Positions 1-64,000 of a stretch of 64,000 bases of DNA are shown here, piece after piece (positions within the stretch are counted from its first letter, which is position 1; each line of letters opens with the position of its first letter). Made by a program: the position numbers and the translations under genes. This DNA comes from Pseudofrankia inefficax. Its GTDB lineage: Bacteria; Actinomycetota; Actinomycetes; Frankiales; Frankiaceae. A model generated the notes under the pieces. The model was not told the DNA's origin. It did no database searches and was given only the letters and a program-made list of their open reading frames with translations. Location: positions 6,076,001 to 6,140,000 of the forward strand of contig NC_014666.1 of the NCBI RefSeq assembly GCF_000166135.1. Direction: 5' to 3'.

Positions 1-1
1 C

Positions 2-82
2 CCCCGCGACGACGCCACCGTCAAGGAGAACGTCGACAAGGTGAACGGTCTGACACAGGGGGTCGGACCAGTACCCGCCTGA
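2..82 (+). CDS. C-terminal end of an unidentified protein (5' truncated by window)
   Basis: The frame starting at base 2 is open from the window edge and ends at TGA 80-82, giving 26 residues (PRDDATVKENVDKVNGL, then TQGVGPVPA). The amino-acid composition looks coding, and the same ending recurs just downstream in a duplicated segment. Too little remains to name a family. It is on the same strand as the next gene, which starts 88 bases later, so the two may be co-transcribed. That is inference. Confidence 0.5.
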   Translation, partial: PRDDATVKENVDKVNGLTQGVGPVPA

Positions 83-147
83 CCCCACAGCACAACCAAC
101 GACGCGAACGGCCTGACACAGGGGGTCGGACCAGTCCCGGCCTGACC
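43..147 (+). repeat. Tandem duplication of a gene's 3' end including the stop codon
   Basis: Two 42-bp copies lie at 43-84 and 106-147, 63 bp apart, with three mismatches. Each encodes NGLTQGVGPVPA followed by TGA in the same frame, because 63 is a multiple of three. The second copy is therefore a spare C-terminus behind the first stop. It looks like a recent local duplication. No function is evident. Confidence 0.8.
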
Positions 148-170
148 GGGCCCTGAGCGCGCCGGAAGAG

Positions 171-1652
171 GTGACCGACCGGGTGGTCCAGCGCGGCGCG
201 GAGCGGGGCCGCCCGGACGGGCTCGACGCTGTCGTCGTCGGGGCCGGGCCCAATGGGCTGGTCGCGGCGGTGACGCTCGCCGAGGCCGGCTGGCGGGTGC
301 TGCTCGTGGAGGCGGCGGGCCGGCCGGGCGGCGGCCTGCGGACCGAGGAGCTGACGTTGCCGGGCTTCCGGCACGACGTCTGCGCCACCGTGCTGCCCCT
401 CGCCCTCGCCTCACCCGCGCTGCGCGGGTATGGCGAGGCCGACGGGGTGCGCTGGGCGCACCCGGCGGTTCCGCTCGCCCATCCGTTGGACGCGGGCCCG
501 GCGGCCCTGCTGCGCCGCGACCTCGCCACGACGGCCGCCGGTCTGGGCGGCACTGGCTGGCGGCGGCTGTTCGGGCCGCTCGTCGCCGCCGGCCCGCGGC
601 TCGCGGACGGGGTGCTGTCGCTGCTCGACCTCCCGCCGGCCGCTCCGCTGGCGCTCGCCGGGTACGGCGCCGCCGGGGCCTGGCCCGCGACCTGGCTGGC
701 CAGGGCAGCGCTGCGCGGTGATCGAGCAAGGGCACTGTTCGGTGGGCTGGCCGCGCATTCGATGCTCGACCTGGGCCGGCCGATCACCGCCGGGTACGGC
801 CTGCTGCTCGGCGTGCTCGCGCACCAGGTGGGCTGGCCGGTGGCGGTCGGCGGCTCGGCGACGGTCGCGGACGCGCTCGTCGCCCGGCTGCGCGCGCTGG
901 GCGGCGAGCTCGTCACCGACCACCCGGTCACGCGCCTCGCCGACCTGCCGCCGGCGCGGGCCGTGCTCCTCGATCTCACGCCCAAGCAGGTACTGCGGAT
1001 CGCCGGCGACGCGCTGCCGGCCGGCTACCGGGCCGCGCTGTCCCGCTACCGGTACGGGCCGGGCGTCTTCAAGGTCGACTGGGCGCTCGACGGCCCGGTG
1101 CCCTGGCGGGACCCGGCCGTCGGCGCGGCCGGCACCGTCCACCTCGGCGGCACCCTCGCCGAGGTCACCGCGGCCGAACGCGCGGTGGCCCGGGGCCGCC
1201 ATCCCGACCGGCCGTTCGTGCTGTTCGTCCAGGCCACGGTCGCCGACCCGACCAGGGCGCCGGCCGGGAAGCACACCGGCTGGGCCTACTGCCACGTCCC
1301 GCTCGGTTCGACCGTCGACCTGACCGGCGCGATCGAGGACCAGGTCGAGCGGTTCGCCCCCGGTTTCCGGGACCGCGTCCTCGCCCGGCACGTCATGGGC
1401 CCGGCCGCGCTGGAGGCGCACAACGCCAACGAGGTCGGCGGCGACATCGGCGGCGGCAGCGCCGACCTGCGCCAGCTGCTCGCCCGCCCGGTCCTGTCCC
1501 GCCGCCCCTGGGCGACCCCGCTGCCCGGCGTCTACCTGTGCTCCGCCGCGACCCCACCCGGCGCGGGCGCCCATGGCATGTCCGGCCACCACGCCGCCAC
1601 CCTGGCGCTGCGCCAGGCGGACCAGCCCGGGCCGGGCCGGCCGGGCGGATGA
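171..1652 (+). CDS. CrtI/phytoene-desaturase-like FAD-dependent oxidoreductase
   Basis: A 493-residue flavoprotein of the NAD(P)/FAD amine-oxidase/phytoene-desaturase superfamily. The N-terminus carries the Rossmann dinucleotide motif VVVGAGPNGLVAAVTLAEAG about residues 22-41, followed by the acidic end of beta-2 (LLVEAAGRPGG). The C-terminus has the second FAD-contact stretch ending in SGHHAA (about 475), typical of the group. The GTG start at 171 follows a GGAAGAG ribosome site. No other carotenoid genes are nearby, so a carotenoid substrate is not implied. Many actinobacterial relatives are uncharacterised. The downstream DUF5990 gene begins 7 bases after the stop, so the two probably form one transcript. 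Confidence 0.8.
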   Translation: MTDRVVQRGAERGRPDGLDAVVVGAGPNGLVAAVTLAEAGWRVLLVEAAGRPGGGLRTEELTLPGFRHDVCATVLPLALASPALRGYGEADGVRWAHPAVPLAHPLDAGPAALLRRDLATTAAGLGGTGWRRLFGPLVAAGPRLADGVLSLLDLPPAAPLALAGYGAAGAWPATWLARAALRGDRARALFGGLAAHSMLDLGRPITAGYGLLLGVLAHQVGWPVAVGGSATVADALVARLRALGGELVTDHPVTRLADLPPARAVLLDLTPKQVLRIAGDALPAGYRAALSRYRYGPGVFKVDWALDGPVPWRDPAVGAAGTVHLGGTLAEVTAAERAVARGRHPDRPFVLFVQATVADPTRAPAGKHTGWAYCHVPLGSTVDLTGAIEDQVERFAPGFRDRVLARHVMGPAALEAHNANEVGGDIGGGSADLRQLLARPVLSRRPWATPLPGVYLCSAATPPGAGAHGMSGHHAATLALRQADQPGPGRPGG

Positions 1653-1659
1653 TGGGACG

Positions 1660-2121
1660 GTGCTGATTCGGGTGGAGGGAACCGACCTGCCGGGGCGGCG
1701 CTGCGCCGGGCCGGCCGGGTCGGCGGACTACGAGAACATCCACGTCGCCGTGCAGCGGCGCGAGCGGCCGGCCGAGTTGCTCGACCCGGTCGCGGCAGAC
1801 GCCGCCACCGCGGTCTGGACGCTGGAGTGCACGGCCACGGTGACGCCCGGCGCCGTCGACCTGAAGGGCCGGTACGTCCAGGGCCGGCCGGGCGAACGGT
1901 TCATCTACCTCAACTGGGTCGCCGCCGACCCGGTGGGCGGCGGCTTCACGATGTTCCGCCGGGCCAAGCTGTGGCTGAACGCCGTCCCGGACGACGTACT
2001 CACGGCCGCGGTCCAGTCCGGCGTGCTCGTCGGACGCCTCGGCCTGACGGACGCCAAGGGCCACCCGACCTGCGCGTCGGTCCGTCCCCCGCAGATCACC
2101 TGGTCGGCGGCGACGGCCTGA
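1660..2121 (+). CDS. DUF5990 family protein
   Basis: A 153-residue protein starting at GTG 1660 (VLIRVEGTDLPGRRC). The frame is open further upstream, but that part overlaps the previous gene and does not resemble the family. Recognisable blocks are YENIHVAVQRR, VDLKGRYVQGRPGERFIYLNW, FTMFRRAKLWL and VGRLGLTDAKG, which I recall as the conserved core of DUF5990, a small actinobacterial family of unknown function. It is probably translated together with the upstream oxidoreductase. No membrane segment or catalytic motif is visible. Confidence 0.75.
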   Translation: MLIRVEGTDLPGRRCAGPAGSADYENIHVAVQRRERPAELLDPVAADAATAVWTLECTATVTPGAVDLKGRYVQGRPGERFIYLNWVAADPVGGGFTMFRRAKLWLNAVPDDVLTAAVQSGVLVGRLGLTDAKGHPTCASVRPPQITWSAATA

Positions 2122-2223
2122 CCGCCTCGCCCTGTGATCTCCGCCGCGATCGCGAACCCGCAAGCGATTGTGACTGACAGTACATTGAAGGCTCCTCGGC
2201 GCGGGGGCCTCTACGATCCGGTC

Positions 2224-4178
2224 ATGACCGTTCCCTCGGCCGATCTGGAGCTCGCCTCCCTGTTCCCGCCGGCGACGCGCGAGGCCTGGCAGAAGCTGGT
2301 GCTCGGCGTCCTGCGCAAGTCCGGAACCGCAGGTGAGCAGGCTCTCCCGGCCGACGCCGAGGCCCTCCTCTCGACCGCGAGCTACGACGGCTTCGCGATC
2401 CACCCGCTCTACACGGCGGAGGACACGCCCCCCGTCGAGGCCGGTCTGCCCGGTCACGCTCCGTTCGTCCGTGGCCGGCGGGCCGAGGGCGCGAACGTCG
2501 AGGGCTGGGATGTCCGGGCGCTGCACACCCACCCGGACGCGAAGGTGACGGCCGAGGCGATTCTCGACGACCTCGAGGGCGGGGCCACGTCGATCTGGCT
2601 GCGGCTGGCCGCCCCGTCGGCCGACTCCGGCGAGGTGCTCTCCGCCGAGGCGCTGCCGGACGTGCTGCGCGAGGTCTACCTCGACCTGGCACCCGTCGTG
2701 CTGGACACCGGTGGCGACGCGGTGACGACGACCGCCGCCGCGGACGTGCTGCTCGCGCTCGCCGGAGTGCGCGGGGTGGCGCCCTCGGCGGTGCGGGCGA
2801 CGCTCGGCGCCGACCCGCTCGGCTTCGCCGCCCGCACCGGGCTCGGCGGCGACAAGCTCACGGCACACCTGGACGAGGCGTCCCGGCTGGCCCAGCGTGT
2901 CGCGGCCGACTACGCGGGCGTCCGGACCTTCGTCGTCGACGCGACGCCGTACCACGACGCGGGCGGCAGCGACGCGCAGGAGCTGGGTGCCTCGCTCGCG
3001 ACCGGCGTCGCCTACCTGCGCGCGCTGACCGGGTCGTCCCGGGCGGCCGGCGAGGAGGCGGGCGCGCTCGACGTCGCCGGGGCGCTCGCGCAGCTGGAGT
3101 TCCGGTACGCGGCCACCGCCGACCAGTTCGCCACGATCGCCAAGCTGCGCGCCGCCCGGCTGCTGTGGGCCCGGGTCGCCGAGGTCTGCGGCGCGGCCGG
3201 CGCCGACCGGGCGCAGCACCAGCACGCGGTCACCTCGTCGGCGATGATGACGCGCCGCGACCCGTACGTGAACCTGCTGCGCACCACGATCGCCGCCTTC
3301 GCGGCCAGTGTGGGCGGCGCGGACGCCGTCACCGTGCTGCCGTTCGACGACCGGCTCGGGCTGCCGGACGGCACCTCGCGCCGGCTGGCCCGCAACATCC
3401 AGGCGCTGCTGCATGACGAGTCGAGCCTCGCCCGGGTGATCGACCCGGCGGGGGGCTCGTGGTTCGTCGAGTCGCTGACCGCGGAGCTGGCCGAGGCCGC
3501 GTGGGCGTTCTTCACCGAGATCGAGCGGGCCGGCGGGATGGCGGCGGCGCTCGCGAGCGGGCTGGTCGCCGAGCGGATCGACGCGACCTGGGCGCGGCGC
3601 CGGGAGGACCTGGCGCTGCGCCGGGCCCCGCTGACCGGCATCAGCGAGTTCCCCAACGTCGCCGAGACGCTGCCGGAGCGGTCCCCGGCCCCGGCGCGGG
3701 CGGCCGCGCCCGGCGGGCTGCCCGTCCGGCACTACGACGACGACTACGAGGCGCTGCGGGCCAGGTCGGACGCCCACCTGGCCGCGACCGGTGCCCGGCC
3801 GGTGGCCTTCCTCGCGACGATCGGGCCGCTGGCGACGTTCACGCCGCGGGCCACGTTCGCGGCGAACCTCTTCCAGGCCGGCGGGCTGGAGACCCCCGCC
3901 GCCGGCCCCGGCGACGACCCGGCCGCGATCGCCGCCGCCTTCACGGCGTCCGGGGCGAAGATCGCCTGCCTGTGCTCGTCGGACAAGATCTACGCGGCGA
4001 GCGCCGCGCCCGTCGCCGCCGCGCTCAAGGCGGCCGGCGCGACGCACGTCTGGCTCGCCGGCAAGCCGGGTGACCGGGCCGACTCCGACGCGGCCGCCGG
4101 CATCGACGGTTACGTAGCCACCGGCGGCGATGCCGTCGACGTCCTTCGCACCGCGCTCACGAAGGCCGAGGTCGCCTG

Positions 4179-4179
<1 letters not shown>
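2224..4179 (+). CDS. mutA: Methylmalonyl-CoA mutase small (beta) subunit
   Basis: A 651-residue non-catalytic partner of adenosylcobalamin-dependent methylmalonyl-CoA mutase, which interconverts L-methylmalonyl-CoA and succinyl-CoA in propionate and odd-chain metabolism. The N-terminal TIM-barrel region is conserved ([47 protein letters not shown]). The C-terminal flavodoxin-like domain lacks the cobalamin DxHxxG motif (it reads [12 protein letters not shown]), as expected for the small subunit. ATG 2224 is chosen over an upstream in-frame codon because family N-termini begin here ([16 protein letters not shown]). The stop overlaps the mutB start by one base (TGATG), which indicates translational coupling. 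Confidence 0.95.
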
Positions 4180-6413
<2,234 letters not shown>

Positions 6414-6451
6414 GCCTGGCCGCCGACCCGGCCTGACTTGGTGATCTACCG

Positions 6452-7540
6452 GTGACGGAGGTTCTCGCCCGCGTGCCACGGCCCGAACCTGGCCAGCCCG
6501 AAGCTGGCTCCCAGGTGCCAGCCCGCCGTCCCGTCGACGTCGACGCCTACGCCGAAGGGGTGCTGGCGAACAACAGGACCATGGTCGCGCGGGCGATCAC
6601 GCTGGTCGAGTCCAGCCGGGCCGACCACCGGGCCGCGGCCCAGGCCCTGCTGGTGAAGCTGTTGCCGCACACGGGGAAGGCCCGGCGGGTCGGCATCACG
6701 GGTGTCCCCGGCGTCGGCAAGTCGACGTTCATCGACGCGCTCGGCACGATGCTGACCGGTCAGGGCCACCGCGTCGCGGTGCTCGCCGTCGACCCCTCGT
6801 CGACCCGCACCGGCGGCAGCATCCTCGGCGACAAGACCCGGATGGCCGACCTCGCGATCGACCCGAACGCCTTCATCCGGCCGTCGCCGACCGCCGGCAC
6901 CCTCGGCGGCGTCGCCAAGGCCACCCGCGAGGCGATCGTCATCATGGAGGCCGCCGGCTACGACGTCGTGCTGGTCGAGACCGTCGGCGTCGGCCAGTCG
7001 GAGACGACGGTCGCCGACATGGTCGACACCTTCCTGTTCCTGACCCTCGCCCGCACCGGCGACCAGCTCCAGGGCATCAAGAAGGGCGTCCTGGAGATCG
7101 CCGATGTGATCACCGTGAACAAGGCCGACGGGCCGCACCTGATCGACGCGCAGCGGGCCGCCCGGGAGCTCGCCGGCGCGCTGCGGATGCTGCGCGCCCC
7201 CGACGACGGCTGGCGCGCCCCCGTGCTGACCTGCTCGGCGATCGAGAAGACCGGCCTGGCCGGGGTCTGGGAGCAGGTCGTCGCCCACCAGGACATGCTC
7301 GACGCCGCCGGCCTCCTCGCCGCCCGCCGCCGCCGCCAGCAGGTCGACTGGACCTGGGCGATGGTGCACGACCGGCTGCTCACCGACCTGCACACGCACG
7401 CATCGGTCCGCGCGCTCGCCCCCGACCTGGAGCGCCAGGTCCGCGACGGCACCCTCACCCCGAGCCTCGCCGCCGACGCCCTGCTCGCCGCCTACGGCAC
7501 CGACGGCACCGACCGCTCGACACAGCAGGCGGCCCTTTAG
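6452..7540 (+). CDS. meaB: MeaB/MMAA-type G-protein chaperone of methylmalonyl-CoA mutase
   Basis: A 362-residue P-loop GTPase of the G3E MeaB/ArgK group that protects and reloads mutase with adenosylcobalamin. Visible motifs are the Walker A GITGVPGVGKST (about residues 84-95), AVDPSSTRTGGSILGDKTRM, the switch segment VLVETVGVGQSE, and NKAD for guanine recognition. The start is a GTG at 6452 with a poor ribosome site, so the exact N-terminus is uncertain by a few codons. Its position directly after mutA-mutB supports the role. Confidence 0.95.
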   Translation: MTEVLARVPRPEPGQPEAGSQVPARRPVDVDAYAEGVLANNRTMVARAITLVESSRADHRAAAQALLVKLLPHTGKARRVGITGVPGVGKSTFIDALGTMLTGQGHRVAVLAVDPSSTRTGGSILGDKTRMADLAIDPNAFIRPSPTAGTLGGVAKATREAIVIMEAAGYDVVLVETVGVGQSETTVADMVDTFLFLTLARTGDQLQGIKKGVLEIADVITVNKADGPHLIDAQRAARELAGALRMLRAPDDGWRAPVLTCSAIEKTGLAGVWEQVVAHQDMLDAAGLLAARRRRQQVDWTWAMVHDRLLTDLHTHASVRALAPDLERQVRDGTLTPSLAADALLAAYGTDGTDRSTQQAAL

Positions 7541-7544
7541 CCGC

Positions 7545-8906
7545 TCACGCCGGCTGGTAGGTCTTGTGGAAGGCCTCGACGAGCGTGACCCAGTTGGCCG
7601 ACGGCACCAGCTCGCCGGTCTGCGTGTGCTTGATACACGTGTCGCTGGCGAACGCGCGGTGCTCGTACACGGCGAGCCCTCCCTTGTCGGCGGGGAAGGC
7701 GCCCATGCCGTAGTACGTCGACTTGTCCTCGGCGCTCGTGGGGAACTCGTCCAGATGTGCGCGTTCCCGGCCTCGGATTCCCGGTGGCGGCGACGCGAGG
7801 TCCTTGGGGAGAGCCGCTCCCTTGTCGGCTGCCTGGCGCCCGTCAAGGACGCTGGCGCACCAGTCCTGGTACAAGGGGCCGCCATCAGTCAGATGCCAGT
7901 GGTCGACCTTCGTGCTGGTGTCGCGCACGCCGTCCTTCCAGCCGGTGCCCTTCCGGCTGACGGGTACCGGCTGAAGCCGGTCCTCGAGTGGGTCCGCACG
8001 GTAGGGAACGACCATCAGGATGAAGTTCCGGCTCCAGCTCAGGTCGGGCCACAGCACGTCACGCAGCACGTCCTTAGTGATCCCCGCCCGCAGCCGTTCC
8101 GGGATGAGCCGGAACATCGCGTAGAAGTCCGTGCGGTGGAGAATCTCGTACAGGGACTTGGGCGCGTCCCGGTTGACCGCGACCCGGCAGATGTCTCCGC
8201 GGCCCGTCTTCAGGGGAGCGCTCCCCTTGTATTTCAGCGAGGCGAGGTACGGGCTGTCCCACTCGAAGACCCGCCACAGGTCGTGGTCGCGGGGCAGCCC
8301 CGGGCGCCCCTCCTCGTCGACGGCATAGTACGGAATGTCGTAGACGAAAGACTTGAGGAGAAAGTAGTGGCAGGCGGCGAGGAATCCGTCCATCTCCGGG
8401 CTGCCGGCCACCTCCGGACTGATGCTGTGCTCCTTGAACCGAAGCGCGGCCATTTGGCGCAGCGACGTCAGCGTTTCCACGGTCACCAGCGCGCCGGTAT
8501 TCGCCAACGCGGTGGTCAGGAAGCGGCGCATCGCCGGCAGCGCGACGCCTACCGTGACCTGCGGCTTGGCCGCGAAGTCGAGATTCTTGACGACCATTGA
8601 CCCCGTTTTTACCCAGGTGCCTTTCTCGAATGTCTGCGTATCCCTGAACCTCACGACGCCCGCGTTTCCGCGGGCCTCCCTGGCGAGCGCCGTGGCCAGG
8701 ATCTGGGCTGTCGCCGCCGCTTGGCGTGCCGTGTTCAGGTCCTTGCAGGGCGCCGTGACGAACTCCAGTTCCGCCCACCGGGGGTCCTCATAGGTCTCGT
8801 CACCTTCCAGGGTGACCAGACCGTCGTCCGACTTCCAGGCGACCTCACGCGGGCGCACTCCGTCGACGAAGTTGTTGCCGTTCGTCTGCAGCTCGAACCC
8901 GAACAC
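7545..8906 (-). CDS. Unrecognised protein, possibly distantly amidoligase/GCS-like
   Basis: A 453-residue protein. I choose GTG 8906 because a GGGGGAG ribosome site (8911-8917) sits four bases upstream. The frame runs 28 codons further but that part looks non-coding. The N-terminus VFGFELQTNG followed by AELEFVTAP weakly recalls the opening strands of glutamate-cysteine-ligase-like amidoligases (GFE, later E-VT-P). I cannot find a full ATP site, so this is a hint only. The rest is a soluble, mixed alpha/beta protein without membrane segments or repeats. It converges on meaB and is divergent from an HNH gene. Its lower GC and AAG/GAA use suggest an accessory gene. Confidence 0.6.
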   Translation of the reverse strand: MFGFELQTNGNNFVDGVRPREVAWKSDDGLVTLEGDETYEDPRWAELEFVTAPCKDLNTARQAAATAQILATALAREARGNAGVVRFRDTQTFEKGTWVKTGSMVVKNLDFAAKPQVTVGVALPAMRRFLTTALANTGALVTVETLTSLRQMAALRFKEHSISPEVAGSPEMDGFLAACHYFLLKSFVYDIPYYAVDEEGRPGLPRDHDLWRVFEWDSPYLASLKYKGSAPLKTGRGDICRVAVNRDAPKSLYEILHRTDFYAMFRLIPERLRAGITKDVLRDVLWPDLSWSRNFILMVVPYRADPLEDRLQPVPVSRKGTGWKDGVRDTSTKVDHWHLTDGGPLYQDWCASVLDGRQAADKGAALPKDLASPPPGIRGRERAHLDEFPTSAEDKSTYYGMGAFPADKGGLAVYEHRAFASDTCIKHTQTGELVPSANWVTLVEAFHKTYQPA

Positions 8907-9066
8907 CGCGCTCCCCCAGCCTGTCGCAGGACCCGCCGGCCGCGGGTGCCGGATGACCGTATGGCGAGCGACCGGGCGCCTGAGCCGCAACCGTCACGAT
9001 GGACAACGTTCGCCCGGACGAGTCACCAGATGACCGAAATGCGCAGTCACGCCACACCGCCGCGGC

Positions 9067-9387
9067 GTGGACGTCTCGACGTCAAGCCGCGTGGGAGGCA
9101 CCTACCTGCTGTCCGACTCGGAGTACGCCGCAGCAGTCCTCGCGGGCACGCTGCGAGTCGCGAAGCGGCTGGTCGTGGCGCCGGGGCAGCGCGACTCCCG
9201 CGCAATCCCGGCCGCTGTGAAAGCCGCCGTCTGGCAGCGCGACGGCGGCGCCTGCACTCAGTGCCGCGCGACCGAGTACCTCGAGTTCGACCACGTCATT
9301 CCGCACAGCCTCGGCGGCGCCACCAGCATCAACAACCTCCAGCTCCTGTGCCGCCGCTGCAACCAGGAAAAGGGCGCCCGTATTTAA
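9067..9387 (+). CDS. Small HNH endonuclease domain protein
   Basis: A 106-residue protein with a C-terminal HNH nuclease fold: CTQC zinc cysteines, YLEFDHVIPHSLGGATSINN (the His core DH), then LLCRRCNQEKGARI with the second CxxC. This is the standard single-domain HNH seen in phages, mobile elements and defence loci. The start is uncertain: GTG 9067 and GTG 9091 are both in frame and neither has a clear ribosome site. Its stop lies two bases from the end of the convergent methyltransferase gene. Confidence 0.75.
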   Translation: MDVSTSSRVGGTYLLSDSEYAAAVLAGTLRVAKRLVVAPGQRDSRAIPAAVKAAVWQRDGGACTQCRATEYLEFDHVIPHSLGGATSINNLQLLCRRCNQEKGARI

Positions 9388-9389
9388 GG

Positions 9390-10163
9390 TCAGGCGAGCT
9401 TGCGCCACAGGGAGATGTGGCTGCCGCTGGTGTTGGTGAAGGGCTCGCCGGACCAGGTGCCAAAGCGGGCCTCCAGCGTCAGGCCGGCGAGGGCGGCCAT
9501 CAGATCGAGCTCGGCGGGGAAGGCGTAGCGCAGGTTGACCGGGTACGTCTCGATCCCGCGGGGGCTCAGGACGACGTGGTTGGCGCGGACCGTCTGGGCG
9601 TTGCGGTCATGGACCGCCGCGGTGAGGCGGGACTCGTCGCCCTCGATCCTGTCCGTGCTGAACCGGGTGCCTCGGGCGAAAAGGCTCTGGTCGGGCACGA
9701 ACGCCTGGACCACGAAGGCCGCGCCGGGCGCGAGCACCTCGGAGGCTGCCGCGAACACCCGTACCTGCTCGGCCTGGGTCGGCAGCGCGAACAGCGTGTT
9801 GAACACGACGTAGACAAGGCTGACGTCGCCCGACGTGCCCGCCGCCTCGGCGAGCACGGCCGGATCGCCGAAATCCCCGAACGTCACCGGGATATCCGCG
9901 CCACCCGGCTTGGCCCACAGGCGCGCGACCATGCGCTCGGACGCGTCGACGCCAGCCACCTTGACCCCGGCCGCGGCAAGCGGCAGGGCGACGCGGCCCG
10001 TGCCTATTCCCAGCTCCAGCGCCTGCCCGCCCTTGGCCGTCTTGGCGAGTAGCTCGACGGCGGCGGGCAGTGCCTCATCCAGACCCTCGTACCAGTGGTC
10101 ATACACGTCGGCGATGCGGTCGCCGTACTCGGCGGGCGCCCACCCGCCGAAAGGTTCGCCCAT
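9390..10163 (-). CDS. Class I SAM-dependent methyltransferase
   Basis: A 257-residue protein starting at ATG 10163 (MGEPFGGWAPAEYGDRIADVYDHWYEG). The SAM-binding motif I is ALELGIGTGRVALPLA (about residues 49-64), followed by the acidic ribose-binding residue in VAGVDAS and motif II around GDVSLVYVVFNTLFALP. It resembles small-molecule methyltransferases of the Methyltransf_25 type. The substrate is unknown. It is convergent with the HNH gene, with a two-base gap. Confidence 0.8.
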   Translation of the reverse strand: MGEPFGGWAPAEYGDRIADVYDHWYEGLDEALPAAVELLAKTAKGGQALELGIGTGRVALPLAAAGVKVAGVDASERMVARLWAKPGGADIPVTFGDFGDPAVLAEAAGTSGDVSLVYVVFNTLFALPTQAEQVRVFAAASEVLAPGAAFVVQAFVPDQSLFARGTRFSTDRIEGDESRLTAAVHDRNAQTVRANHVVLSPRGIETYPVNLRYAFPAELDLMAALAGLTLEARFGTWSGEPFTNTSGSHISLWRKLA

Positions 10164-10514
10164 GCTCAGGGAGCCTGCCAGCCGCCTCCGATCACCGCAC
10201 CCCATTTTCCCGCCGACCACCGCGAACGCCGCCGGCCAGACCCAGGCGATCCATCATGGCCGGCCGCCCCCCCCCGGCCGGGTTCGAGCCGTCATATGGC
10301 GCATGCGAAAGGCGCGAGGACGCCCTACCAAGGGCTCGATCGTCGATCTTCTGGCGCGCGGGCCTCAATGTGCGGCGCGGCGATACCGTCGCCGGCCCCA
10401 GTGCCCCCAGCCGAGGCTGGCGGCGGGCTGACGGTTGTGTTGCAAGTAGTGGACGAGGGCCTCGAGATAGGCGTTGCCGGTCCGGCGCGTTCCCTGGCGG
10501 GCCGGGTCGCGGGG
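10164..10514. other. Intergenic, no gene seen
   Basis: This 351-bp stretch lies between two minus-strand genes. Frames crossing it are shadows of the neighbours or lack family-like sequence. A run of nine cytosines is at about 10268-10276. I see no RNA gene or clear terminator. Confidence 0.4.
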
Positions 10515-12473
10515 TCAAAAGGGGCAGGGCTCGGTCGCTCGTGGTCCGGCGGTTGGCTGGCGGCTCGGACAGAAGGGCTCGGGCCTTCGCGGTCTGGCGG
10601 TTCGCGATCCGACGGACGGCGCGCGGCCCGGACTCGCCGGACTCGCCGGGGGATCTTCGGCGTGGATGTCCTTCGGGCGATGCTGTTCCCAGGGCAGCAC
10701 AGCTTCTTCGTCGTTCGTGGTGGTGTCGGCGACGTAGGTGCGGCCGGAGGGGCTGGTCCAGCGGAAGGATCCGGGCGAGGGCTGATCGAGCCGCCAACCG
10801 CCAGCGACGTGCTTCGCCCGGTGATGGTGACGGCACAGCAAGCCCAGATTGTCGAGGGCCGTGCGGCCTCCCGCCGCGTGGGCCACGGTGTGATCGAGAT
10901 CTGCCTGAGTCGCCGGCATCCCGCACCCCGGAAACACACATCGCCCCTGCCGATGGCGGACGAGACGGGCCAGCGCCGGGGTGGGTACTCGGCGGTGTCC
11001 GAGGTCCAGGACCGTGCCCGACTCCGGATCCGTGAGAACCCTCCGCCACTGGGCGTCCGAGGCGAGCGCGCGCCCGACGTTCGCGGGAATAGGCCCATAA
11101 CCGACGAGCTCAGCCGGGTTGTCATCCAGACCCGCCAGGGTGCCGACGGGTGCGATGACCTGCAGCTCGACGGTCACGTACTCACGACGGTTACCCAGCA
11201 GCAGCGCGGCGAGGACGTCGGCGCGGCGAGCATCCAGTGGCCGGTTCTCCTCGGCCTCGCCGCCGACCCCCGTCGGCCCGGTCTGAGTGCGGCTCGCCCG
11301 AGCGAGGCTGTCGATGCGGTCGAACACGGCGCGAGCGTCCTCCGCGGCAAGAGTCGCCTGCAACAGGGCCATACCGTCGTCCAACGGCTCGATACTGACT
11401 CCCCGCCGGGCATGCGCCTCGGCGCGACGTCGAGTCAGTGCTTCAGGGGCGATCTTCGCGACGAGTCGACGGATCTTGCGCCGCCACTGTGGGGTGGACT
11501 TCAACCGGTTGCCGGCGAGCATCGTGTCCTCGACGAGGGATCGCTGCGCGTCGGACAGACCCATCGTGAGCTGCTGCAGCGCGGCCAGCCGCGGGTAGTC
11601 CAGCGTCCCGGCGGTCAATGCCGCCAGGCTCCCGGGAAGATGATGCGCGGTGTCCCAGGCCGTCGCGAGCCGTTCGGACTGCGCCCGCGGCGACTGGCCC
11701 AGCTCGGCGGCAAGCTCATCGGCTGCGAACTCCGAATACGGTTCGGCCGAGGGATCGGCCCAGTCACCAGCCGAGGGCGGGCGCAGCCGGGCCAGGTGAA
11801 CCTGAGCATGGATCATCAACCCCTGCAGCCGCGCCGTCGTACGCGCGATCTCGGATACCAACGCCAACGTGTCTGCCGGATCGGACACCGCCAGCCTGGC
11901 CAGCGCAGCATCGATCGACGCATCCACCATTCCAAGCAGGCCGTCCGATCCCGGCTGCGACGCTGCGCCCAACCCCGACCACCGAGGTGGGGGCGTGTCC
12001 GCTGTCGCCGCCTTCAGCGGCTGTCGCCCCGACGGGGATAGGCCCGACGATCGGTTTCCGAGCAAGGCCCGATTCCCAAGCAAGGCCCGAGCCCCGAGCA
12101 GCGGAGTCCCGACCGACGGCCGAGTCCTGACCGTTGAAGTCCTGGCCGGCGGAGGTCCGACCGGCGGAGTCCTCGCCGGCCGAGGCCCAACCAGAGACCG
12201 AGACTCGACCGGCGGAGTCACGGCCGGCGGCCGAGATCCAACCAAAGGCCGAGGCCCGACCGCCTGGCGGGTCCTGGCCGATGGAGTCTTCAACGAGGAC
12301 TGGGCCAATGGCGAAGCGTCCGACAAACGAGCGTTGGACGGCTGCGTGTTCAACGGAAGCCGGTCCAGCGGTCGAGCGTTCAACAACACGGTAGGGCCGC
12401 CGGCCCGCGTCGGGTTGTCAGCCCGCGCAGGACGGTCAATGCGCGCCTGGTCGTCGAAGCCCGTATCGAACAT
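10515..12473 (-). CDS. DUF222 / 13E12-type HNH endonuclease-domain protein
   Basis: A 652-residue protein. The central DUF222 region (from DASIDAALARLAVSDPADTLALV through MLAGNRLKSTPQWRRKIRRL) leads to an HNH motif: RCVFPGCGMPATQADLDHTVAH, NLGLLCRHHHRAKH. Such proteins are common, often multicopy, in actinobacteria and of unknown role. The first about 200 residues are low complexity (Pro/Arg/Thr, with RALLGN repeated). ATG 12473 (MFDTGFDDQ) is preferred because the 52 codons before it look non-coding. The C-terminal tail is also Pro/Arg-rich. Confidence 0.8.
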   Translation of the reverse strand: MFDTGFDDQARIDRPARADNPTRAGGPTVLLNARPLDRLPLNTQPSNARLSDASPLAQSSLKTPSARTRQAVGPRPLVGSRPPAVTPPVESRSLVGPRPARTPPVGPPPARTSTVRTRPSVGTPLLGARALLGNRALLGNRSSGLSPSGRQPLKAATADTPPPRWSGLGAASQPGSDGLLGMVDASIDAALARLAVSDPADTLALVSEIARTTARLQGLMIHAQVHLARLRPPSAGDWADPSAEPYSEFAADELAAELGQSPRAQSERLATAWDTAHHLPGSLAALTAGTLDYPRLAALQQLTMGLSDAQRSLVEDTMLAGNRLKSTPQWRRKIRRLVAKIAPEALTRRRAEAHARRGVSIEPLDDGMALLQATLAAEDARAVFDRIDSLARASRTQTGPTGVGGEAEENRPLDARRADVLAALLLGNRREYVTVELQVIAPVGTLAGLDDNPAELVGYGPIPANVGRALASDAQWRRVLTDPESGTVLDLGHRRVPTPALARLVRHRQGRCVFPGCGMPATQADLDHTVAHAAGGRTALDNLGLLCRHHHRAKHVAGGWRLDQPSPGSFRWTSPSGRTYVADTTTNDEEAVLPWEQHRPKDIHAEDPPASPASPGRAPSVGSRTARPRRPEPFCPSRQPTAGPRATEPCPF

Positions 12474-13031
12474 GCGCCCATAATAGTGCGCAGACGGCTC
12501 CCCGCAAGAGGCACTAAAATGCCAGCGTACAGCCTTCACGAACGTCGGGGACACAACTCCATTGCACCCTCCGGCCAAACTGGGAGGGCATTTAAACTGG
12601 CACCCTTGAAATTCACCACCCCCAGTCACACCGCGCCCTACCAGCGCCTACACACACGCGCGGCAGTGAAAGCCAAGTTGTGGGTCGCGATGCACGAGAC
12701 GGTTCAGCGGCGGCCCGGCCGGGCAATCGCACTTCAACCGATTGGCTCCGCGCAGACACCTGCGGGCAGATCGCTTCCCTTGTGCGCCGATTATCTATCA
12801 GCTACGCCACGAGCGACTTACTCCTCACCGAACCCGTCGCAGGCGATATCCCTGGCAATAATTTCCGGGGAGGGCACCGATCATCCCGGATGGCCAGGGG
12901 TACGACCGAACCGCACCCTGCGCGACCGGCGGGCGGTCCGGCAAAGATGCCTTCCGCGCCGCCATCGCGCGTCACCTCACCGTCGCTCGACATCTCTCGG
13001 CGTCTCGCGCCGTCGCCGGCCGCGCGGGCGG
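12474..13031. other. Intergenic with local low-GC patch and nested inverted repeats
   Basis: This 558-bp gap upstream of the DUF222 gene contains a lower-GC patch near 12520-12620. A 6-bp stem (12567-12572 with 12583-12588, CCCTCC/GGAGGG) sits inside a wider AAATGCC/GGCATTT pair. It may be the promoter or leader of the DUF222 gene. I found no convincing reading frame or tRNA. Confidence 0.35.
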
Positions 13032-14075
13032 TCAGGCCGGGGGGCAGGCGACATTGGCGAGCGAGAGGACAGCGCAGTAGGTGTCCCGGCCGACCTTCCA
13101 GTCCGGGTCCGCCGCGGTTCCCGCTCCGACCCGTACCGCCGTGCCGGTCCGCGGGGCGCCGCTTCCGGCGCCGGTGAAGCTGAGGGTGTACCGCACCGTG
13201 GCGTGATTGACGTCCACGAAGTCGATCTCGCCGACGACGATCCGGGACGAGCGCGCCGCGGCCGGGAAGCGCCTGATCAGCTCGGCCAGTGGGCGACGCA
13301 TCGCGGGGCCGTCCTCGACCGCGGCGAGCGCCCAGCCGGCCCGGTCCGTCGGCCCGAACCCGGCGCCGCCGGGGGCGCTGGTCGTACCCGCCGGGTCGGT
13401 GCCGGTCAGCGCGCGGTCGAAGGCCGCCCGGATCGCGGCCCGGGACGACACCGCGTCCGCGGGGAGTACCTGCCCGCCGACCTGCAGGTTGTCCGGCCTC
13501 GTGGCCAGGCCGGTCGGGCCGCCGGTCTGGGCCAGGCCGGTCGGGCCTGTGCCGGGCCGGGCGGGGCCGGGCGAGATCAGGCCGGCCGCCGGATAGGCGG
13601 TGACGATCTCGGCCGCGCCGCCTGGGTCGACGTGGACGGTGACCAGCACCGGCCGCGTGGTGTCCACGGCCGAGGGCAGTCTGAGCACACTCGTCGTCGG
13701 CACGTTGTCGTCGGTGCACACCACCAACGCCTCGGACCGGGTGGGCCCGGACCGGGAGGTGGGCGCGAGCGGGGCGGCCCGGACCTCGACCGCGTGCCGG
13801 TCGACGACCGTCAGCGCGACCGGAAGGCTCGGACAGGAGCTGCTGCCCGACAGCGCGAGCTCCAGCCGGTGGTTCGGCCGGAGAAGCGCCACCGGGCCGG
13901 CACCGGCCGGGCTCGCACCGGCCGGTCCCGACAGGCCCGCACCGGCCGGCCAGCCCTGGTAATACCGCTCGACCAGCGGATTCGTGGCCTCACCCTCGTG
14001 GCAGGCAGTCACCAGCGCCAGTGTCGTCACGATCCCGGCCGCGAGCGCCCGGCCGGCCCAGCTTCGCCCGATCAT
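13032..14075 (-). CDS. Secreted lipoprotein, possible MTB12-like C-terminal domain
   Basis: A 347-residue protein starting at ATG 14075 (MIGRSWAGRALAAG). It has a lipoprotein signal: basic start, hydrophobic stretch, then lipobox LVTAC with the cysteine about residue 25. It would be lipidated by the Lgt encoded at 43-44 kb. The middle is Gly/Pro/Ala rich. The C-terminal about 130 residues (AAIRAAFDRALTG; VDFVN-like VGEIDFVDVNHATVRY; WKVGRDTYCAVLSLANVACPP) resemble the mycobacterial low-molecular-weight antigen MTB12 domain in pattern. That match is from memory and moderate. Function is unknown. Confidence 0.65.
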   Translation of the reverse strand: MIGRSWAGRALAAGIVTTLALVTACHEGEATNPLVERYYQGWPAGAGLSGPAGASPAGAGPVALLRPNHRLELALSGSSSCPSLPVALTVVDRHAVEVRAAPLAPTSRSGPTRSEALVVCTDDNVPTTSVLRLPSAVDTTRPVLVTVHVDPGGAAEIVTAYPAAGLISPGPARPGTGPTGLAQTGGPTGLATRPDNLQVGGQVLPADAVSSRAAIRAAFDRALTGTDPAGTTSAPGGAGFGPTDRAGWALAAVEDGPAMRRPLAELIRRFPAAARSSRIVVGEIDFVDVNHATVRYTLSFTGAGSGAPRTGTAVRVGAGTAADPDWKVGRDTYCAVLSLANVACPPA

Positions 14076-14199
14076 GCCGATATTGACGTACTTCGGCCAG
14101 GTCCGGTTCGGTCGCGCCGGCACCGATCCACGATGTGAGTTGGCGCCGGTGGGGCCCGTGCCCGGTCACGGCCGGTGGGGACGTGAAATCCTGGGCCGC

Positions 14200-14796
14200 A
14201 TGGGGATCGTCTCGCCGGGGTTTCACGGTCGGCGCCGGGGCAACACCATGCTTCCGCCCGGCCAGTACGAGGAAGAGGACTTTCCGGTGCTCTCGGCCGG
14301 GCCGACGCCGCGGGTCCCGACGGACCGGTGGCAGTTCACGATCACCAGCGAGACCGGCGAGCGGTACTCGTGGAGCTGGGCCGAGTTCCAGGCGCTGCCG
14401 CAGGAGACACCGACGGTCGACATCCACTGCGTCACTCGCTGGTCGAAGTTCGCCACCACCTGGAAGGGCGTCTCACTCGACACCTTGTTCGAGGACGTCG
14501 AGACGGCCGCGGACTACGCGATGATCCACTCCTACGGCGGCTACACCACGAACCTGCCGCTGGAGGATCTGCTCGACGGCCAGGCCTGGGTGGCGCACCG
14601 GTACGACGGCGAGGACCTGGACCCCGAGCACGGTGGCCCGGCCCGGCTCCTCGTCCCGCACCTGTACTTCTGGAAGTCGGCCAAGTGGGTCCGCGGGATT
14701 CAGCTCATGCCGGAGGATTCCCCCGGTTTCTGGGAGGCGGCCGGCTATCACGACCGTGGCGACCCCTGGCGGGAGGAGCGCTACCAGGGCGACTGA
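14200..14796 (+). CDS. Sulfite-oxidase-like molybdopterin oxidoreductase
   Basis: A 198-residue single-domain molybdoenzyme of the sulfite oxidase/YedY fold. The expected molybdenum-ligating cysteine is in TVDIHCVTRWSKFATTWKGV (about residue 81). Later core blocks are DYAMIHSYGGYTTNLPLEDL and ARLLVPHLYFWKSAKWVRGI. There is no Tat signal, so it should act in the cytoplasm. ATG 14200 (MGIVSPGFHGRR) is the family-like start. The next gene encodes a flavin/NAD reductase, the usual partner of this short actinobacterial type. The substrate is not known. Confidence 0.85.
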   Translation: MGIVSPGFHGRRRGNTMLPPGQYEEEDFPVLSAGPTPRVPTDRWQFTITSETGERYSWSWAEFQALPQETPTVDIHCVTRWSKFATTWKGVSLDTLFEDVETAADYAMIHSYGGYTTNLPLEDLLDGQAWVAHRYDGEDLDPEHGGPARLLVPHLYFWKSAKWVRGIQLMPEDSPGFWEAAGYHDRGDPWREERYQGD

Positions 14797-14972
14797 TCGG
14801 CCGGCCCGGGCCGCGGGCAAAAGGAGCGTCTGAGAGCGGCGAGGCAGAGGCCCAGCCGAGAGTCACGCGCGACGGATGCAGCCGCGAACGAGAGCGACGA
14901 GCGACGGTCGCGGGTGAGAGTCGCAGGCCAGGATCGCGGGCGAGAGTCGCGGGTGAGAGGGGTGAGGCCGCG
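14797..14972 (+). repeat. Short direct repeats in the gap between molybdoenzyme and reductase
   Basis: The 176-bp gap is built from degenerate copies of a motif like TCGCGGGTGAGAG (for example around 14908-14922, 14934-14949 and 14947-14960). The last copy supplies the ribosome-binding site GAGAGGGGTGAGG of the reductase. Slippage here would change the spacing between the coupled genes. Confidence 0.5.
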
Positions 14973-15731
14973 ATGGCCGGACCGACGCGGGTCGGGGCCA
15001 GGATGGCGTGGCGGACCGGGCGGCTCGTCGCGATCGTCGACGAGACGCCGACCGCGCGCACCCTCGTCCTGGACGTGCCGGGCTGGCCGGGGCATCTGGC
15101 CGGGCAGCGGGTCGACATCCGGCTCACGGCCGAGGACGGCTACCGCGCGTCGCGCGCCTATTCGCTGGCCGCGCCCGCCGACGGTGACCGGGTCGAGGTC
15201 ACCGTCCAGCGGGTGCCCGACGGCGAGGTCTCGCCCTACCTCGTCGAGGTGTTCGCGGTCGGCGACCCGGTGGAGCTGCGCGGCCCGATCGGCGGCTGGT
15301 TCGTCTGGGACCCCGCCGGCCCGCCCGATCCCGTGCTGCTGGTCGCCGGTGGCTCCGGGGTCGTCCCGCTGATGGCCATGATCCGGGCCCGGCGCGCCGC
15401 CGCGAGCCGGGTCCCGTTCCGCCTCGTCTACTCGGTGCGCGGCCCGGAGCAGGCCTACTACGCGGCCGAGCTGCGCCGCCGTCTGCCCGCCGACGGGGGC
15501 CTCGACGTCGCGTACGTCTACACCCGGACCGCCCCGGAGGGCTGGCCGGGCCCGCCACGGCGGATCACCGCGGCCGACCTCGGCGCGGCGGGCTGGCCGG
15601 CGGACCTCGCCCCACTGTGTTTCGTCTGCGGGCCGACGGGGTTCGTCGAGTCGGTCGCCGACCTGCTCGTGGCCGGCGGCCATGACCCGTCCCGCATCCG
15701 GACCGAGCGGTTCGGGCCGACCGACCGCTAG
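14973..15731 (+). CDS. FAD/NAD(P)-binding ferredoxin-reductase-type flavoprotein
   Basis: A 252-residue reductase. The FAD domain has YRASRAYSLAAPADGD (RxYS flavin motif) and the NAD(P) domain VLLVAGGSGVVPLMAMIR, ending with LCFVCGPTGFVESV and the terminal ERFGPT. It has no Fe-S domain. ATG 14973 follows a strong purine-rich site. It most likely passes electrons between NAD(P)H and the upstream molybdoenzyme, which would act as a reductase or oxidase. The pairing is known in actinobacteria, but the direction in the cell is inference. Confidence 0.88.
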   Translation: MAGPTRVGARMAWRTGRLVAIVDETPTARTLVLDVPGWPGHLAGQRVDIRLTAEDGYRASRAYSLAAPADGDRVEVTVQRVPDGEVSPYLVEVFAVGDPVELRGPIGGWFVWDPAGPPDPVLLVAGGSGVVPLMAMIRARRAAASRVPFRLVYSVRGPEQAYYAAELRRRLPADGGLDVAYVYTRTAPEGWPGPPRRITAADLGAAGWPADLAPLCFVCGPTGFVESVADLLVAGGHDPSRIRTERFGPTDR

Positions 15732-15877
15732 CCCGGCCTCGCGCGGCGGCGAGCGGGCACCGACCCCTGTGTGGCGGACCAGACAGGGCCGATGCGCTGG
15801 TACGAGACCGTCGGGGTCGTCAGGGTGGACTGGGCGCGGGTCGCGAGGTGGCGCCGCGGTGTGGCGAGGAGGCCTGG

Positions 15878-16549
15878 ATGTCGTACGAGCTCTGGACGGC
15901 GGTCGACCACTACTTCGACGGCAAGCTGGTGGCGGCGGACCCGGCACTGGAGGAGGCGCTGAAGGCGACCGTGGCGGCCGGGATCCCGTCGATCCAGGTC
16001 TCCGCGACGCAGGGGAAGCTGCTGCATCTGCTGGCGCGGATCCGTGGAGCCAGCCGGATCCTGGAGGTCGGGACGCTGGGCGGCTACAGCACGATCTGGC
16101 TGGCCCGGGCCCTGCCGGCCGACGGGCGGCTCGTCACGCTGGAGGTCAGCCCGCGGCACGCCGCCGTCGCGACGGCCAACGTGGCGCGCGCCGGGCTCGC
16201 GGACGTCGTCGACATCCGGGTCGGCCCGGCGCTGGACACCCTGCCGAAGCTGGCGGCAGAGGCCGCCGGGCCGTTCGACCTGGTCTTCATCGACGCCGAC
16301 AAGGTCAACAACCCGGCCTACTTCCAGTGGGCCGTGAAGCTCACGAAGCCGGGCAGTGTCATCATCGTCGACAACGTCGTCCGCGAGGGCCAGGTGGCCA
16401 ACCCGGACAGCCAGGACCCGAGCGTCGTGGGCACCCGTGAGCTGCTCGACCTGATCGCCGCCGAGCCCCGGGTCAGCGCGACCGCCGTCCAGACCGTCGG
16501 CAACAAGGGCTACGACGGCTTCACCCTGGCCCTGGTCACGGGCGAATAG
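15878..16549 (+). CDS. Class I O-methyltransferase (CCoAOMT/COMT-like)
   Basis: A 223-residue SAM-dependent O-methyltransferase. The start ATG 15878 has GAGGAGG upstream. Motifs are RILEVGTLGGYSTIWLARAL (SAM motif I), VTLEVSPRHAAVA, LVFIDADKVNNPAYFQWA (metal-binding Asp in IDAD) and VIIVDNVVREG (second metal pair DN), as in divalent-metal-dependent catechol/caffeoyl-CoA methyltransferases. It converges on glyQS. Substrate unknown. Confidence 0.88.
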   Translation: MSYELWTAVDHYFDGKLVAADPALEEALKATVAAGIPSIQVSATQGKLLHLLARIRGASRILEVGTLGGYSTIWLARALPADGRLVTLEVSPRHAAVATANVARAGLADVVDIRVGPALDTLPKLAAEAAGPFDLVFIDADKVNNPAYFQWAVKLTKPGSVIIVDNVVREGQVANPDSQDPSVVGTRELLDLIAAEPRVSATAVQTVGNKGYDGFTLALVTGE

Positions 16550-16690
16550 CCCCTGCCGGCCGCGCTGGTCAGAAGACCCGGAGCAGGCGGGCCACCGCCA
16601 GGGACGCCTCGTCGCCCGTCGCCGCCGCGCCGGACCGACTGACTGCCCGGTCCCACGCCCCCAGCTCCACCGAGGTCGTCTGGGGACGGG

Positions 16691-19774
<3,084 letters not shown>

Positions 19775-19940
19775 GAGGTGGCTCCGATTTGCCCGAGGGA
19801 GAGACCGGCGGCGCCGCGCCGAGGCGACGCTGGGCGTCCCTGGCACGGCGGCGCTGACCGGCCCAGAATCCGTGACAGCGTGGTAGGCCCACTGTAGCCA
19901 CGAGAGTCACGTCCGCAGGCGAGGGCCGGGCTGCCCGGTG

Positions 19941-21389
19941 CTAGCTCCCCACCTCGACGGTGATCAGATGGTCGCCCCGCCCCTCGGCGCTCAGGTGCGG
20001 AACACCCTCGCCGGCCAGGCGCAGAATGGTTCCGTCCCGGGTTCCGGGCGCGATCCGGATCCGCCGCGTGCCGCCCTCCAGGGTGGCGACCGACGCGATC
20101 GTGCCCTTCGAGGCCTCGCGCCGCCGGAGCCGCAGCCGGGAGCGGATGTCGTCGCCCTCACGGGTGAACGTCGGGTGCGGGGTCTCGACAGCCTCGACGT
20201 AGAGGTCGCCGGGCTGACCCGCGCCAGGTCCGACCTCGCCCTCGCCGCCCAGTCGGATGCGCATACCGTTCTCGATCCCGGCCGGGATCCTGACCGTCAG
20301 GGTGCGCACGAGCGGGCGCCGCCCGGCACCCGCGCAGGTCGCGCAGGGGTTCAGGACCAGCAGCCCGGCGCCTTCGCACTGCTCGCAGAACGCATCGTCG
20401 GCGAGCAGCGCGCCGCGGCCAAGACAGGCCTCGCACGCGACCAGCCGCGGATCTCCGACCGAGCCGACCGTCGCGCAGTCCCCGCAGGGCACCGCGGTCT
20501 CCACCCGGAGGGTCTTCTCCTTCCCGAACGCGATCTCCTCGAGGGTGAGGTTCAGCGGCAGAACGGCGTCATTGCCGCGGAGCCGTTTCGGCCAGGGAGC
20601 CCGGCCGAGCGTGGGCGCGGCGGGGTCGCCGGGCGGCTTCACCCGGTGGTGGGCGTCGGCGACGAAGATCCGGTACTCCAGCTCCGCCCACATCCGCGGT
20701 GACTGGCGCACCCGGGCCTGGCGGAGGTATTCGTAGACGTGCTCGTAGAGCTCGTCCACGGCGATCTTCCCGTCGCCGTCCCGGTCCGCGTTCCCGGTGG
20801 CCAGGCCGTTGACGATGGCGGCCGTGAAGCGGGACGGCTCGGGTTCGAGGCTGCGGGCGTTGTCGCCCTCCCAGGCGTACTCCGTCCGGCTGGTGGCGGT
20901 CAGCACGGCCCGCCCGAAGCCGGAGAGCTGGCCCTGGAGGTCGACCCCGTCGTCGCCCTTCGCGCCGGCCATGAAGGCCCCGCTGAAACAGCAGTCCAGC
21001 AGCAGGACGATCGAACGGGCGCGGCACCGCCGCATCTGCTCGTGGACGAAGGCCGCCGACATCGCGGTCGAGCCGAGGAAGTTCTTGTTCGTGTTCGTCG
21101 CGGCGAAGTAGAGCTCGCCATCGTCGTTCTTCAGGCCATGGCAGGACAGGTGGACGAGGAGCAGGTCGTCACGGTTGCGGCCGTAGAAGAACTCCTCGAC
21201 GCGCTGGGCGATCTCGTACGAGCGGCCGTCGATGACCTTGGAGACGTTGAACCGGCCGATCGCCGGGTCCGCGAGCAGACGTTCGAGCTCCTGCGCGTCC
21301 CGGCTCGGCGATCGCAGCTGGGCGAGAACCGGGCTGTCGTAGCGCCCGGTCGCGATCAGCAGCGCGTCACGCGCCGGCGCGGCTGCCAT
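19941..21389 (-). CDS. Caspase-like peptidase fused to EF-hand loop and DnaJ C-terminal region
   Basis: A 482-residue protein starting at ATG 21389 (a GTG at 21410 is also in frame). Residues 1 to about 190 are a C14/metacaspase domain with the His in LVHLSCHGLK (84) and the Cys in LLLDCCFSG (134). Residues 202-213, DRDGDGKIAVDE, match a canonical EF-hand calcium loop. Residues about 275-482 are the DnaJ zinc finger (CxxC pairs at 302/305, 319/322, 335/338, 349/352) and both DnaJ substrate-binding beta domains. There is no J domain, so it cannot recruit DnaK conventionally. It overlaps the EACC1-like gene by 23 bases. Likely a signalling or abortive-infection protease; inference. Confidence 0.9.
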   Translation of the reverse strand: MAAAPARDALLIATGRYDSPVLAQLRSPSRDAQELERLLADPAIGRFNVSKVIDGRSYEIAQRVEEFFYGRNRDDLLLVHLSCHGLKNDDGELYFAATNTNKNFLGSTAMSAAFVHEQMRRCRARSIVLLLDCCFSGAFMAGAKGDDGVDLQGQLSGFGRAVLTATSRTEYAWEGDNARSLEPEPSRFTAAIVNGLATGNADRDGDGKIAVDELYEHVYEYLRQARVRQSPRMWAELEYRIFVADAHHRVKPPGDPAAPTLGRAPWPKRLRGNDAVLPLNLTLEEIAFGKEKTLRVETAVPCGDCATVGSVGDPRLVACEACLGRGALLADDAFCEQCEGAGLLVLNPCATCAGAGRRPLVRTLTVRIPAGIENGMRIRLGGEGEVGPGAGQPGDLYVEAVETPHPTFTREGDDIRSRLRLRRREASKGTIASVATLEGGTRRIRIAPGTRDGTILRLAGEGVPHLSAEGRGDHLITVEVGS

Positions 21390-21771
21390 CGGCCGGGGTC
21401 TCGCGCTCACGGATGCGGGTGACGAAGGCGTCGGCGAGCTGCCGCTGGATCTGCGGGGAGACCCCGTCCAGCTCGATCTCGTCGTCGCCGACGGTGAGAC
21501 GGACGGACCGCGCCGACCGGCTCGTCAGCCACGCCTCGACGGTGCGGACGACCGCGTCGAGCACGAGCGGGGCGGCCGTGACGACCACGGCGCCCAGCTC
21601 AGCGGCGCCGCCAGCCTTGGCGCCGGCCGGCCCGGCCGTGCCCTGCGCCGGCACGACGTCGTCGACGTCCAGCTCCAGCAGCCGTTGGCGCAGCTGAGCG
21701 GTCAGGGTCTCGCGTTCGTCGTCGTCCTCGGCGTCCACCACGATCAGGACGCGGACCGCGTTGCTGGGCAT
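21367..21771 (-). CDS. EACC1-like (effector-associated constant component) protein
   Basis: A 134-residue protein with a start preceded by AGGGGGACC. The pattern is a beta-rich N-terminus (VRVLIVVDAEDDD), an AELGAVVVTAAPLVLDAVVRTVEAWLTSR helix, then VRLTVGDDEIELDGVS. That helix-then-SVRLTV layout is what I know as EACC1, a small partner encoded next to caspases and other effectors in actinobacterial NTP-dependent conflict systems. It overlaps the caspase-DnaJ gene, so the two are coupled. A GAF regulator lies 84 bases upstream on the same strand. The family call is moderate; its role is inferred from family context. Confidence 0.7.
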   Translation of the reverse strand: MPSNAVRVLIVVDAEDDDERETLTAQLRQRLLELDVDDVVPAQGTAGPAGAKAGGAAELGAVVVTAAPLVLDAVVRTVEAWLTSRSARSVRLTVGDDEIELDGVSPQIQRQLADAFVTRIRERETPADGSRAGA

Positions 21772-21855
21772 GGTCCCCCTAGAGCCCGTTTCGGCGATCT
21801 TACCGGGATTGCCGCCGTCCCAGGGTTCGCCTTCGGGCCCTCCGCCGGATCGCCG

Positions 21856-23127
21856 CTAGTGGGCCGCGAGCTCGCGGTGCAGCAGGCCGACCCGGGCGGT
21901 GGCCCGGTCCCGGTCGGGGCCGGGCGGCAGGAGCCGGCGGCAGGCCTCCCAGACGTCGAGGTCGTCCTCGCCGGCCGGGCCGTCGGCCCAGCGCAGCAGC
22001 AGCGCCGGGTCGCGCCGGCGCAGCAGGCCGACCCGCACCTCGGCGCGCAGCCGGTCGCGCAGCACCGCGACCGCTGGCGCGGCCGAGCGCGGCAGCAACT
22101 GCCCGGCCCACCGGTCGAGGACGGCCGGATGGTCTCCGGCGGCGAGGAGCCGGCGCAGCTCGGCGACGTCGGTGTGCAGCGTGCCGACGAGGCGGTAGGG
22201 CCGCGACTCCACCAGACCGGGCCCGACGACGCGGCGCAGCCGGGACAGCTCGGCCCGGATGGTCACGGGGTCCAGCGCGCGCTCGTCGACCGCGGCGGCC
22301 AGCTCGCCGGCGGTCAGGCCGTCGGGATGCTCGGCCAGCAGCAGGAGCAGCTCGGCGTGGCGCGGGGTGACCGGCACCCGACGGCCGGCGACGACGAGCA
22401 CCGGCGCGTCCGGGCAGGCGACCTGCAGCCGGTTGCCCGCCGGCACGTCATGGTCGGTGCCGGGGTCGGTCAGGCGCCGGATCAACAGCTCGCGCTCGGC
22501 GGCGGCGACCGTCGCGGAGATCAGCGCGAGCACCGCGGGCGACGCGGCCCGCCCGTCCCCCGTGACGTCGACGGCGCCGAGGACCCGGTGGTCGGCCGGG
22601 TCGTGCACCGGGCTCGCTGAGCAGCTCCACGGCCGGACGGTGCGGACCCAGTGCTCGGCGGCGGCGACCCGCGCCACGCCGTCGATGGCGAGCGCGAGCC
22701 CTGGGGCGTTCGTGCCGGCGTGGGCCTCGTCCCAGCCGGCACCGGCCAGGAAGCCCATCTCCTCGGCCCGGCCGCGCACCAGGTTGTCGCCCTCGACCCA
22801 GAGCAAGGTTCCGTCGGCGTCGCTGACCGCGACGATCAGCCCGTCGGCGCCGGCCCGCGCGACGAGCAGGTCACGGACCAGTGGCAGGACGGCGGCGAGG
22901 GGATGGGCCGCCCGCGCGGCCCGCAGCCGTTCCCCGGCCAGCCGCAGCGGCGGGGAGTTGCGCTCCGGGTCCACGCCGAACGACCGGGACCGGGCCCACG
23001 AGTCGACGACCGTGCGCCGGACGGCGGGGCGCGGCGGGCGCGTGGCAGCGAGGGGCAGCGGCGCGCCCGCCGCGACCGCCTCGTGTGCCTGCCGCACCAG
23101 CCGTGGCGCGGCCGCCTCTTCCGTCAC
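21856..23127 (-). CDS. GAF-domain transcriptional regulator (AcoR-like, no AAA domain)
   Basis: A 423-residue protein beginning at GTG 23127. The N-terminal half follows the sensor part of acetoin/alcohol-type activators (VVDSWARSRSFGVDPERN; a GAF domain with GDNLVRGRAEEMGFLAGAGWDEAHAGTNA; SCSASPVHDPADHRVLGAVDVTG). It has no sigma-54 AAA ATPase. Instead a winged-helix-like region follows (VPVTPRHAELLLLLAEHPDGLTAGELAAAV). It is divergent from aldehyde dehydrogenase with a 300-bp shared control region, and probably regulates that operon in response to an alcohol or aldehyde. The effector is unknown. Confidence 0.82.
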   Translation of the reverse strand: MTEEAAAPRLVRQAHEAVAAGAPLPLAATRPPRPAVRRTVVDSWARSRSFGVDPERNSPPLRLAGERLRAARAAHPLAAVLPLVRDLLVARAGADGLIVAVSDADGTLLWVEGDNLVRGRAEEMGFLAGAGWDEAHAGTNAPGLALAIDGVARVAAAEHWVRTVRPWSCSASPVHDPADHRVLGAVDVTGDGRAASPAVLALISATVAAAERELLIRRLTDPGTDHDVPAGNRLQVACPDAPVLVVAGRRVPVTPRHAELLLLLAEHPDGLTAGELAAAVDERALDPVTIRAELSRLRRVVGPGLVESRPYRLVGTLHTDVAELRRLLAAGDHPAVLDRWAGQLLPRSAAPAVAVLRDRLRAEVRVGLLRRRDPALLLRWADGPAGEDDLDVWEACRRLLPPGPDRDRATARVGLLHRELAAH

Positions 23128-23427
23128 GCTCGATCACCGCTTCGATCGAAGCGACTCCACCGGGAGCCATATGACGGGGATCACACTACGCCGCGGTCGT
23201 CCGCGCCGAAACCGTCCCGTCACGTGACGGGACCGGACAATGGCCCGTTCCGGTCATCGCCGGTCGCCTCGCGCCGAGGCGGCACGGCAGCCGGTCTGGC
23301 AACGGGATTGCAACGTCGGCGTGGCTAGCGTCCGGGACGCACCACGGCCCAGGGCCGCGGGACCCGGTGAGGCCCGCGCGGTCCTCGGCTGGCAGCGGCA
23401 CCAGTCCTACGTCAGGAAGGACGCGCG
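23128..23427. promoter_or_regulatory. Divergent promoter region of GAF regulator and aldehyde dehydrogenase
   Basis: A 300-bp intergenic region. It contains a 20-bp perfect palindrome (23214-23233), then an inverted pair GACCGGA (23231-23237) / TCCGGTC (23249-23255), then two copies of GCAACG (23299-23304 and 23310-23315), 11 bp apart. The last 20 bp carry the AGGAAGG ribosome site for the dehydrogenase. The arrangement suits regulator binding in the middle of two divergent promoters. Confidence 0.6.
23214..23233. promoter_or_regulatory. 20-bp perfect palindrome, probable operator
   Basis: GTCCCGTCAC followed immediately by its reverse complement, all ten pairs matching. It sits 87 bp from the regulator start and 194 bp from the dehydrogenase start. 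The zero-length spacer suggests a protein-binding site and not a terminator. The regulator at 21856-23127 is the natural candidate to bind it, by inference. Confidence 0.7.
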
Positions 23428-24951
<1,524 letters not shown>

Positions 24952-24999
24952 CCCGCCCGACCAGCACCCCCGTTCGACCAGTACCCCCGGGAGGCCGTC

Positions 25000-25500
25000 A
25001 TGGGCCAGGTTCGTCGGGTCGACGCGACGCCCGCCGCCGCGGCGATGCTCCGGTCGCTGACGGCGGCGCACGGCCCGCTGATGATCCATCAGTCCGGCGG
25101 GTGCTGTGACGGCTCCTCGCCGATGTGCTACCCGCGCGGCGAGTTCCTCGTCGGGGACGGGGACGTCCTGCTCGGCGTCCTCGACCTCGACGACACCGCG
25201 AGCCTCGCCGAGCCGGCGGCCCCGGCCAGTCCACCGGGGCGCGGCCCCGGCTCGGTGGACTGGCCGGACGACCCGGGGCCCTCCGGCGCCACCGTGCCGG
25301 TCCACATCGGCGGCGCACAGTTCGCGTACTGGTCGCATACCCGGCTCACGATCGACCTCGTCAGGGGCCGCGGCGGTGGCTTCAGCCTCGAAGCGCCGGA
25401 GGGCTACCGGTTCCTGACCCGCTCCCGCCTGTTCACCGAGGACGAGGCCGAGGCGCTGGAGGCGGCCGGCCCGCCGGCCCGCGGCCCGTTCGTCCCCTGA
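25000..25500 (+). CDS. DUF779 family protein
   Basis: A 166-residue protein with GGGAGG before ATG 25000. The family signature is LMIHQSGGCCDGSSPMCYP (paired cysteines) with FLVGDGDVLLG and SHTRLTIDLVRGRGGGFSLE. It is longer than usual because of a Pro/Gly-rich insertion about residues 64-95 (ASLAEPAAPASPPGRGPG). DUF779 genes are typically beside aldehyde dehydrogenases, as here, but their job is unknown. The conserved cysteines suggest metal or redox chemistry, which is inference. Confidence 0.85.
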   Translation: MGQVRRVDATPAAAAMLRSLTAAHGPLMIHQSGGCCDGSSPMCYPRGEFLVGDGDVLLGVLDLDDTASLAEPAAPASPPGRGPGSVDWPDDPGPSGATVPVHIGGAQFAYWSHTRLTIDLVRGRGGGFSLEAPEGYRFLTRSRLFTEDEAEALEAAGPPARGPFVP

Positions 25501-25544
25501 GGGACCGGTGCCACCTCCGACCGGCTTCGCCCGGCCCCTGCATC

Positions 25545-25625
25545 CCTTGATCGCCGTTTCCGCCCTCTGATGGTCGTAACCGGAACCGGTTCGTAGCCAC
25601 CAGAGGGCGAAAACGGCGATCAAGG
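25545..25625. repeat. Dispersed palindromic element, copy 1
   Basis: The arms 25545-25573 and 25597-25625 pair over 29 positions with only two mismatches, around a 23-bp centre. The outer arm begins CCTTGATCGCCGTTT and continues CGCCCTCT. It lies between the convergent DUF779 and TSUP genes and could end both transcripts, but it shares its sequence with two other intergenic copies (32561 and 34662), so it is a repeat family. Confidence 0.85.
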
Positions 25626-25660
25626 CGGGGGCAGACCTCGGGGGTCACGGAGCGACCGGA

Positions 25661-26605
25661 TCAGGCGTAATCCCGGACGAACAGGATGACCGCGACGGCC
25701 AGGCCGAGGGTGATGACGCCCCGGCGCAGCCACAGCGGCGACAGCAGGCGGGCGACCCTGGCGCCCAGGACCCCGCCCGCGGCCGACGTGACGACGAGGA
25801 TGCCCGCGTAGGCCCAGGCGACCTGGGCGCTGGCCAGGAAGACGATCACGCCGACCGCGTTGACGATGAACGACAGCAGCGTCTTGAGCGCGTTGGTGCG
25901 CTGCAGGTCGTCGACGAGCAGGATGCCCATCACCGCGAGCAGCAGGACGCCCAGGCCCGCGCCGAAGTACGAGCCGTAGGCACCGGCGACGAACACCCCG
26001 ACCCGGGTCGGCCAGGTGACCGGCCGGGCTGCGCCAGCCACGGTGACGGCCGGCTGCGCCGGGGCCACCGCCGTCCCGACCGGGGCCGTCGCCGTCCCGG
26101 CGCCAGCCGGCTCCGCCGCGCCGACGGCACGTGCCGCGGGGCCCGTGTCCTGTGCCGCGGCCGGCCCCGGAGCCTGGGCAGCCGCCAGGGCCTCCTCCAA
26201 GGCCACGGCCTTGGCCGCGCGGCGGCGCGCGACGACTCCGGACAGCTTCGACTGGCTGGCCAGCAGCAGGCAGGCGATGAGGACGAGGAACGGCACCGCG
26301 GTCTTGAAGCTGTCCTTCGGCGTCACCAGCAGGATGACCGCGCCGACGATCCCGCCGAGGACCGCGGCCGGGGCGAGTGCCCGCAGCCGGGGCAGCTGCC
26401 CGGACAGCTCACGCCGGTAGCCGAGCGCGCCACCCGCGTAGCCGGTGACCAGCCCGGTCGACGAGGTGATGTTGGCGGTGACGGCTGGCAGCCCGGCGGC
26501 CAGCAGGGCCGGGAAGGCGATCAGTGTGCCTCCGCCGGCGACCGCGTTGACGGCACCGGCGGCAAGCCCCGCGCCGGCCGTCAACAGCGCGTCCATTCCG
26601 TTCAC
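25661..26605 (-). CDS. TauE/SafE (TSUP) family membrane permease
   Basis: A 314-residue multi-span membrane protein. The first helix carries the family hallmark AAGAVNAVAGGGTLIAFPALLAAGLPAVTAN (in NAVAGGG), followed by LGYRRELSGQLPRLRAL and further helices (FLVLIACLLLASQSKL; SFIVNAVGVIVFLASAQVAWAYAGILVV). A non-conserved Ala/Pro-rich loop about residues 140-195 lies mid-protein. Members export sulfite or organosulfonates; the substrate here is unknown. GTG 26605 is used, though ATG 26596 is equally possible. Confidence 0.85.
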   Translation of the reverse strand: MNGMDALLTAGAGLAAGAVNAVAGGGTLIAFPALLAAGLPAVTANITSSTGLVTGYAGGALGYRRELSGQLPRLRALAPAAVLGGIVGAVILLVTPKDSFKTAVPFLVLIACLLLASQSKLSGVVARRRAAKAVALEEALAAAQAPGPAAAQDTGPAARAVGAAEPAGAGTATAPVGTAVAPAQPAVTVAGAARPVTWPTRVGVFVAGAYGSYFGAGLGVLLLAVMGILLVDDLQRTNALKTLLSFIVNAVGVIVFLASAQVAWAYAGILVVTSAAGGVLGARVARLLSPLWLRRGVITLGLAVAVILFVRDYA

Positions 26606-26647
26606 GGATTTACCCTATGCGGCGCAGTGCGGCGCGCTGGGCCGTCG

Positions 26648-27733
26648 TCAGAGGACGCGGGTGCGAATCAGCACGCCGCAGACAGCGGCGGACGGCGCCA
26701 TCGGCAGCCAGGAGGTGAGCAGCCGGTAGCCGAGGACGGCCGCGATCGCCGTCGTCGTCGGCGCCCCGGCGCCGGTGAGCAGTGCCGTCAGCGCCGCGTC
26801 CAGGCCGCCGAAGCCACCGGGCGACGGGATGATCGCCGACAGCGCGCTGGCGACCAGATAGACCGGGATGATCTTCCCGGCACCGAGTGGCGCGTGCAGC
26901 GCCGCGGCGATGGCGCACAGGGTGGCGGCGTGCAGCATCGGGATCGCGATCGAGCCGCCCCACAGCAGCGCCGCGCGGCTGGTGCTGCCGCTGCCCGCCA
27001 GCAGGGCGCGCTGTTCGACCACGCGCCGGGCACCCCTCCGTACCAGCCGGCGGACCTTCGGCACGCAGGCGGCGGCGACCACCAGGACGCCCAGCGCCGC
27101 CAGCAGGTAGCCGGTCTGGCCGGGGATGCCCAGCTGTGGCAACGGAACGGCCCCGCACACCAGGAGGATCACGAGTACCACCGCGTGCGGCAATGCCCCG
27201 GCCGTCGCGTTGGCGGCGGTCGCGGCGACCGCCTCGGCCATCGAGAACCCGCGGCGCAGCAGGTAACGGGTCTGCAGGGCGGCGACGCCCATGCCGGCGG
27301 GTACGAGCACGTTCGGCAGGATGCCGGCGATCTGGACGGCGACGAGCTGGCCGAACGGGAGGTTCCGGGCGACCGCGCCCTTCATGCTGGCGGCCGCGGC
27401 GATGTAGGTCGCGCACGCGGCGATCACCGCGACGATGAGCCATTCGCCGTCGGCCGACTTGCAGGCCTCGAACGCCGCCACGAGCTCGTGGCGGTGGGTT
27501 CCCAGCCAGATCGCGCCGATGGCGGGCGCGACCACGCTGAGCGCCGCCATGATCCGTTTGGACCGACGCGACCGGGTGGACGCCCCGGCGGGCTGGTCCG
27601 CCGCGTCCTGCGCGGGCGGGTCCGTCGGGAGCGCCTCCACCAGCGGCTCGTCGGTCAGCGCCGCGTACGGGAGGGCGGACGGGAACGCGGCAACCAGCGC
27701 CGTCGCCGGCTGGGCCGACTCGTCAGGCTCCAT
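26648..27733 (-). CDS. Lysylphosphatidylglycerol-synthase-type membrane protein (UPF0104/LPG_synthase_TM)
   Basis: A 361-residue integral membrane protein with about eight helices. Family landmarks are the ILPNVLVPAGMGVAALQTRYLLRRGFS segment and the C-terminal IIPSPGGFGGLDAALTALLTGAG. It has no soluble aminoacyl-transferase domain, so it is the flippase-like half only. Nine bases separate it from the upstream glycosyltransferase gene, suggesting one operon for building or moving a glycolipid. That pairing is inference. Confidence 0.82.
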   Translation of the reverse strand: MEPDESAQPATALVAAFPSALPYAALTDEPLVEALPTDPPAQDAADQPAGASTRSRRSKRIMAALSVVAPAIGAIWLGTHRHELVAAFEACKSADGEWLIVAVIAACATYIAAAASMKGAVARNLPFGQLVAVQIAGILPNVLVPAGMGVAALQTRYLLRRGFSMAEAVAATAANATAGALPHAVVLVILLVCGAVPLPQLGIPGQTGYLLAALGVLVVAAACVPKVRRLVRRGARRVVEQRALLAGSGSTSRAALLWGGSIAIPMLHAATLCAIAAALHAPLGAGKIIPVYLVASALSAIIPSPGGFGGLDAALTALLTGAGAPTTTAIAAVLGYRLLTSWLPMAPSAAVCGVLIRTRVL

Positions 27734-27741
27734 CGTCGTGC

Positions 27742-28950
27742 CTACACGTGGTCCTGAGTCGCGGGCTCACCGACCGGCGCGGAGCCGACCAGCGGAGCCC
27801 CCGGCGCACGCGGCGGTGTGGCCTCGGCCGGCCCGGCGGCGAGCAGCGTCGCGAGGCGGGCACCGAGGTGCTCCCAGGTCCAGGCCGAGCTCATCCACGT
27901 CCGGCCGGCCGCGCCCAGCTGGCGCGCCCGGTCCGGGTCCGCGAACAGCTCGTCGACGGCGCGGGCCACCGCGGCGACATCCGTCCCGTCCACGACCACT
28001 CCGCTCTCACCAGGGATCACCACTTCGGGCGCACCCCCGTGCCGGCCGGTGATGACCGGCTTGCCGGTTGCCGCCGCTTCCAGCGACGACAGCCCGAGCC
28101 CCTCAAGGTCGAGCCCGCCCTTGCGCGGACGCGACGGCATCGCGAAGACGTCGGCCGCGTCCAGGTAGGCGGGTAGTTCCTCTTCAGCAACCGGGCCGGT
28201 GAAGACGACATTCCCGGTGACCCCGGCCGACGCCGCGATCCGGCGCAGCCGAGCGGCGTCGCGACCCTGGCCGACGACGACGAGCAGCGCGTCCGGATGG
28301 TGGCGCAGCACCGAGGGCAACCCCCTGATGAGGACGTCCTGGCCCTTGCGAGGGACCAGGCGGGCAACACACGTCACGATAGGCCGTCCGCCCCAGCCGT
28401 GCCTACGTCGCAGCTCGTCACCACCGGCGCCCGGGTGGAACCGGTCGATGTCGACCCCGCCGGTGAGCCGCTCGAACCGGGTGCCCTTCGGGGCGACCTT
28501 GCTGAGCCGGCGCAGCGTCACGTCGGTCAGATGGGTGACGACGTCGGCCTTGCCCGCCACCGACCGCACCAGCTGGTAGCCGTAGGGCAGGTGTGACCAG
28601 CCGTACTCGTGGCCGTGGGTGGACGAGACCACCCACTCGACGCCCGCCCGGCGCAGCGCCGGGGCGATCATCCCGCGCGGCGTGCCGGCCGGGAACCAGG
28701 CGGCCGTGCACCCTTCCGCCCGCGCGATCTTGCCGATGGCCGGGCCGACCCCGGGCAGCCGCAGGTTCGCCGCCGGATGCCGGACGATCTCGAAAGGCGC
28801 GTCGGCGTCGAGCTTCGGCGCGTCCGGATGCGGCGGCGCGACGACCAGGACCTTGTCCCTCGGCAGCATGGCGGCAAAGCAGTACGCGAAGGTCTGAATG
28901 CCACCCATCACCGGCGGAAACTTGTCCGCGACGATCAGCGTTCGGTGCAT
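27742..28950 (-). CDS. GT4 glycosyltransferase, PimB-like mannosyltransferase
   Basis: A 402-residue GT-B fold enzyme. The N-terminus MHRTLIVADKFPPVMGGIQTF has the acceptor-side glycine motif. VTCVARLVPRKGQD starts the donor domain, and EGLGLSSLEAAATGKPVI holds the EX7E nucleotide-sugar motif. The sequence is close in pattern to phosphatidylinositol mannoside mannosyltransferase PimB'. It probably adds a hexose, likely mannose from GDP-mannose, to a membrane lipid at the cytoplasmic face. The exact acceptor is not determinable. Confidence 0.85.
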   Translation of the reverse strand: MHRTLIVADKFPPVMGGIQTFAYCFAAMLPRDKVLVVAPPHPDAPKLDADAPFEIVRHPAANLRLPGVGPAIGKIARAEGCTAAWFPAGTPRGMIAPALRRAGVEWVVSSTHGHEYGWSHLPYGYQLVRSVAGKADVVTHLTDVTLRRLSKVAPKGTRFERLTGGVDIDRFHPGAGGDELRRRHGWGGRPIVTCVARLVPRKGQDVLIRGLPSVLRHHPDALLVVVGQGRDAARLRRIAASAGVTGNVVFTGPVAEEELPAYLDAADVFAMPSRPRKGGLDLEGLGLSSLEAAATGKPVITGRHGGAPEVVIPGESGVVVDGTDVAAVARAVDELFADPDRARQLGAAGRTWMSSAWTWEHLGARLATLLAAGPAEATPPRAPGAPLVGSAPVGEPATQDHV

Positions 28951-29240
28951 GGACAGTGTCTGCCGCCTTTCGGCGGACGGCGCGTCATGTCCGCGTTGGC
29001 TGATGGACGGCCGCTGGTCAGGCCCAGGAAACCGCCCGGTTGGACATACCGGAAGATACCCTGTGCCCGCTCCTGAACAGCGGCGGACGTGCCGCCGTTG
29101 TGGCCTTTTCCATCTCCGGCGGCGTCACCGCACCGGCCTTGTCACCGGACGTGCCGAGCGGCCCGCGCACCCCGCCCGCCCCTGCGCTGGGCGCTCTCGC
29201 CCGGGTCGGCTCCGGTGCCTGAGCGGTTCACTCCGCCGGG
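28951..29240. other. Intergenic with a plus-strand terminator-like hairpin
   Basis: No gene seen. A 10-bp stem with one G-T pair (29077-29086 with 29092-29101, 5-base loop) is followed by GGCCTTTTCC on the plus strand, the form of an intrinsic terminator. Yet no annotated plus-strand gene ends here. On the minus strand it would sit between the PI-PLC-like gene and the glycosyltransferase. Confidence 0.4.
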
Positions 29241-31577
29241 TCAGGCCCGGCCGGAACCGGGTGCCAGGCCGTTGAGGATGTCGATCGCGTGCGTCAGGTC
29301 GCCGATGTTGACGAAGTCGACGGCGACGAAGTTCGGCCGGCGGTGACGGACGTCCTCGCAGGTGCTGGCCCGGGCGACGACGGTGGCGCTGGCGTTGTCG
29401 GCGAGCGCGGCCCGCCGGCTCGGGGCGGCCGTCGTCAGCCAGTGGTTGACCAGCAGCAGCCTGGCGTCCGCCGACCCTCGCTTCACCGCGCAGCCGGTCA
29501 GGTCTGTCGCGGTGCGGGCGTCGAACGGCGTGTCCGAGCCGTAGCGGTAGAACGACCGCAGGAAGCTGCCCGGCGTGTCCTGGCTCTCGGTGAACATGAC
29601 CAGCCGGTGGCCGGAGCTGATCATCTGCCCCAGCGTCGGCCAGGCGCCGCCCGGGTCGGCGGGCGGGGTGAGCACGGTCTTCCCGAGCCCCGCGGCCTCG
29701 ACCGCGCCGATGATCTCGCTGGCCGGCGCCTCGTCCTGGATGATGACCGTGACGACCTCGGTCGGGTTCCGGTTGAGCCAGTCCCCGATCGCGCGCAGCT
29801 GCGCGGTGAAGTCGATCGCGCCGAGCTGGCACATGTCGTGGCAGAGCCACAGACCGGGCCGGGTGGACAGGGCCCCGCGGGTCAGCGGCTCCAGCGCCGT
29901 GCGTTCCGACGGGCTGAGCGCGGCGAGGGCCGTCTGGACCTCCGCGGGGGTCGTCCAGTGGTGCACGTCGATCAGCAGGCCGCGCACGCCGAGGTCGAGC
30001 TGGTGGACGATCGACGGGTCCTGCCCGGCGCCGAGGAACTGGTCCTCGCTGTCGGCCATCGCGTTGTGGCTGGCCGCGTAGCTGACCTCGTCGTAGTGCC
30101 GGTCGCACAGGCGGGCCGAGCCCTCGCACACCACCCGGGCGTCCGCCGCGGCGCCGGGGAACGCCGCCCAGGTGACCGCGATCAGCGTCGGGATGACCAC
30201 GACGGTCGTGGCGACCACCCGGCGCCACCGGGCGTGGCGCTCCAGCCGGGCGGACAGCGCGACCAGCAGCGACACGCCGGTGATCGCGCCGCCGAGCACC
30301 AGCATCCAGATGGTCAGCCGCAGGAAGTCGCTCTCGATGCCGCGGTAGGCGGTGGCGCCGAAGTCGGTGAGCACGTGCGCGGCGCCGGGCGGCAGCTTCG
30401 AGCCGGGCTTGTCCAGCGCGGTCAGCGGGTTCGGCAGCGTCAGGCGCATCACCACGCCCAGCAGCAGCGAACCGGCCCCGGCGGCGAGCGCCGTGTAGCC
30501 GACGGCCCGGACCGGTGACCGGCCGCGGCCCCGGGCGATCGTGACCACGCCCACCAGCCCGCCGAACATCGCCAGCACGCAGGCCAGGATGATCACGGGC
30601 AGCCGCTGGGACAGGTCGTGCAGCCGCTCGACCGCCCGGATCGTCGGTTTGTGGCCCAGGTCCGACAGCGACACCCCGAGGTCGAGCACGGTCCCGTCGA
30701 CCAGCTTGCCGCGCAGCTGCGCGATGGCCTGGTCGTCGCCTCGGAACAGCGGCGGCCCGAGGACCGCCAGCGCCCCGGCGACGTCACCCTGCAGCAGCAG
30801 GGCCCGGGCGGGCGCCTCGACGGTGGCCCTGGTCGCCGGGTCGAGCCGGGTGAGCACCGCGTCGAGGACCAGGTCGACGTCCTGCGGGCGCAGTCGCATC
30901 GTCGGCAGGTTCGTCGGCGGCTTGCCCGCGGCGACGGCGTCGAGCGCGGCGAGCACACCGTCGGTGAAGTCGGTGACGCTCGACACCTGGTAGGTGGCGC
31001 CCGCGCCGAGCTCGCCGGCGATGTACCGGTTGGCGAGGCCCGAGATGTTCGCGAACAGCGGGCGCAGGTCGGCGGTGAGCACGACGTTGTTCTGGTCGCC
31101 CCGCAGGTAGCCGACGATCCGGTCGATCTGCTCGTCCGTCAGGCCCTCGACCGTGGACGGCGGCAGCACCGTCCGCAGGTTCGCCGTGATCAGCGTGCGG
31201 TCGATCGGGAGGCCGGCCATCAGGTCGTCGACGGCGGGGTCGGGCAGGATCTCGGTGTAGATCCGGTCGTAGGCGTGCACCCGGGTGAGGCCCTGGGTGT
31301 AGTAGTCCGGCGACAGCACGGTGGCGCGCACGGTCAGGATCACCAGCAGCGGCAGCCACGAGAGCACCACGAGCAGGGTCAGCGCCGCCTGGGCCAGCAG
31401 CCACCAGCGGGTGTCGTCGCGGCCGGACCGGCGGGCGAGCCCGAGCCGCACCCGGCCTCCGCCGCGGACGCCGCGCCGGTCCGGGTCCTCGAGGCCGGCA
31501 GTCGGCGGCTCGCCCGCGGCCGGCGGCTCACCCGTCGACGGCGGTGCCTTTGTCCCGTTCCGTTGCCCGAGCCGCAC
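29241..31577 (-). CDS. Membrane-anchored PI-PLC X-domain-like phosphodiesterase
   Basis: A 778-residue protein. A Pro-rich cytoplasmic start leads to a transmembrane helix (WWLLAQAALTLLVVLSWLPL), an outer domain of about 300 residues, four more helices (one reads LPVIILACVLAMFGGLVGVV), then a C-terminal domain with EVSYAASHNAMAD and LLIDVHHWTT, the two catalytic histidines of the PLC-like superfamily. It should face outward and may cleave a phosphodiester in an envelope lipid or polymer. GTG 31577 is preferred over ATG 31685 because 31600-31729 looks like promoter DNA. If wrong, 36 residues are missing. Confidence 0.78.
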   Translation of the reverse strand: MRLGQRNGTKAPPSTGEPPAAGEPPTAGLEDPDRRGVRGGGRVRLGLARRSGRDDTRWWLLAQAALTLLVVLSWLPLLVILTVRATVLSPDYYTQGLTRVHAYDRIYTEILPDPAVDDLMAGLPIDRTLITANLRTVLPPSTVEGLTDEQIDRIVGYLRGDQNNVVLTADLRPLFANISGLANRYIAGELGAGATYQVSSVTDFTDGVLAALDAVAAGKPPTNLPTMRLRPQDVDLVLDAVLTRLDPATRATVEAPARALLLQGDVAGALAVLGPPLFRGDDQAIAQLRGKLVDGTVLDLGVSLSDLGHKPTIRAVERLHDLSQRLPVIILACVLAMFGGLVGVVTIARGRGRSPVRAVGYTALAAGAGSLLLGVVMRLTLPNPLTALDKPGSKLPPGAAHVLTDFGATAYRGIESDFLRLTIWMLVLGGAITGVSLLVALSARLERHARWRRVVATTVVVIPTLIAVTWAAFPGAAADARVVCEGSARLCDRHYDEVSYAASHNAMADSEDQFLGAGQDPSIVHQLDLGVRGLLIDVHHWTTPAEVQTALAALSPSERTALEPLTRGALSTRPGLWLCHDMCQLGAIDFTAQLRAIGDWLNRNPTEVVTVIIQDEAPASEIIGAVEAAGLGKTVLTPPADPGGAWPTLGQMISSGHRLVMFTESQDTPGSFLRSFYRYGSDTPFDARTATDLTGCAVKRGSADARLLLVNHWLTTAAPSRRAALADNASATVVARASTCEDVRHRRPNFVAVDFVNIGDLTHAIDILNGLAPGSGRA

Positions 31578-31728
31578 ATGCCCCAACCTACCGAGATCTC
31601 CGGCCTTCGATGATGACGTCCCGGCCAGCGCATTCGGCGAAAACCGGTTCGGACATTTCCCTACATAGCGGTAGAGTGACGCCATTCTGAAGATCGAGAT
31701 CTAGCCGTTCCAGCCCGGAGACAGTGCC

Positions 31729-32463
31729 GTGACCAAGCTGAACCAGATCATCGCCATCGAGAAGGGCGTCAAGGCCCGCGCCGGCCGCGAGGTCACCGAC
31801 CTGCAGAGCTCCACCCAGAAGGACGCGCTGCTCGCCGGCATCAGCCGCACATACCAGCCGCGCGACGAGGACGGCGACCAGCTTCCGGCCGAGGGCACGA
31901 AGGTCCAGGTCCGGGTCGAGGAGGTGCTGGCGCAGCTCTCGTCCGTGCTGGTCCGGCTGCTCGACGTGGTCGCCACCAAGGACATCGCCAACTGCGCGGC
32001 GAAGGCCGACGTCGTCGTCGACGGTGTGCCGCTGCTGCGCGACGTCCCGGTGTCCTACCTGCTCTTCCTGGAGAAGCAGCTCACCGACCTGCAGGCGTTC
32101 CTGGCGAAGCTGCCGGTGCTCGACCCGGCCGAGGACTGGTCCTGGGACGCGGCCGCCGGCGTCTACCGCACGCCGACGACGCGGACCGTGCGGTCGCGCA
32201 AGGTGCCGAAGGTGCTGGTCAAGTACGAGGCGACCGAGCACCACCCGGCGCAGACCGAGGTGTTCACGGTCGACGAGCCGGTCGGTGACTGGGCGACGGT
32301 GAAGTTCTCCGGCGCGCTGCCGGCCGAGCGGCGCACGCAGCTGCTGGACCGGGTCGTGCGGCTCGCGGAGGCCGTCAAGGTCGCCCGCGAGTCCGCGAAC
32401 CTGTTCGACGTGACCGACCAGACCGTGGGCCGGCCGGTGTTCGACTACCTGTTCGCCCGATAG
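31729..32463 (+). CDS. Conserved actinobacterial protein of unknown function (DUF7873-like)
   Basis: A 244-residue soluble protein, start GTG 31729 with GGAG upstream. Strongly patterned blocks include LNQIIAIEKGVKARA, LLAGISRTYQPRDEDGDQLP, VPVSYLLFLEKQLTDLQAFLAKLPVLD and VKFSGALPAERRTQLLDRV. I recall close relatives across Streptomyces annotated only as a DUF. A lower-GC promoter-like stretch lies at 31650-31715. The permuted tRNA-like units start about 280 bases downstream on the same strand and may share its transcript. No function is inferred. Confidence 0.8.
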   Translation: MTKLNQIIAIEKGVKARAGREVTDLQSSTQKDALLAGISRTYQPRDEDGDQLPAEGTKVQVRVEEVLAQLSSVLVRLLDVVATKDIANCAAKADVVVDGVPLLRDVPVSYLLFLEKQLTDLQAFLAKLPVLDPAEDWSWDAAAGVYRTPTTRTVRSRKVPKVLVKYEATEHHPAQTEVFTVDEPVGDWATVKFSGALPAERRTQLLDRVVRLAEAVKVARESANLFDVTDQTVGRPVFDYLFAR

Positions 32464-32494
32464 GCCCTGTTCACCCTGCTCGCCCGATAGGCCC
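32449..32494 (+). repeat. 19-bp direct repeat spanning a stop codon
   Basis: Copies at 32449-32467 and 32476-32494 differ at one base. Each reads CTG, then TTC or CTC, then GCCCGATAGGCCC. The first contains the TAG stop of the upstream gene. The offset is 27 bases, in frame, the same type of stop-region duplication as at 43-147. Confidence 0.75.
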
Positions 32495-32560
32495 GGCCGT
32501 CGGCCCGCCGCCCCGCCAGTGCCGCATCCGACAAGGCTGGCCTCGACCCGAGACCAGCAA

Positions 32561-32633
32561 GATCGCTGTTTTCGCCCTCGCGTGGCTGTAACCGCAGCAG
32601 TTTTGTAGCCACGTGAGGGCCAAAACGACGATC
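32561..32633. repeat. Dispersed palindromic element, copy 2
   Basis: The arms 32561-32587 and 32607-32633 pair with a few mismatches. Outer ends are GATCG/CGATC, and the arms include TTTTCGCCCTCGCGTGGCT versus AGCCACGTGAGGGCCAAAA. It lies between the DUF7873-like gene and the permuted tRNA-like units. Confidence 0.8.
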
Positions 32634-32745
32634 AAGCCAGCTGGCCGACCTGGCCGGACCCCGCGCTAGTCTCGGCGGCGGGCCGGTTGGCCCCTGATCT
32701 CCCGCCTGGAGCGGCGGGATGCGCCCACCATTGGGCGTGAAAGCT

Positions 32746-32862
32746 GAGACTCATACTCAAGATGACGACGGACGGTGTCAGTGGGGGTTCGACTCCCCCT
32801 CCCGGCTCACACCCGCCGGGATAGCCCAATGGCAGAGGCAGCCGGCCATGATTCTTAGTCTC
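32746..32862 (+). tRNA. Circularly permuted tRNA-like unit A
   Basis: In order: T arm GGGGG-TTCGACT-CCCCC (32783-32799), 3' acceptor TCCCGGC (32800-32806), T73, a 7-base spacer, then 5' acceptor GCCGGGA (32815-32821), TA, and the D arm GCCC-AATGGCAG-AGGC (32824-32839). The acceptor strands pair 7 of 7. A flanking helix GAGACT/AGTCTC (32746-32751 with 32857-32862) encloses the unit. The anticodon stem is poor: GCCGG at 32841 versus ACGGT at 32772, three canonical pairs plus a G-U. CCA is not encoded. It could be a degenerate or type-II-like copy. Confidence 0.55.
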
Positions 32863-32906
32863 TCGCTCCACAACTCAACACCGGGCCACCTCGCCAGACC
32901 GACCGA

Positions 32907-33012
32907 CGGCCGGCAATCTCAGTCGAGGCCGCGGGTTCGACCCCCGCGCGGCGCTCCAACACGCGCCGCTAGCTCAATAGGCAGAGCGCGACTACTCCAG
33001 TCTGACCGGCCG
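32907..33012 (+). tRNA. Circularly permuted tRNA-like unit B (complete cloverleaf)
   Basis: In order: AGTCG (39-43, 32921-32925), AGGCC variable loop, T arm GCGGG-TTCGACC-CCCGC (32931-32947), 3' acceptor GCGGCGC (32948-32954), T73, CCA (32956-32958), ACAC, then 5' acceptor GCGCCGC (32963-32969), TA, D arm GCTC-AATAGGCA-GAGC (32972-32987), G26, CGACT (27-31, 32989-32993). Acceptor 7/7, anticodon stem 5/5, T stem 5/5 and D stem 4/4 all pair. An outer helix CGGCCGG/CCGGCCG (32907-32913 with 33006-33012) closes the junction. The loop join is unresolved; CTCCA at 32995 could give a Trp-type CCA anticodon. Confidence 0.65.
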
Positions 33013-33053
33013 CACCAACCTGGCCTGGCGTACGCATGGTGGCCACCCTCGGG

Positions 33054-33105
33054 GCCCAGGGAAGGGTAATCCCTGGGCTCCACCAATCTTCCCGCTCTTC
33101 GCGGG
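33054..33105 (+). terminator. Two consecutive hairpins after the permuted tRNA-like units
   Basis: An 8-bp stem GCCCAGGG/CCCTGGGC (33054-33061 with 33071-33078, 9-base loop), then CTCCACCAATCTT, then CCCGC/GCGGG (33091-33095 with 33101-33105). There is no long T run. They may end the plus-strand RNA or be part of it. Confidence 0.45.
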
Positions 33106-33120
33106 CGGGCCGGAACGCGC

Positions 33121-33152
33121 GGGACCCCGGCGCAGATCCGCGCCGGGGTCCC
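33121..33152. terminator. Perfect 13-bp hairpin between convergent transcripts
   Basis: GGGACCCCGGCGC (33121-33133) pairs with GCGCCGGGGTCCC (33140-33152) without mismatch around a 6-base loop. It lies between the plus-strand RNA region and the end of the minus-strand P450 gene, where a bidirectional terminator is expected. Confidence 0.75.
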
Positions 33153-33158
33153 GATCCA

Positions 33159-33209
33159 GGTAGCTCAAGTCGTGTCGCTCACGCCACGTAGCTCACACCG
33201 GGTAGCTCA
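33159..33209. repeat. Three copies of GTAGCTCA at a gene end
   Basis: GTAGCTCA occurs at 33160-33167, 33188-33195 and 33202-33209. The last copy contains the P450 stop codon on the minus strand. The motif also occurs in tRNA D arms (TAGCTCA), but no tRNA structure surrounds these copies. Confidence 0.55.
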
Positions 33210-34403
33210 GACCGCGATGGCGGCACCCCTGGTAGCGAACGGGAGGTTGGCGGCGCCTCGGACGTTGGACGAGACCTTCATGACCGCGCGGGTCGGGTCG
33301 GCCACGAAGTCCGGGAAGCGTCGGAGGACCTCCTCCAGGGCGACCCTGACCTCCAGCCGGGCCAGGTGGGCACCGAGGCAGCGGTGGATGCCGAAGCCGA
33401 AGAACACCGTCGACGGCTCGTCCCGGCGGTCCAGGTCGAACACGTCCGGATTCTCGTAGACCCGCTCGTCACGCAGCGCCGAACCGGTGATCAGCATGAC
33501 CCGGTCACCGGCCGGGATCGTGACGCCGTGCAGGTCGACGTCCCGTTTCGTGGTCCGGCCCTGGAGCTGCGACGGCGCGTCGAAACGGAGCGTCTCGCCG
33601 GCCGCCCGGTCGTAACGGCTCGGATCCGCCAGCAGCAGGCGGCGCTGCTCGGGGAACCGGGTCAACGCCATCAGCCCGTTCGGGATGGCCTTGGCGACCG
33701 TCTCATGGCCGGCCACGCTCAGCTCGATGAACCGGAAGGCGATCTCGTCGTCGTCCATCGCCCGGGTGGCGCCGTCCTCGTCGTCGGCGACCTCGGTCTC
33801 GATCAGCAGGCTGATCGGGTCGCCGGTCGGCTTCTTGCGCCGCTCGGCCACCAGCGAGAGGTAGAGGTTGAGCAGCGTCCCCGCGCTCTCGGCGAAGACC
33901 TGCTCGTCGTCGGCGCCGTCGCCGCGCGACAGCATCGCGTCGGCGGCCTCGTTGACGGTCGCGCGGTGCTCCTCGGGGATGCCGAGCAGCTCGCTGATCA
34001 CGTCCAGCGGGAGGGTGACCGAGAACTCACGGACGATGTCGAACTCGTCGGAGTCGGCGAAACGGTCGAGCAGTTCGCCGGCCCGACGGCGGATGTAGGG
34101 CTCCAGGTCCAGCATCCGGCGCGGCGTGAACACCTTGCCGACGATCTTGCGGTGCCACCGGTGTTCCGGCGGATCCCGGAGAATGATCATCGGCGAGCCG
34201 GCCTCGGTGCCCTCGATCGTGACGCCACCGGCGCTGGAGTACGTGTCCCAGTCGTTGTGGGCGGCCAGCACGTCGGCGTGCCGGGACAGCGCCCAGAACT
34301 TCAGGTCAGGGTTGTGGAAGACGGGCGCCTCGTCCCGCAGCGCGCGGTACACCGGGTAAGGGTCGCGATACGTCGCAAGGTCGTACGGGTTGAACTCGAC
34401 CAT
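33207..34403 (-). CDS. Cytochrome P450 monooxygenase
   Basis: A 398-residue bacterial P450. ATG 34403 (MVEFNPYDLATYRDPYPVYRAL) is the family-like start. Landmarks are the I-helix ELSVAGHETVAKAI (AGxxT oxygen-activation region with Glu before Thr), the ExxR motif ETLRFDAP, and the heme loop FFGFGIHRCLGAHLARLE with the thiolate cysteine near residue 345. It has no membrane anchor and needs ferredoxin and reductase, neither of which is adjacent. The substrate is unknown. Confidence 0.95.
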   Translation of the reverse strand: MVEFNPYDLATYRDPYPVYRALRDEAPVFHNPDLKFWALSRHADVLAAHNDWDTYSSAGGVTIEGTEAGSPMIILRDPPEHRWHRKIVGKVFTPRRMLDLEPYIRRRAGELLDRFADSDEFDIVREFSVTLPLDVISELLGIPEEHRATVNEAADAMLSRGDGADDEQVFAESAGTLLNLYLSLVAERRKKPTGDPISLLIETEVADDEDGATRAMDDDEIAFRFIELSVAGHETVAKAIPNGLMALTRFPEQRRLLLADPSRYDRAAGETLRFDAPSQLQGRTTKRDVDLHGVTIPAGDRVMLITGSALRDERVYENPDVFDLDRRDEPSTVFFGFGIHRCLGAHLARLEVRVALEEVLRRFPDFVADPTRAVMKVSSNVRGAANLPFATRGAAIAV

Positions 34404-34853
34404 CCGCGCTCCCGAACAGATACCGGGCCACGCGGCGCTACGACCCGACGCACGCCCGGACGAGAAGGAGACCGCGCACCGCGGCCGCGGTGTCGCGCCA
34501 GGGCCCGAACTCGACCCTAATGAGCATAAAGTATCCAATCTTCGATCCCAGAGCAAGGCCCAAGCCCCTCGGGAGCGCCCAAAACGCCACGGATCCGGGC
34601 GACAGGACCGCACGACGCCCAGCTCCCGAGCGGCCAACCCGCGAAGGTCAGCACGGCACAGTGATCGCCGTTTCCGCCCTCGGACGGTCGTGAAGCGGGC
34701 CTGGTCGCAACCGCTTGAGAGCCAAACTCGCAATCCTGATCAAGAGACCGACCGCCGGGATCGTCGCAGCGGGAGGCCAGGAGATCAGACTGCCCGGCTC
34801 ACAGATCGGCAACGGCCCACAGGCCGAACGGCCCGGTCCGGCTGCCTGGTGCG
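34404..34853. other. Intergenic with a low-GC patch and the third palindromic element
   Basis: A 450-bp gap. A lower-GC patch around 34518-34545 (TAATGAGCATAAAGTATCC) may be the P450 promoter on the minus strand. The palindromic element copy 3 fills 34662-34742. I see no reading frame of quality. Confidence 0.45.
34662..34742. repeat. Dispersed palindromic element, copy 3 (degenerate)
   Basis: The left arm TGATCGCCGTTTCCGCCCTC is nearly identical to copy 1. The right arm (ending CCTGATCA) matches only after allowing an insertion of about eight bases near its outer end. It sits downstream of the adenylate-kinase-like gene (minus strand). Confidence 0.65.
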
Positions 34854-35612
34854 TCAGGCCAGGGAGGCGAGGACGGACTCAATGCGGGCTGCCACGTCGT
34901 CGGGGGTGCCTGAGCCGTCGATGGTGCGCAGGAGGCCGGCGCGGGCGTAGTAGGCGCGCAAGGGGGCCGTTCGTTCGGCGAAGACCTTGAGGCGGCGCTT
35001 GGCCGTCTCCTCGTTGTCGTCGAGGCGGTCCTCCGTGCTGGAGCGGTGGCTGATCCGGCGCAGCACGGTCGACTCGTCGACGTCGAGGTCGAGGACGACG
35101 TCCACGGCGCGGGCCGTCCCGGCGCAGTCGACCGGGGGCAGCCGAAGCTCCTGCGTCGTCTCGCGGTACGCCTCCAGGGCGGCGCCGAACCGGGCGTCGA
35201 ACGCCTCGGCCTGGGCGACCGTCCGGGGGAAGCCGTCGAGCAGGAAGCCGCGGCACACGTCGGCGGCGACCGGCACCGGGGCGTACGCGCCCGGCCCGGC
35301 CAGGGCGGACAGCGGCACGGCGGCGGCGACCGGGGTGCTGGCGGCCAGGGCGGCCACGGGCTCGTGGTCGAGCACGGCGGCGGCGGACGAGCCGAACAGG
35401 CGGTCCGCGACCAGGTCGAGCACGAGCTCGTCGGGAACCAGCTCGCCGGAGCGGACGAACTCCTCGGCGCGACGGCCGAGTGGTGAACCAGCGGCGATCT
35501 CCGCGTCGAGCAGCCGGCCCGTGGAGATCGCCGGGATGCCGTGGCGGGAGCTGATCCGTGCGGCCTGCGTGCCTTTTCCTGAGCCCGGGGGTCCGAGCAG
35601 CACGACTCTCAC
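34854..35612 (-). CDS. Adenylate-kinase-like nucleoside monophosphate kinase with insertions
   Basis: A 252-residue kinase starting at GTG 35612. It has the P-loop VVLLGPPGSGKGTQAAR, the NMP region STGRLLDAEIAAGSPLG, the DGFPRT motif (FLLDGFPRTVAQAEAF) and the lid ISHRSSTEDRLDDNEETAKRRL without a zinc site. It differs from standard adk in a 40-residue Ala/Pro-rich insertion before DGFPRT (about 75-120) and a second insertion (AYRETTQELRLPPVDCAG). It is not beside secY/infA where actinobacterial adk usually lies, so it may be a second, specialised kinase. AMP specificity is not certain. Confidence 0.85.
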   Translation of the reverse strand: MRVVLLGPPGSGKGTQAARISSRHGIPAISTGRLLDAEIAAGSPLGRRAEEFVRSGELVPDELVLDLVADRLFGSSAAAVLDHEPVAALAASTPVAAAVPLSALAGPGAYAPVPVAADVCRGFLLDGFPRTVAQAEAFDARFGAALEAYRETTQELRLPPVDCAGTARAVDVVLDLDVDESTVLRRISHRSSTEDRLDDNEETAKRRLKVFAERTAPLRAYYARAGLLRTIDGSGTPDDVAARIESVLASLA

Positions 35613-36067
35613 CGAATGGACGCTACCGCGCACCAATCCCCCACATAGCTGGATGACCTGTAAGAAATATGACCTGACTTCGCGGGAACAACGGCCGGAA
35701 TCGCCCAGACTCACGCGCCTAAAGGAGACGGCTAACCCAACTCGTCTCAGGCGTCTGGCGGTCCCGCCCAGGGGCACGGCCCAGGTCCGCACCGACGGCG
35801 TCCGCCGGCATGGTCGACTGCCTGCCGCGGCCCGCGCAGCCTATCGGTCAGCGTCGTCATACGTCCACCCGGAACTGACGCGGAACCGAGATCAATGCCC
35901 CCGGGCGGCGCCGAGCCGAGATCCACACAGGTCACCCACGCGGCCCGCCGACGATGCGCGCCAGCCTGGAAATCCCATTCTCGGATCTGCATGGCGCGCT
36001 CCGTAAAAGACCAGTGGCCGGTATGCCGTGTCGGAGAACACGCATACCGGCCACCCGCCGGGATCGT
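35613..36067. other. Intergenic, terminator at one end, no gene seen
   Basis: A 455-bp gap between gltD (upstream on the minus strand) and the kinase gene. The stretch next to the kinase (35630-35700) has lower GC and may hold its promoter. The gltD terminator is at 36014-36054. Frames through the remainder look like shadows. Confidence 0.4.
36014..36054 (-). terminator. Intrinsic terminator after gltD
   Basis: The arms 36014-36031 and 36038-36054 form a 17-bp stem with a single bulged base and a six-base loop. On the minus strand the stem is followed by TCTTTTA. It lies 14 bases beyond the gltD stop, so gltB-gltD transcription probably ends here. Confidence 0.8.
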
Positions 36068-37510
<1,443 letters not shown>

Positions 37511-37564
37511 CCCTCTTCCTATCTCTGTGTTCGTGGCGGAGGGCGCGCTTGCGCGTGGGGCTGG

Positions 37565-40500
37565 TCAGGCTCGGGCCGCGGCCATGATCAGGTCGTCGGC
37601 GGGGACGCCCTGCTCCTTGGCCTGCGCCATCACGGTCAGTACCCGCTTGTAGTCGCGGGGCATGACCTTGACGAACTTGGCCTGCTCGTCCTCCCAGCTC
37701 GCGAGCAGGCCGGCGGCGACCGTGGAGCCGGTCTCGCGCCGGTGACGGGTCAGCAGGGAGACGAGCTGCGCCCGGTCCTCCGCGTCGAGTGGCTCGATGT
37801 CGACCATCTCGCCGTTGATCCGCTCCACGACCGGGTCGTACAGGTAGGCGACGCCGCCGCTCATGCCGGCGGCGAAGTTACGCCCGATCTGGCCGAGCAC
37901 GACGACGGTGCCGCCGGTCATGTACTCGCAGCCGTGGTCGCCGACGCCCTCCACGATCGCGGTCGCGCCCGAGTTGCGGACGCAGAACCGCTCACCGACG
38001 GCGCCCCGGAAGTACGCCTCGCCCGCGGTCGCGCCGTAGAGCAGCACGTTGCCGGCGATCGTGTTCTCCTCGGCGCGCAGCGGCGCCTCCTTCGGCGGGA
38101 AGACGATGATCCGCCCGCCGGACAGGCCCTTGCCGGTGTAGTCGTTGACGTCGCCCTCCAGGGTGAGGGTGATGCCGCGCGGGACGAACGCGCCGAAGCT
38201 CTGGCCGGCGGAGCCGGTGAACCGCAGCGAGATCGTGTCGTCCGGCAGGCCGACAGCGCCGTAGCGCCGGGTGACCTCGTAGCCGAGCATCGTGCCGACG
38301 GTGCGGTTGACGTTGCGGATCGGCATCTCCAGCCACACCGGGCGCCCGTCCTCCAGGGCGCCCTCGCACAGCTGGATCAGCGAGTTGTCCAGCGCCTTGT
38401 CGAGGCCGTGGTCCTGGCTCGCGGCGTTGGACAGCGAGCCGCCGAACGGCGTCTCCGGGGTGTGCAGCAGCGGGCTGATGTCCAGCCCGGCGGCCTTCCA
38501 GTGCTCGACGGCGAAGGTCGCGTCCAGGATGTCGACCCGGCCGACGGCCTCCTTCAGCGTCCGGAAGCCCAGCTGCGCCAGGTACTCCCGGACCTCCTCC
38601 GCGATGAAGGTGAAGAAGTTCTCGACGAACTCCGGCTTGCCGGTGAACCGCGCGCGCAGCTCCGGGTTCTGGGTCGCGACGCCGACGGGGCAGGTGTCGA
38701 GGTGACAGACCCGCATCATCACGCAGCCGGCGACCACCAGCGGCGCCGTCGCGAAGCCGAACTCCTCGGCGCCGAGCAGCGCGCCGATGACGACGTCGCG
38801 GCCGGTCTTGATCTGGCCGTCGACCTGCACCACGATCCGGTCGCGCAGGCCGTTGAGCAGCAGGGTCTGCTGCGTCTCGGCCAGGCCCAGCTCCCAGGGC
38901 GCGCCGGCGTGCTTGAGCGACGTCAGCGGCGACGCCCCCGTGCCGCCGTCATGGCCGGAGATCAGCACCACGTCGGCGTGCGCCTTCGACACGCCGGCCG
39001 CGACGGTGCCGACGCCGACCTCGGCGACGAGCTTGACGTGTACCCGCGCCGCCGGGTTGGCGTTCTTCAGGTCGTGGATGAGCTGGGCGAGGTCCTCGAT
39101 CGAGTAGATGTCGTGGTGCGGCGGCGGCGAGATCAGGCCGACGCCCGGCGTCGAGTGCCGGGTCCGCGCGATCCACGGGTAGACCTTGTGGGCGGGCAGC
39201 TGGCCGCCCTCCCCCGGCTTCGCGCCCTGCGCCATCTTGATCTGCAGGTCGTCGGCGTTGACGAGGTACTCGCTGGTCACGCCGAACCGGCCGGACGCCA
39301 CCTGCTTGACCGCGGAACGGCGCAGGTCGCCGTTGGCGTCGGGCACGAAGCGCTCCGCGTCCTCGCCGCCCTCGCCGGTGTTCGACTTGCCGCCGAGGCG
39401 GTTCATCGCGATGGCCAGGGTCTCGTGCGCCTCCGCGCTGATCGAGCCGTAGGACATCGCGCCGGTGGCGAACCGCTTGACGATCTCGGAGACCGGCTCC
39501 ACCTGCTCGATCGGGATCGGCCGGCGCAGGCCCGGGCGCAGCTCGAACAGGCCCCGCAGGGTCGCGTTGCGCTTCGAGAGGTCGTCGACCTTGGCCGTGT
39601 ACTCCTTGAAGACCTCGTACTGGCGGGTCCGGGTCGCGTGCTGCAGGAGGAAGACCGTCTCCGGGTTGAACAGGTGCAGCTCGCCGTCGCGGCGCCACTG
39701 GTACTCGCCGCCGGTCTCCAGTGGCCGGTGCGTGAGCTCGGTGGCCACCCGCGGGTGGGCCCGGCCGTGGCGCGCGGCGACCTCGGCGGCGAGCACGTCG
39801 ATGCCGACGCCGTCGATCCGGGACGCGGTGCCGGTGAAGTACCGCTCGATCACGTCGGAGCGCAGGCCGATCGCCTCGAAGACCTGGGCACCGGTGTAGC
39901 TGGCGATGGTGGAGATGCCCATCTTGGACATCACCTTCAGGACGCCCTTGCCGAACGCCTTGACGATGTTCTTCTCGGCCTGCTCCGGGGTGACGCCCGT
40001 GATCTCGCCGCGGCGGATCAGGTCCTCGACGGACTCGAACGCCAGGTACGGGTTGACCGCGGCGGCTCCGAAGCCGTTCAGCAGCGCGACGTGGTGCACC
40101 TCGCGGGCGTCGCCGCTCTCGACGATCAGGCCGACCTTGGTCCGGGTCTTCTCCCGGATCAGGTGGTGGTGCACCGCGGCGGTGAGCAGCAGCGACGGGA
40201 TCGGCGCGAGCCGCGCGTCGGAGTCCCGGTCGGACAGCACGACGATCCGGGCGCCGTCGGCGATGGCCGCGCTCACGCCGGCACAGATCTCGTCGATCCG
40301 GGCCACCAGCGCCGCGCCGCCGCCGGCGACCTCGTAGAGGCCGCGTACGGTGACGGCCGCGAAGCCGGGCATGTCACCGTCGTCGTTGATGCCGATGATC
40401 TTCGCCAGCTCGGTGTTGCTGATCACCGGGTAGGGGATCTCCACGACGCGGCACGTCGCCGCGCCGGCGTCGAGCAGGTTGCCCTCCGGCCCGAGGTAGT

Positions 40501-42124
40501 GGCCCAGGCTGGTGACCAGCTCCTCGCGGATCGCGTCCAGCGGCGGGTTGGTGACCTGCGCGAACAGCTGCTGGAAGTAGTCGAACAGCAGCCGGGGCCG
40601 CTCGGAGAGCACCGCGACCGGGGTGTCGGTGCCCATCGAGCCGATCGGCTCCGCGCCGGACCGCGCCATCGGCGCGACGATGACCCGCAGCTCCTCCTCG
40701 GTGTAGCCGAAGACCTGCTGGCGGCGGGTCACCGACTCGTGGCTGTAGACGACGCGCTCGCGCTCCGGCAGGTCGGACAGCGCGATGACGCCCGCGTGCA
40801 GCCACTCGTCGTACGGCGCGGCGGAGGCCAGCTCGGACTTGATCTCGTCGTCGCTGACGATCCGGCCCTTGGCCGTGTCGATCAGGAACATCCGGCCCGG
40901 CTGCAGCCGGCCCTTCTGGATGACCCGGTGCGGCGGGATGTCCAGGACGCCGACCTCGGAGGCCATGACGACCAGGCCGTCGTCGGTGACCCAGTACCGC
41001 GACGGGCGCAGGCCGTTGCGGTCGAGGACCGCGCCGATCATCGTGCCGTCGGTGAAGGCGATCGACGCCGGCCCGTCCCACGGCTCCATCAGGGTCGCGT
41101 GGAACTGGTAGAAGGCGCGGCGCTTCGGGTCCATCTCGGCGTGGTTCTCCCACGCCTCCGGGATCATCATCAGGACGGCATGCGGCAGGCTGCGGCCGCC
41201 CAGGTGCAGCAGCTCCAGCACCTCGTCGAAGCTGGCCGAGTCGCTGGCGCCGTCGGCGCAGATCGGGAAGAGCCGGGCCAGGTCGCCGGGGATCAGGTCG
41301 CTTTCCAGCAGCGCCTCGCGGGCGCGCATCCAGTTCCGGTTGCCGCGGACGGTGTTGATCTCACCGTTGTGCGCGATCAGGCGATAGGGATGCGCCAGCG
41401 GCCAGCTCGGGAAGGTGTTCGTCGAGAAGCGGCTGTGCACGAGAGCGATAGCACTCGCGAACCGAGGGTCGTCCAGGTCCGGGAAATAGGCGGACAGCTG
41501 GTGCGTTGTCAGCATTCCCTTGTAGACGATGGTGCGCGCCGACAACGACGGGAAATAGACGCCCGTCTCCCGCTGAATCCGCTTACGCAGGCAGAACGCG
41601 CGGCGCTCCAGCTCAAGCTGGTCGAACGGGGCGTCGTCGTCGATGGGCGCGCCGACCGCCGCGCTGACCGCGGTGCCCGGCAGCGTCACGAACAGCTGAC
41701 GCATCCGGGGCTCGACCTCGCGGGCCGCGTGCCCGACGATGTGGCTGACGACGGGCAGCTCACGCCAGCCGAGAACCCGCAGGCGCTCCTGCCGGGCCAG
41801 CCGGCCGATGGTGCGGACGGCCTCGTCACGGTCACCCGCCACCTGGGGGAGGAAGCCGATGCCGACGGCGTACCGGCCGGCCGCGGGGAGCGGGAAACCC
41901 GCCACGTCACGCAGGAACACGTCCGGGACCTGGACGAGAATGCCCGCGCCGTCACCCGTGTCCGGGTCGCTGCCGGAGGCGCCACGATGGTCAAGGTTGC
42001 GCAGTACTGTCAGGCCCTGGTCGACCAGTTCGTGGCTGCGGCGGCCGTGCACGTCGACGACGAAGCCGACACCACAGGCGTCGTGCTCGTACGAGGGGTC
42101 GTAGAGACCTTGCTTAGTCGGCAT
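37565..42124 (-). CDS. gltB: Glutamate synthase large (alpha) subunit
   Basis: A 1519-residue enzyme converting glutamine and 2-oxoglutarate to two glutamates. The N-terminal amidotransferase nucleophile is Cys17 ([10 protein letters not shown]), exposed after removal of the short propeptide. The FMN/synthase domain ends with the 3Fe-4S cysteines in [19 protein letters not shown]. The C-terminal beta-helix shows glycine repeats ([12 protein letters not shown]). Length is standard. It is cotranscribed with gltD; an inverted repeat at 42412-42427 lies in its upstream region. Confidence 0.98.
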
Positions 42125-42246
42125 CCGGCGTGTCCTGTCCGTCTTCAGTGCCTGAAGGGTGCGGACGACGCTGTCCGGGAGCGCATCGACGACGACCAGG
42201 CGGCACCGGCGCCGCGCACCGGAGCCGTGACCCCAGGACGCCCCGG

Positions 42247-42372
42247 TTAGCCGGCGCTCGGGCGTTTCGGGAGCCCGGGTGCCGGGCGACCGGGTCCGCG
42301 CGGCCAGAGCCGAGACAGCTGGGACAGGGCGCGGTGAGCCAGCCGCGTCTTGCGCTCCACCGAGTGTGCCAT
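42247..42372 (-). CDS. Possible small basic protein (41 aa)
   Basis: ATG 42372 opens [19 protein letters not shown], continuing to a Pro/Arg-rich end. It is preceded by GGGCGGCGAC. It is positively charged and could be a leader or a chance frame. I do not recognise it. It ends 123 bases before gltB on the same strand. Confidence 0.25.
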
Positions 42373-42411
42373 GTCGCCGCCCGATTCGCTGAGATCGTCA
42401 GTGTCCGGCAG

Positions 42412-42427
42412 GTCACATGAATGTGAC
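42412..42427. promoter_or_regulatory. Inverted repeat upstream of gltB
   Basis: GTCACAT (42412-42418) and ATGTGAC (42421-42427) with a two-base spacer, about 290 bp from the gltB start. The half-site order (TCACA before TGTGA) is opposite to a CRP box, so CRP is not the obvious binder. A nitrogen regulator is possible but not shown. Confidence 0.5.
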
Positions 42428-42535
42428 GGTTGTGTTCCAAGCGGGCGAGCCTTACCTTTGCTAACCTTCTTGTCCGCCGAGGTTAGAGCTGTTCTCACCT
42501 CGGGCTTAGGCCCGTCGCGGCGCCGGTGCCTCCGG

Positions 42536-43357
42536 CTAGTTGACGACGCCGCCGACGAGGGCGCCGACCAGGTACGTGGCGGCGGCGGCCAGCGCGCCGA
42601 GCAGGAGCTGGCGGCCTCCGGACAGCCACGGTGAGCGGCCGGTGAACCGGCTGACGGCCACCCCGACCCCGAACAGCGCGCAGGCGGCCAGCACCGCGCT
42701 CGCGAGGAACGTGTAGCCGCCCAGGACCCAGTGCGCGACCAGGTAGGGCAGCACCGGTACCAGCGCCCCGAGGGCGAACGCCGTGAACGACGAGAAGGCG
42801 GCCAGCAGCGCGCTCGGCAGCCGGCCCGGGGTCACCCCCAGCTCCTCCTGGCTGTGCACCGCCAGCGCGACCTCGGGGTCGTCGTGCAGCTGGCCGGCGA
42901 CGGCCTCGGCCAGCGCGGGGTCGACACCCTTGCGGGCATAGGTCGCGGCCAGCTCGGCCCGCTCGTCGACCGGGAACTGCGTCAGCGCCTGCCGCTCGAC
43001 CTCGATCTCCGCGGCCATCGCCTCGTTCTGCGACCGAACCGAGGTGTACTCCCCGGTCGCCATCGAGAACGCCCCGGCCGCCACCCCGGCGAGGCCGGCC
43101 AGCACCGCCGTCGAGTGGGACGCGTTGCTGCCGGCGAACCCGGACAGCAGTGCGACGTTGCTCACCAGCCCGTCCATCACGCCGAACACCGCCGGGCGCA
43201 GCCAGCCGCCGGAGACGTCACGGTGGGCGTCATGGTGGTGCTGGTGCATCCCGGGCCGGTAGGCGGCCTCGGACCGCGCGCCGGCCGGGCGAGCGGCCCG
43301 GGGGCCCTCCGAGCTCCCGTCGGCCGAGCTCCCGTCGGCCCGGCGTTCGTCAGCCAT
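42536..43357 (-). CDS. VIT1/CCC1 family iron/manganese transporter-like membrane protein
   Basis: A 273-residue protein. After a His-rich start (MHQHHHDAHRD) come the family segments LRPAVFGVMDGLVSNVALLSGFAG and AGLAGVAAGAFSMATGEYTSVRSQNE, a charged metal-binding-type helical region, then three C-terminal helices. The family moves Fe2+ or Mn2+ across membranes. ATG 43357 overlaps the end of lgt by eight bases (ATGGCTGA), suggesting coupled translation. The link with lgt is positional only. Confidence 0.85.
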   Translation of the reverse strand: MADERRADGSSADGSSEGPRAARPAGARSEAAYRPGMHQHHHDAHRDVSGGWLRPAVFGVMDGLVSNVALLSGFAGSNASHSTAVLAGLAGVAAGAFSMATGEYTSVRSQNEAMAAEIEVERQALTQFPVDERAELAATYARKGVDPALAEAVAGQLHDDPEVALAVHSQEELGVTPGRLPSALLAAFSSFTAFALGALVPVLPYLVAHWVLGGYTFLASAVLAACALFGVGVAVSRFTGRSPWLSGGRQLLLGALAAAATYLVGALVGGVVN

Positions 43358-44357
43358 CGCCGCGGCCAGGCACGGCCGATTCGTCACCGCCGTCCACGGC
43401 GGGAGGCGCGGTCACGCCGGCTGGCTTCTCCGTGGCGATCCGGCCGCTCACGGCGGCGGCGGTGACAGGGGCGCCGTCCTCGTCGCCCGTGTCGTCGGCA
43501 GCGGGAGCCACGGCGATCTCGGCGGGCTCGGCCGCGGTGGCGTCGGCCGGGCTGACGTCCCGGTCGACGGGCTTGCGGATCAGCAGGTACATCGCCACGG
43601 CGCCCAGGAAGACGACGATGCTGGTCCAGTCGTTGAGGCGCAGGCCGAGGAAGTGCTCGGCGTCGTCGATCCGCAACGCCTCGATCAGGCCGCGGCCGAC
43701 CGTGTACATCATGATGTAGAGCGCGAGCAGCCGGCCGCGGCCCAGGCGGGCCCGACGGTCGATGACCAGCAGCGTCACGCCGACCGCCACGTCCCAGATC
43801 GACTCGTACAGGAACGTCGGGTGGAAGGTCGCGTACTGCTCGTAGCCGATGGGCCGGTGCGCCGGGTCGATCTTCAGTCCCCACGGCAGCGTGGTGGGCC
43901 GGCCGAAGAGCTCCTGGTTGAAGTAGTTGCCCCAGCGGCCGATCGCCTGCGCGAAGATCAGGCCAGGCGCGGCGGCGTCGGAGAACAACAGGAACGGCAC
44001 GCCGGCCCGGCGGCAGGCGAGCCACACTCCGAGCGCGCCGCCCGCGACCGCCCCCCAGATCCCGAGCCCGCCGTTCCACACGTACAGGACGTGGACCAGG
44101 TCGCCGTTCTTGCCGAAGTAGGCCTGCGGGCTGGTGAGGACGTGGTAGACCCGGGCGCCGATGATGCCGAGCAGCACCGCCCCCACGCCCGCGTCGCTGG
44201 CGAAGTTCGGGTCGACGCCCCGCGCCTGCAGCCGGCGGCCGGTGAGCCAGACGGCGACGATGACGCCAATGATGATCATAAAGGCGTAGGCGCGCAGCGG
44301 CAGGGGCCCGAGGTGCAGGACACCTCGAGAGGGGCTAGGGATCGCGGCTAGGACCAC
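43350..44357 (-). CDS. lgt: Prolipoprotein diacylglyceryl transferase
   Basis: A 335-residue membrane enzyme that adds diacylglycerol to the lipobox cysteine of exported lipoproteins. It has about seven helices, NGGLGIWGAVAGG, and the signature AIGRWGNYFNQELFG with the essential Arg and Asn. A disordered 75-residue Ala/Asp/Glu tail follows the last helix, common in actinobacteria. GTG 44357 is the start. It lies between trpA and the transporter on the same strand. Confidence 0.95.
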   Translation of the reverse strand: MVLAAIPSPSRGVLHLGPLPLRAYAFMIIIGVIVAVWLTGRRLQARGVDPNFASDAGVGAVLLGIIGARVYHVLTSPQAYFGKNGDLVHVLYVWNGGLGIWGAVAGGALGVWLACRRAGVPFLLFSDAAAPGLIFAQAIGRWGNYFNQELFGRPTTLPWGLKIDPAHRPIGYEQYATFHPTFLYESIWDVAVGVTLLVIDRRARLGRGRLLALYIMMYTVGRGLIEALRIDDAEHFLGLRLNDWTSIVVFLGAVAMYLLIRKPVDRDVSPADATAAEPAEIAVAPAADDTGDEDGAPVTAAAVSGRIATEKPAGVTAPPAVDGGDESAVPGRGDG

Positions 44358-44494
44358 GGCGCAAGGCTACCTAGCGAGGACCCACTGTCGTCTACCCGTC
44401 CTGGAACAAAGGTTGACAACTCCGGCCAGTGTGGACGCCGCCGTGGCCAACCTCGCCCCGGGAGGGACCGCCGACCGGGCCGGTCAAGCCCAGG

Positions 44495-45337
44495 TCAGGA
44501 ACCGGCGCGGACGCCGGCCGCGAGGTCGGCGGTGAGCTTGCGGACCGCGGCGATGCCAGCCTCGCGGCCGGCGCCGGAGCGTTCCGCGTCGACCAGGCAG
44601 CCGACCAGCGCGGTGCCGACGATCACTCCGTCGGCGAAGCCCGCCACGGTCGCCGCCTGGGCCCCGTCCCGGACCCCCAGACCGACCGCCACCGGCAGGT
44701 CGGTGACGCCGCGCACCCGGTTGACCAGGCCCTCGGCCGCGGCGCCGACCGACTCCCGGACGCCGGTGACGCCCATCAGCGACGCGGCGTAGACGAAGCC
44801 GCTGGCGATGCCGGTCACTCGTCGCAGCCGGGCGTCCGAAGAGCTGGGCGCGACCAGGAACACCGAGTCGAGCCCGTGCCGGCCGGCGGCCTCCAGCCAC
44901 GGGCCGGCCTCCTCGGGCGGCAGGTCCGGCGTGATCGTGCCGGCGCCCCCGGCGGCGGCGAGGTCGGCGGCGAACCGCTCGACACCGTGCCGCTCGATCG
45001 GGTTCCAGTAGGTCATCACGAGCGTCGGCGCGCCGGTCGCGGCGACGGCCTCGACGGTGCGCAGCACGTCGGCGGTGGTCACACCGCCCCGCAGCGCCGC
45101 GTCCACGGCCTCCTGGATGACCGGCCCGTCGATCGTCGGGTCCGAGTACGGCAGCCCGAGCTCGACGATGTCGACCCCGGCCTCGACCATCGCGCGCAAC
45201 GCGTCGATCGCGCCGTCCACCGACGGGTAGCCCGCCGGCAGGTAGCCGACGAGGACCGCGCGGCCTTCCTTGCGGGCCGCCGCGAAAACATCCGCGACCC
45301 GCCCCGGTGTGCCCTGTCCCACCACGTGGTTGTCCAT
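44495..45337 (-). CDS. trpA: Tryptophan synthase alpha chain
   Basis: A 280-residue TIM barrel that cleaves indole-glycerol phosphate. The catalytic Glu is in VDIVELGLPYSDP and the Asp in YSDPTIDGPVIQ. The C-terminal phosphate loop GFADGVIVGTALV is present. A GGGAG site precedes ATG 45337. It follows trpB by 80 bases. Confidence 0.96.
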   Translation of the reverse strand: MDNHVVGQGTPGRVADVFAAARKEGRAVLVGYLPAGYPSVDGAIDALRAMVEAGVDIVELGLPYSDPTIDGPVIQEAVDAALRGGVTTADVLRTVEAVAATGAPTLVMTYWNPIERHGVERFAADLAAAGGAGTITPDLPPEEAGPWLEAAGRHGLDSVFLVAPSSSDARLRRVTGIASGFVYAASLMGVTGVRESVGAAAEGLVNRVRGVTDLPVAVGLGVRDGAQAATVAGFADGVIVGTALVGCLVDAERSGAGREAGIAAVRKLTADLAAGVRAGS

Positions 45338-45417
45338 CTCCCGGCCGGCTGGCCCGGCCGACCTCTGCGAGCCCGGTGTGCCCGGGCGCTGGCCGTTGTG
45401 CTGTCTGGCTGGCGCGG

Positions 45418-46737
45418 TCAGCCGTTGGTGGCCGGGCCGTCGGCGCCGTCGAGCAGGTCGAACCAGCGGGCGGCGGTGTCGACGTCCTTGTCGCCCCGGC
45501 CTGAGCAGCTCACGAGGACGGTCGCGTCCGGGCCCAGCTCACGGGCGACGTCGAAGGCCCCGGCGAACGCGTGCGCGCTCTCGATCGCGACCAGGATGCC
45601 CTCGGTCTTCGCGACCAGGCCTAGAGCGTCCATCGCGGCGGTGTCGTCGACGACCCGGTAGGAGGCCCGGCCGGTGTCGTGCAGCCAGGCGTGCTCGGGC
45701 CCGATGCCGGGATAGTCCAGGCCGGCGGAGATCGAGTGCGAGACCTGGGTCTGGCCGTCCTCGTCCTGCAGGAAGTACGAGCGCATCCCGTGCAGGACGC
45801 CGGACCCGCCACCGGCGATCGCTGCGGCGTGCCGGCCGGTCGCCAGGCCGTCGCCGCCCGCCTCGCAGCCGATCAGCGCGACCGAGGTGTCCGGGATGAA
45901 CCGGTGGAAGATCCCCATCGCGTTCGAGCCGCCGCCGACGCAGGCGACGACCGCGTCCGGCAGCCGTCCGGTGATCTCGAGCACCTGCTCGCGCGCCTCG
46001 ACGCCGATGATCCGCTGGAAGTCGCGGACGAGCATCGGGAACGGGTGGGGGCCCATCACCGAGCCGATGCAGTAGTGGGTGTGCTCGACGGTGGCGACCC
46101 AGTCCCGCAGCGCCTCGTTGATGGCGTCCTTGAGGGTGCGGCTGCCGGAGGTGACGGGGACGACGGTGGCGCCGAGCAGCCGCATCCGGGCGACGTTCAG
46201 CGCCTGGCGCTGGGTGTCCTCCTCGCCCATGTAGACGACGCACTCGAGGCCGAGCAGGGCGCAGGCGGTCGCGGTGGCGACGCCGTGCTGGCCCGCGCCG
46301 GTCTCGGCGATCACCCGGGTCTTGCCCATCCGCTTGGTCAGCAGGCACTGACCGAGGACGTTGTTGATCTTGTGAGAGCCGGTGTGCGCGAGGTCCTCGC
46401 GCTTGAGCAGCAGCCGGGCGCCGCCGATCCGCTCGGTGAGCCGCTGGGCCACGGTGACGGGGGTCGGCCGGCCGGCGTAGCTGGCCAGCAGGCCGTCCAG
46501 CTCGGCGACGAACGCCGGGTCCTGGCGGGCCTCGTCGTAGGCCGCGGTCAGCTCGTCGAGCGCCGCCATGAGCGCCTCCGGCACGAACCGCCCACCGAAC
46601 GGCCCGAAGTGGCCCAGCCCGTCCGGGACGCTGGCCCACTCCCCCGCGCCCAGGTCAGCGGCGGCAGGCGAAGCGGCAAGACCGGTCGACCCGGCACTGG
46701 AAGCACTCACGGCCCCGACTCTATCGGCCACCGCCAA
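45418..46737 (-). CDS. trpB: Tryptophan synthase beta chain
   Basis: A 439-residue PLP enzyme joining indole to serine. The PLP lysine is in [36 protein letters not shown] and [15 protein letters not shown] (phosphate-binding glycine loop) are intact. The start given is TTG 46737; GTG 46731 two codons later is an alternative and neither has a strong ribosome site. The first about 35 residues are not conserved. Confidence 0.96.
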
Positions 46738-46760
46738 CCGATTTTCTGGACGCGAGCCGG

Positions 46761-47567
46761 TTAACGGCCGACCTTGGTGGCGGGGTGGGCGCCGGCGGCG
46801 ACGAGGTCGGCGACGGTCTGGCGTGGGTCGGGCCCGCTGACGGCGGCCTCGCCGACGAGCACCGCGTCGGCGCCCGCCTCCGCGTAGCCGAGCAGGTCAC
46901 GCGGGCCGCGGATGCCGGACTCGGCGACCTTCAGGATGCCGGGCGGCACCAGGGGCGCCAGCCGCGCGAAGGTGTCCCGCCGGATCTCCAGCGTCTTGAG
47001 GTCACGGGCGTTGACGCCGATCAGCCGGGCGCCGGCGTCCAGCGCGCGGTGGGTCTCCTCCTCGTCGTGGACCTCGACGAGGGCGGTCATCCCGAGCGAC
47101 TCGATCCGCTCCAGCAGGCCGACGAGGCGCGGCTGGTCGAGCGCAGCGACGATCAGCAGCACGAGGTCGGCGCCGTGCGCCCGCGCCTCCCAGATCTGGT
47201 ACGGCGCGACGATGAAGTCCTTGCGCAGCACGGGCACGTCGACCGCCACCCGGACGGCGTCCAGGTCGGCGAGCGAGCCGCCGAACCGGTGCTTCTCGGT
47301 CAGCACGCTGACGGCCGCGGCGCCGGCGGTCTCGTAGATGCCGGCCAGCTTCCCCGGGTCGGGAATGTTGGCCAGGTCACCCTTCGACGGGCTGCGCCGC
47401 TTGACCTCGGCGATCACGGCGACCCGGCGGGCGCGCAGCACCGCCAGCGCGTCGCGCGGGTCCGGAACCTTCTCGACGCGCTGTTTGAGCACGTCAAGCG
47501 GGGTCTGGGACTCGCGTTCGGCCAAGTCGGCGCGGACGCCGGCGATGATCTCGTCGAGGACGGTCAC
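46761..47567 (-). CDS. trpC: Indole-3-glycerol-phosphate synthase
   Basis: A 268-residue TIM barrel. [15 protein letters not shown] carries the substrate Lys, [15 protein letters not shown] the catalytic Lys, and VAESGI the phosphate side. GTG 47567 has GGAG eight bases before it; the frame further upstream is not family-like. It is a single-function TrpC with no TrpF fused. trpF is not seen in the window. Confidence 0.95.
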
Positions 47568-47991
47568 AGCCGGGCTCCGGTGGCTCTCGCTGCCATGGCG
47601 CCGATGGTAGGCCCCCAGCCGGACATCGCACATCGCCCCCCACGCGCGCATCAACCCACTGACGGTCCGTAGTTGCCCACCGATTGTCCGGGCCGGAACC
47701 GTCGGGCCGATCAACCGCCAAACAGCCCATACCCAGCAGGGGGCGTACCCGAACCGGTCACGTAGCGTGGTTGTCCCCTTGTTGCCCAGCACACGGGCCC
47801 GGCGACAGCACGCGACGGGATTGCCACGGGGTGACGTTCGTGTCTAGCGCGCCACTTCCGGCGAAGCGGGCGCGGCGGCCGGCGCGCCGTTCGGCGTGTC
47901 GCCCGGCCATCCTCCGGCCGCCCCTCGGCCATCCTCCGGCCACCTCCTGGCGGGCTACCGGAGGCGGGCCGGGCTGCCCCCGGGCAGGCCG
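47568..47991. other. Intergenic upstream of trpC, with a 16-bp direct repeat
   Basis: A 424-bp gap. The small HGxxPAAW-type protein that often sits here in other actinobacteria is not seen. CGGCCATCCTCCGGCC occurs twice (47904-47919 and 47926-47941). No RNA gene is evident. Confidence 0.45.
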
Positions 47992-48666
47992 TCAGTCCGC
48001 CGAGACGGTCGGGTCCTGGCCACGCTCGATGGCCTCCCAGGCGTCCAGCGGGCGCGCCGACCTGGTCTGGTACCGGCCGCCCATCGCCGGCCAGGCCCGG
48101 CCGAAGGCGACGGCCAGCAGGCCGGCGCCGAGCAGCGCCACCCCGCCGACCAGCGCGAGCCAGGGCGCGGCCGACACCCGGATCGGGCCGACGCTCGGGT
48201 GACCGCTGGGAGCGAGGGCGATGACCGGCTGCGCGGACCGCACGACCGGGCCCGGGTCGAGGCCGACCCGGGCCGCGTAGATGATCACTCCGACGCCGGC
48301 CGCGGCCACGAGCAGCCCGACGACGCGCCTGGCCACCCCGCGGGTCGCGACCAGCGCGACCGCCGTCGCCAGGCCCAGCAGCCCGAAGGCGCCGATCGCC
48401 GGGGCCAGGTCGCCGCCGCCCAGCTTCACCGCCAGCGGCGCCGCCGTCGCCCCGCTGCCGGCCGTCGCCGCGTCCCGCACCCCCGTGTGGACCCAGGTGG
48501 CCGACGCGGCCAGCAGCGCCGCCGCCGCGCCCAGCAGACAGCCGATGACCGCCGCCCCCAGCCCGGACCGCCCGGCCAGCCGGCGGGCGGGCGAGCCGCC
48601 CCCCGCGCGCGTCGCCGGGTCGGTCGCGGGCACGGTCGAGGTGGCCTGTTCGGTGTCTGCGCTCAT
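47992..48666 (-). CDS. Trp-biosynthesis-associated membrane protein
   Basis: A 224-residue protein with about four helices (AAVIGCLLGAAAALLAASATWV; GAFGLLGLATAVALVATRGV; VVGLLVAAAGVGVIIYAARV; WLALVGGVALLGAGLLAVAFG). The WPAMGGRYQ motif near the C-terminus is typical of the Trp_oprn_chp family, always found in actinobacterial trp operons. Its role is unknown, possibly transport. It is 29 bases after trpE. Confidence 0.88.
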   Translation of the reverse strand: MSADTEQATSTVPATDPATRAGGGSPARRLAGRSGLGAAVIGCLLGAAAALLAASATWVHTGVRDAATAGSGATAAPLAVKLGGGDLAPAIGAFGLLGLATAVALVATRGVARRVVGLLVAAAGVGVIIYAARVGLDPGPVVRSAQPVIALAPSGHPSVGPIRVSAAPWLALVGGVALLGAGLLAVAFGRAWPAMGGRYQTRSARPLDAWEAIERGQDPTVSAD

Positions 48667-48695
48667 GCCTGTGGTCCCGTCGGTTGCGATGGTGG

Positions 48696-50279
48696 TCAGC
48701 CCGGCGCGCGCAGGGTCTCGGCGATCTCGATCGCACGCAGCACGGCGGCGGCCTTGGTCCGGCTCTCGTGATCCTCCGCGTCGGGCACCGAGTCGGCGAC
48801 GATGCCGGCGCCGGCCTGGACGTACGCGCGGCCGTCCCGGACCAGGGCCGTGCGGATCGCGATCGCGGTGTCGAGGTCGCCGCCGAAGTCGAGGTAGCCG
48901 ACGACCCCGCCGTACAGGCCGCGCCGGGTCGGCTCCAGCTCGTCGATGACCTCCATCGCCCGCACCTTCGGCGCGCCGGACAGCGTCCCGGCGGGGAAGG
49001 TCGCGGCGAGCACGTCGATCGCGGTGTGCTCGGGCGAGACCTGGCCGATCACGGTGGACACGATGTGGGTGATGTGCGAGTAGCGCTCGATCGTGGCGAA
49101 CTCGACCACCCGCACGGTACCCGGGACGCAGACCCGGCCCAGGTCGTTGCGGACCAGGTCGACGAGCATGACGTGCTCGGCCCGCTCCTTCGGGTCGGCG
49201 AGCAGCTCGGCGGCCAGCGCCGCGTCCTCCTCCGGGGTCCGCCCGCGCGGCCGGCTGCCGGCGATCGGGTGCAGCAGGGCCCGGTCACCGGTGACCTTGA
49301 CGTGCGCCTCGGGCGACGTGCCGACGACGTCGAAGTCCCCGAAGCGCAGCAGGTACATGTACGGGCTCGGGTTGGACGCGCGCAGCACCCGGTAGATGTC
49401 GAGGGCGTCGGCGGTGGTGGCCCGCTCGAAGCGCTGCGACACCACGATCTGGAAGCACTCGCCGGCGCGGATCTCCTCGATCGAGCGCTCGACGGCCTGC
49501 TGGAACTGGCCGGGCGCCATGGCGGAGGTGAACTGGCTGAGGTCCAGGGGCGCGACCTCGCGGGTGGCCGCGACGGTCGGTTCGGTCCATTTGTGCAGCT
49601 CGGCCGTCATCAGCTCCAGCCGGCCGACCGCGTCGTCGTAGGCGGCGTCGAGCGCTGCCTCGTCGAGCGGGACCGTCGCGGGCAGCCCGTCGGGCCCGGG
49701 CGGCGCGGCGGCGTGGGTGAACACGTTGGCGACCAGCAGGCAGGAGCCGTCGGCGTGGTCGAGGACCGCGAGGTCCATGCAGAGCAGCAGGCGCAGCTCG
49801 GGCACGCGCAGGTCGTCGACGGCATGCTCGGGCAGCCGCTCGATCCGGCGGACGAAGTCGTAGGACAGGTAGCCGACGAGGCCACCCATCAGCGGCGGCA
49901 TCCCCGAGGTGCCTGCGCCCGGCCACACCTCGTCCAGCCGGGGCGCGCGCAGCGACCGCTCGACGGCGCGCAGCGCGGTCAGCGGGCTGCCGCCGGTCGG
50001 CACGCCGGGCGGGGCCTCGCCACCGGTCCAGCGGGCCTCGCCGTCGACCTCGGTGAGGGTGGCCGCCGCCCGGACCCCGACGATCGAGTAGCGCGACCGC
50101 ATCCCGCTGTGCTCGGCCGACTCCAGCAGGAAGGTCCCGGGGCCGCCGCCGAGCTTGCGGTACATGCCGACCGGGGTCTCGCCGTCGGCGAGGAGCCGGC
50201 GCGCCACCGGGACGACGGTGTACTCGGCGGCCAGCGCCCGGAACTCGGCGCGGGTCGGGCTGATCTCACCGGTCGTCAT
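48696..50279 (-). CDS. trpE: Anthranilate synthase component I
   Basis: A 527-residue chorismate-using enzyme. [10 protein letters not shown] (residues about 50-59) holds the LLES tryptophan-feedback motif. The C-terminal catalytic region has [26 protein letters not shown] and [17 protein letters not shown] 50279 overlaps the hisI stop region by 14 bases. Its glutaminase partner TrpG is not in the window. Confidence 0.96.
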
Positions 50280-50706
50280 GCTGGTCTCCCGCGGTCGGGT
50301 CCACGGCGGGGGCCGCGGCGGTCGGAGGCGTCGGCCCGGCGCGCGAACCGACGGCCGCGATCAGGTCACGGCCGTCGAAACAGGTCGACGTCCCGGTGTG
50401 GCAGGCCGGGCCGACCTGGTCGACCTGGACGAGCAGGGCGTCGCCGTCGCAGTCGAGCGCGACCGAGCGCACCCACTGGACGTGTCCGGACGTGTCTCCC
50501 TTGACCCAGTACTCCCGGCGGCTACGGCTCCAGTAGGTGGCCCGGCCGGTGGTCAGCGTCCGGTGCAGCGCCTCGTCGTCCATCCAGCCGACCATCAGCA
50601 CCTTCCCCGTGTCGTACTGCTGGACGACGGCCGCGACCAGCCCGGCGGCGTCCCGCTTCAGCCGGCCGGCGACGGCGGGATCAAGCCCGGGGGACGTGGT
50701 ACTCAC
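50266..50706 (-). CDS. hisI: Phosphoribosyl-AMP cyclohydrolase
   Basis: A 146-residue protein of histidine biosynthesis step three. It has [34 protein letters not shown] and the zinc/magnesium motif [24 protein letters not shown] 50706 is the family-like start. It overlaps trpE by 14 bases, so his and trp genes share an operon here. No HisE domain is fused. Confidence 0.95.
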
Positions 50707-50777
50707 GGTGCCATTGTGCCGGCCCGACGGGATACTGCCTCCCCCGCCCGGCGGGGCGGCACCTGGCTGCGCGGAGC

Positions 50778-51224
50778 TCAGCTGGTGGCGGCGTTCAGGA
50801 TCGCGAGGTCCTCGGGGTCCAGGGCGGCCACTGGGCCGCGTTCGATGAGGGCCGCGAAGCCGTCGTCGGGGGCCAGGACCGTGAGCGTGTAGAGCCGGTC
50901 GGTGGCCGACGGGTTGACGATCCGGTGTACCGAGCCGGGCGGGAGCACGAGGACGTCGCCCGGCCCGATCTCCTGGGTGTGCCCGTCGCTGTGCGCCACG
51001 CCGTGCCCGGCGAGCACGACGAACGTCTCGGTCGAGGCCGGGTGCGAGTTCGGCGGCTGGGCACCGGCGGGCTCCCACACCTCGAACACCACGGTGGCCG
51101 GCGAGCCCTGCGCCGGCCCGGACAGCACGGCGAGCCGGACCGTGTCGCCGGGCGAGATCCGGTGCGCCGTCACCTCGGCCAGCGGCCGCACCAGCTGCGG
51201 CCCGGCGCGCCTCGCCTCGCTCAC
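50778..51224 (-). CDS. Small cupin-domain protein
   Basis: A 148-residue beta-barrel. The metal-type motif 1 is [21 protein letters not shown] (His and Glu visible), and motif 2 is [16 protein letters not shown]. Start GTG 51224 overlaps the upstream isochorismatase stop by four bases (GTGA). It is last in the LLM/isochorismatase/cupin operon and could be an isomerase, dioxygenase or binding protein. Confidence 0.82.
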
Positions 51225-52012
51225 CCGAGCGGCTGGAGCGCGTCGGTGAGGTCGGCCGCCGTCAGGGTGAAGCCGAAGCACTGGCGGACGTTGTACACCG
51301 TCGCCCGCGCGCAGAACTCCGGCGAGGTCGTGCCGACGGCGTCCTCGACCAGCACCACGTCGTAGCCGAGGCAGGCGGCGTCGGTCAGCGTCGCGAGCAC
51401 GCACTGGTCCGCGTTGACGCCGGCGAACAGCAGCGTGTCGACCCGGAGGTTGCGCAGCACGGTGTCCAGCGGGGTGTCCCAGAAGCCGCTCATCCGGTAC
51501 TTCGACACGCGGAGGTCGCCGGGCTCGACCACCAGCTCGTCCACGACGGCCGCCGCCCAGGAGCCCTCGGTGAGCACCGGCGCGCCGTTCGGCAGCGGAT
51601 CGCCGATGCCGGTACCGGAGCCGTCACCGTCGTAGACGTGCAGCACGCCCGGGGGCAGGTTGGCGCGGTCGGCCCGGTTGCCCCAGTTGAGCCAGACGAC
51701 CGGGACGCCGGCCGCGCGCAGCGCCGGGAGCAGCGCGGCGAGCACCGGGATCGGCGCCCGGGCCCCGCTGATGTCGACGCCGAGGCCGGCGAGCCAGCCG
51801 TCGGGGTGACAGAAGTCGTTCTGCATGTCGACCACGACGATCGCGGACCGGGCGAGGTCGAACGTGAGCCGCTGCGGCAGCGCGGCCACCGTGACGGCGC
51901 GGTCGGGACGGGCCGGGCGGCGCAGGTCGACCGCCCCCGGCCCGACCAGCCAGCTGTTGACGGCGGTCGGGCCGAGGCGGACGGCCGGTCGCGGCCGGTC
52001 CTGGTCCGTCAC
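51221..52012 (-). CDS. Isochorismatase-family cysteine hydrolase
   Basis: A 263-residue hydrolase. The Asp-Lys-Cys triad is visible: [31 protein letters not shown] and [20 protein letters not shown] 52012 overlaps the LLM gene stop by four bases. The relatives with this layout include ureidoacrylate and N-carbamoyl hydrolases, and coupling to a flavin monooxygenase recalls RutA-RutB of uracil breakdown. Substrate unproven. The first about 45 residues are extra. Confidence 0.88.
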
Positions 52013-53199
52013 CGGACGAGGACCTCGGCCGCGGCGTCGAGCAGCGGGCGGACGTCGCGGGCGAACCGGCGCAGCTGCTCCTCGGTGGCGTCGTAGCTCT
52101 CCCCCGGACCGGTCGGGAAGATCGTCAGGTCGGCCAGGCCACCGAGGTCGTCGCGCAGCCGCAGGATCGCGGCGGCGACCTCCTCGGCGGTGCCGACCGC
52201 CCAGACGCCCTGCTCGACCGAGTCCTCCAGGGTCGGCACCCAGCCGGCGGGCGGTGGGCCGCCGTCCGGGCCGAGGTAGGCCCTGGTCCAGCCGTAGGGG
52301 CCTAGGAAGCGCCAGAACTCGTCGTGGCCCGGCCTGGCCCGCTCCATCGCGTCCTCGTGGGTGTCGCCCACGTAGGTGTTGAGCACGACCATCCGCTTCT
52401 CGCCGGGCTCGGGAGCGCCGCCGTGGGCCGCCGCGTACACCTCGGCGTAGCGCTCCCACCGGGCCTGCAGCAGCGAACGGCTCACCAGCCAGAACACCCC
52501 GCCGAAGCCCCGGGTCGGCACCTCGGCCAGCGAGCCGGGGCTGCTGATCGCCTGCCAGATGTCGTACGGGTACACCGGCCGCGGGATGAGCGTGAGCTCC
52601 TCGACCTCGCCGCCCCGGTCGGGGATGCCGGGTGGCGGGGCCTGGAAGTACTGGCCCCGGTGGGCGAACGTCTCGTTGTCCAGGGCGGTCAGCAGCAGGT
52701 CGACCGCCTCGGCGGTGACCTGGCGGTTGACGGTGTCCGCGGCCCGCGCGTCCGGGTTGTCGGTGGAACCGATCGACACCCGGCCGAGCGACAGCGGCTC
52801 GATCTCGCGCGGCACCGTGCCCCGGCCGAGCCCCAGCACCGCCCGGCCGCCGGAGAGGTTGTGCAGCATGGCGAAGTCCTCGGCCAGGCGCAGCGGGTGC
52901 CACTGGCCGACGACGTTGAACATCGTGCCGATCCGGATGCGGCTGGTCCGCTCGGCGAGGAAGGCGCCGAACATCAGGCCGTTGGGCACGACCTCGTAGC
53001 CCTCGTGCTGGAAGTGGTGCTCGGTCAGCCAGAAGGAGTCGTAGCCGAGCTCGTCGGCGAGCGTCCCGGTGTCCAGGAGGCGCCGCATCGCCCGGAGCAC
53101 CTCCGGCTGCCCGTAGCGGCGCGACGTCGGTTCGGTGCCGCCGGCGCCGAGCGTGTCGCCCATCTCGACGGCCCCGAAAAGAAAGACGCCGACGCGCAT
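52009..53199 (-). CDS. LLM-class (luciferase-like) flavin-dependent monooxygenase
   Basis: A 396-residue TIM-barrel flavoenzyme. MRVGVFLFGAVEMGD, ELGYDSFWLTEHHFQHEGYE, VGQWHPLRLAEDFAMLHNLSGGRAVLGLGRG and ISSPGSLAEVPTRGFGG are typical. It uses reduced FMN or F420; which one cannot be told. An AGGGGAG site precedes ATG 53199. It is the first gene of a three-gene overlapping operon and divergent from the AtzH-AtzE amidase. Confidence 0.92.
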   Translation of the reverse strand: MRVGVFLFGAVEMGDTLGAGGTEPTSRRYGQPEVLRAMRRLLDTGTLADELGYDSFWLTEHHFQHEGYEVVPNGLMFGAFLAERTSRIRIGTMFNVVGQWHPLRLAEDFAMLHNLSGGRAVLGLGRGTVPREIEPLSLGRVSIGSTDNPDARAADTVNRQVTAEAVDLLLTALDNETFAHRGQYFQAPPPGIPDRGGEVEELTLIPRPVYPYDIWQAISSPGSLAEVPTRGFGGVFWLVSRSLLQARWERYAEVYAAAHGGAPEPGEKRMVVLNTYVGDTHEDAMERARPGHDEFWRFLGPYGWTRAYLGPDGGPPPAGWVPTLEDSVEQGVWAVGTAEEVAAAILRLRDDLGGLADLTIFPTGPGESYDATEEQLRRFARDVRPLLDAAAEVLVR

Positions 53200-53617
53200 C
53201 GCGCTCCCCTCAGTCCGGGTGGGGCCGCGGCCTCGTGCTCGCCGCGCGGCCGGCGCCCGGGCCGGCCTGGGCCGGCAGGCGGTTGATTGTTGGTGTCATC
53301 AACACTGCCGGCCACGTATTTCAGCGCCGTCAAGCACCCGTAACAGCGCCGGACGGAGACCTTCCTCGGCGGCGCCGGCCGCGGCCCGCGGCCCACTGTC
53401 TCGGGACCTAGGCCTCTGGTCGCCGGACGCTGTTTCACCCTCCAAACCGCTGGTCAGCGCGCTCCGGGGCCGAACAGCGCCAGGATGCCAGCTGGTCCGC
53501 AGGACCGCGGCCCGCTCGTGCCGTCGCGCGACCTGAACTGTCATCCCGCGGTGGTCTACTGGGGCCGCCGGCCTCCGGGTACCAGGGGAGGCAGCCTGTC
53601 CCGGGTGCCTAAGGAGC
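53200..53617. promoter_or_regulatory. Divergent control region between monooxygenase and amidase genes
   Basis: A 418-bp gap with a 17-bp near-perfect palindrome at 53288-53304 and no evident gene. A lower-GC patch surrounds it (53281-53340), fitting the monooxygenase promoter. Confidence 0.5.
53288..53304. promoter_or_regulatory. 17-bp near-palindrome, probable operator
   Basis: TGTTGGTG-T-CATCAACA: seven of eight positions pair around a single central base, 89 bp upstream of the monooxygenase start. GTTGAT (53282) and ATCAAC (53298) give a further overlapping inverted pair. The XRE-cupin regulator at 55402 is the local candidate to bind. Confidence 0.6.
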
Positions 53618-55348
53618 ATGTCTGTGTCCACCGAGGTCCGCTACTACGCGGTCGGCCAGCCCGGCGGCCCGACGGCGGCCGCCCCCGCCGACGACCCCGC
53701 CTGGCGCGCGGGTCTCGAGGCCGCGTTCTGGCGGTACGAGCACGCGCTGCTCGCGAACGACCTGGACGTCCTGGACGAGCTGTTCCTCGACGACCCGGCG
53801 ACGCTGCGCGCCGACGGCGCCGGGGTCCTCGTCGGACACGCCCAGATCAGCCTGTTCCGACGGTCCAGGGGCGCGGGGGGCCGGCTGCCCGCGGCCCGGA
53901 CCGTCGAGCGGCTGCACGTCCAGGTACACGGTCCCGCGGCGGCGCTGCTGGTCGCCGAGGTGCTGCGCGAGGAGGACGGGGGCCGCGGCCTGCAGACCCA
54001 GCTGTGGACCGCCGTCGCCACCGACGGCGGCGAGGCCCGGTGGCGCGTGGTGGCGGCCCATGTCAGCGCCGCCCCGGCGGCGTCCTCGTCGGCCGGCTCC
54101 GCGTCGTCAGCCGGCCCACGCTCGGCGGCCGGCTCGGCGCCTGACGAGACGAGCGCGGTGTGGCGCGTGCGTGGAGGTCCGCTGGTCGCGGGCGTGGGTG
54201 AGGGCCCGCTGCGTGGGCTCACGGTCGCCGTCAAGGACCTGTTCGCCGTCCAGGGCCACCGGACCGGGGCCGGGAACCCGACCTGGCTCGCCGAGGCCGC
54301 CCCGGAGCCGCGGCACGCGCCGGCCGTCGCCGCGCTGCTCGCCGCCGGCGCCGACGTGGCCGGCATCGCGCAGACCGACGAGCTGGCCTACAGCCTGTCC
54401 GGGACGAACGTCCACTACGGCACCCCGCCCAACCCGACCGCCCCCGGCGTCGTCCCCGGCGGCTCCACCAGCGGGCCGGCGAGTGCCGTCGCGCTCGGCC
54501 TGGTCGACGTCGGCCTCGGGACCGACACGGGCGGCTCGGTGCGGGTACCGGCGTCCTACTGCGGCCTGTTCGGGATTCGCCCGACCCACGGCGCCGTGTC
54601 GGCCGCCGGGGTCGTCCCGCTCGCGCCCAGCTTCGACACCGTCGGCTGGCTGACCCGGGACGCGGACACGCTCGCCCAGGTGGGCGCGGTGCTGCTGCCG
54701 GCGGACCCGGCGGCGGGAGCACCGACGCGGCTGCTGGTGGCCGACGACCTGGTGGCCGCCGCCGAGCCGGAGGTCGGGGCCGCGCTGGCCGCGGTGCTGC
54801 CCGCGCTGGCCGCGGCGGTGGGGCTGCCGACGCGGCACGTCCCCCGGGTGGCCGGCGGCCGGCTCGACGACTGGGTCACCGCGTTCCGCCAGAACCAGGG
54901 CTGGGAGGCCAACGCGACGCACGGCGCGTGGGTCGCGGCGCACCCGGGCACGCTCGGGCCCGGGGTGGCCGCCCGGTTCGCCGCCGCCGCGGCGGTCACC
55001 GAGGGGCAGCTCAGGACCGCCCAGCGGGTCCGGACCCAGGTCCGCGACATCCTCGGCGCCGCGCTGGCCGGCGGGACCGTGCTGGTCGCGCCGGCGAGCA
55101 GCAGCCCGGCGCCGCGGATGGACCTCGCCGTCGACGTGAAGGACCGGGTCCGGGCCGCCACGCTCACCCTGACCTCGGGCGCCGGGCTCGCGGGCCTGCC
55201 CGTGGTGGTGCTGCCGATGCTGCGCGTCCGCGACCGCCCGGTCGGCGTCGCCCTGATCGGCGCCGCCGGAACGGACCGCGCCCTGCTCGCCCTCGCCACC
55301 CGCGCGGCCGCGGCCTGCCCGCCCCAACAGGCCCACACCGCCGACTAG
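53618..55348 (+). CDS. AtzH-like (DUF3225) / AtzE-like amidase fusion
   Basis: A 576-residue two-domain protein. Residues about 20-145 are an NTF2-like AtzH/DUF3225 domain (WRYEHALLANDLDVLDELFLDDP; LFRRSRGAGG). A Ser/Ala linker follows, then an amidase-signature domain with Lys206 (VAVKDLF), cis-Ser283 (PGGSTSGPASAVA) and nucleophile Ser307 (TDTGGSVRVPAS). In Pseudomonas, AtzE and AtzH act on carboxybiuret and dicarboxyurea as separate chains. AAGGAG lies only two bases before ATG 53618 but seven before the in-frame GTG 53624, which may be the true start. Confidence 0.88.
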   Translation: MSVSTEVRYYAVGQPGGPTAAAPADDPAWRAGLEAAFWRYEHALLANDLDVLDELFLDDPATLRADGAGVLVGHAQISLFRRSRGAGGRLPAARTVERLHVQVHGPAAALLVAEVLREEDGGRGLQTQLWTAVATDGGEARWRVVAAHVSAAPAASSSAGSASSAGPRSAAGSAPDETSAVWRVRGGPLVAGVGEGPLRGLTVAVKDLFAVQGHRTGAGNPTWLAEAAPEPRHAPAVAALLAAGADVAGIAQTDELAYSLSGTNVHYGTPPNPTAPGVVPGGSTSGPASAVALGLVDVGLGTDTGGSVRVPASYCGLFGIRPTHGAVSAAGVVPLAPSFDTVGWLTRDADTLAQVGAVLLPADPAAGAPTRLLVADDLVAAAEPEVGAALAAVLPALAAAVGLPTRHVPRVAGGRLDDWVTAFRQNQGWEANATHGAWVAAHPGTLGPGVAARFAAAAAVTEGQLRTAQRVRTQVRDILGAALAGGTVLVAPASSSPAPRMDLAVDVKDRVRAATLTLTSGAGLAGLPVVVLPMLRVRDRPVGVALIGAAGTDRALLALATRAAAACPPQQAHTAD

Positions 55349-55401
55349 GGCAGGCCGGGCGGCCGGCGGCGAGCGCGCCCGCCGCCGGTGGTGATGGGAC
55401 C

Positions 55402-56004
55402 ATGAGCGGTATGGCAATCGACGCCGGAGCCGCCGGGGAGGACCTGAGCACCCGGATCGGGCGGTCGATCCGGGTGCTGCGCCGGCAACAGGGGCTGACT
55501 CTCGTCCAGCTCGCGACGAAGGCCGAGCTGTCGCACCCGTTCCTCAGCCAGCTGGAGCGTGGCCTCGCCCGGCCCAGCATGGCGTCGCTGCACCGGCTCG
55601 CGCAGGCCCTGGGCACCACCCAGCCGGCGCTGATGTCGATGGCGGCCGACGACGGTGCCGCGCTGTCCGCGGACGGGCGGGTCAGCCTGGTCACGGCGGG
55701 CAGCGGCGTGCCCGTCGACAACCCCGGCGGGGTCGCGAGGTCCCTCGTCGCCGGGGCCCGGGCGATCTACCCGGTTCTCTTCGACGGCGCCCCGGCCGAG
55801 TTCGGCCAGGCCTACACCCACCCCGGCGACGAGTTCGTCCACGTCATCGCCGGCACGATCGAGGTGGAGGTCCAGGGCGAGGGCCTGTTCGTCGTCGGCC
55901 CCGGCGACACCCTCTACTACCCCGGCGTCCTGCCCCACCGCTGGCGGCAGCTCGCCGGCCCCACCAGCCGCATCCTGCTGGTCCAGGACGCCCGCGCCCA
56001 CTGA
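55402..56004 (+). CDS. XRE-family regulator with C-terminal cupin
   Basis: A 200-residue protein. The helix-turn-helix is IRVLRRQQGLTLVQLATKAE through LSQLERGLARPSMASLHRLAQ (about 21-65). The cupin sensor has AYTHPGDEFVHVIAGTIEVEV and GDTLYYPGVLPHRWRQ. These repressors typically bind a small catabolite. It follows the amidase by 53 bases and probably governs this cluster. ATG 55402 or 55411 could start it. Confidence 0.88.
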   Translation: MSGMAIDAGAAGEDLSTRIGRSIRVLRRQQGLTLVQLATKAELSHPFLSQLERGLARPSMASLHRLAQALGTTQPALMSMAADDGAALSADGRVSLVTAGSGVPVDNPGGVARSLVAGARAIYPVLFDGAPAEFGQAYTHPGDEFVHVIAGTIEVEVQGEGLFVVGPGDTLYYPGVLPHRWRQLAGPTSRILLVQDARAH

Positions 56005-56027
56005 CCCGGGGGCGTCTCGCGGCCCGG

Positions 56028-57896
56028 TCAGAGCGCGGCGACGCCCGCCGACCAGGAGGCGTGCAGGCGCTGGTAGACACCGGGGCGGTCGACCAGCTCC
56101 GCGTGCGTGCCCTGCTGGACGATCCGGCCGGCGTCGACGACGACGACCAGGTCGGCGGTCTCGGCGGTCGACAGGCGGTGGGCGATCGTCACGGCGGTGC
56201 GCTCGCGGGTGAGCTCCAGCAGCGCGGCGCCGAGGCGGACCTCGGTGGCCGGGTCGACGGCGGAGGTCGCCTCGTCGAGCACGAGCAGATCCGGGTCGGC
56301 GAGCTCGGCGCGGGCCAGCGCGATGAGCTGGCGCTCGCCGGCCGAGAGCAGCCCGCCGGACTCGCCGACCTGGGTCAGCACCCCGGCCGGAGTGCGCGCG
56401 AGCCAGTCGGCCAGCCCGAGGCGGGTGAAGGCCGCGACGATCTCCTCGTCGGTCGCGGTTGGCCGGCCGTAGCGGACGTTGTCGGCGATCGTCGCGTCGA
56501 ACAGGAAGCCGTCCTGCGGGACCATCACGACCCGGCCGCGCAGCGACGAGAAGCGCACCTCGGTCAGCGGCACCCCGCCGATCAGGATCCGGCCCTCGGT
56601 CGGGTCCATCAGCCGGGTCAGCAGCTTCGCGATCGTCGTCTTGCCCGAACCGGTCTCGCCGACGACCGCGACCCGGGCGCGGGCCGGGACGCGCAGGTCG
56701 ACGCCATGCAGGACGGGCGGGCCGGTCGGATAACGGAACGTCACCCGTTCGAAGGTCACGTCGAGGGAGCCGGGTGCCAGGTCGCGGCCGCCGGGCGTGC
56801 CGTCGGGGCCGCGCAGGGCCTCGGCGGGGTCGCGGATGTCGCTGGGGGTGTCGAGGATGTCGAGCACCCGGCGCAGGCCGGCGAGCGCGTTCGCGCCGTC
56901 GTTGAGCACCTCGGTGAGGGTCTGGACCGGCATGACGAACAGCGTCATCAGGAACAGGAAGGCCACCAGCCGGCCGGTCGACAGGTGCCCGCCGACGCCC
57001 AGGGCCACGCCGAGCAGGACGACACCGGCCAGCGCCGCCGCCGAGACCAGCTCGGCGGTCGAGAACACGACGGCGACCAGGACCTGGGCCCTGGTCTGCG
57101 CCGAGCGGTGGGCCTCGACGGTCTGGTCGATCCGGGCGGCGGTGCGGCCCTGCGAGCCGTACGCCCGGACCACCTGCGCGCCGACGACCGCCTCCGACAC
57201 CGCGCCGAGCAGCTCCCCGACGCGGCGGCGCACGATCGCGTACCGGACCGCCAGCTTGCGCTGGAAGCCCCGGGTGGCGAGCACCATCGGGACGAAGCAG
57301 ACGTAGACCAGCAGGGTCAGCGGCCAGGAGAAGACCAGCATCAGGCAGGTCGCGACGATCATCTGACCGACCGAGACGACCAGCATCACGCCGCCGAGCT
57401 GCAGGAACTGCGACATCTGGTCGACGTCGGTGGTGACCCGGGCGGTCAGCCCGCCGCGGGCCTGGGTCGCCTGGGTGAGCATCGCCAGGTCGTGGATGTG
57501 CCGGAAGGCGCGGACCCGCAGCGCCGCGAGCGCGCCCTCGGACATCCGGTACATCCGGACGTTCATCAGGTACGTCGCGGCCGCCGTCAGGACGATCGTG
57601 CCGGCGGCGATCTCGACGGCCGTGCGCACGAGGCCCAGGTCGACGCCGTGCGGCCCGGAGATGCCCCGGTCGAGCGTCTGCTGGACGGTCAGCGGGATGA
57701 CGACCTTGCCGACGGTGGCGACGAGCGCCAGCAGCAGGGTGACCGACAGGCCGCGGGTCGCCTCGGGGGCGAGCCGGTGCAGCCGGCGGCCTGTGCCCAG
57801 CAGCCCCTCCCGGCGCCCGGCCCGGTCCCGTTCCTCGATCGCGGCGGCCGGCGGCGCCGAGCCGCGCTGCGGGGGGATCGCGGCGTCAGCCGTCAT
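56028..57896 (-). CDS. ABC exporter half-transporter (canonical catalytic Glu)
   Basis: A 622-residue permease plus ATPase. Six N-terminal helices (LLLALVATVGKVVIPLTVQ onward) precede Walker A VGETGSGKTTIAKLLTRL, signature LLSAGERQLIALA (LSAGE instead of LSGGQ), Walker B LLVLDEATSAVDP and switch IAHRLS. Its ATG overlaps the upstream half-transporter stop by four bases (ATGA). The pair forms a heterodimeric exporter; substrate unknown. Confidence 0.93.
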   Translation of the reverse strand: MTADAAIPPQRGSAPPAAAIEERDRAGRREGLLGTGRRLHRLAPEATRGLSVTLLLALVATVGKVVIPLTVQQTLDRGISGPHGVDLGLVRTAVEIAAGTIVLTAAATYLMNVRMYRMSEGALAALRVRAFRHIHDLAMLTQATQARGGLTARVTTDVDQMSQFLQLGGVMLVVSVGQMIVATCLMLVFSWPLTLLVYVCFVPMVLATRGFQRKLAVRYAIVRRRVGELLGAVSEAVVGAQVVRAYGSQGRTAARIDQTVEAHRSAQTRAQVLVAVVFSTAELVSAAALAGVVLLGVALGVGGHLSTGRLVAFLFLMTLFVMPVQTLTEVLNDGANALAGLRRVLDILDTPSDIRDPAEALRGPDGTPGGRDLAPGSLDVTFERVTFRYPTGPPVLHGVDLRVPARARVAVVGETGSGKTTIAKLLTRLMDPTEGRILIGGVPLTEVRFSSLRGRVVMVPQDGFLFDATIADNVRYGRPTATDEEIVAAFTRLGLADWLARTPAGVLTQVGESGGLLSAGERQLIALARAELADPDLLVLDEATSAVDPATEVRLGAALLELTRERTAVTIAHRLSTAETADLVVVVDAGRIVQQGTHAELVDRPGVYQRLHASWSAGVAAL

Positions 57897-59947
57897 GACA
57901 GCACCCCCTCGTCGGCGGCGTCGGAGGTCTGAGCCGCGTCCGCGTCCTGGGTCATGACGGCGTCCTGGGCCGCGACGGACTCCCGGCCCGAGTCCGCGCC
58001 GGCCGCCAGCCGCGCGGCCCGCTCGTAGGCGGTGAGCAGCTCGGCGTAGCCGGGCGAGCCGACGAGCAACTCGTCGTGACGGCCCTGGGCGACGACCCGC
58101 CCGTCCTCCAGGTAGACGACCTCGTCGGCGAGCGCGATCGTCGCCCGCCGGTGGGCGACGACGACGACGGTCGACGCGGTGAGGCCGCGCAGCCCGGACA
58201 GGATCGACGCCTCGACCCGGGGGTCGACGCTGGAGGTCGCGTCGTCCAGCACCAGCAGCCGGGGGTGGCGCACCAGTGCTCGGGCCAGCGCGACCCGCTG
58301 GCGCTGGCCGCCGGACAGGGTGGTGCCGCGCTCCCCCACCTCGGTGTCCAGGCCGGCCGGGAGCGCCGCGACGAACCGGTCCGCCTGGGCGCGGCGCAGC
58401 GCGTCCCAGACCTCGTCGTCGGTCAGGTCGGCGCCGAGGGTGATGTTGGACCGGACCGTGTCGTCGAACAGGAACGCCTGCTGGGCCACCAGCGCGACGG
58501 CGCCGGTCACCTCGCCGACGGCCAGCTCGCGCAGGTCGGAGCCGTCGAGGCGGACGGAGCCGGCGTCCGGGTCGACCAGCCTGGCGAGCAGGCCGACCAG
58601 GGTCGACTTCCCGGAACCGGTCCGCCCGGTGACCGCGATGACCTTCCCTGGGGTGGCGTCGAAGGTGACGTCGGTGAGCGCGTCGGCGCGCTCGGCCCGC
58701 CCGGTCGGCTTGGTCGGCTCGCGGCCGTCCTCGGTCGAGGCGAGCGCGTCGGACTCGGCGGCCTGGTAGCGGTACCCGACGCCCGCCAGGCGCAGCGCGG
58801 CCGGGCCGGTGCCGGTCAGCCGGGCCGGCCCGAACACCTGCTCGCCACTCGCGGTCAGCACCGCCGACACCCGGCCCCAGCCGACGACCGAACGGGGCAG
58901 CTCGCTGATCACCCAGCCGATCGCCCGGATCGGGAAGGCCAGCAGCGTGAACAGGTAGGCCACCCGGACCAGGTCGCCGACCGACAGGTGCCCGGCGGCG
59001 ATCCGCTGCGACCCGACGAGGAGCACGGCGAGCACCCCGAAGTTCGGCAGCGCCTCCATCAACGGGTCGAAGGCCCCGCGCACCCGGCCGGCCCGGATCA
59101 TCGCGTCGCGCAGTTCCTCGGCCGCGCGGCGGAACCGGGCCGTCTCGTCGGCCTCACGCCCGAGCGTCTTGACGACCAGGGCGCCGTCGAACGACTCGTG
59201 GGCCACGGCGCTCACCTCGGCGCGCAGCCCCTGCACCCGGGCGAACAGCGGCGACACCCGCCGCGAGTAGAGGTAGTTGAGCACCCCGACGACCGGGAAG
59301 ACCACGAACCCGACGGCGGCGAGCAGCGGATCGGTCGCGATGAGCAGGGCCACAGCCGCCGCGAGCATGACCACGACGCCGACCGCGAACGGGAACGGCG
59401 CGATCGGCGCCCACAGCGCCTCGACGTCGGCGTTCGCGTTGGACAGCAGCGCCCCGGTCGAGTGCCGCTGATGCCAGGCCAGCGGCAGCCGCAGGTACTG
59501 GCGGGTGACCCGGCGCCGGTAGTGCGCCTGCATCCGGTACTGCAGGATGCCGGCGGCGAACCGGCGGAAGAACATCCCGACCGCCCGGGCGGCGCCGACC
59601 GCGAACACCAGCAGCGCCGCGCCGACGACGGCGCCCCAGCCGGCGTGCCCGCTGTCCAGCGACGGGACGACGACCCGCTGGGTGACCTCGCCGAGGACGT
59701 ACGAGCTCGCGACGGTGGCCAGGCCGAACAGCGCGCTGCCGGTGACCGAGAGCGCGAACAGCCGAGGCTCCTCACGGATCGCCAGGCCCAGGACCCGCAG
59801 GCCGCGCCGGATCACCGAGCCGGACGCGTCGACGGCGCGCGCCGCGTCGGCGAACCAGGCCGGGTTGACCGCGGAGCCACCGGGGCCGGCGGAGCTGGAC
59901 CCTGTGAGACCGCCCGGTCCGCCCGGAGCGTCACCGGATGGGGACAC
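57893..59947 (-). CDS. ABC exporter half-transporter (Walker B Asp instead of Glu)
   Basis: A 684-residue partner. GTG 59947 has an AGGAG site five bases upstream. After six helices (RLFALSVTGSALFGLATVAS; WGAVVGAALLVFAVGAARA), Walker A is TGRTGSGKSTLVGLLARL, signature TTLSGGQRQRVALARAL, Walker B LLVLDDATSSVDP. The catalytic Glu is replaced by Asp. Together with LSAGE in the partner this is the pattern of one degenerate ATP site in heterodimeric exporters. An acidic Ala/Asp tail ends the protein. Confidence 0.92.
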   Translation of the reverse strand: MSPSGDAPGGPGGLTGSSSAGPGGSAVNPAWFADAARAVDASGSVIRRGLRVLGLAIREEPRLFALSVTGSALFGLATVASSYVLGEVTQRVVVPSLDSGHAGWGAVVGAALLVFAVGAARAVGMFFRRFAAGILQYRMQAHYRRRVTRQYLRLPLAWHQRHSTGALLSNANADVEALWAPIAPFPFAVGVVVMLAAAVALLIATDPLLAAVGFVVFPVVGVLNYLYSRRVSPLFARVQGLRAEVSAVAHESFDGALVVKTLGREADETARFRRAAEELRDAMIRAGRVRGAFDPLMEALPNFGVLAVLLVGSQRIAAGHLSVGDLVRVAYLFTLLAFPIRAIGWVISELPRSVVGWGRVSAVLTASGEQVFGPARLTGTGPAALRLAGVGYRYQAAESDALASTEDGREPTKPTGRAERADALTDVTFDATPGKVIAVTGRTGSGKSTLVGLLARLVDPDAGSVRLDGSDLRELAVGEVTGAVALVAQQAFLFDDTVRSNITLGADLTDDEVWDALRRAQADRFVAALPAGLDTEVGERGTTLSGGQRQRVALARALVRHPRLLVLDDATSSVDPRVEASILSGLRGLTASTVVVVAHRRATIALADEVVYLEDGRVVAQGRHDELLVGSPGYAELLTAYERAARLAAGADSGRESVAAQDAVMTQDADAAQTSDAADEGVLS

Positions 59948-60118
59948 CGTTCTCCTCTCGCGCGCTGCCGACGACGCCGGGTGCTGGCCTCGCCGTGCTA
60001 CGGCCGTGTGACAGCGCCGTGCCATCAAAACGGCAACGCGAACGCGACGCCACGGATTTCCTGGCGCGTCAGCCGGCTCGCGCGGCTCCCGCCGCGGCCT
60101 CGGCCGGCGGGCGGGACG

Positions 60119-60883
60119 TCAGCGGACGGGGACCTCGGCGGACCGCAGCGCGGCCTTGACGTCGGCGATCCGCAGCTGGCCGAAATGGAAGACGCTCGCC
60201 GCGAGCACCGCGTCGGCGCCGGCGGCGACCGCCGGGGCGAAGTCGGCGAGCTGCCCGGCACCACCGCTCGCGATCACCGGAACGTCCACCTCACGGCGCA
60301 CGGCCGTGATCATCTCCAGGTCGTAACCGTCGCGGGTCCCGTCGGCGTCCATGGAGTTCAGCAGGATCTCCCCGGCGCCGAGCTCGACGGCCCGCGCCGC
60401 CCAGGCGACCGCGTCGATGCCGGTGCCACGCCGGCCGCCGTGGGTCGTGACCTCGAAGGCCGGCCCGTCCGGGTCCGGGGAGCGGCGGGCGTCGACCGAC
60501 AGGACGACGCACTGGCTGCCGAACCGCAGCGCGCACTCCCGCAGCAGCTCCGGGCGGGCGACCGCGGCCGTGTTGATGCCGACCTTGTCGGCACCGGCCC
60601 GCAGCAGCCGGTCCACGTCGTCCGCCGCCCGCACCCCGCCGCCGACGGTCAGCGGGATGAAGACCTGCTCGGCGGTGCGCCGGACGATGTCAAAGGTGGT
60701 CTCCCGGTTGCCGCTGGAGGCCGTGATGTCCAGGAAGGTCAGCTCGTCGGCGCCCTCGGCGTCGTAGAGCCTGGCCATCTCGACCGGGTCGCCGGCGTCG
60801 CGCAGGTCGAGGAAGTTGACGCCCTTGACGACCCGTCCGGCGTCCACGTCCAAACACGGGATGACGCGGACGGCGACGCTCAT
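60119..60883 (-). CDS. hisF: Imidazole glycerol phosphate synthase cyclase subunit
   Basis: A 254-residue barrel. The catalytic Asp pair is in [18 protein letters not shown] and [33 protein letters not shown] and GGAGQLADF are the phosphate sites. ATG 60883 overlaps the hisA stop by four bases (ATGA). Confidence 0.97.
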
Positions 60884-61614
60884 CGCGCGGCGCCGACCTC
60901 GCCGTTCGCGACGGCGAGCGCCTCGGGGAGGGTGAACGCGCCGGCATAGAGCGCCTTGCCGACGATCGCGCCCTCGACCCCTGGGACACCGGCGATGGCG
61001 GTCAGGTCGGCGAGCGAGGACACGCCGCCGCTGGCGACGACGGGCCGGTCGGTGGCGCCGGTGACCGCGGCCAGCAGCTCCAGGTTCGGACCGGTCAGGG
61101 TGCCGTCGCGGCGCACGTCGGTGAGGACGTAACGGGCGCAGCCGTCCGCGTCGAGGCGGGCGAGGACGTCGAACAGCTCGCCACCCTCCTTGGTCCAGCC
61201 GCGGGCGGCCAGCGTGGTGCCGCGCACGTCCAGCCCGACGGCGATCTTGTCGCCGACCCGGTCGATCGCCCGGCGCACCCAGTCGGGGTTCTCCAGCGCG
61301 GCCGTGCCGACGTTCACCCGGGCGGCACCGGTGGCGAGCGCCGCGTCGAGCGAGGCGTCGTCCCGGATGCCGCCGGACAGCTCCACGGCGACGTCGAGGG
61401 ACTTCACCACGGCGGCGAGCAGGTCCCGGTTGGAGCCACGGCCGAAGGCGGCGTCCAGGTCGACGAGATGGATCCACTCGGCGCCGTCGCGCTGCCAGGC
61501 GAGCGCCGCCTCGCGCGGGTCGCCGTAGACGGTCTCCGACCCGGCCTCTCCCTGCACCAGCCGGACGGCCACTCCGTCCGCCACATCCACCGCGGGCAAC
61601 AACGTCAACGTCAC
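60880..61614 (-). CDS. hisA: Phosphoribosyl isomerase A (HisA/PriA type)
   Basis: A 244-residue barrel. The catalytic Asp residues are in [15 protein letters not shown] and [20 protein letters not shown]. In actinobacteria this enzyme (PriA) usually serves both histidine and tryptophan synthesis; the trp genes here have no trpF, which fits. Dual function is inferred from this. GTG 61614 starts it. Confidence 0.94.
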
Positions 61615-61623
61615 CCGCCCAGC

Positions 61624-62829
61624 CTACGGTGCGCCGCCCGCGGCGGAGGACCGTGCCGAGGCCGCGGCCGATGCCGAATGCGTCACCGGCGCCGTGGCGG
61701 CGCGTGATCCGGTGGCGGACGGCCGCGCCGAGGCTCCGGCGGTGGCCGGCGGGTGGGTGGCGCCGGCGGTGGCGGTCGGCCGGGTGGAGGCTCCGGCGGT
61801 CGCCGGCTGGCCGGTGGCCGGCTGGCCGGTCGCCGGCGGTCGCGGTGAGGACGGTGGCGCGGTGGCGGTGGCCGACGCGCGCGGCGTGGTGGTCGCGGGA
61901 AGCGACGCCGCGGTGGTCGCCGGCTGCGTCGTGGCCACCGCGGAGGTGGGCGTCGGTCCCGGCGCTCCGGGGGCCGCGGCCGGCTCGCGGGGATCACCGG
62001 AGCGCGTCGCCGCCCGGTCCGCGTCGAGGACGATCGAGCCCTCCGCCAGCCTCGGACGCGACTCGACGGAACCGTCCGAGCCGGCGGCCCGCAGCGGTTC
62101 GGGCGTCGGGGCCAGCCGCGCGGACGGCGCGGTCGACACGGCGGTCGACGCGCGCGGGTCGGTCATCGCGGGCGACGCGGGCGAGCCGGTCACGGCGGGC
62201 AGCCGACGGTCGGAGGCGGCCCGCTGCCAGGCGGCGGCCGCGCACATTCCGGCCAGGCACACCACGATCCCCGCGACGGCGGCCAGCAGCGCGACCTCGC
62301 CGTAGCTGAGCCGATGCGCACGGGCCCGTGGGGGCTCGGCGTGCCGCCCTGGCCGCGTGCGGGACGGCCACCCGGCCTGCTGGCCCGGCGGCGGAGGCTT
62401 ACCCCGGGAGGGGGCCGGGCCGGGGCGTCGGCCGGTCTCGGCCGGGTCGGGCCGAGGCGGCACCGGGCCCGAACGAGCCGGCCCCGCGCTCGAGTGAGCC
62501 GGCACCGGGCCCGGACGGGTCTGCACCGGGCCCGAGACAGCCGGCACGGGACCCGGGCGGGCCGGGGCCGGGCGGGCCGGGTTCGCGACCGGGCCCTGTC
62601 GCGCCGGGGTCGCGCCGGGGGCCGCGTCCGCCGTGGGTTCGAGCCAGGGCTGCCGGCCCCGGTCGAGCACGAACGACGTCAGTGTCTCGGCGTCCGCGAT
62701 GTCCACGTCCTCGGCCGACCGGACGGCGGCGCCGTCCGCGTCCTGCGCGGCCGAACGCTGACCTGTCTCGCCCGACGCCAGCCACGGGCGCGCGGCGCCC
62801 GCGGCCAGCCGCGGGCCCGGCCGGGTCAT
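61624..62829 (-). CDS. Single-pass membrane protein with Pro/Thr/Ala-rich outer tail
   Basis: A 401-residue protein. A short conserved-looking start ([20 protein letters not shown]) is followed by a Pro-rich cytoplasmic region, one helix ([25 protein letters not shown], about 175-198, cysteines inside) and a 200-residue Ala/Thr/Pro/Ser tail with repeats such as [15 protein letters not shown]. The tail looks like a cell-wall spacer or glycosylated segment. Low complexity means the frame relies on composition; confidence is moderate. It is ten bases upstream of hisA. Confidence 0.6.
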
Positions 62830-62953
62830 GCGGGCCTCATCCGGTCCCCATGGGGATCAGCGTGGCTGGATTCACCCAAAGGCGATTACCTAACGCGCCC
62901 GGACAAGTCGTTTGGGTAGTCAACCCTCCCGAAATGCGCACCGGCGACCTTTG

Positions 62954-64000
62954 TCAGCCCGACGGCACGCGCTCGGGCCGCGCCGGAACCTGGCGCGGAC
63001 CCGCCGGGGCAGCCGGGGCGGGTGGCTGCCGGGTCGCGCGCCGCAGGCTGACGGAGAACAGCGCGAGCTGGTGGACCCGGTACCACAGCAGCCGCGCGGC
63101 CGGCGGGAGGGCGGCCGGCGTCGCGGCCTGGACCTCCGGCCGGGCGCTCCAGCCAGCCAGCTCGGCCCGGGTCGGGACCAGCCAGCGGCGCAGGATGGTG
63201 CGCCGACGCTGCGGCGACGCGGTCCGCAGGATCAGCTGGGCGTTCAGCAGCAGGCTCTGGTCGGCGAGCCAGAGCCTGCTGGTGAAGGGCACCCGCACCG
63301 GCAGCCCGAGCGCGTCCGCGAGCCGCCAGCAGGCCGGCGAGCCGGTCCGCAGCGCCGCGATGACGACCGCCCGGGAATCCAGCTCGTCGGCCACCTCCAG
63401 GGCGGCCCGCCAGGTCGCGAGGTCGAAGGCCGACACGGCGCGGTCGAGGTCCCGGCGGGCGCCCGACGTACGGGCCGGCGCCGCCACGGTGTGCAGGAGC
63501 AGGTGGAAGGCGTGCGCGGGCAGGTCCAGCGCGTCGACGACGGTCCCACCGAGCGCGAACGGCACCCGGTGGCGGGACAGCGTGGCCCACACCCGATCGG
63601 CCGGCGGCGACACGACCGGCAACGTCCAGTGCAGGTCGAGTACCTGGCCGTTCGGATGGCAGTAGGCCTGGGCGTGCGGGCTCGGTTCGCGCGGGCTGTG
63701 GCCGGCGGCCACGGCGACCGCCCGGGCCGCGGCCAGCCGACCGGAGGCGACGAGCAGGTCGCAGTCGGCCCGTGGCCGGTGCTCGCCGGGGTAGAGCCGC
63801 TGCGCCGTGACCGGTCCCTTGAGCAGGATCGGCCGGATTCCGGCCTGGTGCAGACGTTCGATCAGCACGGCGTCGGCGGCGTCGTGCACCAGCTCCGCCG
63901 CCGCGCGGGCGACCCGGCGCGCCAGGTCCCCGGCCCGGGGACCGCCCGGCTCCGGGCTGGGGTGGCCCCCGGCGGCCGTCTCGCCGGCGGCGGACGGCGC
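62954..64000 (-). CDS. Nucleotidyltransferase-like protein (NTP_transf_5 type), N-terminus beyond window
   Basis: The frame stays open to the window edge, so the protein of at least 349 residues is cut. IRPILLKGPVTAQRLYPGEHRPRADCDLLV fits the uncharacterised nucleotidyltransferase family (LLKG, then RxxxDxDLLV with D-C-D metal residues). CHPNGQVLDLHWTL and HAFHLLLHTVA follow. Such genes often accompany polysaccharide or peptide clusters; no such partner is visible. A GTG at 63889 is a possible but less likely start. Confidence 0.75.
   Translation of the reverse strand, partial: APSAAGETAAGGHPSPEPGGPRAGDLARRVARAAAELVHDAADAVLIERLHQAGIRPILLKGPVTAQRLYPGEHRPRADCDLLVASGRLAAARAVAVAAGHSPREPSPHAQAYCHPNGQVLDLHWTLPVVSPPADRVWATLSRHRVPFALGGTVVDALDLPAHAFHLLLHTVAAPARTSGARRDLDRAVSAFDLATWRAALEVADELDSRAVVIAALRTGSPACWRLADALGLPVRVPFTSRLWLADQSLLLNAQLILRTASPQRRRTILRRWLVPTRAELAGWSARPEVQAATPAALPPAARLLWYRVHQLALFSVSLRRATRQPPAPAAPAGPRQVPARPERVPSG

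What the first reader, a model, noticed from the sequence alone, without database searches (positions are those of the whole stretch)
32746..33012. Two adjacent circularly permuted tRNA-like genes in a bacterium
Twice in 270 bases, a T arm with TTCGA loop and a 3' acceptor strand is followed, after exactly 8 bases, by the perfectly complementary 5' acceptor strand, TA and a D arm. Unit B closes completely: acceptor 7/7, T stem 5/5, D stem 4/4, anticodon stem CGACT/AGTCG 5/5, five-base variable loop, encoded CCA. Each unit is enclosed by a flanking helix (6 bp in A, 7 bp in B) that would bring the split anticodon loop together. Permuted tRNA genes are established in some algae and archaea. I know of no standard case in actinobacteria. 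The joining mechanism and anticodon are unresolved.
Basis: partly seen in the sequence, partly recalled or inferred. Interest (0 to 1): 0.96.

Follow-up and report, generated by a model that had tools for sequence, protein, structure and literature searches.

The report
Ro60-free paired tRNA-mimic RNA beside DUF7873
Next to an uncharacterised protein gene (DUF7873), this soil bacterium encodes a structured RNA with two parts shaped like transfer RNA but threaded in a different order; the same gene-plus-RNA pair recurs in many bacteria and phages, which points to an overlooked RNA-protein partnership rather than to new tRNA genes.

Summary
Two units at 32746-33012 run T arm, acceptor 3' strand, short loop, acceptor 5' strand, D arm. 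In 174 DUF7873 loci, strict permuted-tRNA hits number 258 in 170.6 kb downstream of DUF7873 versus 21 in 2.70 Mb elsewhere. A covariance model of unit B matches 80 of 80 genome loci and 78 of 80 viral loci (the 80 best relatives of each search). Basal stems not used to find the RNAs covary.

They are probably not tRNA genes: U33 is not conserved, the genome has 46 ordinary tRNAs covering all 20 amino acids, and the acceptor strands are usually capped by a loop of 13 nt or less. The topology is that of bacterial Y RNA (YrlA), a published circular permutation of tRNA (PMC11472068). The usual Y-RNA protein, Ro60, was not found in this genome or in eight phage genomes. The RNA is instead tied to DUF7873 (no paper found), and a hexad repeat precedes unit A.

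Best reading: a Ro60-independent, two-headed Y-RNA-like tRNA mimic whose likely partner is DUF7873. The partnership rests on linkage; cellular function is hypothesis.

The parts
31729..32463 (+). DUF7873 gene (PF25283), 244 aa; proposed protein partner of the RNA
   Evidence: Pfam E 7.5e-107; AF2 mean pLDDT 94.5, pTM 0.71; same-strand neighbour of the RNA in the loci examined
32733..32782 (+). 5' flank of unit A with the hexad repeat (CTGAGA CTCATA CTCAAG, core about 32744-32761)
   Evidence: lag-6 spacing of YTNA: 185 pairs versus 0-17 at lags 1-5 and 7-11 in 105 flanks; invariant columns
32783..32847 (+). unit A: permuted tRNA-like domain (T arm, acceptor 3', 8-nt loop, acceptor 5', D arm, anticodon-like strand 32842-32847; partner strand 32770-32775 with one mismatch)
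   Evidence: R1 hit 32782-32857, 42 bits
32892..32913 (+). 5' strands of unit B basal stems P1 (32892-32897) and P2 (32907-32913) with the internal loop between them (homologues: ATCGACCG)
   Evidence: P1 96.3% and P2 89.0% of cells paired, all 12 pairs with two-sided changes; motif counts
32921..32993 (+). unit B: permuted tRNA-like domain (anticodon-like stem 32921-32925/32989-32993, T arm 32931-32947, acceptor 32948-32954/32963-32969, loop 32955-32962, D arm 32972-32987)
   Evidence: (YrlA 31.3 bits); R1 99 bits E 1.1e-22 at 32889-33034
33006..33030 (+). 3' strands of P2 (33006-33012) and P1 (33025-33030)
33051..33081 (+). strong hairpin after unit B, candidate 3' end or terminator
   Evidence: 12-nt arms, 92% complementary; terminator role inferred

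Best explanation
The locus encodes a roughly 300-nt noncoding RNA, on the same strand as and downstream of DUF7873, built from two Y-RNA-like modules. Each has a head that folds like the body of a tRNA (T arm, D arm and acceptor stem, the latter closed by a small loop); in unit B the anticodon arm is not a decoding loop but continues into basal stems P1/P2 with conserved internal-loop motifs; unit A is preceded by an array of 6-nt CUNA repeats. Shown here: anatomy, conservation, covariation, tight linkage to DUF7873, no detected Ro60 in this genome and in eight phage genomes. Inferred: DUF7873 binds the basal stem and/or hexad array and forms an RNP in place of Ro60, and the two heads dock proteins that recognise tRNA (by analogy with YrlA: tRNA-modifying enzymes and PNPase), so the particle tethers or decoys tRNA-handling enzymes. 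The last step, what the docking achieves, is the least certain.
For: Topology and covariation. Unit-B model matches 80 of 80 genome loci full length, 70-142 bits (14 of these loci contributed to the model), and 78 of 80 viral loci, 68 of them at 50 bits or more (14 contributed, several loci near-duplicates). All 12 phage loci inspected, of 73 phage records with DUF7873, carry at least one unit-B-model match of 21.7 bits or more: hosts Arthrobacter, Gordonia, Rhodococcus, Pseudanabaena, Microcoleus, Rhizobium, Vibrio, Klebsiella. In 119 phylum genomes, full-length matches over 70 bits occur only in G000 and G107, both DUF7873 carriers. tRNA elbow positions are invariant in 54 B units (U8, A14, G18, G19, A21, G53, U54, U55, C56 by my assignment; columns), so an L-shaped head is likely. 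Hexads: two or more in a row in 95% of 105 A flanks versus 2.5% of control windows. No TROVE in own genome by profile or by congener protein, nor in 8 of 8 phage records. Ro60-linked RNAs match the unit-B model mainly in the tRNA-like core. YrlA precedent: PMC11472068 and PMC8394870, passages.
Against: No expression or binding data. YrlA's Rfam cut-off is not reached by either unit (31.3 and 19.3 versus 69 bits). 13 of 174 loci have no strict hit and two viral loci (L133, L134) have no model hit. Four of five unnamed g3 genomes with DUF7873 also carry TROVE at another place, and four of seven DUF7873-bearing congeners do, so Ro60 could take part where present. Fifty of 119 genomes give weak R1 matches; tRNA arrays are the likely reason, checked only in the own genome, where 6 of the 8 matches outside the locus overlap ordinary tRNA genes. 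Unit A's outer helix does not covary. DUF7873's model has no confident match to a known RNA-binding fold.
Confidence: 0.72

Rival explanations
1. True circularly permuted tRNA genes: the precursor is joined at the anticodon loop and cut between the acceptor strands to give mature tRNAs.
For: Order of halves, full acceptor, T and D stems, anticodon-like stem; a CCA right after the first loop base in 52 of 113 A and 53 of 145 B units, including window unit B.
Against: U33 in 12 of 75 A and 37 of 97 B units; complete ordinary tRNA set in this genome; about half the loops or more lack that CCA; covarying P1/P2 beyond the anticodon-like stem; long, asymmetric internal loop where the anticodon would be.
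Confidence: 0.06
2. Ordinary Y RNA working with Ro60, merely displaced from its usual neighbour.
For: Same topology as YrlA; four of five unnamed g3 genomes and four of seven DUF7873-bearing congeners have TROVE.
Against: No TROVE found in this genome or in 8 of 8 phages; Ro60 genes in L015-L018 and L187 have their own nearby Y-like RNAs with different flanks; in the genus three DUF7873 carriers lack TROVE.
Confidence: 0.1
3. Decoy: the tRNA-like heads bait tRNA-targeting toxins, anticodon nucleases or defence effectors; useful to phages and competitively acquired by bacteria.
For: Wide occurrence in phages, several with many tRNA genes around it; the heads lack an anticodon loop; PMC7790460 (passages) raises competitive inhibition as a possible role of the YrlA tRNA-like domain.
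Against: This is compatible with the best explanation and is a version of its last step.
Confidence: 0.25
4. Cis-acting 3' UTR element: the RNA is part of the DUF7873 mRNA and lets the protein control its own synthesis or stability.
For: Unit A begins close to the stop codon (T loop at a median of 110 nt after the DUF7873 match), same strand.
Against: Two full tRNA-like domains with invariant elbow positions are more than a simple autoregulatory site would need; in L012 a HEARO element and an ORF lie between gene and RNA.
Confidence: 0.1

Closest known systems
Bacterial Y RNA, YrlA (Rfam RF02553; structure 6CU1)
   Same: tRNA-like domain circularly permuted against tRNA; acceptor strands joined by a loop; basal stem in place of the anticodon loop.
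   Different: No Ro60 found in this genome or in eight phages; below Rfam's cut-off; two units in tandem; different basal motifs (ATCGACCG / CTTAAACG in B, hexads before A); linked to DUF7873.
Circularly permuted tRNA genes of algae and archaea
   Same: 3' half encoded before 5' half with a spacer between the acceptor strands.
   Different: No decodable anticodon loop; capped acceptor; covarying basal stems; complete tRNA set present.
Ro60/Rsr-Y RNA-PNPase particle (RYPER)
   Same: Proposed layout: a protein on the basal stem, tRNA-like head towards an RNA-processing enzyme.
   Different: DUF7873 has no detected relation to TROVE; interaction with PNPase untested.
tmRNA
   Same: tRNA-like domain without an anticodon.
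   Different: Not permuted in the same way and has an mRNA-like part; no tmRNA match at this locus.

Membership tests
Bacterial Y RNA (YrlA) | tRNA-like domain in circularly permuted order | tested here: met
   published permutation: PMC11472068 passages
Bacterial Y RNA (YrlA) | basal stem formed by the 5' and 3' parts of the RNA | tested here: met
   Unit B: P1 96.3% and P2 89.0% paired with two-sided changes. Unit A: not supported
Bacterial Y RNA (YrlA) | score at or above Rfam RF02553's gathering cut-off (69 bits) | tested here: not met
   31.3 bits (B) and 19.3 bits (A); none in L001-L018 at the cut-off. Ro60-linked RNAs in L015-L018 also miss it (34-56 bits)
Bacterial Y RNA (YrlA) | encoded near, and working with, Ro60/Rsr (TROVE) | tested here: not met
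   no TROVE found in own genome or in 8 of 8 phage records; working with Ro60 elsewhere not testable
Bacterial Y RNA (YrlA) | substrate of tRNA-modifying enzymes (DusA, TruB) | not testable with these tools
   D-loop GG and T-loop U54 U55 C56 invariant in 54 B units, as such enzymes would need; feature reported for YrlA in PMC8394870 (passages)
Circularly permuted tRNA gene | 3' half before 5' half, complementary acceptor strands around a spacer | tested here: met
Circularly permuted tRNA gene | usable anticodon loop (U33) once the ends are joined | tested here: not met
   U33 in 12 of 75 A and 37 of 97 B units
Circularly permuted tRNA gene | bulge-helix-bulge splicing motif at the joined ends | not tested
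   no specific search run
Circularly permuted tRNA gene | mature joined and charged product | not testable with these tools
   needs RNA data
Ro60 (TROVE) for DUF7873 | TROVE sequence or fold | tested here: inconclusive
   Pfam gives DUF7873 only; no TROVE row among the fold matches listed, which does not exclude relation

The most novel reading that the evidence does not exclude
DUF7873 and its RNA are a new, Ro60-independent class of RNP: DUF7873, perhaps as an oligomer, reads a CUNA hexad array and the B basal stem and presents two different tRNA mimics at once. Spread between phages and bacteria suggests a weapon or shield in conflicts over tRNA, or a portable RNA-decay adaptor.
Probability: 0.4. 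Interest if true: 0.9.

Novelty: new variant of a known kind. Interest (0 to 1): 0.74.

Why it matters
It gives a first functional lead for DUF7873 (no paper found by name), shows Y-RNA-like tRNA mimicry linked to a protein other than Ro60, and supplies a concrete RNA, protein and binding-site hypothesis that can be tested with a pull-down. In phages such RNAs lie in intergenic stretches that annotators leave blank or, in at least one case (L241), partly label as an odd tRNA.

Tried and rejected
Led nowhere: PHROGs, NCBIfam and PADLOC for DUF7873; PDB by sequence (no match better than E 0.11); PDB by fold (no match at E 0.001 or better; best 3kdq_A, Z 9.1 with rmsd 8.3 over 147 residues, an unknown protein; no TROVE row listed). 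A search for a third conserved neighbour: outside DUF7873 and reading frames overlapping it or the RNA, no ORF group occurred in more than 13 of 80 loci, with coarse single-linkage clustering that could hide one. Literature searches: open-licence papers only. Chen 2014 (PMC4201824) and Sim 2020 (PMC10870794) are not held; I know them by citation and recall, so an earlier mention of this RNA in them cannot be excluded.

Full report
What is there. The window lies in an unnamed 8.8-Mb actinobacterial chromosome; its DUF7873 protein is 99% identical to one in Frankia sp. AgB1.9. The gene at 31729-32463 is DUF7873 (E 7.5e-107). After it come unit A (T loop 32788-32794) and unit B (T loop 32936-32942), 148 nt apart, on the same strand. 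ARAGORN and Rfam at its cut-offs see no tRNA there. With a permissive threshold Rfam's YrlA, the Y-RNA-like family, matches unit B at 31.3 bits (E 8.7e-5) and unit A at 19.3 bits (cut-off 69).

Conservation. DUF7873 occurs in 6 of 296 sampled phylum genomes and all six loci have at least one strict unit downstream, five have both. In all 174 loci then held (the own locus included), strict permuted-tRNA hits number 258 in the 170.6 kb within 1 kb downstream of DUF7873 and 21 in the remaining 2.70 Mb, both strands. At least one strict unit is found in 161 of 174 loci, both in 94; 13 have none. A covariance model of unit B (R1, 32 sequences) matches all 80 genome loci full length at 70-142 bits and 78 of 80 viral loci at E 0.01 or better, 68 of them at 50 bits or more. 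Fourteen loci of each set had gone into the model, and some viral loci are near-duplicates. L133 and L134 have no match with either model. Of the 13 loci without a strict hit, 11 have a model match. Twelve phage loci from 73 records with DUF7873 were inspected and each has a match: Arthrobacter, Gordonia (two), Rhodococcus, Pseudanabaena (two), Microcoleus, Rhizobium (three), Vibrio and Klebsiella phages; the weakest is Vibrio phage D505, 21.7 bits. In Rhizobium and Vibrio phages the unit-A tRNA-like part was not clearly found.

Specificity. In the own genome R1 finds the two units (99 and 42 bits) and eight weak matches (25.9 bits or less), six of which overlap ordinary tRNA genes. In 119 phylum genomes 50 have a match at E 0.001 or better, but full-length matches above 70 bits occur only in G000 and G107, both DUF7873 carriers; the next best is 54 bits.

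Structure. RNAalifold on 54 unit-B sequences recovered T, acceptor and D stems and two basal stems, 28 pairs, 26 with two-sided changes. Counting gives 96.5% of cells paired and a covariation score of 0.691 against 0.217 (shuffled) and 0.11-0.13 (slid). My search required the T, acceptor and D stems, so the independent evidence is P1 (96.3% paired) and P2 (89.0%), all 12 pairs with two-sided changes, and the anticodon-like stem, 5/5 in 71 of 100 A and 86 of 121 B units against re-paired means of 18.6 and 21.7 (maximum 29 each). Columns that I assign to U8, A14, G18, G19, A21, G53, U54, U55 and C56 of tRNA are invariant, which suggests an L-shaped elbow.

Two motifs outside the heads. Between P1 and P2 of unit B, ATCRA occurs in 79 and TYAARYG in 90 of 133 units (both 67). 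Before unit A lies a hexad repeat with YTNA every six bases: 185 pairs at lag 6 and 101 at lag 12, against 0-17 at lags 1-5 and 7-11, in 105 flanks; two or more in a row in 95% of flanks versus 2.5% of 2100 control windows; three in a row in 43 of 105 versus 63 of 20000, and 0 of 134 B flanks. Short hexad runs also occur between DUF7873 and unit B in the five phage loci checked (L013, L014, L241-L243). I read the hexads as a candidate protein-binding site; that is inference.

Not a tRNA. U33 is found in 12 of 75 A and 37 of 97 B units with a 5/5 stem. Forty-six ordinary tRNA genes, for all 20 amino acids, are present. The acceptor strands are linked by 13 nt or less in 96 of 113 A and 123 of 145 B units; CCA follows the first loop base in 52 and 53 of them respectively. 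That CCA is the one feature pointing towards a tRNA end.

Not the usual Y RNA partner. TROVE (Ro60) was not found in the own genome by profile or by a congener's Ro60 protein (the tool notes that an empty answer without a positive control shows little, but the profile does ring in four congeners). It is absent from 8 of 8 phage records. Against a clean separation: four of five unnamed g3 genomes with DUF7873 have TROVE elsewhere; in the phylum sample TROVE is in 8 of 296 and overlaps DUF7873 in 4 of its 6 genomes. Within the genus DUF7873 is in 7 of 8 and TROVE in 4 of 8, all four with DUF7873, little more than expected if independent. Ro60 loci L015-L018 and L187 have their own Y-like RNAs, which R1 matches at 24-46 bits, mostly in the tRNA-like core (two span the model at 38 bits); L188 gave none. 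Rfam's YrlA scores 34-56 bits on L015-L018 and 33-38 bits on four of six DUF7873 loci tested.

The protein. AlphaFold2 gives a confident model (mean pLDDT 94.5, pTM 0.71) without a confident known relative. No library names it beyond DUF7873, and no paper in the held library names it.

Known background, as seen. PMC11472068 (passages): bacterial Y RNA 6CU1 superposes on tRNAs with a circular permutation. PMC8394870 (passages): YrlA has a large basal stem that tethers Rsr and a tRNA-like domain modified by DusA and TruB and binding PNPase. PMC7790460 (passages): YrlA's domain might competitively inhibit an anticodon nuclease. PMC7824862, PMC10085705, PMC9569102, PMC12282133 and PMC8058203 were seen as passages. 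So permuted tRNA-like topology in bacteria is known; what I did not find described is this RNA, its tandem form and its link to DUF7873.

Verdict. A new variant of Y-RNA-like tRNA mimic, most likely in an RNP with DUF7873 and without Ro60 in this genome. The anatomy is shown; the partnership is inferred from linkage; the function is a hypothesis.

Noticed in passing
window 32535-32640: Imperfect palindrome (27-nt arms 32561-32587/32607-32633, 85% complementary) between DUF7873 and unit A; at least 39 further copies at 81-91% identity in this genome (only 40 candidates scored). MITE- or REP-like; the gene-RNA distance is about 140 nt longer here than in its near relative L019.
   Followed up: partly
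L012:6950-8461: Microcoleus phage: a HEARO RNA (RF02033, 129 bits) and an ORF (7184-8461) lie between DUF7873 and the two RNA units (8557, 8804), as if a mobile element had landed there.
   Followed up: partly
L241:3746-3829: Klebsiella jumbo phage Centimanus: 'tRNA-Stop(tta)' annotated where unit B begins (model match 3784-3902); probably a misread permuted unit.
   Followed up: partly
window 19592-19688: ARAGORN reports a 97-nt tRNA-Trp that is not among the 46 Rfam tRNA matches of the genome; probably spurious.
   Followed up: no
L187:150-670 and L016:280-600: Ro60 genes in a congener and in an unnamed g3 genome are preceded by two or more Y-like RNAs that miss Rfam's YrlA cut-off or were only found with R1; the Rfam family may be too narrow for Actinomycetota.
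   Followed up: partly
L008:4072-4600: Gordonia phage Phendrix encodes a tmRNA (RF00023, 89 bits), not annotated as such in the record.
   Followed up: no
L005:2797-2977: Cobalamin riboswitch (86.4 bits) downstream of the RNA units in one unnamed g3 genome.
   Followed up: no
window 29241-31685, minus strand: Divergent 814-aa ORF next to DUF7873 without a Pfam match.
   Followed up: no
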